Origin: a virus | Length of the DNA stretch: 24,608 nucleotides | Virus record (IMG/VR): IMGVR_UViG_3300045411_000234 | Span: 1-24,608 of that record | Strand: one strand, 5' to 3' | Part shown: positions 1 to 24,608 of the stretch, in pieces | Layout of the letters: each line of letters opens with the position of its first letter | Numbering within the stretch: the first letter of the stretch is position 1 | Notes under the pieces: model-generated | Database searches by the model: none | What the model was told of the DNA's origin: nothing | Seen by the model: the letters and a program-made list of their open reading frames with translations, nothing else | Position numbers and translations under genes: made by a program

Positions 1-662
1 CGGTTCGCCGTGTCGCTGCGCCACTGACCCTTCAGGATCTCGTGGGCGTTCCAGCGGTTCGCCGGAGCAGCCAGAACCGAAGGCGTCGGCAGGGACATCT
101 GGATGCCATTCGCCTTCACCATGGTCTCCCATTGCGTGAGGCCCAACTCCAGCGAGGTCACATCCAGGTCCGCCGCGACGGTCAGCAGGTTAGCCTGCGT
201 TCCGCCCGACTTCGGCAGCGGGTGACTGGCCGAGAGCAGGGAAACCCCGTCCGGGCCGGTGTCAGCGAAACCCCCGTTGAAGATGGCCGCCCCTTGGATC
301 TCGCGGGTCTCGATCTCCGATTCCGCGAGGCACTGGTGCAGCCGACGGACCAGGCCGAACTTGTCGTTCAGCACCATCATGTGACTGGTGCCGACGCCCA
401 GCCCGTACTTCACCGGGATGAAGGTCTTGTCGAACAGTTGCACGGCTTGGTCAATGTTGATGGCTCCGCTCTCGTTGATGCTGCTGAAGAGGCCCAGGCC
501 GCTCATGCCGCTGTACTGCTCGATGCTCTTGGTGGTGGTGTCCACCTGGAAGAGCTTCGGAACCAGTTGCGGCTTCTTCTTTTGCGTCTGGAACATGACC
601 TCTTTCAAGGCCGGGAGCATCGTGGTGCCGTAGAAGTCTGGAAAAGTGGTTGTGAGCTGCAT
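1..662 (-). CDS. Major capsid protein, C-terminus cut by window edge
   Basis: The reading frame opens with ATG at 662 and runs open to base 1, so about 220 N-terminal residues are seen and the C-terminus is missing. The protein would form the head shell. It starts MQLTTTFPDFYGTTMLPALK. The stretch VKYGLGVGTSHMMVLNDKFG followed by an E/T-rich helix and HPLPKSGGTQANLLTV is the pattern I associate with HK97-fold major capsid proteins of siphovirus-like phages. GGAGGAACCACC lies just upstream as the ribosome binding site. It is the most downstream gene seen in the leftward late operon, preceded by a decoration-type protein and a scaffold-like protein, the usual head-gene order. The family call rests on motif recognition; exact fold assignment needs a profile search. 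Confidence 0.85.
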   Translation of the reverse strand, partial: MQLTTTFPDFYGTTMLPALKEVMFQTQKKKPQLVPKLFQVDTTTKSIEQYSGMSGLGLFSSINESGAINIDQAVQLFDKTFIPVKYGLGVGTSHMMVLNDKFGLVRRLHQCLAESEIETREIQGAAIFNGGFADTGPDGVSLLSASHPLPKSGGTQANLLTVAADLDVTSLELGLTQWETMVKANGIQMSLPTPSVLAAPANRWNAHEILKGQWRSDTAN

Positions 663-674
663 GGTGGTTCCTCC

Positions 675-1205
675 TCAGACCCCCGCGACGCCCGTGGTGC
701 GCCGATGCTTGTTGAAGGTGACGATCATCCGGCAGAAAGAGCCGTATGCGTTGTCCGGCACGTCCAACTTCTTGTGCAGGTGAACGTCCAGAGTGGCGGT
801 GACAGCGGCTGTCCCCTCGTGGAGTTCGTGCCCGCTCAGCAGCGTAGTCGCGCTGCCGGCGTTGAGTTGGAGATTGGAGTTGAGTCCCGTGTCCGCGAAC
901 GCGAACCCGTCTAGGTCGTTGTTGTCCTGCGCCTCAAACAAGGCGAAGGGGTCAACAATGACAAGGTGATCGGTGGGGGTCGATGCGGCGCCGTAACTCA
1001 GGTTTACGCCGTCGTACAGCGTGGTTCCCGGAGTGATGTCCGCCGATCGGCCCAGGTATCCCGTGTCCAGCCGGGCCACCGCGTCCTGGATGAAGAGAGC
1101 GGCGGCAGAACCAGCCGCCTTCTGCATCAGTTCGACTTCGATGAACCCGCCGACCACGTTGCGCCCCAGGCATCTCAAGCCATGGGGGTTGTCCGTGTTA
1201 GGCAT
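675..1205 (-). CDS. Capsid-associated (decoration-like) structural protein
   Basis: This 176-residue protein begins MPNTDNPHGLRCLGRNVVGG. The opening NTDNPxGLRxxG is typical of a small beta-rich protein encoded beside major capsid genes in many siphovirus-like phages, usually described as a head decoration or minor structural protein. The rest has alternating short hydrophobic stretches and turns, with no transmembrane segment or catalytic motif. GGGAGG lies six bases before the ATG. It sits 12 bases upstream of the capsid gene and 118 bases after the preceding gene. Its role as a capsid-binding protein is inferred from position and the N-terminal pattern, not from a catalytic signature. Confidence 0.6.
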   Translation of the reverse strand: MPNTDNPHGLRCLGRNVVGGFIEVELMQKAAGSAAALFIQDAVARLDTGYLGRSADITPGTTLYDGVNLSYGAASTPTDHLVIVDPFALFEAQDNNDLDGFAFADTGLNSNLQLNAGSATTLLSGHELHEGTAAVTATLDVHLHKKLDVPDNAYGSFCRMIVTFNKHRRTTGVAGV

Positions 1206-1224
1206 GTGGTCCTCCCGAATCCGA

Positions 1225-1260
1225 CGCGCCTCAGCGCGCCGGGTCGTGTTGCTACGACCC
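1225..1260 (-). other. Two small hairpins in the leader of the capsid genes
   Basis: The 118-base gap between two late genes holds an inverted repeat CGCGC-CTCA-GCGCG and a perfect 7-bp stem (1241-1247 with 1254-1260, 6-base loop). Neither is followed by a T-run on the minus strand, so they are not convincing intrinsic terminators. They may be RNA-processing or translational leader structures ahead of the two highly expressed head genes; this is inference. Confidence 0.3.
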
Positions 1261-1323
1261 TCGATTCGAGACGACCTATTGGCCCTCGGGTCTTACTGGG
1301 CCTACGAGCCGATGGAGGAGAGC

Positions 1324-1917
1324 TTAGGCGCCCGCCTCACGCCTGGCCCGGTCCTGCGTCTCTCTGAACTCTTTCTCAACCTGCGCCACGGCGTCCGAAG
1401 ACAGTTTGCGGAAATACTCGTTGCGCTTCTTTGCGCGCTCCTCGGGCATCTGCCCGAGCACAAGCGTGCCGCACCTCACCGGATCGCCGCGTCCGTCCTT
1501 CACGACCTCGAAGCCCCTGGTGCCGCTCTCCCGATTGCGGAAGTCGGACAGAAACTTCGGTCGCATCCCTGGGCCGACATGTTTGTCGGCCACTTCCTTC
1601 AGCGGGTCCCGGGCCTCCCACGGCTCCATGCCCCGCTCCAATTGGTCATCCCTGCGCTCCTGGATGGCCTTGGCCAGCGGGCTGACGGTCACCCGCGCCG
1701 CAGTCCCGGCTGGCACCTTGCCTTCGTCTGATTCGGCCAGGCCCTCATCGGTCTGAGCGTACAGGATCTTGTCCTGAACAGTCTGCGGTAACTCACGCAC
1801 CAGCACCCCGGCCACGTGGCAGTCGAGGGTGGGGTTCTCAGGGAACGCCCCCGAAGGGGCGATAAACGGCTTGGACTCCCCGACTCCGCCGGCCACCGTG
1901 ATCTTCTCTTTCGCCAT
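1324..1917 (-). CDS. Hypothetical protein in the head gene cluster
   Basis: The protein is 197 residues long and I do not recognise its family. It is charged and soluble-looking, with no membrane segment. A GTG lies just upstream at 1920, but I chose the ATG at 1917 because GAGGAG lies seven bases before it and because the ATG shares its A with the stop of the upstream scaffold-like gene (TGATG), a normal coupling arrangement. The C-terminal third (MPEERAKKRNEYFRKLSSDA and on) is a predicted Lys/Glu/Arg-rich helix. Position between scaffold-like protein and decoration protein suggests a head-related or assembly role, which is inference only. Confidence 0.7.
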   Translation of the reverse strand: MAKEKITVAGGVGESKPFIAPSGAFPENPTLDCHVAGVLVRELPQTVQDKILYAQTDEGLAESDEGKVPAGTAARVTVSPLAKAIQERRDDQLERGMEPWEARDPLKEVADKHVGPGMRPKFLSDFRNRESGTRGFEVVKDGRGDPVRCGTLVLGQMPEERAKKRNEYFRKLSSDAVAQVEKEFRETQDRARREAGA

Positions 1918-2726
1918 CACCGACTCCTCTCCATGTGCCGACGGTAGCCCTTCTCGTCGATCTTGAACGCCGCAATCACCGCTTGAGCCTCCGGGCCGAG
2001 CGAGGTGTCGTCGTCCCCTTCCTCGTGGGATCTGCCGCCGCCCCGGTCGCCCGCCTGCGCCCTGATCCGAGCATCCCGACCGCTGTCCCCCTTCGGCTTC
2101 TCTGCCGCCAGTTCCGCCTTGGCTGCCCGTGCCGCCAAGAACAGCGCCTGCGGGGACCGCTTCAGGGTTTCGTCCTGCTCGACCATCTCCCGGTAGATCG
2201 AGCTGGTGCGCTTGAAGTGCTCAGACTCGCGGTTCTGAAGGTCCGGGAACTGCCGAACCAACTCCGCGTCCGTGCTGACCCGCTTGACCTCGGCGGCCAC
2301 CAACTCCTTGGTGACCTTCCGGGCCTCCCGTTGGATGATTTCGGTCGCTTCCTTCTTGGTCAGCACCCCCCGGTTCACCAAGGCCTTCAGGCCGCTCTTG
2401 GTCAGGTCGGTTACGAACTTGTCCACATCCCCGTCGTCTTCGGGTTCGTCCGCCGCCTTCTCCTCGTCCTCCGGTTTCTCGGCTTTCTCGGGTGGCTTCG
2501 CCCGCTCCGCCCAGTACCGCGCGGTCTCGTCCGCTTCCGCCACCCGCTTCTGAAGCGCCTCGTACTCCTTCTTGCTCAGCTTCACCTCGTCGGAAGGTTT
2601 TGCAGCCTTCTTCTCGGGTTTGCCTCCCTCGCCGCCTTCGCCCTCGCCGACGTCACCGTCCGGGGCAGGCTGCCCCTGAAGCTCGTCCAGGCCCTCGCCG
2701 TCGTCCTTTTTCGCGTACTCGCTCAC
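1917..2726 (-). CDS. Scaffold-like acidic coiled-coil protein
   Basis: This 269-residue protein has a highly acidic Asp/Glu/Gly/Lys-rich N-terminal third, a central helical region with heptad-like KKEYEALQKRVAEADE, and charged helices to a basic C-terminus ending RHMERSR. That profile, immediately before the capsid genes, fits a phage scaffolding protein, which guides procapsid assembly and is then expelled or digested. No protease triad is visible. The open frame extends further upstream, but that part lies inside the zinc-ribbon gene in another frame. The GTG at 2726 forms a GTGA overlap with that gene's stop and has GAGGGG upstream, so it is the likely start. The scaffold call rests on composition and position. 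Confidence 0.65.
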   Translation of the reverse strand: MSEYAKKDDGEGLDELQGQPAPDGDVGEGEGGEGGKPEKKAAKPSDEVKLSKKEYEALQKRVAEADETARYWAERAKPPEKAEKPEDEEKAADEPEDDGDVDKFVTDLTKSGLKALVNRGVLTKKEATEIIQREARKVTKELVAAEVKRVSTDAELVRQFPDLQNRESEHFKRTSSIYREMVEQDETLKRSPQALFLAARAAKAELAAEKPKGDSGRDARIRAQAGDRGGGRSHEEGDDDTSLGPEAQAVIAAFKIDEKGYRRHMERSR

Positions 2727-3079
2727 CGTAGGCCCCTCGTGTGGCCGTAAATCGTTCGCCCGTACAAGTCCCGCCGCTGCACCACGTACCGATCCGAACA
2801 GGCCGGGCAGAGCACCTGGTAGATCCCGTCCTTCTGGTGAAGCATCATACGTGTATTGCCATCTCCGGGGCGTTCTTCCAGAGCCTTGAACGTCACCCCG
2901 CACTCCTGGCACCCCTTCGGGGGGGTGCCCCGGCTGAGCATGTCGATGGCCGCCCGGTGCCACTCGTAGCACGGGAGACAGCACCGATGGCCCTTCGGCA
3001 TCCTGATGATTTCGTGGGGCCAGCGTTGCTTCGAGCAGTAGTGGCAGCGGACCAGCAAAATGACGGGAGGCGGGCTCAT
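2723..3079 (-). CDS. Small double zinc-ribbon protein
   Basis: The 118-residue product has two zinc-ribbon-like Cys clusters: C12-x2-C15 with C33/C34-x2-C37, and C57-x2-C60 with C91-x2-C94. The cysteines fit two tetrahedral zinc sites. The ATG at 3079 makes a 4-base ATGA overlap with the upstream gene; an earlier in-frame start would overlap it extensively. Its stop overlaps the GTG of the scaffold-like gene. I know no specific function. A DNA- or RNA-binding or structural adaptor role is possible. Its place inside the head module, between portal and scaffold, is unusual for a regulator. Confidence 0.7.
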   Translation of the reverse strand: MSPPPVILLVRCHYCSKQRWPHEIIRMPKGHRCCLPCYEWHRAAIDMLSRGTPPKGCQECGVTFKALEERPGDGNTRMMLHQKDGIYQVLCPACSDRYVVQRRDLYGRTIYGHTRGLR

Positions 3080-3321
3080 TTCGCCGTAGACGTGGGCGGG
3101 CGCTCGTCGAGTAGAATGGCCGGAACGCGAAGGCAACACTCCAGGCCCTGAATGAATCCGCGGACCCGGTCTGTCTCCTGCGGGGTGATGTTGTCCAAAA
3201 GTTCCCGAAACTTGCGTTCCCGCATCTGTCGAATCCTGCCGACCACGAGATCCCAGCCCTCGCTGGCGAGCAACCGAACGAGCTCGTCCCGCTCGTGCTG
3301 CTTGTCGGCTTCGCCGCTCAA
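3076..3321 (-). CDS. Small helical phage protein of unknown function
   Basis: The product is 81 residues, mostly charged helices (ERDELVRLLASEGWDLVVGR) and no cysteine pairs or membrane segment. Short proteins of this kind, with an EGW..L motif and a later TPQE..RVRGFIQGL, occur between portal and capsid genes in other phages, but I know no assigned role. The start is TTG at 3321, which overlaps the upstream stop as TTGA, with AGAGGAAAGC upstream. The ATGA junction at its end couples it to the zinc-ribbon gene. Confidence 0.65.
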   Translation of the reverse strand: MSGEADKQHERDELVRLLASEGWDLVVGRIRQMRERKFRELLDNITPQETDRVRGFIQGLECCLRVPAILLDERPPTSTAK

Positions 3322-3485
3322 CGCTTTCCTCTCTTCTTCACCACACCACTGGCGACACGGATAGCCTTACCCTCAGACGCGCCGCCGGCCAGCATGTCGT
3401 TGGCGATCTTCGACCACATCCGCTGTTCCTTCGGCGTGTCGGCCTTTTTGGTGTGGCGTTTCGCATCACGGGGTTGCCAAGGCAC
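3318..3485 (-). CDS. Small basic helical phage protein
   Basis: The 55-residue product carries the pattern KRQWxKIAN...GASEGKAIRVASGVV (here KEQRMWSKIANDM and GASEGKAIRVASGVVKK), a short motif I recognise from many small phage and bacterial proteins of unknown function. The start GTG at 3485 has GGAGG six bases upstream and lies inside the last 20 bases of the portal gene in another frame. Its stop overlaps the following TTG start. A longer open frame runs back into the portal coding sequence but has no usable start signal there. Confidence 0.65.
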   Translation of the reverse strand: MPWQPRDAKRHTKKADTPKEQRMWSKIANDMLAGGASEGKAIRVASGVVKKRGKR

Positions 3486-5613
3486 CAGGCACCTCCAGTG
3501 GATTGGGCAGTCCCGGTCCGGTCGCTTCTGCCCCACCGCCGGGACTGCCAGCACCAGCAGGGATGGGACTTGCGGCCACTGTCGCCCCTGGCATCGCGCC
3601 GGCCTGCTGGGAAATCTGCTTGGCGAGGCTCTGCGTGAGCGCCGCCATGAGCATTTTCTGTTGCTTCTGCTTCACCTGCTCGTCGATGTGGACGATCATG
3701 CGCGCCACCGCGTCCATGTCGCCCTGCGGGTCACCCTGCGCCTCCCGAACGCGCCGCTGGTGGTCCATCAGGTGCAGGTCGTCGTTGTCCATCGGGTTCG
3801 GAGTGAAATCCTCGCCCTGGAGACACAGGTTCCACTCCTCTGCGGGGCGCCGGGGCAGATCGAGGTCCGGTGGCTCAGGCACCACCCGCGCGAAGTTGTC
3901 GTCCCCGAGGGCCTTATGAACGTCGTTGGTCACCTTCCAGAGCGCCTTCGGGTTCGTAACGATGAGCGGATTGGCGAGGTCAAGCTGGTAGCGGGTCAGC
4001 GCCCGCTCCTTCTCCGCCTCCCGGCTCCAGTACGACGTGGCGAACTTGATGGTGAAGTCGTACCGGCCACCGCGCTCCGGCCCGGTAATCGTCGAGCCGC
4101 CCCGCGCCGTCTCGAATAGCCCCTGCGCGTCCTCTTCCGTCACCCGGAAGAACTGCGACTCCGGGGCAAACTGGGTGTCCAGCATCCACAGGTGGGAGGC
4201 GATGGCCCCGAAATCCTCTCGCAGACTGAGTGTGTCCAAGCTGGCCCGGATGTTACCCTGCTGGATCAGGGCGAGTTGACCAGAGGCGGTACGGGGCGCG
4301 TTGGGGCGGTCAATCGCCCGGCCCATCGTCTGATCCGAGATTCCGGTCACCATCTCGGCGTAACCCTTGAGGCCCTGTTCCTTCGCCAGCGGGTACTGGA
4401 GGTCTGCGGACATCCGCACCACGTTGACATCGCCGGGGTTCTCGCTCGCCACCGCGCTCAACGGCTCGTACTTGAATGTCTCCGGGTCGAACCCGCTGCC
4501 GGGCCGGTAAAACACCAGCGGACCCACGCTGAACCAGCCCGCCTTTGTGAACAGTCGGTGATTCGCGGTGGCCTCATCCTGGATGCTCTCCAGCAGTTCC
4601 CCAAACCCGGGGGACCAGTAGGACCCGTCCTTCACTAGCGACGCCTCCACGAACGGGCGCCGATTGCGCATCCGCGGGTAGAGGTCGATCAGCCGGAGGA
4701 CACCCACTACCTTGTGGAGATCCGGCAGGTATCGCACCACCAGTTCGGTCTCGTGCTCCTCCCTTTGGCGCAGATCGTCCTCACCTGAATCGGTCGTACC
4801 CTTCGGCAGTCGCCAGCGTCCGTGCCACTCGTAGCACAACAGCGAATCGCGCCGCGCCAGCCCGCCCTCGTAGTTCACCCCCTCCGCCAGATCCTCCTCC
4901 GCCCGGATTTCCTGGCCCTCCGCTTCTCGTTCCGGGGCGCGCCGCGCGTAGTCGAGGATCTGCTGGAAGTTCTCCCTGATCCCAAAGTAGCGCCCCGCCC
5001 GCTCACCGTCCAGTAGTTCCTGCGGGCTGATACGATACTGGCGCACGACAAAGCTGAAGTCCTGGATGCTGTCTTTGGTCTCCGCCGGCACGATCAGGTC
5101 ATCGGGCCGAAGCGGGAAGAACCCCGGACCCTCGTACCAGACCTCTTCGCCATCGGGCGTCAGGTAGGTCTCCTTCACCCAGGGCGTGTAAGCGTGGGTC
5201 CGGCCATACAAGAGCTTCCGAAAGTCGAAGGCCGTCAGGGTGTTGACGATCTTCATGGAGGCGAAGACGCGCCAAGTCATGTACCGCCCGATCTTGTGGA
5301 CCGTGCGCTGGTCTGACGGTCCCGTGGGAACAGCCACAATCTCAGCGTCGTCGCCAAACAGGGCGTTCATCTCGGTGGCCAACTTCGAGTAGACCTGCCA
5401 CTGAAGCAGAGGCACGCTGAAGTTCGGGTTGCCGGTCTCGTTCGCGGCGGGGGCCTCCACCCTGTTCCGCCACATCTGGTGGTAGCGCCGGAAGCGCTCG
5501 ATGCGCGCGTTGTGGTCGTCACGGGCGCCCCGGATGTCCTCCTCGACGCGGTTACCTAGCCGGGTCAACTCCGCATCGGTCAGCTTGAGGTGCATCAATC
5601 CAGTAATTGCCAA
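3466..5613 (-). CDS. Portal protein
   Basis: The portal forms the dodecameric ring at the head vertex through which DNA is packaged. The product is 715 residues from TTG at 5613, or 709 from an ATG at 5595; neither has a strong ribosome binding site. The N-terminal helices (RFRRYHQMWRNRVE), a conserved NFSVPLLQWQVYSKLATEMN-type segment, the middle YxGPGFFPLRPDDLIVPAET and a helical region with MGRAIDRPNAPRTASGQLAL match large portal proteins of the P22-like size class. The C-terminus is an Ala/Gly/Pro-rich tail. It lies directly downstream of the large terminase, the standard order. Identification is by motif recognition and context. Confidence 0.85.
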   Translation of the reverse strand: MAITGLMHLKLTDAELTRLGNRVEEDIRGARDDHNARIERFRRYHQMWRNRVEAPAANETGNPNFSVPLLQWQVYSKLATEMNALFGDDAEIVAVPTGPSDQRTVHKIGRYMTWRVFASMKIVNTLTAFDFRKLLYGRTHAYTPWVKETYLTPDGEEVWYEGPGFFPLRPDDLIVPAETKDSIQDFSFVVRQYRISPQELLDGERAGRYFGIRENFQQILDYARRAPEREAEGQEIRAEEDLAEGVNYEGGLARRDSLLCYEWHGRWRLPKGTTDSGEDDLRQREEHETELVVRYLPDLHKVVGVLRLIDLYPRMRNRRPFVEASLVKDGSYWSPGFGELLESIQDEATANHRLFTKAGWFSVGPLVFYRPGSGFDPETFKYEPLSAVASENPGDVNVVRMSADLQYPLAKEQGLKGYAEMVTGISDQTMGRAIDRPNAPRTASGQLALIQQGNIRASLDTLSLREDFGAIASHLWMLDTQFAPESQFFRVTEEDAQGLFETARGGSTITGPERGGRYDFTIKFATSYWSREAEKERALTRYQLDLANPLIVTNPKALWKVTNDVHKALGDDNFARVVPEPPDLDLPRRPAEEWNLCLQGEDFTPNPMDNDDLHLMDHQRRVREAQGDPQGDMDAVARMIVHIDEQVKQKQQKMLMAALTQSLAKQISQQAGAMPGATVAASPIPAGAGSPGGGAEATGPGLPNPLEVPGALATP

Positions 5614-5623
5614 GGGGGTACAC

Positions 5624-5695
5624 GTTTACCGGGCGGAGAGAATGCGGCGCGGGTTCGTGCAACGCTACCACCATGCCTTCATCCACCCGGTAAAC
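5624..5695. repeat. 10-bp inverted repeat in the terminase-portal gap
   Basis: Perfect arms GTTTACCGGG (5624-5633) and CCCGGTAAAC (5686-5695) flank 52 bases and fill most of the 90-base gap between terminase and portal genes. The arms could form a stem in the mRNA or be a protein-binding dyad. No T-run follows, so it is not a typical terminator. The portal gene behind it lacks a clear ribosome binding site, so a translational control role is possible but unproven. Confidence 0.4.
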
Positions 5696-5703
5696 AACAG
5701 TCA

Positions 5704-8490
5704 TCACCTACCAAATTGCCCCCGCTTACAGCCGGTTCGCCCATAACGGACGATTGGCTGCGTGCGTTTGGGCGGAACCACCCTCGGGGTGGCCTCCAGC
5801 CCAACCACTGCGAGCGCCAGGGCGATCACGCAGTCGTCATGGCATCCGGTCTGGTGCTCGACACGCCCGTTGGCCTTGTAGACAAACGTGTGGAGCTCCT
5901 GCTGGGTCACGGCATCATGCAGGAACACCGAGTTGTCGAACAGGGCGCGCTCCAGGCCGGAAATCAACTGCTGCCGGGCAATCGTGGTGGTCTTGAAGCC
6001 GACGTGCTGGAGCGAAGGCAGGGCGCGTTCATCGGCCAGCCTGTGCCGCACGTAGACCTTGCCGATGGGGTATTGGAACCGCAGGATTTCCTGTACCAGC
6101 GACGGGTCCACGGCTTCAGGTACAACGAAAGCCCAGTTGTACCATTCGGCGAGCGCGCAGACGTACTCCCCGAAGACCGTCGGGGTGAATCGCTCGCGCA
6201 CGACCGCCACCTGTTCGCCGGTGTCGGCGTCGAGTACGCACGCAACCGAGAAGTCCGGGTCCGAAGTCCCAGTCTCCTCGCCCACGTCGATACCCTGCGA
6301 CGGGTCCGCACCCAGGACGTAGCCGTGCCCCTCCGCTGGCCTCTTGAAGAGCCGCATGGCCCCCAAGCCATCAGCCCGCGGCCCGAACACCGGAATCTCA
6401 CGCACCCCGATGCGCTGCCGGGTCAACTCGCCCACCAGCGGCTCCCGGATGATCGGCTGGCGCGCAAGCACAGACAGGTCGAACCGGGGCCGCCCGGAGG
6501 TGATGAACGCTTCCTCGGGCGTGTTGTGGGTCAGGATTCCGTTGGCCGAGAAGACGTGATCCGGCTCGACCGTGAGATCGTAGGTAACCTCCGGCCCCTG
6601 CATCTCAACCGAGAGAACCACGTCGGTGAGACTGTTCTCCTGCGGTCGCCTGCCAATGGCCCGTTCAACTGGCCGCAGGGCCGTCTTTCGGCGGCCAACA
6701 AACCCGATCTCGTCATGGAAGAGCCTGCTTGCGACAACGCCAAGCTCCAACGAGTAGAACTGGTAGACTTGGCCGCCGCCCGCCTTTTTGGGCTGGCTGA
6801 AGATCGCCGAGTTGATACCAAAGCCGAGGAGTAGGAGTTGGATATCTCGAATGAAATCCAGTTTTGCGGAGCCAAAGCGGACCCTCCCGCCCGATGCGGA
6901 GCCGTCGCACTCGAACAGCGCCCGGAGGAAGCTCCTCACGACATTACGGGGAGACCGGAAGACGCATTCTGGCACGTGGACCCGTCGTTTCCAAGAACCT
7001 TCGCCGCCGTCGTTGCGATAAAGTAAGCCCAGTTCCCGCAATGTCTCTCGCGCGCGTCTCGATCCCAGGCGAAGCTCCACCGCGCCTTTCCGTCCCTGGA
7101 CCCGCCGGATGGTGCGGCGGCGCGGGGGGCCAATCAACCGACCGAGCAAGGATTCGACATCGGCCACGACATCGGGATCTTTCCCGTCACAAACCACAGA
7201 AAGGGTGTCCTTGTGCCAACTGCCATCGCCCATGAAGTAACCGAGAAACGCCCCCCAGTCTTCGTTGATTGTCACGCGGGTTTCGGCTCCAGGGATGGGC
7301 CGCCAGCGTTGAACGTGCATCTGTTCAGCGAAGCGCGGCGGGCGAAGAAGCACTGTCTGGCCGGGCTGTAGGCGCGAAAGAAAGACAAATCCGCTGGGCG
7401 TGGCAACGGGGTGGTCAAAGGTTCCCCGGATGATTCGGCCCGCTCGCGTGGTGAGTTTATAGACCGTAGCCACCGGCTGGGGCCCCCAGGCTCTCACGGC
7501 ACCAGACTCGGTATCGCGCGCTCCCGCCGCCTCGCCGATGGGGATGATTCCCAACTCGGTGGATACCCGTGTTTCAGCAGTGAGGCAAGCCGGATACTCC
7601 TGGTGGAACCGGGTGGTGCTGCCTTCGCACTTGTTGGCGATGGCCCACCGGCGCCAGTGCAACTGCTCCAGGGTCAGGTTGTGGAGCTTTTGAAGGTCGC
7701 CCTCCTCGCGCGTCAGTGTGTCCTGGAAGCGCGACGCCTCCAGCGGGTCTGAGAAGGCCCGCTGGTACTCGTGGTGCTCCCACCAAGCGAAGAACACCGC
7801 CACCCAGTCGGTTGACCCCTCGACCGTGCGCCGCCAGAGGTCGTAGAACGGCCCACCCACTCCGTTCGCCGTGCTGAGCACGATGATCGTGGTGTCCGGG
7901 TCTTCGGGCACGCACTGGAGCACGCCGGTGGAAAGCGACGGGGCATCCCGGTAGAAGGCGTACTCGTCGAGAACGAGATGCCGGATCGAGGTAGACCGCC
8001 CCACGTCCACGTTTCCCGCGGTGGCGGTCTGAATGTAGCTGCCCCCCGGCTGCGCCCCAAACTCCAGCCGGCCGGGACTCGACTGGCTGGGTTTCAACTT
8101 CCGGGTGGTGGGAACCTTCTGGATTTCGCCCCGGTAGGACTGATCGAACCCGTCGTAGTACCCGAAGATGTCCTGGCAGGACGAGTGAACGTGGGCGAAA
8201 ACCCAACTTGACTGCCCCGGCAGGAAAGCGGTCTTGCGGAACAGGTAGGCGCTGGCGAGCGCCGACCACCCAACGCGCCGCGATTTCAGCCCAACGACTC
8301 GGACAGGCTTGCCGGCCTGCTCCTGTTTGCGGATGGCCGCCGCCAGTTTCGCCTGGCTGGGCCACCAGTTCATCGCAGTGGTGGTCCCGTCCTTGTGGCG
8401 AATGTCAAGACCTCGGCAGAACGCCTCAAGGTCCGAGAACTTGCGCGCCATGCGCGCGGCTTCGGCAGGGGTTAGGGGTTCAATGGGCAC
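5704..8490 (-). CDS. terL: Large terminase subunit containing an intein
   Basis: This is the ATP-driven DNA packaging motor and nuclease. The precursor is 928 residues: extein 1-301 and 657-928 (573 residues after splicing, normal for TerL) with an intein at 302-656. Motor-domain landmarks are a Walker-A-like GLKSRRVGWS (about 67-76), Walker B HLVLDEYAF (171-179) and coupling motif VLSTANG (204-210). The RNase-H-like nuclease shows YVLGADPSQG (D729), PEAVD (around 791) and CHDDCVIALALA (D885, D886). The join restores the conserved QEYPATPEEAF. The start is GTG at 8490; a stop codon lies directly upstream and no good ribosome binding site is seen. It follows tRNA-His and precedes the portal. 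Confidence 0.93.
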   Translation of the reverse strand: MPIEPLTPAEAARMARKFSDLEAFCRGLDIRHKDGTTTAMNWWPSQAKLAAAIRKQEQAGKPVRVVGLKSRRVGWSALASAYLFRKTAFLPGQSSWVFAHVHSSCQDIFGYYDGFDQSYRGEIQKVPTTRKLKPSQSSPGRLEFGAQPGGSYIQTATAGNVDVGRSTSIRHLVLDEYAFYRDAPSLSTGVLQCVPEDPDTTIIVLSTANGVGGPFYDLWRRTVEGSTDWVAVFFAWWEHHEYQRAFSDPLEASRFQDTLTREEGDLQKLHNLTLEQLHWRRWAIANKCEGSTTRFHQEYPACLTAETRVSTELGIIPIGEAAGARDTESGAVRAWGPQPVATVYKLTTRAGRIIRGTFDHPVATPSGFVFLSRLQPGQTVLLRPPRFAEQMHVQRWRPIPGAETRVTINEDWGAFLGYFMGDGSWHKDTLSVVCDGKDPDVVADVESLLGRLIGPPRRRTIRRVQGRKGAVELRLGSRRARETLRELGLLYRNDGGEGSWKRRVHVPECVFRSPRNVVRSFLRALFECDGSASGGRVRFGSAKLDFIRDIQLLLLGFGINSAIFSQPKKAGGGQVYQFYSLELGVVASRLFHDEIGFVGRRKTALRPVERAIGRRPQENSLTDVVLSVEMQGPEVTYDLTVEPDHVFSANGILTHNTPEEAFITSGRPRFDLSVLARQPIIREPLVGELTRQRIGVREIPVFGPRADGLGAMRLFKRPAEGHGYVLGADPSQGIDVGEETGTSDPDFSVACVLDADTGEQVAVVRERFTPTVFGEYVCALAEWYNWAFVVPEAVDPSLVQEILRFQYPIGKVYVRHRLADERALPSLQHVGFKTTTIARQQLISGLERALFDNSVFLHDAVTQQELHTFVYKANGRVEHQTGCHDDCVIALALAVVGLEATPRVVPPKRTQPIVRYGRTGCKRGQFGR
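6523..7587 (-). other. In-frame intein with LAGLIDADG homing endonuclease
   Basis: The 355-residue insert has the features of a bifunctional intein. It begins with Cys (residue 302 of the precursor), has block B GTFDHPV with T357 and H360, and ends with block F YDLTVEPDHVFSANG and the terminal His-Asn (655-656) before Thr657, the +1 nucleophile. Between the splicing blocks are two LAGLIDADG helices, GAFLGYFMGDGSW (D422) and RSFLRALFECDGSA (D529), both keeping the metal-binding Asp. All key splicing residues are present, so it should be active. It interrupts the conserved TerL motif between the motor and nuclease domains, a site under strong constraint. Confidence 0.95.
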
Positions 8491-8510
8491 TCATCCGGGA
8501 AGTTGCCGCA

Positions 8511-8585
8511 TGGAGGGTCGGGCCGGAGTCGAACCGGCATCGCCGGGGCCACAACCCGGCGCTCTACCGTTGAGCTACCGATCCC
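8511..8585 (-). tRNA. tRNA-His (anticodon GTG)
   Basis: A full cloverleaf can be folded on the minus strand: D-arm GCTC/GAGC, anticodon stem CCGGG/CCCGG with loop TTGTGGC, T-stem GCCGG/CCGGC with loop TTCGACT, encoded CCA at 8511-8513. The anticodon is GTG, and an extra G precedes position 1 (8585), as expected for tRNA-His. The acceptor stem has one A3-C70 mismatch, and the discriminator is T rather than the usual C. It lies between the terminase gene and a small gene. Confidence 0.85.
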
Positions 8586-8590
8586 CGATG

Positions 8591-8851
8591 CTAACCGCCG
8601 GGGGCGGCGCGAAATCTTGTGATCTTTGCGTCGCAGTAGCACTTGGGCAGGCTACAGCGCTTGCCGTAAACCCGATACCGTTTGCCGGTATCGAGGTCGG
8701 TCACCACGCCGCGCGGTCCGGGCCCTCGACCGTCAATCCGCTTGTCGTCTTCGGCGCTCAACCGCATACGTACACGGCGGCCCCTGAAGACCGGGGTGAA
8801 AGTGAAGCCGTCAGTCAGCGGCATGGTTTCGTTGTTCTGTGGTGATTCCAC
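8591..8851 (-). CDS. Small Cys-containing hypothetical protein
   Basis: The 86-residue product is not a family I can name. It has a basic FRGRRVRMRLSAEDDKRIDG stretch, a beta-like segment GVVTDLDTGKRYRVYGKRC and a late CSLPKCYCDA cluster that could bind a metal. The GTG start at 8851 is supported by GGAG eight bases upstream. It lies between tRNA-Glu and tRNA-His in the leftward operon. No membrane segment or signal peptide is seen. Confidence 0.6.
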   Translation of the reverse strand: MESPQNNETMPLTDGFTFTPVFRGRRVRMRLSAEDDKRIDGRGPGPRGVVTDLDTGKRYRVYGKRCSLPKCYCDAKITRFRAAPGG

Positions 8852-8884
8852 GTTTACTTCTCCTTCTGTTTCAACCTTCTACGT

Positions 8885-8959
8885 TGGTAGGGCCGGGCGG
8901 AGTTGAACCGCCATCCTCGGGTTGAAGGCCCGGTGGCCTGACCCTTAGCCTACGGCCCC
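8885..8959 (-). tRNA. tRNA-Glu-like (anticodon TTC)
   Basis: The minus strand folds into a tRNA: acceptor GGGGCCG/CGGCCCT (with one G-T pair), discriminator A and encoded CCA (8885-8887), T-stem GGCGG/CCGCC with loop TTCAACT. The anticodon stem is CCGGG/CCCGA (outer pair C-A mismatched) with loop CCTTCAA, giving anticodon TTC (Glu). The base before the anticodon is C rather than the near-universal T, so decoding capacity is less certain. Its 5' end overlaps the stop of the preceding nuclease gene. Confidence 0.75.
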
Positions 8960-9601
8960 TAAGCCGGTCTGACAAACGCTGGGATAGAGTTTTATGGCTC
9001 GCCCTTCGCGTATGATGCCCACACCCCTAATTTTGCCCGCGTCGATCCACTTCGTCAGCGAACATCGCGCGCTAACGTTGCTGGCATAGTGGTGGTGCAA
9101 CTTGTCTATCGCGCTCTTCAGCCCGATCCCCGGTTCCGCCTCGACGATGGACCGCAACGCCCGGCACGTTTGCTGATACGGTGTCCAGCGCTCGCTGCTC
9201 CGGTTGCCCGCTTCGGCGAAGGTCTTCTGCTCATCGCGGAGCGCGTCCCCTAAGTAGTACGTCACAATTCTGCGGTTTAACGGTGCCTCCACATCTATCG
9301 ACACCGTGGGGCCGACAGAGAGAACGCCGACGCCGTAACTCCTGCACACGTGGTTTGCAAAGCCCGTGGTTCGGGGAACCGCCACGGAGATGAAATGGGC
9401 AAATCCCAGCCAGCCGACAGCCTGCTCGATCACCTTGAGGCCGAAGACTGTCTTACATTCGATCACCCACAGTAGTCGATCTCGGCGCGCCACAACATCA
9501 GCGACATGAGCGCCCCGCATCGGTTGGACCTCCTGAAACACTTCCCACTCGTCGGCCTGGAGCCACTTCACCAAAATGCGCGCGAGTTCGGCCTCGGTCA
9601 T
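8945..9601 (-). CDS. PD-(D/E)XK-like nuclease with C-terminal winged-helix-like region
   Basis: The 218-residue product has an N-terminal region with EVFQEVQP (E24), ADVVAR (D35) and WVIECKT (E48-x-K50), the D...ExK pattern of PD-(D/E)XK nucleases, in which these residues bind the metal and cut DNA. Residues about 140-205 look like a small helical/winged-helix region ending in a beta hairpin (IRGVGIIREGRAIKLYP). It could be an endonuclease or a restriction-like or repair protein. The start at 9601 abuts tRNA-Thr, and its last 15 bases, including TAA, lie inside tRNA-Glu. The family call rests on the catalytic pattern. Confidence 0.65.
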   Translation of the reverse strand: MTEAELARILVKWLQADEWEVFQEVQPMRGAHVADVVARRDRLLWVIECKTVFGLKVIEQAVGWLGFAHFISVAVPRTTGFANHVCRSYGVGVLSVGPTVSIDVEAPLNRRIVTYYLGDALRDEQKTFAEAGNRSSERWTPYQQTCRALRSIVEAEPGIGLKSAIDKLHHHYASNVSARCSLTKWIDAGKIRGVGIIREGRAIKLYPSVCQTGLGAVG

Positions 9602-9605
9602 ACCC

Positions 9606-9681
9606 TGGAGCCGCCGCCCCGAATCGAACGGGGGACCGAGTGCTTACGAGGCACCCGCTCTACCAACTGAGCTACGGCGGC
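9606..9681 (-). tRNA. tRNA-Thr (anticodon CGT)
   Basis: This is a canonical 76-base tRNA on the minus strand: acceptor GCCGCCG/CGGCGGC, D-stem GCTC/GAGC, anticodon stem GGTGC/GCACT with loop CTCGTAA (anticodon CGT), T-stem CCCCG/CGGGG with loop TTCGATT, discriminator T and encoded CCA at 9606-9608. No mismatches are seen apart from one G-T pair. Its 5' end overlaps the last 10 bases of the upstream gene. Confidence 0.93.
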
Positions 9682-10067
9682 GTAATCGGTTCCCATCCCA
9701 CGCACTCCAGTCGCTCTACTAACTCGCGGCCCGCCCCGGATCGGCAGCGGTCATGAGCTACCACCTCGTAGGTTGCCAGAACCCCGCGCTCGTCGGTCTC
9801 TATCTCACCCGGTGGCCACACAACGGTGAAGCGGGTGCCGATTGGTCTGAGGCCGGCGGTCGCGGACTCTTTACCGCCATCCCCGCAGGGTGGAGTGTCC
9901 TGCTCGGGATCTGGTGACGGGGCGTGCCCGTCTCTCTCGCCGGCCTGTGCGCGCGAGGAGCATCCAGTAGTTGCCACTCCGCAGGTGTGCTTGACCCGCC
10001 CAAACACGCACGCTTCGCAGCAGTGCGCCGGGTCGGGGCGATATGGGCGGCTCACCAGATCGGGCAT
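9672..10067 (-). CDS. Cys-rich hypothetical protein ending inside tRNA-Thr
   Basis: The 131-residue product has a possible zinc site near the N-terminus (HCCEACVFGRVKHTC, then C at about residue 37) and a C-terminal half that looks like a small alpha/beta fold (IGTRFTVVWPPGEIETDERG then ATYEVVAHDRC). The family is unknown. The ATG at 10067 has GAGGTGG upstream and overlaps the preceding stop as TGATG. A longer open frame upstream belongs to other genes. The stop TAG is made by bases 8-10 of tRNA-Thr. Confidence 0.6.
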   Translation of the reverse strand: MPDLVSRPYRPDPAHCCEACVFGRVKHTCGVATTGCSSRAQAGERDGHAPSPDPEQDTPPCGDGGKESATAGLRPIGTRFTVVWPPGEIETDERGVLATYEVVAHDRCRSGAGRELVERLECVGWEPITPP

Positions 10068-10261
10068 CAGTACCACCTCGACAGGGGTTTCAGCATGTGT
10101 TCCTCTCGGACCTCCGTGCCGTCCGGGTCTCGCCCCAGCGCCACCCGCTGCCGCGCCCGGATGATGCGTCGGAACAGTCGCCGCACGGCGCGCCCAGGCG
10201 AACCGCAGGTAGCCTTCGCGGACCACCGGGGGAAGCGGGCGTTGTGGAAACGGACGCCCAT
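10067..10261 (-). CDS. Small basic hypothetical protein
   Basis: The 64-residue, strongly basic product (RRLFRRIIRARQRVALGRDP) has no recognised domain. The ATG at 10261 has GGAGG five bases upstream and overlaps the stop of the 38-residue membrane peptide gene as TGATG. A longer version starting at GTG 10369 is open, but its first 36 codons lie over the membrane peptide in another frame and lack a good start signal. A nucleic-acid-binding role is possible because of the charge. Confidence 0.5.
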   Translation of the reverse strand: MGVRFHNARFPRWSAKATCGSPGRAVRRLFRRIIRARQRVALGRDPDGTEVREEHMLKPLSRWY

Positions 10262-10377
10262 CACCACCTCCGGCGGCAGCGCAGGTAGCAGCGCAGGTAG
10301 CACCACAACAGCCACGTTGCCAACAGCAAGCACACCAAGCAGCCGGCCCTGGCGATGTTGGTCAGCCACTCACCCAC
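10261..10377 (-). CDS. 38-residue single-helix membrane peptide
   Basis: The peptide reads VGEWLTNIARAGCLVCLLLA then a hydrophobic stretch with paired WCYLRC motifs and a basic RRRW end. This gives one clear transmembrane helix with a positively charged tail. GTG at 10377 has GGAAGG six bases upstream, and the stop overlaps the next ATG as TGATG. It is too short for standard gene finders. It could be a holin-like or membrane-anchored peptide; no lysis genes are otherwise visible here. Function is not assigned. Confidence 0.5.
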   Translation of the reverse strand: MGEWLTNIARAGCLVCLLLATWLLWCYLRCYLRCRRRW

Positions 10378-10759
10378 GGCGCACCTTCCAGTCCCCAACC
10401 GCAATCAACTCAACCAGGGGAACCAAGACACCCTCAAAATTGTCACCATCGCCCCCCTTTACGCGCCTTTCCTTCTGTCGGGCCACGTCTCTGGCAATGT
10501 CCTTGAGGTGCGCAGTCGGAAGCACCAGCCAACAGTCGGGTGCAAACTCGATGGCCCAAAAGTCTGCCTCTGTGGTGGCGATCCCGCTCGGTCTCCCGTG
10601 TTGCAGGTACTCGATAAAGACGTTGCCCGTCTGTCGACATTTCTCGTCGGATTTACATTCCACCTTGGCGTGAAACAACACGTTGGCGAAGGCGGCTTCA
10701 CGAAGGCCGCCATCCCGAAGGTCGATATCAAACCCTGCTCGGGCCAACCCTTTAGCCAT
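10370..10759 (-). CDS. PD-(D/E)XK-like nuclease
   Basis: The 129-residue protein has FDIDLRDGGLRE (D11/D13, E21) followed by AKVECKSDEKCRQTGNVFIE (E34-x-K36) and GRPSGIATTEADFWAIEF, then LVLPTAHLKDIAR. The spaced D...ExK core and the SGIxTTEAxxW segment match a phage family related to PD-(D/E)XK or Holliday-junction-resolvase folds, likely cutting DNA or branched intermediates. The ATG has GAGGTGGA directly upstream and overlaps the end of the methyltransferase gene by 8 bases. Its own end overlaps the membrane peptide gene. The exact substrate is unknown. Confidence 0.7.
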   Translation of the reverse strand: MAKGLARAGFDIDLRDGGLREAAFANVLFHAKVECKSDEKCRQTGNVFIEYLQHGRPSGIATTEADFWAIEFAPDCWLVLPTAHLKDIARDVARQKERRVKGGDGDNFEGVLVPLVELIAVGDWKVRRG

Positions 10760-11636
10760 TCCACCTCACCCACACATCGCCCAGATCCCCGAACGCGGCA
10801 TGAAACTTCGCCACGTCCGCGCCCAAATAGACCACCGCAGACGGAAAGGGCGCGGCGTTCTCGTGGCCGCTGAAGTGTAAACGCCCATCCACGAAGCAAA
10901 CCGCGCAGTCTCGCAGCAAGCGAAACCAGTCCGTATCCACGCGAGCCGGCACCAGGGCCACTGCTTCCGGAACCTCACCGGAAACGTAGGAATCGACAAG
11001 TTTCCCAACCCATTCCCCGATTTCACGTCCATACGGGGGGTTCATGTAGACGCGGCCCGTCCACCTGTGCTGCAATCCGTCGTCCTGAACCGTATAGCGG
11101 GTGGTGGCGGGTACATTGTGAACCTCTGCCATCTCCGCGCAAGGGTCCAGGTCCACTCCGCCCAGAACCGTGGTCGCCCGCTCGACCACTTCTGCGGGGC
11201 TGGTCCATTCGGAGCTTTTGCTCGACAGGTGGACTTCCAGCCTGCGCCGACCCTCGTCCGAAAAAAGCCCTACGGGAGGGCTTTTTTGTTCTTGCGGCTG
11301 GTTAGGTGCATCCAGCAATCCCTGTAGGGCACGCCCCAACGGTAGCCTTTTGCCGCTGTCCACCAGTCGCACGAGGCTAAACAGTCGCTTGACGTACTTG
11401 GCGTTATAACCGTGCTCCGCCAACGCCCATCGCTTGAACTGCTCTATCCCTGCGCGGGCACCGCGTCCTTGAGTCTTGGCGGCCTCAACGGTGGTGGTAC
11501 GCGCCTTTCGTAACTCGCGCCCGACCGTGGTCTTGTGTTGGACCGCTAGTGATGCGTTCTGCCGGGCCTGCTCCTCGTGGTAGTGAATCGACTTGGTGAT
11601 TTCGTCGAGCTTCGTCTTGGTCTGAAGTTCCGTCAT
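10752..11636 (-). CDS. DNA N6-adenine methyltransferase (phage Dam family) with N-terminal helical domain
   Basis: The 294-residue protein has two parts. Residues about 1-110 are helical and resemble DUF3102-type regions. Residues about 140-294 match the phage DNA N-6-adenine methyltransferase family: SEWTSPAEVVERA, LGGVDLDPCAEMAE, DDGLQHRWTGRVYMNPPYGR with catalytic NPPY at 199-202, VALVPARVDTDWF and FPSAVVYLG. It would methylate adenine in DNA, perhaps protecting the phage genome or marking it for packaging or replication. The ATG at 11636 overlaps the upstream stop as ATGA. A perfect terminator-like hairpin lies in the linker at codons about 115-125. Confidence 0.9.
   Translation of the reverse strand: MTELQTKTKLDEITKSIHYHEEQARQNASLAVQHKTTVGRELRKARTTTVEAAKTQGRGARAGIEQFKRWALAEHGYNAKYVKRLFSLVRLVDSGKRLPLGRALQGLLDAPNQPQEQKSPPVGLFSDEGRRRLEVHLSSKSSEWTSPAEVVERATTVLGGVDLDPCAEMAEVHNVPATTRYTVQDDGLQHRWTGRVYMNPPYGREIGEWVGKLVDSYVSGEVPEAVALVPARVDTDWFRLLRDCAVCFVDGRLHFSGHENAAPFPSAVVYLGADVAKFHAAFGDLGDVWVRWNG
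11261..11287. terminator. Intrinsic-terminator-like hairpin inside the methyltransferase gene
   Basis: AAAAAAGCCCT (11261-11271) pairs perfectly with AGGGCTTTTTT (11277-11287) around a 5-base loop. Because the arms end in A6 and T6, the structure reads as a GC-core stem with a U-tract in both directions. It lies wholly within the coding sequence, between the N-terminal helical domain and the methyltransferase domain, and stays in frame. It may terminate part of the leftward transcripts or block rightward antisense RNA. Effect not shown. Confidence 0.6.
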
Positions 11637-12517
11637 TGCAGTCCACCTTCTTGCCCACCGGCCCGGCGGAGATCCCTCTGGGCCTGCCTCGTGGAAATAT
11701 GCAGGTTCTCTGCGATCTGTCTCCGCGTCAATCCCCGCTGGCGCAACTCCCAGACGAGGTTCTTTCGCTCCGCCAGTGTTGTGAAGCGTCCCCTCGGGCA
11801 CGGTTTCCCGGATCGGGGAATCACAAGCCTGGCCTTAACGCAATCGGGGCAACGGACCCTTGGGTTACCCCGATTCACCTTAAACCCGTTGCCGCAAAAT
11901 CCACAAGTGCGGGTCGTGCATGCGGCGACATGCTGAGACCAGGCGTTCTTTATGCACGTCATGGAGATTTTCTCCCTGGTTGGCCTCGGCAGGGGTACGA
12001 GTGCCCGGAGCAAGGCCACACGTTCCCAGCCATTGTCTGGACCACCTTTCCGTCTCCGATCACCAAAGTTTCGGATGTCGGCGTTTTCTCTCATCCGCTC
12101 TCGAATCTTCTCTGGAACGCATCGTGCGCCACACTCCAAGCCCATCAACAGGTTCCGTTCGAGGTGTCCCATGTTTCTCGTGCTAAGGCCGTGACGGAGG
12201 AAGTGCGCTCCAATGGTTTTGAGGACTTCTCCACACACGGAGCAGGTAATCGCGCCTTTATCTACGACGATCAGTGGCTTGCCTTCTGCGCGCAGGCTCC
12301 TCACCCTCTCCTCACTCCAACGCAACGCACAGTGGCGAGTGCAAAAGATTGCGGAATTGCGACCGGGTCGCAACTCCGAGGGCCGGACACTGAACGTCTT
12401 GCCGCAGTTCGGGCACACGAGCGAAACAGACCGCTTGGACGCCTCGTACTTACAGGCATAACTACAATACCGACCATCTCGCTTGAGTGGGCCACCGCAG
12501 TGTTGGCAAGTTCTCAT
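11633..12517 (-). CDS. Four-zinc-module HTH protein, probable transcription regulator
   Basis: The 294-residue product has four Cys/His modules: C4-C7-C18-C22; C35-C38-C59-C63; a Ros-like C92-C95-H105-H109; and C205-C208-C223-C226. A helix-turn-helix follows at about 257-284 (LRQRGLTRRQIAENLHISTR). The zinc modules and HTH point to DNA binding. It overlaps the sigma factor gene upstream as ATGA and the methyltransferase gene downstream as ATGA. Translational coupling to a sigma factor suggests it acts with it, perhaps as a late activator; this is inference. A homing-endonuclease relative without its nuclease domain is an alternative. Confidence 0.7.
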   Translation of the reverse strand: MRTCQHCGGPLKRDGRYCSYACKYEASKRSVSLVCPNCGKTFSVRPSELRPGRNSAIFCTRHCALRWSEERVRSLRAEGKPLIVVDKGAITCSVCGEVLKTIGAHFLRHGLSTRNMGHLERNLLMGLECGARCVPEKIRERMRENADIRNFGDRRRKGGPDNGWERVALLRALVPLPRPTREKISMTCIKNAWSQHVAACTTRTCGFCGNGFKVNRGNPRVRCPDCVKARLVIPRSGKPCPRGRFTTLAERKNLVWELRQRGLTRRQIAENLHISTRQAQRDLRRAGGQEGGLQ

Positions 12518-13059
12518 GCCGTCTTCAACCTCTTCCTCATCTCCTCCATGGCCTCTTCCTTCAGGGAGTAGACCTCCCGCCGCCCCATCCGCTTGGCGCA
12601 CTCGGTAAGTGGCAACCCGTCCAGGTAGTGCATCTCCAGCACGCGTCGGTGGGCCGTGCGCATACAAGCCATGACCCGCAACACGCGACTAACCGCCTCC
12701 CTGTGCTCTGCACAAAAGTGGGGGTCGCTCCAAGATCCAGCCTCCATTTCCACGGTTTCGTCTATGCGGTCGTTGTCCCCGCAGGTGAGCATGGTCGCGT
12801 TTTTGTATTCCGACCGCCTCACGCTCATCAGGCAGGCCCCGCGCACGGCGGCCAGGGCGAAGCCTTGGAACGGAACACCCCTACTAGCGTTGTAGAGGCC
12901 CGTCTGCTTCCAAAGTTCCGCCCCAGCAACCTGTTCGAGGTCATCCACCTCGAACGAGGGCGGCAGGCGCTTTGCTACCGCCCGGGCAATACTGCGCGCC
13001 CACGGCGCGTGCTCCTCGAAGAGCTTGAGTCGGGCGCGGCGGGTGGGACCGAGGATCAC
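12514..13059 (-). CDS. Phage-encoded sigma-70-family RNA polymerase sigma factor
   Basis: The 181-residue protein has sigma region 2 at about 11-82 (FEEHAPWARSIARAV, then VDDLEQVAGAELWKQTGLYN, then FQGFALAAVRGACLMSVRRS) and region 4 at about 120-178 (AHRRVLEMHYLDGLPLTECA, ending KEEAMEEMRKRL). It would direct host RNA polymerase to phage promoters, probably the late ones. It lacks region 1.1 and a full region 3, like group 3/4 or FliA-like small factors. The GTG at 13059 has GGAGG eight bases upstream and overlaps a micro-ORF as GTGA. The next gene is a zinc/HTH regulator, ATGA-coupled. Confidence 0.87.
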   Translation of the reverse strand: MILGPTRRARLKLFEEHAPWARSIARAVAKRLPPSFEVDDLEQVAGAELWKQTGLYNASRGVPFQGFALAAVRGACLMSVRRSEYKNATMLTCGDNDRIDETVEMEAGSWSDPHFCAEHREAVSRVLRVMACMRTAHRRVLEMHYLDGLPLTECAKRMGRREVYSLKEEAMEEMRKRLKTA

Positions 13060-13121
13060 CGCGTTATCCTCCGCACCTCGAACGGCCCCCAGCGCCGATT
13101 CTGGTTTTCGGAGCGTATCAC
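13056..13121 (-). CDS. Possible 21-residue micro-ORF coupled to the sigma factor
   Basis: GTG at 13121 gives VIRSENQNRRWGPFEVRRIT plus a final Arg. Both ends make GTGA overlaps: with the micro-ORF before it and with the sigma gene after it. It has no strong ribosome binding site of its own. It may be a real basic peptide or a leader that carries ribosomes to the sigma factor. Only junction geometry supports it. Confidence 0.35.
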   Translation of the reverse strand: MIRSENQNRRWGPFEVRRITR

Positions 13122-13174
13122 CAGTAAATCCCGACTTTGCAGTAGTCAGACCACGTATCCACCCCAGTACTCAC
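13118..13174 (-). CDS. Possible 18-residue micro-ORF
   Basis: GTG at 13174 gives VSTGVDTWSDYCKVGIYW. It overlaps the stop of the 132-residue gene as GTGA and the next micro-ORF as GTGA. The peptide has no known pattern. As above, support comes from the repeated overlap geometry rather than the sequence. Confidence 0.3.
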   Translation of the reverse strand: MSTGVDTWSDYCKVGIYW

Positions 13175-13569
13175 GACCTCAGCGGGTCCGCGGGCTTCAA
13201 TCGCGCCCGCCCCGTATCCGTCAGGACCGCCCGACGGAACGGGAGTGGCTCATGGCCGAGTTCGATGTACCCCTTGTGCGCCGCGTACCGCAATGCCGGA
13301 AGTATCTGCGCCCGAGTGACGCCCCGATCACCAAGCGGAGGGAGTTTGAACCGCAGGCGCGTCAGCAACTCGGGGAACGTGGTCGGCCCCGGCTTCAGAG
13401 CTTCCAGTACCGCCTGGAGCACTCCGGTCTGGCGCGTGCGCTTCTTCCGGGGCACGGTACTCTCATCCCCGAGCAGCCGTTTCACCTCCCGTGCTGCCGC
13501 CTTCGGCGATAGGTAGATCCGCGCCTGCTGGGCTACCCACCGGACTGCCAACACCACCCGATTCGTCAC
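13171..13569 (-). CDS. Small protein with a winged-helix-like C-terminal domain
   Basis: The 132-residue product has a basic N-terminal half and a C-terminal region (TFPELLTRLRFKLPPL, then RAQILPALRYAAHKGYIELG, ending in RRAVLTDTGRARL) that reads like a winged helix with two helices and a beta wing. A DNA-binding role is therefore plausible, but I do not recognise the family. GTG at 13569 has GGAGG nearby and overlaps the preceding 27-residue gene as GTGA. It sits just upstream of the sigma factor unit. Confidence 0.55.
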   Translation of the reverse strand: MTNRVVLAVRWVAQQARIYLSPKAAAREVKRLLGDESTVPRKKRTRQTGVLQAVLEALKPGPTTFPELLTRLRFKLPPLGDRGVTRAQILPALRYAAHKGYIELGHEPLPFRRAVLTDTGRARLKPADPLRS

Positions 13570-13649
13570 GGCTTCCTCCGCCCCGCCAAGAGGCAGGTCA
13601 CGAGACTAAGCACGTGACCAACCAGAACGCAAAACACGACCTCAGCCAC
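13566..13649 (-). CDS. 27-residue membrane peptide
   Basis: The peptide has a hydrophobic core (VVFCVLVGHVLSLVTCLLAG) followed by basic RRKP, which fits one short transmembrane helix. AAAGGAG lies six bases before the GTG at 13649, and the stop overlaps the next gene as GTGA. Function unknown; the membrane call is from composition. Confidence 0.45.
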   Translation of the reverse strand: MAEVVFCVLVGHVLSLVTCLLAGRRKP

Positions 13650-13667
13650 AGTTCACTCCTTTCAATG

Positions 13668-13886
13668 TCACAGTTGCTCCGCCGCCCTGATCCACCTCGC
13701 CAGCGCGCGGGACAGGCTGTTGTACTCCGCCAGTAACTCTCGCGCTCCCTGCACGTCGCCAGGACTCGGCGGATACATGTTGTCGGGCTCGCCTGTTATC
13801 GGCTTCCCGTCATCGGTGTACGCCACCACGCAGAACCCTTGCGGCACTATCAGCATCCGGCGGATGATCTCCAGTCGCCCGTTCAC
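13668..13886 (-). CDS. Small hypothetical protein
   Basis: The 72-residue product (VNGRLEIIRRMLIVPQGFCV, then YTDDGKPITGEPDNMYPP, then a helical tail AEYNSLSRALARWIRAAEQL) has an N-terminal beta-like part and a C-terminal amphipathic helix. I do not recognise it. GTG at 13886 overlaps the upstream stop as GTGA. A much longer ORF in the same frame extends to 14813, but it overlaps other genes and only parts of it look coding. Confidence 0.6.
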   Translation of the reverse strand: MNGRLEIIRRMLIVPQGFCVVAYTDDGKPITGEPDNMYPPSPGDVQGARELLAEYNSLSRALARWIRAAEQL

Positions 13887-14605
13887 TCCGCCACCTGCAC
13901 CTGCCGCAGCACCGTCAGCACCTCCGTCAGCGTGTACTGCCCGCTGGCCGCTGCTGCTTCCGCCACCATCTGCGCTCCGTGGCCCAGCCCGCGGCTCTTG
14001 TCCCCTGCCTCGATGGTCTTGCTCAGCCACTCCCGCGCCTTGTCCCGCGCCATCCACTCGGGGCTGTCCAAGTCGGCCAGCGCTGACACGAGCGCCCGTC
14101 GGTATGCCGCCGCCAAATCCTCCAAGTGCCGCTCCGCCAACTGCGCCATCAGCGCCCTGTGCTCGGGCCGGCCCCGCTGCTCCAGAACCGCCCGTTGCGT
14201 CACCCCCAGCCATTCCGCTGTCTCCGCCACCCTCTCCCCTCGGTCCGCCGCCGCCGCTATCTCCCGCCGCTCCGCCGGGGACAGGTTCCGAGGGCCGCGT
14301 GTTGGCGTTGATCCAGAGGTCGGCGCATCGGGGGGAGCAGAAATCGACCCATCGGTCCCCGGTGTACATGCTGAAGCCGAAGGCGCGTCCTCCGCAGTTG
14401 GCGCACCGCTTACCTCCCTCTCCGCTGACCGCATCCGCTCCGCCTGCTCCCGCGCCTTCCGTACCGACTTCGGCGGCCTCCACTCCGCACGCCACCCCGC
14501 TGGTAGGTCCTCGCCCTCCGCCGCCGACGCGGATTTCCGAAGTGGTCTTTGGGCACGAACTCCCTGCCCCTGAACCGCCGCTTCGCTCTCGCTCTTCTCC
14601 ATCAC
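13883..14605 (-). CDS. HTH protein with an apparent internal frame disturbance
   Basis: The 240-residue frame starts at GTG 14605 (or ATG 14602), directly after the preceding stop. Its C-terminal half looks real: NLSPAERREIAAAADRGERV, then ETAEWLGVTQRAVLEQRG (HTH-like), then long helices. This could be a DNA-binding or small-terminase-like protein. The middle (about 14270-14425) is Ala/Ser/Pro-rich in this frame with poor GC3, whereas another frame there encodes a clean Cys4 zinc ribbon (CANCGG...FCSPRC) with very high GC3. The gene may carry two compensating frameshifts or overlap another gene. No specific function is claimed. Confidence 0.5.
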   Translation of the reverse strand: MMEKSESEAAVQGQGVRAQRPLRKSASAAEGEDLPAGWRAEWRPPKSVRKAREQAERMRSAEREVSGAPTAEDAPSASACTPGTDGSISAPPDAPTSGSTPTRGPRNLSPAERREIAAAADRGERVAETAEWLGVTQRAVLEQRGRPEHRALMAQLAERHLEDLAAAYRRALVSALADLDSPEWMARDKAREWLSKTIEAGDKSRGLGHGAQMVAEAAAASGQYTLTEVLTVLRQVQVAE

Positions 14606-14935
14606 TCACTGAGTTGCCAGCCATACCCTCCACCTGTCCTTGTTCAGGAGCCTCACCGGGTTCCGCCTGAACTCCTCCATGCAGCGACGACACACGAGGC
14701 GCTCGTTGTTCGTCACCCGGTCGATCACCTCGAACTCCGCTACCGCGTCTAGGTCGTGGCACCCAGCCATCTCGCAGTCGCATGGAGTCCAGTCCCACGG
14801 CTGGATTTTCCACTCCCCGCCCTGGAACGGGTCAGCCGGAAGTCGCGGTCGCGCCGCTCCCCCGGTACCAGCGCCTAACAGCGCCGCGAAGAATCCCCGC
14901 CGAAGCAACCCGGGTTTATCGTTGGCCATGGCCAT
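14606..14935 (-). CDS. Cys-rich protein with a Tat-like N-terminus
   Basis: The product is 109 residues from ATG 14935, or 107 from ATG 14929; neither has a strong ribosome binding site. The N-terminus has a twin Arg followed by a hydrophobic stretch (LLRRGFFAALLGAGTGG), resembling a Tat signal or a short membrane anchor. Then come WTPCDCEMAGCHDLD and LVCRRCMEEF, a possible four-Cys metal site. Export is uncertain because a soluble zinc protein would also fit. It is the first clear gene of the leftward operon, so its upstream region may hold the operon promoter. Confidence 0.55.
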   Translation of the reverse strand: MAMANDKPGLLRRGFFAALLGAGTGGAARPRLPADPFQGGEWKIQPWDWTPCDCEMAGCHDLDAVAEFEVIDRVTNNERLVCRRCMEEFRRNPVRLLNKDRWRVWLATQ

Positions 14936-15151
14936 AGTATGCACCCGTTTCCCGTCCGTACCCCCATTTCGTTGTGCTTTGTGCTTTAAGACCACCCTCC
15001 CCACAAAGGTGGTCCCCCCCTGGGTGGTGACACCCACGCACGGAGGTATCCCTCCACGGGGCCCCCCGGCCCGAGGGACCCAAACGAGTGCGCATGGCCC
15101 CCCGGGCACCCTACCCCGGCAGGCGTGGCGGACTACCCGGGCAGGCACCGC

Positions 15152-15238
15152 AGACAGACAGAGGCAGTGGTACAGACCAGAGGCAAGAGAAGTGAAGACA
15201 GACAGAGGCAGAGTGCACACCAGGGGCAGGTGAAGTGA
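15152..15238. repeat. Tandem duplication of a 44-bp purine-rich unit
   Basis: Unit 1 (15152-15195) and unit 2 (15196-15238) both begin with the identical 16 bases AGACAGACAGAGGCAG and both end in GAAGTGA; the middles are similar (ACCAGAGGCAAGAG versus ACCAGGGGCAGGT). The period of 43-44 bp equals about four helical turns, so both copies face the same side of the DNA, as expected for protein-binding iterons. Confidence 0.7.
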
Positions 15239-15271
15239 GTGACTACCCCAGCACACTACGCATGTTGCGAA

Positions 15272-15350
15272 GCCTCGGTAGATGTGCAGAAGTACCGAGG
15301 CCCGCGCTGCCCCGGCGCGCACCTCGGCGCCAGCCGGGGATTTGCCGAGG
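15272..15350. promoter_or_regulatory. Pair of dyads with shared CCGAGG half-sites
   Basis: GCCTCGGTA (15272-15280) and TACCGAGGC (15293-15301) are perfect 9-base arms. CCTCGGC (15322-15328) and GCCGAGG (15344-15350) form a second dyad with the same CCGAGG core. Four half-sites within 79 bp suggest binding of a dimeric regulator, or RNA hairpins if transcribed. Confidence 0.4.
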
Positions 15351-15374
15351 CATCAGGGTCTATCAATCCGATGA

Positions 15375-15728
15375 GTGCCCAAGACCGCCCAGCCCCGGCG
15401 CGCACCCCGCCAGCTGCGCCTGCTCGACCGGGCGGACACTTTGTCCGGACACCCCGGACAGACTGTCCGGCTGTGCTGTGCCGTGACGAGCTGGGCCGCA
15501 CCGCCCACCCCGGGCCCAGCCTGGCTGCGCCGTGGCACCCGCGACCACACACCCGGCCAGCTCGACCCGTGGCCAAGCGAGCGGAGGTCCACCCAGCTCG
15601 AGCGCCCAGCCCCGCTGGTGGCGGCGACAGCCCGGAGGGCCTGGCGCCGACACGACCGGCTGGGCACGCTCGACCCGGCCCGCCGGCGCGGGCGCGCGCG
15701 CCATGACGCGCTTTGCGGCGCAGAGTAG
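15375..15728 (+). CDS. Doubtful ORF in the control region
   Basis: GTG at 15375 opens a 117-codon frame whose third positions are almost all G or C, more so than the overlapping frames. The product is Arg/Pro/Ala-rich (for example RRAPRQLRLLDRADTLSG) with no known motif, has no good ribosome binding site, and would contain the two 15-bp dyads. It could be a fast-evolving phage protein or a by-product of GC-rich composition. Confidence 0.2.
   Translation: MPKTAQPRRAPRQLRLLDRADTLSGHPGQTVRLCCAVTSWAAPPTPGPAWLRRGTRDHTPGQLDPWPSERRSTQLERPAPLVAATARRAWRRHDRLGTLDPARRRGRARHDALCGAE
15433..15469. promoter_or_regulatory. Two identical 15-bp dyads, 22 bp apart
   Basis: CGGACANNNTGTCCG occurs at 15433-15447 and 15455-15469. 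The centres are 22 bp apart, about two helical turns, so dimers could bind side by side; the intervening TGTCCGGACA is itself palindromic. This is the geometry of a repressor operator pair. The stretch also lies inside a possible ORF. Confidence 0.5.
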
Positions 15729-15860
15729 TTTGCGGGACAAAGCCCACCTGGGCCCGGCCACGCCCAGCGCCGACCTCGGCACAGCCTGCCCAGCCCAAGC
15801 CCACATCACCCACACCCGACCCGGCCTCCAACTCCCACCAGCACCAACCGCACCCCGGCG

Positions 15861-15890
15861 CCCCTCTCTCCCCCTCTCTCCCCTCTCCTC
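15861..15890. other. Homopyrimidine tract
   Basis: Thirty consecutive pyrimidines, with the mirror-symmetric stretch CCCCTCTCTCCCC repeated nearly twice, lie near the right end of the control region. Such mirror tracts can form triplex (H-DNA) structures. No gene uses this stretch convincingly. Confidence 0.6.
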
Positions 15891-16000
15891 ATACTCCTCA
15901 CCCCTGCACACCCCCACGCTCCCCCGCGTGCGCGAACCGAGCGCACGACGCGGGCTGAACGCCCCTTCCCCCTGCCCCCTTCCCCGGCGCGGTGTTGGTG

Positions 16001-16044
16001 CTTAGCGCCTAGCACGTTCAGGGCCACATTAAAATTCCTTCATG
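16001..16044 (+). repeat. Repeat element: CTTAGCNCCTAGCAC plus ATTAAAATTC motif
   Basis: CTTAGCGCCTAGCAC (16001-16015) and ATTAAAATTCCTTCATG (16028-16044) lie in the leader of the rightward operon. The first recurs at 24532 with one change, the second at 23252-23236 (minus strand) with one change, and a shorter version at 24547. At 24532 the two parts are contiguous; here 12 bases separate them. The AT-rich half stands out in GC-rich DNA and sits about 36 bp upstream of a -35 box. Confidence 0.55.
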
Positions 16045-16079
16045 CATGTAAGTTGTTGAAAACAGGGGTACAAAAGTGC

Positions 16080-16108
16080 TTGACGGGGATACGCAGCGCT
16101 GAGAAGAT
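16080..16108 (+). promoter_or_regulatory. Probable sigma-70-type promoter of the rightward operon
   Basis: TTGACG (16080-16085) and GAAGAT (16103-16108) are 17 bp apart. The -35 box is near consensus while the -10 is weak. The first gene starts about 20 bases downstream with AAAGGA before its ATG. An AT-rich stretch upstream could act as an UP element. Confidence 0.5.
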
Positions 16109-16128
16109 AGAAGGTGAAAGGAAACGCC

Positions 16129-16449
16129 ATGTATACCCTGGAAGATCAACACCACGTCTCGGACGCGCCAATCGAGGGCTACCGCGAGGGGCTGGCCCAG
16201 GCCCTAGTCGCGCACTGCCCATCCCCAACAACCGGCAGCAAGCGGGTACGGGAGTTCATCGCGGTCAAACGGGCAGGCTACCGCGACGCGCTCTATGTAC
16301 TGCGCGCTTGGACACGGCCACCTGCCTACCTGCGAGCAGAGCCGGTAACCCGCCTCCAGCGGCAGATCGAGCACGCTATCGCCGTCCTGGAAGGGCAACC
16401 TGAAACCGGGATAGAGCACGCCTTGTGTGAGAGCGCCCGAAATCGCTAA
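16129..16449 (+). CDS. Hypothetical protein, first gene of the rightward operon
   Basis: The 106-residue product (MYTLEDQHHVSDAPIEGYRE...) is not one I recognise. It is mostly helical, basic in the middle (GSKRVREFIAVKRAGYRD) and has a helix LRAEPVTRLQRQIEHAIAVL near the end. ATG at 16129 is chosen over an earlier in-frame start at 16114 because AAAGGA lies six bases before it. The promoter at 16080-16108 probably drives it, so it may be an early gene. Confidence 0.65.
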   Translation: MYTLEDQHHVSDAPIEGYREGLAQALVAHCPSPTTGSKRVREFIAVKRAGYRDALYVLRAWTRPPAYLRAEPVTRLQRQIEHAIAVLEGQPETGIEHALCESARNR

Positions 16450-16519
16450 CCCCCGCGCCTATCCGCCTGGCGCCTGCGGGCGCCAGCCGGGGCAGCCGCA
16501 GGGCTGAGGAGGAAACACT

Positions 16520-16756
16520 ATGTTTCGACTCACAATCATACTCGGCAACGCCGCCATGCTGACGCCTGAGCACGTCGCTGACGCGCTCCGGCGCGTGGCC
16601 GGCGAACTCGACAGATGTGGACTACCCGAGGAGGCCGGAAGCATCCGCGACCTGAACGGCAACCGCGTGGGGACTTGGCGCTACAACATCACCCGCGCCC
16701 AGTCCTCCGCACTGACGGAGCGGTCACAGGGCCGAGGAGGACACGGGAAATGCTGA
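16520..16756 (+). CDS. Small phage/plasmid-type protein with IRDxNGNxVGxW motif
   Basis: The 78-residue product has LTPEHVADALRRVAGELD followed by GSIRDLNGNRVGTWRYNI. The SIRDxNGNxVGxW ending is a motif I recognise from small proteins of phages and plasmids with no assigned role. GGAGG lies before the ATG at 16520. The 70 bases before it contain a 7-bp hairpin (TGGCGCC/GGCGCCA). Its end overlaps the next start by 7 bases. Confidence 0.7.
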   Translation: MFRLTIILGNAAMLTPEHVADALRRVAGELDRCGLPEEAGSIRDLNGNRVGTWRYNITRAQSSALTERSQGRGGHGKC

Positions 16757-17076
16757 GTTTCGCAGGTACGACAGATGGCCACATGCAGGGCGTCGCATGT
16801 GCGGACCGGGCATTGAACCTCTTAGGCGAACGTCACGTCCTGTGGATCAAGGTTCGCCCCTGTCAAGACGGCCTCGAAATCCATGTTCAGGATACAACGT
16901 TCCGGCAGCGAGGTCGAACCTACACCCGCGCAATCTATCACACGATTGACGCAGCTACTGTAGCGGCGTTGCGTGACCTGTTCAGCTGCCCCTGGTTGGT
17001 GGCACCAACACCGCCAGAGGACACCCACCATGACCCCCACCGAACGCCGCGCAGCCGCCGCCGCACTCGGGGCTAG
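16750..17076 (+). CDS. Hypothetical protein of the rightward operon
   Basis: The 108-residue product (MLSFAGTTDGHMQGVACADR...) has an alpha/beta look with RHVLWIKVRPCQDGLEIHVQ and TRAIYHTIDAATVAALRDLF. I do not recognise it. ATG at 16750 follows GAGGAGG and overlaps the preceding gene. An open frame upstream belongs to other genes. The C-terminal 16 codons overlap the next gene and are Arg/His-rich. Confidence 0.6.
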   Translation: MLSFAGTTDGHMQGVACADRALNLLGERHVLWIKVRPCQDGLEIHVQDTTFRQRGRTYTRAIYHTIDAATVAALRDLFSCPWLVAPTPPEDTHHDPHRTPRSRRRTRG

Positions 17077-17248
17077 GGGTGGGGCGGCCACCGCCAAGCG
17101 CCGCACCGCCACTGAGCGCCAGGCCGCCGCCCTGCACGCCATCACCGCTCGCTGGGCCAAACTCGTGCGGTGCCCGGAGTGTGGGGCGATCCGCCGAGCG
17201 AGAGCTCTCAAGGCGCACCAGAGGACGCATGACAGCACTCAAAGCTGA
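17030..17248 (+). CDS. Small protein with a single C2H2 zinc finger
   Basis: The 72-residue product has an Ala/Arg-rich helical N-terminus (TPTERRAAAAALGARGG) and ends in VRCPECGAIRRARALKAHQR followed by TH. This is C-x2-C-x11-H-x3-H, a classical C2H2 finger, rare in bacterial proteins except for the Ros/MucR type. It should bind nucleic acid. ATG at 17030 has AGAGGA upstream; the end overlaps the next gene by 20 bases. Confidence 0.7.
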   Translation: MTPTERRAAAAALGARGGAATAKRRTATERQAAALHAITARWAKLVRCPECGAIRRARALKAHQRTHDSTQS

Positions 17249-17468
17249 GGCACCCACACGCCGCGAGACCGCTATCACCATCCAGGGCCGGCCCCTGCTC
17301 ATCGAGGCCGGCCCGCGCCTCTTGACCCTGCGGCTCAAAGGCAGGCGCTACCGCTACGAGATAGCTTGGGAGTCCGTCTGGCTGCGCGCCGCGGAACTTG
17401 AGGGGCGCCGCCGCATCGAGGAACGCCGCAAGAAGCGTGCGGAACGCCGACGCCTAGCCCGGCCCTAA
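17229..17468 (+). CDS. Small basic phage protein
   Basis: The 79-residue product has a beta-rich centre (ITIQGRPLLIEAGPRLLTLR, then RYRYEIAWESVWLRAAELEG) and a very basic C-terminal helix (RRIEERRKKRAERRRLARP). The WESVxxxAAxLE..RR pattern is one I recognise from short phage proteins of unknown role. GAGG precedes the ATG at 17229. Its last 15 bases overlap the end of a convergent minus-strand gene, and a CGGCACC/GGTGCCG hairpin lies just beyond, without a T-run. Confidence 0.7.
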   Translation: MTALKAEAPTRRETAITIQGRPLLIEAGPRLLTLRLKGRRYRYEIAWESVWLRAAELEGRRRIEERRKKRAERRRLARP

Positions 17469-17825
17469 CCGGCACCCACACGGTGCCGCGAAATCCGCCT
17501 GGTACCCGCCCACACCTGCGACCTGCACCAACCTGCCCACGGTCACGAACCCGGAACCGCCACAGATGGAGCATGACCCTTGGGCTGCCCGGATGCTGAC
17601 TGGTCGCGTCCGGTCGATAACCTCGAGCAGCTCGACGGGCTTCGGGGTCTGAGTAAGCCTCTCCAAACAGTGCCCCACCACCGCCCTCACGTGCTCCACG
17701 TGGGCACACCGAGTAGCCAGCACGTCCACCAGCTCTCTTACCGCCTCCGGCTCCTGTGGGAAGAAGTCCAGGCCAGCCATCCGCTTGACCTCGGCCTTGA
17801 CCTCGCCGAACGGCAACGGGGCCAT
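17454..17825 (-). CDS. Zinc-binding hypothetical protein downstream of DUF1376
   Basis: The 123-residue product is mainly helical (FGEVKAEVKRMAGLDFFPQE, later ELVDVLATRCAHVEHVRAVV) and ends in a metal-site-like region, CSICGGSGFV...PCGC, similar to the CxxCxGxG of DnaJ-type zinc domains. ATG at 17825 shares its A with the stop of the DUF1376 gene (TAATG). This arrangement recalls helper proteins encoded beside phage replication initiators, such as helicase-loader-type genes, but I cannot show that function. Confidence 0.6.
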   Translation of the reverse strand: MAPLPFGEVKAEVKRMAGLDFFPQEPEAVRELVDVLATRCAHVEHVRAVVGHCLERLTQTPKPVELLEVIDRTRPVSIRAAQGSCSICGGSGFVTVGRLVQVAGVGGYQADFAAPCGCRLGPG

Positions 17826-18646
17826 TACACCTGCTCCCATAGCGCCTCCCGCTTGCTCTTGACTGCTTGCCTTACCTTACGCTCCCACATCCACCGCCCC
17901 AGGTAGTTCTTGGGCAGAGACGCTAACTCCGGACTGTCAGCACGTCCAGCCCTAGCCTGGATGCCAACACGCGCCGCTTGCCGTTGATCCCAGTCCAAAC
18001 GCCGCCACTCCAGCAGCGCCTCATCCCAATCCGGCCCGCTGCCGCTCATCCCAGCGGCTTCGGCTTCCCGCCTGAATACCTCGAAACTCGCGGCGGCATC
18101 GTCCCCTGGGGGCGGTTTGTTTTCCACAAGAGAGGGGGTAGGGGGAGAGTTCTCTTCTGTAGCTGAAGCTACAGCTGAAGCTGAAGGCTTAAGCTGAGCT
18201 TGAGCTGAGCTTGAGCTGAGCTTAAGCTGAGCTTGAGCTGAGCTTGAGCTGAGCTTAAGCTGAGCTTCACACTCCTCCCCGCTCGCCTGATGCTCCGCCG
18301 CCCTCCGCACCCGCTCTAGCCCGCCCCGTCTCCCCGCCTCCGCTCGCTCCGCCGCATAGTCCAGCCAATCGTCACGCGCCCTCAGTAGCCGCTCATTGAA
18401 TAGGCGCCCGCCCTCTGCCCGGAACTGCCCCCGCAGCTTCGCCCCGCTACCACGCGCCCACGCTCCCTTTAACCGAGACAACCGCGCCAACACCGCGTCA
18501 TCGTCCGGTAGCCCGCAGTCAGGCTCCAGCCAGGCCAGTGCCAGGAGCCGGATGTACGCGCCCTCTTCCGCCGGCGTCATCAGCGAGATAGAGGCCGAGC
18601 TCAGCCAGTCCTGGGGGTAGAACTGGAACGCCGGAAGCCTCTTCAT
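17825..18646 (-). CDS. DUF1376-family phage replication protein with internal iteron-like repeats
   Basis: The 273-residue protein opens with MKRLPAFQFYPQDWLSSASI followed by TPAEEGAYIRLLALAW and LPDDDAVLARLSRL, the DUF1376 signature found in phage replication or primosome-type genes. The N-terminal domain is about 1-110. A low-complexity linker holds a threefold 11-residue repeat (core QLKLSSSSAQA), encoded by seven tandem 11-bp repeats. The C-terminal part (about 185-273) has helices ending LGRWMWERKVRQAVKSKREA. It overlaps the preceding gene as ATGA. The layout suggests initiator plus origin, as in lambda O; that role is inferred. Confidence 0.82.
   Translation of the reverse strand: MKRLPAFQFYPQDWLSSASISLMTPAEEGAYIRLLALAWLEPDCGLPDDDAVLARLSRLKGAWARGSGAKLRGQFRAEGGRLFNERLLRARDDWLDYAAERAEAGRRGGLERVRRAAEHQASGEECEAQLKLSSSSAQAQLKLSSSSAQAQLKPSASAVASATEENSPPTPSLVENKPPPGDDAAASFEVFRREAEAAGMSGSGPDWDEALLEWRRLDWDQRQAARVGIQARAGRADSPELASLPKNYLGRWMWERKVRQAVKSKREALWEQV
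18188..18264. repeat. Seven tandem 11-bp repeats, iteron-like
   Basis: The plus strand reads CTTRAGCTGAG seven times without a gap: R is A, G, G, A, G, G, A in order, so a 33-bp super-unit repeats. The period of 11 bp places each copy on the same face of the helix. Related AGCTGAAGCT copies, including the palindrome GTAGCTGAAGCTAC, lie just left (18159-18187). The array sits inside the replication gene, so it could be the phage origin. Confidence 0.85.
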
Positions 18647-18855
18647 CGCGCCTTCACCCGCTTGACCCGCTCCAGCCTGTTCAATCGGCGCGCGTCTTTT
18701 TCGCACTGCCGCCCCGCCTCATCGCCGCACTCTTCCACCCACTTCCGCAGCGCTCTGTCCAGCGGCCTAGGTAACTTGACCCGGCAGTCCCGATACGCCC
18801 ACATGAGTTCAATGCACGCCGCCCAGTACTCACACTCGCCGCACTTGGCTCTCAC
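18643..18855 (-). CDS. Small Cys-containing protein
   Basis: The 70-residue product begins VRAKCGECEYWAACIELMWA with C-x2-C-x6-C, a spacing that could bind zinc or a cluster, and continues as charged helices to a very basic end (RRLNRLERVKRVKAR). GTG at 18855 overlaps the VRR-NUC stop as GTGA with GAGG upstream. It is coupled to the DUF1376 gene as ATGA. Function unknown. Confidence 0.6.
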   Translation of the reverse strand: MRAKCGECEYWAACIELMWAYRDCRVKLPRPLDRALRKWVEECGDEAGRQCEKDARRLNRLERVKRVKAR

Positions 18856-19265
18856 AACCCCACCTCGCGCGCATACCAGTCGCGGTAAACGTCGATGTCG
18901 TCCACCACTGCCACGATCCCCCCGCGCATCCGCTCCCGCTCATGCCATGCAACCTGCGCCGACGACAGCCACTTTCCGGGAGCCTTCACCTCGACCCACA
19001 GTACCTCGGCGCACTGCGCCGCTACCCATCCAGTCGCATGCTCGGGATGAACATACCGAACGAACAGCCAGTCCGGCATGCCCGGCTCGCCCACACGGAA
19101 CGCTCCACCGCTGGGGCGCCCCATCAACCCCGACTGCATTCGGATGCCGCGCCAACCGTGCGCCCACATGAAATCGCACACCTGCCGGGTGATGTCACGC
19201 TCGGTCAGCTTTAGGACCCCTGCGTCCATCAGCCGGACGATGCCATCAGGCTTTTGTCGCGCCAT
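18852..19265 (-). CDS. VRR-NUC domain nuclease
   Basis: The 137-residue protein matches VRR-NUC, a compact PD-(D/E)XK nuclease common in phages and thought to cut branched DNA such as Holliday junctions. The features seen are SGLMGRPSGGAFRVG, then GMPDWLFVR (D65), LWVEVKAPGKWLSSAQVAWH (E92-x-K94, then Q104) and a final helix. All expected catalytic residues are present. ATG at 19265 has GGAG upstream. It sits within the replication module and would help resolve recombination intermediates. Confidence 0.87.
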   Translation of the reverse strand: MARQKPDGIVRLMDAGVLKLTERDITRQVCDFMWAHGWRGIRMQSGLMGRPSGGAFRVGEPGMPDWLFVRYVHPEHATGWVAAQCAEVLWVEVKAPGKWLSSAQVAWHERERMRGGIVAVVDDIDVYRDWYAREVGL

Positions 19266-19268
19266 ACC

Positions 19269-19406
19269 TCAACTCCTGTACCACAGCTTCGCTCCGGCAA
19301 AGCGCTTATCCTCGCCGCCGAACAGCACCTGCCATACGACGCCCAGCCACACCACCGCGTTGATGGCGAGATACACCACCAACAGCACCTCTCCCACTAT
19401 GCGCAT
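19269..19406 (-). CDS. 45-residue single-helix membrane protein
   Basis: The peptide has a clear hydrophobic segment, EVLLVVYLAINAVVWLGVVW, followed by a charged tail (GGEDKRFAGAKLWYRS). This suggests one transmembrane helix with the C-terminus probably in the cytoplasm. GGAGGA lies just before the ATG at 19406, and it overlaps the DnaA-like gene by 10 bases. A holin, a membrane anchor for replication, or a superinfection factor are all possible; none is shown. Confidence 0.6.
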   Translation of the reverse strand: MRIVGEVLLVVYLAINAVVWLGVVWQVLFGGEDKRFAGAKLWYRS

Positions 19407-19828
19407 TGCTCCTCCGCGCTCTCGATGGCCCGCGCTACGGTTGTATGCTGGCCCAAGCCGAACAGCCGGGCCAGCATCGAGAACGTGTACCCGTAGCGGC
19501 GGTACACCGTCCGCAGCGCCATGTTGCGCGCCCTCAGCAGCTCACGAGGAGCCGTCTTGTGCTGCTTCCCGTAGAGCGCCTTCTCGGGCACACCGTAGCG
19601 GGCGGCTATCTCGCGCACCACCGCCGCTACTCGCTCCCGGCCAGCGCCGTTCACCACGTCTGTCGCCCTCATCCGGTCCCGCACTTGCTCGATACGTCGG
19701 GCGGTGGCCGAGTCAATCCCGCTCACGTCAGCCTCGACGATCTGAGTAACGACCCGCTCGAGGTCCGCTACCCGCTGGCGAAGCATCCAGAACTCCCGAT
19801 CGACCCACTCTTTCGCTTCAGGTGACAT
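19397..19828 (-). CDS. DnaA domain-IV-like DNA-binding protein
   Basis: The 143-residue product has an N-terminal coiled helix (WVDREFWMLRQRVADLERVV) and a C-terminal region (about 65-138) matching DnaA domain IV: VAAVVREIAARYGVPEKALY, RARNMALRTVYRRYGYTFSM, and the signature LFGLGQHTTVARAIE, which in DnaA contacts the DnaA box. There is no AAA ATPase domain. It may bind DnaA-box-like sites at the phage origin or act as an autoregulator. ATG at 19828 overlaps the Gp157 gene by 11 bases. Confidence 0.82.
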   Translation of the reverse strand: MSPEAKEWVDREFWMLRQRVADLERVVTQIVEADVSGIDSATARRIEQVRDRMRATDVVNGAGRERVAAVVREIAARYGVPEKALYGKQHKTAPRELLRARNMALRTVYRRYGYTFSMLARLFGLGQHTTVARAIESAEEQCA

Positions 19829-20441
19829 GGAGGCGGTTCACCCCGTACACCAATTCCGCGCCAGGTACATCTTGGCCGGCCTGAATCGCTGCCTTGATCT
19901 CGGCCTTGCGCGCCGAGAACTCGACCTTCTCGGACGCCCCCACCGGCAGGACTGCCAGGACCTCTTCCCACACCAACGCCGGCATCGTCACGGTCACGTC
20001 AACGTACTCCGGCGGCAGGGCGTCCATGTTGCTGATATCCACCCGGTCGGCGTTCTTCCGTATGGACAAAGTGCCGATGCTCCCCTCGATGCGCCTAGAG
20101 CGCCCCTTGGGTTCGACCCCGAACCGCTCAACCACCGACACCAGATAGCGCTCAAAGCGCTCCCGACCTGCCTCCATCTTCTCTTTGAACGCCTTGAGCG
20201 CGTCTATCTCACGGTCGATGGCCCCGACAACGCCCTTCTTCCGGTCCGTGTCCAGGATGTAAGACAACCGCCGTAGAAAGCGGATCACCCCGTCACGCTT
20301 GGCGAGCGCCTGTTCGTTCTTCTCGCCAAGCTCCTCCAGGATGGCGAGGCGCTGGTCCTCGGCCTCCACCCCGGCTTCGGCGGTGTCCACCAGCGCCCGC
20401 AACTCGTCCTCGATGTGGTAGAGACTCAGGGATGTGCTCAT
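19818..20441 (-). CDS. Gp157-family phage protein
   Basis: The 207-residue product begins MSTSLSLYHIEDELRALVDT and has long helices, then the diagnostic GSIGTLSIRKNADRVDISNM with LPPEYVDVTVTM, all features of the Siphovirus Gp157 family. Gp157 genes usually lie beside phage recombination genes, as here next to the RecA-like ATPase. Their exact role is unclear. ATG at 20441 has GGAGG seven bases upstream and overlaps the 54-residue gene as ATGA. A longer ORF upstream overlaps other genes and is not used. Confidence 0.82.
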   Translation of the reverse strand: MSTSLSLYHIEDELRALVDTAEAGVEAEDQRLAILEELGEKNEQALAKRDGVIRFLRRLSYILDTDRKKGVVGAIDREIDALKAFKEKMEAGRERFERYLVSVVERFGVEPKGRSRRIEGSIGTLSIRKNADRVDISNMDALPPEYVDVTVTMPALVWEEVLAVLPVGASEKVEFSARKAEIKAAIQAGQDVPGAELVYGVNRLHVT

Positions 20442-20602
20442 TCGGGGGCCTCCAGTTTTTCCGCCAAGCGCTCTAAGGCACGGGCTGGAGTCCTGCCCCG
20501 AGCGCTCACACCCTCCTCTGTGTAGGCACACCAGTCCTGGGCGCGGCTCCGGATCGGTGGCGGGTCGTACTCCACCTTGACGATGATTGTGGATGTGCTC
20601 AC
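20438..20602 (-). CDS. 54-residue hypothetical protein between RecA-like and Gp157 genes
   Basis: The product reads VSTSTIIVKVEYDPPPIRSR and continues with WCAYTEEGVSARGRTPARAL and a short amphipathic helix. This small beta-plus-helix shape with W..Y..G..A.G.T...A is typical of small phage/bacterial proteins of the HicB-like half-fold, but no firm family is claimed. GTG at 20602 overlaps the upstream stop as GTGA, and its stop overlaps the next ATG as ATGA. Confidence 0.6.
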   Translation of the reverse strand: MSTSTIIVKVEYDPPPIRSRAQDWCAYTEEGVSARGRTPARALERLAEKLEAPE

Positions 20603-21696
20603 GCCGCACCCCCAATCTCGGGCGGAACGTCATCCTCGGTCGCCTCATAGGGCGGCGGCTCCAGCGCCTTGCGGCACTCGACTAGCGCGAAGTACAACTC
20701 CACCACCACAGCCTTGACCTCGCCGCGCTTGTGGCCCTTCACGTCTGAGGCGTGCCGCATGCCGTGCTTGGCCAGGATCTCGTAGTACAGGGCCTCGGTA
20801 CCCGTGGCCTCCACGATGCCCGCCTTGAGCTCCGCGAACACGTTGAACACGCCCTCCAGCTTGGTCAGCCTCCCCAGCAGCCGCTCCAACTCGGCAGGAA
20901 CCACCTGGGGCTGCACTGCGGGGGCCGGAACGGTGTGCGGAAACTCGGGCTTCGGCCCGTCTCGCCGCTCGCCATCTGGCCCGACGTGGAACTCCTCCGA
21001 CTTCGGCGGCGCCGGGGGCGAACCCTTCCGCAGCCACTGGTACAGCTTCAGGGCGAAATCGCCATCGGGGCGCTTCACAGTCTTGCCGTCGAGCTCGCTG
21101 TACCGCGTCTTCTCGATCGCCATGTTGTGCTCGAGGTCCAAGTACCCTACCAAGTCGTATTCGTACTCGTAGCCAGGCCGGATGACCGGGGCCATGCCGA
21201 CCTTCTTGGGAACCTGCTTGCCGTTTCGGTCCTCCAGCACGTACTCGGTCTTTGCCCGCATCGTGGCGATGATGTGCGCCGAGCTCTTCAACTGCGCATC
21301 CGTGAACGCGCGGTACCTCGGGCTGATCTCCGCCCAAGCGGTGAAACTGTTGCCGCCCCGCGACGCCTTCAGGTCCTTCTGTTCCAGGGACGTTTCCCAA
21401 GCGTGCGTGGAAGAATCCAGCACGATCACCCGATAGCCGGCGCGCTCTGCCGCCCGGATGGCCTCCACGTAAGCGGTCGTATCGGTCTCGGGCAAGCTGA
21501 GCGTGTCGAAGTCGAACTTGTCGGCGTACTTCGACGCCGATCCGTTCTCTGTGTCAATCAGCGCGCACCGCCCACCCTCCTGCGCGGCGATGGCGCAGCC
21601 GATAGCGAGGGCCGTCCACGTCTTACCGCTACCGCTCGGGCCAACCAACCCGAGGCGTAGCAGCGATTGCTCCTTGCTCGCACGTCTGAACTCCAT
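20599..21696 (-). CDS. RecA-like AAA ATPase (AAA_24/Sak4-like)
   Basis: The 365-residue protein has Walker A GPSGSGKT (19-26), a RecA-like core (ALIDTENGSASKYADKFDFD), Walker B VIVLDSS (90-96) and an extended C-terminal part. Phage ATPases of this type are annotated AAA_24 and include Sak4-type proteins that act in single-strand annealing or recombination, often next to Gp157 genes. It probably binds single-stranded DNA or works with the recombination partner. ATG at 21696 overlaps the upstream stop as TGATG. A GTG directly upstream is an alternative. Confidence 0.82.
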   Translation of the reverse strand: MEFRRASKEQSLLRLGLVGPSGSGKTWTALAIGCAIAAQEGGRCALIDTENGSASKYADKFDFDTLSLPETDTTAYVEAIRAAERAGYRVIVLDSSTHAWETSLEQKDLKASRGGNSFTAWAEISPRYRAFTDAQLKSSAHIIATMRAKTEYVLEDRNGKQVPKKVGMAPVIRPGYEYEYDLVGYLDLEHNMAIEKTRYSELDGKTVKRPDGDFALKLYQWLRKGSPPAPPKSEEFHVGPDGERRDGPKPEFPHTVPAPAVQPQVVPAELERLLGRLTKLEGVFNVFAELKAGIVEATGTEALYYEILAKHGMRHASDVKGHKRGEVKAVVVELYFALVECRKALEPPPYEATEDDVPPEIGGAA

Positions 21697-22034
21697 CACG
21701 CACCCCCCCGCGCGAAAACGCGGTCCAGCCCCCACATGAACGCGATCAGGGGCCGCTCGTCCGCTGGAGCTTGTTGGATGGCTGCCACCGCGCGCTCCTG
21801 CGCGGCTTCGTCCACCAGAAGATCCCGGCACGCGGCGCAGTGCGGCTTGCCCTCATGGGTTACCAAGTGCTCCAGGCAGAAGGGCTTGCAGCACAGGTCG
21901 CAACGTCCGGCGCATCGCGCACAGATGTCGCTGCCGCACTCTTCGCACTCCACGGCGTCGTAGGGCCTGTCCCCGCACTGCTCGGCGCACCCTTGGCACC
22001 GCCACGGCGGATCAGTATGTGGTATACTGGACAT
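21696..22034 (-). CDS. Cys-rich treble-clef/B-box-like zinc protein
   Basis: The 112-residue product has a dense Cys/His region (about 13-70): CQGCAEQC, ECEECGSDICARC, CDLCCKPFCLEHLVTHEGKP and HCAAC, enough for three or more zinc sites in a RING/B-box-like arrangement. The C-terminal third is helical. ATG at 22034 has AAAGGAG five bases upstream. It is the first gene of the replication operon and follows a leader with strong hairpins. It may be a DNA-binding or adaptor protein; the function is unknown. Confidence 0.7.
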   Translation of the reverse strand: MSSIPHTDPPWRCQGCAEQCGDRPYDAVECEECGSDICARCAGRCDLCCKPFCLEHLVTHEGKPHCAACRDLLVDEAAQERAVAAIQQAPADERPLIAFMWGLDRVFARGGA

Positions 22035-22046
22035 ATTAACTCCTTT

Positions 22047-22100
22047 CCCCGGTCTCCATCCGGGGATTCTGCCGGGGGCGGTTCTCTAAGCCGCCCCCGG
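22047..22100 (-). other. Two hairpins in the leader of the replication operon
   Basis: CCCCGG/CCGGGG (22047-22052 with 22060-22065) and a strong 10-bp stem CCGGGGGCGG/CCGCCCCCGG (22072-22081 with 22091-22100, 9-base loop) lie just upstream of the 22034 gene. On the minus strand no U-tract follows, so they may be an RNA leader structure or a rightward terminator (TTCTGTTT follows on the plus strand). Confidence 0.45.
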
Positions 22101-22143
22101 TTCTGTTTACTGCCTCGGGCGGGCGTCAGCCCGTCCGTTCATT

Positions 22144-22227
22144 GCCAGCGCCCAGGAGTCGAACCTGGTTTCCCTCGTTTGGGTTTCACCGAGGCGTGGG
22201 TCGCGTATTCCCCACGCCGACGCTGGC
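22144..22227 (-). other. tRNA-like element with aberrant middle
   Basis: An 8-bp acceptor-like stem (22220-22227 with 22144-22151) directly adjoins a perfect T-arm (CCAGG/CCTGG, loop TTCGACT, 22152-22168). The 51-base middle does not fold into normal D and anticodon arms; instead it has an 8-bp stem GGCGTGGG/CCCACGCC (22211-22218 with 22193-22200). No CCA is encoded. It may be a decayed tRNA, a tRNA-like RNA, or a cis-regulatory fold. A 25-residue ORF with a GGAGG site (22186-22263) overlaps it. Confidence 0.45.
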
Positions 22228-22331
22228 AAACTGGTGGGGCCGGTCGTCGCCCGTGAGCATCATTGGCTTTCACCTCCGCCCCGTGGCTCTTGGCCCCGTA
22301 AACTCTGCCCGGCAACCGCCCGTCACAACCC

Positions 22332-22361
22332 GAGCATCGGCTACACTTCTAGCCGGTGCTC
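22332..22361. other. 12-bp hairpin between tRNA-like genes
   Basis: GAGCATCGGCTA (22332-22343) pairs with TAGCCGGTGCTC (22350-22361) around 6 bases. It is fully paired with one G-U when read on the plus strand, and has one C-A mismatch on the minus strand. No T-run follows. The 22228-22394 stretch otherwise shows no clear gene except the overlapping 25-residue ORF. Confidence 0.45.
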
Positions 22362-22394
22362 GTTCTGGCGGGGTGCCCGTAACTGCTTGAGAAC

Positions 22395-22463
22395 TGGCAG
22401 GCGCGGCGGGACTCGAACCCACGACCCTCGGCTTAGAAGGCCGATGCTCACCTGCCCGCGTCC
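22395..22463 (-). tRNA. tRNA-Arg-like (anticodon TCT), shortened D-arm
   Basis: Clear anticodon arm TCGGC/GCCGA with loop CTTCTAA, T-arm GTGGG/CCCGC with loop TTCGAGT, discriminator G and encoded CCA (22395-22397). The acceptor GGACGCG/CGCGCCT has an A3-C70 mismatch and a G-T pair. The segment before the anticodon stem is only 12 bases, so the 5' half of the D-stem seems deleted. It may be a decaying or unusual tRNA. Confidence 0.6.
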
Positions 22464-22471
22464 CTTTGTCC

Positions 22472-22927
22472 TCAGCCATTTACCGCGTCCTCGTTCGGCA
22501 ACTGCCCGGCACAACTTGACGCCCGGCTCTGCAATTCACGGGCAGTCAGTTGTTCCATCATGTGGGCTGCCGCCTGTGCACCGAGATGCGGGCTGCCGTT
22601 GACATAGTTCTCCAGCACCCGAATCCTCTCCAGGTAGAGATCAATGCAAGCCGCGTAGTGGCAGACTGCCTCGCGGAGTGTCACCGTCATGTTGCCCAGA
22701 TCGGGGTTCGCTGGGTCCACCGCAATCGTGATGGTCTCTTCATCACCCATCGCTCTCCTCCCTTTCTCCTCCCGCGCCGCGTCCAGCACTGCGGCTACCA
22801 AGTCCAGAATCGCGTCGTTCACGCCTTCCAGGGCGGCAACGACTCGGGCTTCCACCTCATCCTTCGGTCGGTGGCTGTCTAGCCGGTATCCCGTGCTCCG
22901 GCACCGTCGCTGGTAGTATTCCGCCAC
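22472..22927 (-). CDS. Hypothetical helical protein
   Basis: From GTG 22927 the product is 151 residues: a basic start (VAEYYQRRCRSTGYRLDSHR), a helix (LEGVNDAILDLVAAVLDAAR) and then MGDEETITIAVDPANPDLGN and a helical C-terminus. An internal ATG at 22750 with GGGAGGA before it could start a 92-residue form on its own. The frame's codon usage is good across both parts. I do not recognise it. It overlaps the preceding KGG-type gene by 49 bases. Confidence 0.55.
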   Translation of the reverse strand: MAEYYQRRCRSTGYRLDSHRPKDEVEARVVAALEGVNDAILDLVAAVLDAAREEKGRRAMGDEETITIAVDPANPDLGNMTVTLREAVCHYAACIDLYLERIRVLENYVNGSPHLGAQAAAHMMEQLTARELQSRASSCAGQLPNEDAVNG

Positions 22928-23157
22928 CGGGTCAGTGCTGCCTTCCGCGCCTGCTCCTTCCGCTCCTCGCGCGTCATCCGCGCCGCCCGGCGCTTGCCGC
23001 CCTTGCTTCCCATCGTCTGAGGGGTCCATGTTTTTTTCTCCATACCCCATTCTGCCATGTCCGGGTGCCACCTTTTCATTGCCCCCTTTCGGCCAAGCGC
23101 TTTCCGCTCCTCGGCGGTCAATGCGGCCATCCGCTTTTTGCCACCCCTTCGGCCCAT
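22879..23157 (-). CDS. Small basic protein with two KGG-like repeats
   Basis: From ATG 23157 the 92-residue product has two copies of one motif: MGRRGGKKRMAALTAEERKA with LGRKGAMKRW, and MGSKGGKRRAARMTREERKE with ARKAALTRW. This GGK...LTxEER...RKxA..RW pattern resembles KGG-type motifs seen in plasmid, phage and stress proteins. It is strongly basic and may bind DNA. A GTG at 23187 lies near the predicted transcription start and would give a longer, nearly leaderless form. It is the first gene behind the 23193-23222 promoter. Confidence 0.7.
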   Translation of the reverse strand: MGRRGGKKRMAALTAEERKALGRKGAMKRWHPDMAEWGMEKKTWTPQTMGSKGGKRRAARMTREERKEQARKAALTRWRNTTSDGAGARDTG

Positions 23158-23192
23158 TTCTCGGCATGTGCATTTACCGTCGCTCACGCTTT

Positions 23193-23222
23193 CACGGTAT
23201 GCCAAGACCGTGCTATTGTCAA
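23193..23222 (-). promoter_or_regulatory. Promoter with overlapping operator dyad
   Basis: On the minus strand TTGACA (23222-23217) is a perfect -35, followed after 17 bp by TACCGT (23199-23194). A dyad CACGGT-N8-ACCGTG (23193-23212) covers the -10 and part of the spacer, so a bound repressor would block the promoter. AT-rich DNA (23236-23252) lies upstream as a possible UP element. This looks like a regulated phage promoter for the KGG-type gene unit. Confidence 0.65.
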
Positions 23223-23235
23223 GCGGAAAATGAAA

Positions 23236-23252
23236 CATGAACGAATTTTAAT
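23236..23252 (-). repeat. ATTAAAATTCNTTCATG motif, minus-strand copy
   Basis: This copy differs by one base from that at 16028-16044. It ends 13 bp upstream of the TTGACA box at 23222 and includes the integrase stop codon. Sharing between two promoter regions suggests a common regulatory element. Confidence 0.5.
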
Positions 23253-24435
23253 TTACCCGCTCCCCTGTTGGTCCGAACAAGCGCGCCATGATCTCCTGGG
23301 GCACCCGCCGGCGCCGCTCCAAGTCCTCTACCGAGTAGTGCAGGGTCATGGCCGCGTCCGCGTGGCCCATCGTCCGAACTCGGTCCTCCAGGGGCACACC
23401 CTGTAGTTGCCCGACGAAGCTGCTGTGCGCCCGCCTGAAGCCGTGCCAGGTCACTGCGAAGCCCAACTGGACCGCCAAGGGCCGGAACACCCGGTTGCTG
23501 ACGTTGTGCGTATCCACCGGGCGGCCTGTGCGGGCCTGGAACACCGGGGCACCGGGCTCCTGGTGCCTCCCGCCCCGCATCACAACGGCCAGGGCCTCCG
23601 CGAGCCCCTGTGTGATCGGCTCGTTCCTGTGCCGCCGCCCGGTCTTCAGGGTCCCGTACTGGCCGGCGTAGAAGTTCTCACGCACGGCCACCGAGTAGGG
23701 CGCCATAACCTCGCCCTCGACCGCCACCACGCCCGGGCCCGGGTTGAGCCATTTCCGGCGCAACCCGCAAAGCTCGGCAGCGTTCATACTCGTTTCTATC
23801 GACAGCCAAGCCATCTCCCTGTAGGGGGAGCGCAGGGCGGCCAGCACCCGGCGAGCCTGCTCCCAGGTCAGGGATGGGCGCCGCTCGGGGCGAACCTCGG
23901 GCACCCGGACGCCTGCCGCCGGGTTGTCCTCCCCGTACAGGCGGAGGTAGCGCGCGTGGCGGAAGATGGCCGAGACCACGTTCCGCGCGTGCAGAATGCT
24001 CTGGCCGCTGTAGCCCTCCCGGTGGAGTTGCGCCACCAGGGTCTGCACGTCATCCGGCGTCACATCGCAGAGCCGCCGCTGGCCCACCACGGGGGCCAAC
24101 TTGCGCCACCAGCCGGCGTAGTGCAACTGGCCGGCGCGTTTCAGTCGCCAGAGGTGCTGCGGCTCGAACTTGGTCTGCCAGAACTCCTCTACCGTCATCA
24201 GGCTGCCCGGACGGGTGGCCTGCCGATCCACTTGTTCCAGTAGGGGCGCAACGACTTGGCGCCGGACCTCCCGCTCGCTGAGGGCCGCCGCGCCTTCGCA
24301 GGGAGCCACCGCCGCAGACTTCCGCACCGGGAGCAGCGCGCCGTCCGACCCCCGCAGGTACTCGCGCCACTCCAGAATCCAAGACGGGCCTCGTCGGTAG
24401 AGGTGGCCCCGCACCTGCCCACGCTTCCGTGCCAT
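23248..24435 (-). CDS. int: Tyrosine-family integrase
   Basis: The 395-residue protein begins MARKRGQVRGHLYRRGPSWI and has an arm-type N-terminal domain, a core-binding SAM-like domain (about 78-175) and a catalytic domain (about 187-380). It shows the catalytic Lys in TLKTGRRHRNEPI, HGFRRAH (H-x-x-R), MGHADAAMTLHYS (GH and the nucleophile Tyr). The first catalytic Arg, usual in tG-R-xxEL, appears as Asn in TSMNAAELCGLRRKW. Recombination at phage att sites is expected. ATG at 24435 follows GGAGG; longer starts lack such a signal. Its upstream DNA has an extended -10 promoter candidate. Confidence 0.9.
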   Translation of the reverse strand: MARKRGQVRGHLYRRGPSWILEWREYLRGSDGALLPVRKSAAVAPCEGAAALSEREVRRQVVAPLLEQVDRQATRPGSLMTVEEFWQTKFEPQHLWRLKRAGQLHYAGWWRKLAPVVGQRRLCDVTPDDVQTLVAQLHREGYSGQSILHARNVVSAIFRHARYLRLYGEDNPAAGVRVPEVRPERRPSLTWEQARRVLAALRSPYREMAWLSIETSMNAAELCGLRRKWLNPGPGVVAVEGEVMAPYSVAVRENFYAGQYGTLKTGRRHRNEPITQGLAEALAVVMRGGRHQEPGAPVFQARTGRPVDTHNVSNRVFRPLAVQLGFAVTWHGFRRAHSSFVGQLQGVPLEDRVRTMGHADAAMTLHYSVEDLERRRRVPQEIMARLFGPTGERVN

Positions 24436-24454
24436 GTCCTCGCCTCCGGCGGGA

Positions 24455-24463
24455 ATCATAGCA
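24455..24463 (-). promoter_or_regulatory. Extended -10 promoter candidate for the integrase
   Basis: TGCTATGAT on the minus strand (24463-24455) fits an extended -10 element. No good -35 is seen at the right distance. It lies 20 bases before the integrase ATG. Confidence 0.4.
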
Positions 24464-24531
24464 CAGCCGAGGGTCGCTACACCTGGCATGGCGGTCTAGT
24501 GTACCATGAGGGGCAGAATTCAGGGAAAAAT

Positions 24532-24560
24532 CTTAGCTCCTAGCACATTAAAATTGCTTA
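24532..24560 (+). repeat. Second copy of CTTAGCNCCTAGCAC plus ATTAAAATT
   Basis: CTTAGCTCCTAGCAC (24532-24546) matches 16001-16015 with one change and runs directly into ATTAAAATTGCTTA. Near the integrase, a direct repeat of this kind could be attachment-related or a regulatory element for genes beyond the window. No gene is seen in 24490-24608. Confidence 0.55.
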
Positions 24561-24608
24561 ATCTACCGGATGACCGGGGTGCGCTTCGGGGCTTTCGGCT
24601 CTTTCAGG

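Follow-up and report, generated by a model that had tools for sequence, protein, structure and literature searches.

A phased 11-bp repeat array within a DUF1376 gene as a candidate intragenic replication origin of an uncultivated phage

The locus and its genes

The DNA studied here is a 24,608-bp record of an uncultivated virus (IMG/VR IMGVR_UViG_3300045411_000234), the whole of which is referred to as the window and which may be an incomplete piece of a phage genome. Pfam and PHROG scans found integrase, recombination, replication and terminase genes to be encoded in the record, with no recognisable helicase or helicase loader among its genes. The features of the replication locus are collected in Table 1.

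Table 1. Features at and around the DUF1376 gene, with positions in the window
Feature	Position	Strand	Basis
Unassigned 128-aa gene just downstream of the DUF1376 gene	17454..17840	-	CxxC-type zinc motif; without family match
DUF1376 gene (candidate initiator)	17825..18646	-	PF07120 E=2.1e-9; PHROG 9327 'primosomal protein' E=1.8e-11; AlphaFold2 model
DnaA-box-like 9-mer TTTTCCACA, sole TTWTNCACA of the record	18120..18128	+	0.47 expected in record
C-run pair CCCCCTACCCCC, 3' of the 6-bp tract	18132..18147	-	C-runs in same place in relatives
6-bp-period tract CTTCAGCTTCAGCTGTAGCTTCAGCTACAG (coding strand), immediately 3' to the array within the gene	18157..18186	-	6-bp periodicity
Candidate iteron array of seven 11-bp units without gaps (CTCAGCTYAAG on the coding strand), super-period 33 bp	18187..18267	-	Exact copies and TRF
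DnaA domain-IV-like helix-turn-helix protein	19397..19828	-	Pfam Bac_DnaA_C E=5.6e-6, under curated cut-off
Sak4/RecA-like ATPase, recombination-replication module	20599..21831	-	Pfam AAA_24 E=1e-21; phrog_124 Sak4-like E=2.5e-7

The DUF1376 gene is taken to start at the ATG at 18646, the frame being likewise open from an alternative GTG at 18706, and its product matches PF07120 with 38.1 bits, above the curated cut-off of 30.1. The AlphaFold2 model consists of a confidently predicted N-terminal winged helix (residues ~10-121), a disordered linker (~126-178) spanning the residues that the array encodes, and a C-terminal domain made of helices (184-272). A VIA structure search with this model returned among its top rows the RepA_N domains 4pql, 5kbj, 4pta and 4pt7, of which 5kbj is bound to DNA, although these matches are modest (Z 5.1-5.7, rmsd 3.2-4.7 over 77-84 residues) and other winged helices (ORC) score alike; Foldseek with the full model gave no match below E 0.5. 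The N-terminal domain is thus a predicted winged helix that, on the model, weakly resembles the RepA_N plasmid initiators most. By sequence the protein belongs to neither lambda O nor RepA_N, as the Pfam and PHROG scans give only DUF1376 and 'primosomal protein' with no lambda O family, hmmscan lists DUF1376 only with no match to RepA_N (PF06970), and a profile search of PDB sequences found no RepA_N chain. The product of the 128-aa gene gave a single-sequence fold with a pLDDT of 44, too low in confidence for a structure search, and judged by its position it is possibly a helicase loader.

The array and the adjacent tract

Within the linker-coding part of the candidate initiator gene lie direct repeats, exact copies of CTTRAGCTGAG that start on the + strand at 18188, 18199, 18210, 18221, 18232, 18243 and 18254 and span 18188-18264. 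The ambiguous position reads A, G, G, A, G, G, A through the seven units, which gives an exact 33-bp period, and over 18187-18267 TRF reports period 11 with 7.4 copies (94%) and period 33 with 2.5 copies (100%). At no more than one mismatch the unit has 9 matches against 0.54 expected, a count that none of 100 dinucleotide shuffles reached. The 114-bp repeat region holds 18 of the window's 70 AGCT tetramers, and its GC content of 51% falls in the lowest 1% of 110-bp stretches in a record of 65% GC; the array unit contains the 12-bp perfect palindrome GAGCTTAAGCTC. The encoded peptide is a repeated 11-residue QLKLSSSSAQA, as no step shorter than 33 bp keeps the units in 11-bp phase and in frame at the same time, and the 33-bp super-period is as would be expected if the array grows by duplication under the two constraints of 11 bp (helix) and 3 bp (frame).

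A preliminary description of this DNA had reported seven gap-free copies with a 33-bp super-period in the linker of a DUF1376 protein and had observed that they force a repeated 11-residue linker, all of which is borne out here by the exact matches, TRF and shuffles, by the Pfam match and disordered linker, and by the peptide itself. The extent that it gave, 18159-18267, needs correction, for whilst the array is real its proper start is 18187, since 18157-18186 is a different repeat with a period of 6 bp. This adjoining tract does not consist of the palindromes that had been thought to extend the array, and AGCTGAAGCT, which had been called a palindrome, is not one, only the AGCT cores being palindromic. 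The tract has a GC content of 50%, which is below the 65% background but does not make it AT-rich as such. The GC skew near the array gave no information, because the record is coded mostly on one strand.

Repeats of 11 bp across the DUF1376 family

Relatives were compared by the ungapped self-match of their linker DNA at each lag, a lag-11 segment being counted at a score of at least 9. The controls were 993 flanking segments from the same contigs, mostly coding and hence fair though not perfect, and 950 codon-shuffled linkers. The relatives' loci came partly from similarity searches seeded with the window protein, the held-out set not being so seeded; the nearest relatives found are 41-55% identical to the window protein in the domain.

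The letters AGCTGAG are not common to these relatives, whose linkers carry 11-bp direct repeats in other spellings, such as CAACCACCCTT, CAACGACCGTT, GAACCAAACAC, AGCAATGCTGA and GACGGGGACAG. Repeats with an 11-bp period were found in the linkers of 41 of 118 DUF1376 genes, and 11 is the best lag that is not a multiple of three in 35 of 95 non-redundant linkers. Strong self-matches (score at least 11) lie at lag 11 in 21 of 38 linkers, as against one of the 19 strong matches among the 993 flanks and none at all in the 950 codon-shuffled linkers. With the window excluded a lag-11 segment is present in 33% of 94 genes and in less than 1.5% of flanks, and in the held-out test, on 23 genes from an independent genome draw, the figure is 39%. 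When one gene is counted per N-terminal cluster, 13.5 of 33 carry the lag-11 signal where 1.4 would be expected (p ~3e-10). No array above threshold is present in 68 of the 118 genes, so that either degenerate or differently spaced sites were missed or some genes lack such sites.

The relatives mostly have two or three imperfect units, with neighbours often inverted, and their arrays are found in all three reading frames. As 11 is not a multiple of three, the units are few and all frames are used, a repeat in the protein cannot explain the arrays, and judged from these alignments of DNA to itself a constant 11-bp period with changing unit sequence is the signature of selection on DNA. The periodicity of alpha-helices (~10.8 bp) was considered as a source of the lag-11 signal and rejected, as it is absent from the 993 mostly coding flanks and the linker is disordered.

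An exact search of viral contigs with a 16-mer from the window gave six matches, none of them in a DUF1376 gene and one of them in an initiator-like gene at locus L018, which belongs to Lin1244_N. The octamer AGCTCAGC of the window array has four copies in a distant DUF1376 gene (L091), two of them at 11-bp spacing; they lie at nt 141, 152, 375 and 399 of that gene and are followed by a TCT/TCA tract.

The 6-bp tract and the downstream genes in relatives

A tract with a lag of 6 bp is present in 68% of the relatives' linkers (first set) as against 1.8% of flanking DNA, and the repeats are followed by codon runs such as TCTTCATCTTCA, CCTACACCTACA and GATACAGATACA, in several relatives with zero gap between the last repeat and the tract, as in the window. 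The choice of codons in these runs is restricted; within Ser runs of at least four residues (30 genes) TCT or TCA accounts for 192 of 203 codons, whereas in the rest of these genes the two make up 242 of 564 Ser codons (Fisher p 1e-43). Beyond the tract, C-runs are present in 13 of 73 genes, those of the window and of E. coli ydaU among them, where ~0.06 per gene would be expected. Paired C-runs after the tract were seen in the window, in ydaU (L024) and in L012, L035 and L148, sometimes together with a G-run that might fold into a hairpin.

The gene directly downstream of DUF1376 encodes a DnaB-like helicase in ~12 of 66 relatives and a DnaC-like loader in six. The order regulator, DUF1376, helicase loader is found in named phages and may be compared with cII-O-P in lambda.

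Coupling of the repeats to the N-terminal domain

Relative to chance, array 8-mers are 33 times as frequent in the 255 bp with which the gene begins, which encode the domain; the enrichment is 8-fold in the remaining linker and 0.9- to 1.8-fold elsewhere, these ratios being inflated by the overlap of 8-mers. Fifteen genes have a second phased 11-bp cluster within the domain-coding part which, on the model, coincides in most cases with codons for the recognition helix and wing; the window gene has no such second cluster. The unit of the second cluster is that of the gene's own linker array in L002 (~3180-3214), L026, L037, L070, L073, L008 and others, at nt ~140-240 of the gene.

Similarity between array motifs is correlated with similarity between N-terminal domains (Mantel rho 0.34, 0 of 2000 permutations) and shows no coupling to the C-terminus (rho -0.03). 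Physical linkage on the DNA could partly cause this. Mosaic phages of the Rac type bear on the same point; in phage Rac-SA53 the YdaU N-terminus is kept together with repeats and tract and the C-terminus is DnaT, whilst phages vB_EcoS-666R9 and MN652886 keep the YdaU C-terminus and have another N-terminus with GTTAC-type repeats. The exchange junction in these mosaics falls at the tract and, as read from their sequences, the N-terminal domain and its repeats are swapped as one unit.

Proposed function

The preliminary description had proposed that the array is a phage origin, to be refuted if homologues lacked any repeats. The homologues do not have the AGCTGAG spelling in common, but many of them, though not all, carry an 11-bp-phased linker array, and the proposal gains support from these family-wide arrays, which stand far above flanks and codon-shuffled controls. 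Its comparison with lambda ori is apt in that iterons and a neighbouring tract lie within a gene, and the origin of RepA_N plasmids serves just as well as a model.

We consider it likely that the array is the iteron part of an intragenic origin in the style of lambda O and RepA_N, that it is bound by the DUF1376 domain, and that the duplex is opened, or the helicase loaded, at the 6-bp tract. That the locus works as an origin, with binding, melting and loading of a helicase, is what we infer from features computed here, namely the array and its level above chance, its position in a disordered linker, the family-wide period, the tract codons, the N-terminal coupling and the predicted fold. By analogy, the protein most probably works as the lambda O and RepA_N initiators do. 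The predicted winged-helix domain would bind the 11-bp repeats with one protomer or dimer per turn; a repeat of about one helical turn would place successive protomers on the same side of the helix, stacked upon each other, and the dyad in each unit makes a dimer per unit plausible. The loaded array would then open or expose the adjacent tract, to which the C-terminal domain, perhaps together with the protein encoded by the adjoining gene, would recruit the host helicase, the C-terminus (DnaT in one relative) bringing the loader.

On balance we lean towards extending this to the family, in which case DUF1376 proteins would be initiators of intragenic origins whose one-turn 11-bp iterons co-vary with the winged helix and precede a 6-bp loading tract, some members having iteron copies in the recognition-helix codons. 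If so, the specificity of the protein and its target site would in some members evolve in a single DNA segment, and the origins of many unstudied phages could be read straight from sequence. For DUF1376, a phage domain that is widespread and has no assigned function, the proposal offers a role that can be tested, and it would locate to ~100 bp the origins of many phages, named as well as uncultivated, whilst the constant 11-bp spacing with changing repeats would offer natural pairs of protein and site for the co-evolution of initiator and origin.

Alternative readings

It is possible that the array is an origin and that its binder is the DnaA-domain-IV-like protein or a host protein. The helix-turn-helix protein is encoded ~0.8 kb away, the only DnaA-box-like 9-mer of the record is 28 bp away from the tract, and the Lin1244_N genes L018 and L174 have repeat cores of a similar kind. 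We nonetheless regard this as unlikely, as in mosaic genes the repeat sequence goes with the N-terminus of DUF1376, the array is not built of DnaA boxes, and the 9-mer is not conserved in relatives, two being found in 73 genes where one was expected. The record as a whole has this single TTWTNCACA and no cluster of DnaA boxes. DnaA boxes were also considered as a conserved part of the origin, which the 73 genes do not support.

Slightly less probable still is an operator or other regulatory array, bound by the DUF1376 protein or a phage repressor for control of expression or copy number, with replication starting elsewhere. Winged helices are common in repressors too, and the iterons of plasmids often serve control as well. 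However, the repeats occupy the linker in the middle of the gene rather than its beginning, the 300 bp upstream of the gene show no enrichment of array 8-mers (0.9-fold), a 6-bp tract with restricted codons directly follows the array, and helicases and loaders are often encoded downstream.

We think it very unlikely that the array is a low-complexity linker, made of slippage products that are tolerated or selected as a flexible Ser/Ala/Gln linker or that act as a phase-variation switch, which is conceivable because adding or removing a single 11-bp unit changes the reading frame. The linker is disordered in the model and a super-period of exactly 33 bp in the window suggests that units were recently duplicated in frame, but where a coding constraint acts, slippage would be expected to favour periods divisible by 3, which 11 is not. 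Nor does it fit with the relatives' two or three imperfect units, often with inverted neighbours and in some genes with a second cluster inside the folded domain, or with a codon choice in the tract that is far from the genes' own usage. A cruciform or hairpin signal, in which the palindromic units act as single-strand structure at, for example, a primosome assembly or packaging site, is the least probable of all, for although shuffled versions of the array strand fold less well than the strand itself (z = -6.0) this follows from the palindromic AGCT units, the relatives share the period and no single common hairpin, and the terminase genes are more than 3 kb from the array.

Comparison with known systems

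Intragenic iteron origins are already known from lambdoid phages and RepA_N plasmids, and the DUF1376 version is apparently undescribed; in the open-licence literature, including that on iterons, ydaU and oriJ, we found no paper that ties DUF1376 to a replication origin. In lambda and lambdoid phages iterons and an unwinding region lie in the middle of the initiator gene O (PMC7466680). The DUF1376 loci resemble lambda ori, and the origins of Stx phages, in their intragenic iterons and, in several phages, in the order regulator, initiator, loader. They differ in that lambda O and DUF1376 are separate Pfam families, that the lambda iterons are longer whereas the DUF1376 repeats are 11 bp head to tail, and that a simple A/T block stands beside the iterons of lambda where DUF1376 genes have a 6-bp repeat tract of varying sequence.

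The RepA_N plasmids pSK41 and pTZ2162 have an initiator with a winged-helix N-terminus and an origin central in rep (PMC5703833; PMC7145576), with a linker that is encoded by origin DNA and dispensable as protein (PMC5703833), semi-palindromic direct repeats at the origin (PMC7145576) and modular chimeras such as pPR9 (PMC5703833; PMC7145576). In this layout they are akin to the DUF1376 genes, RepA_N domains being the best structural matches of the model at modest scores, whilst the genes studied here stand apart by their phased 11-bp arrays and their 6-bp tract.

The E. coli Rac prophage, which has been reported to have an active origin, oriJ (PMC3945230), carries the DUF1376 gene ydaU, after which comes ydaV. 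Here GTTCA-type sites occur at 33-bp steps with an inverted GTTTGAAC, followed by GATACAGATAAAGAT and C-runs, although the sites are sparser than in the window and the lag-11 test failed. Outside the DUF1376 family, the Lin1244_N (DUF4373) phage genes L018 and L174 have 11-bp-phased linker repeats (AGCTCAGCTCA and GTTCAACGGAC respectively) and a short-period tract. They belong to another Pfam family and the tract periods are 5, 6 or 12 bp, yet the unit AGCTCAGCTCA of L018 (1491-2261) is the same as in the window array; the Lin1244_N sample of five loci from 148 genomes is too small for statistics.

Other features of the window

Finally, an intein with a LAGLIDADG endonuclease domain lies inside the terminase large subunit gene (5704-8490), and the record encodes a Dam-type N6-adenine methyltransferase (PF05869; 10752-11801) and a Sigma-70-like factor with regions 2 and 4 (12514-13059). 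Two copies of a 43-bp tandem repeat are present at 15152-15238.
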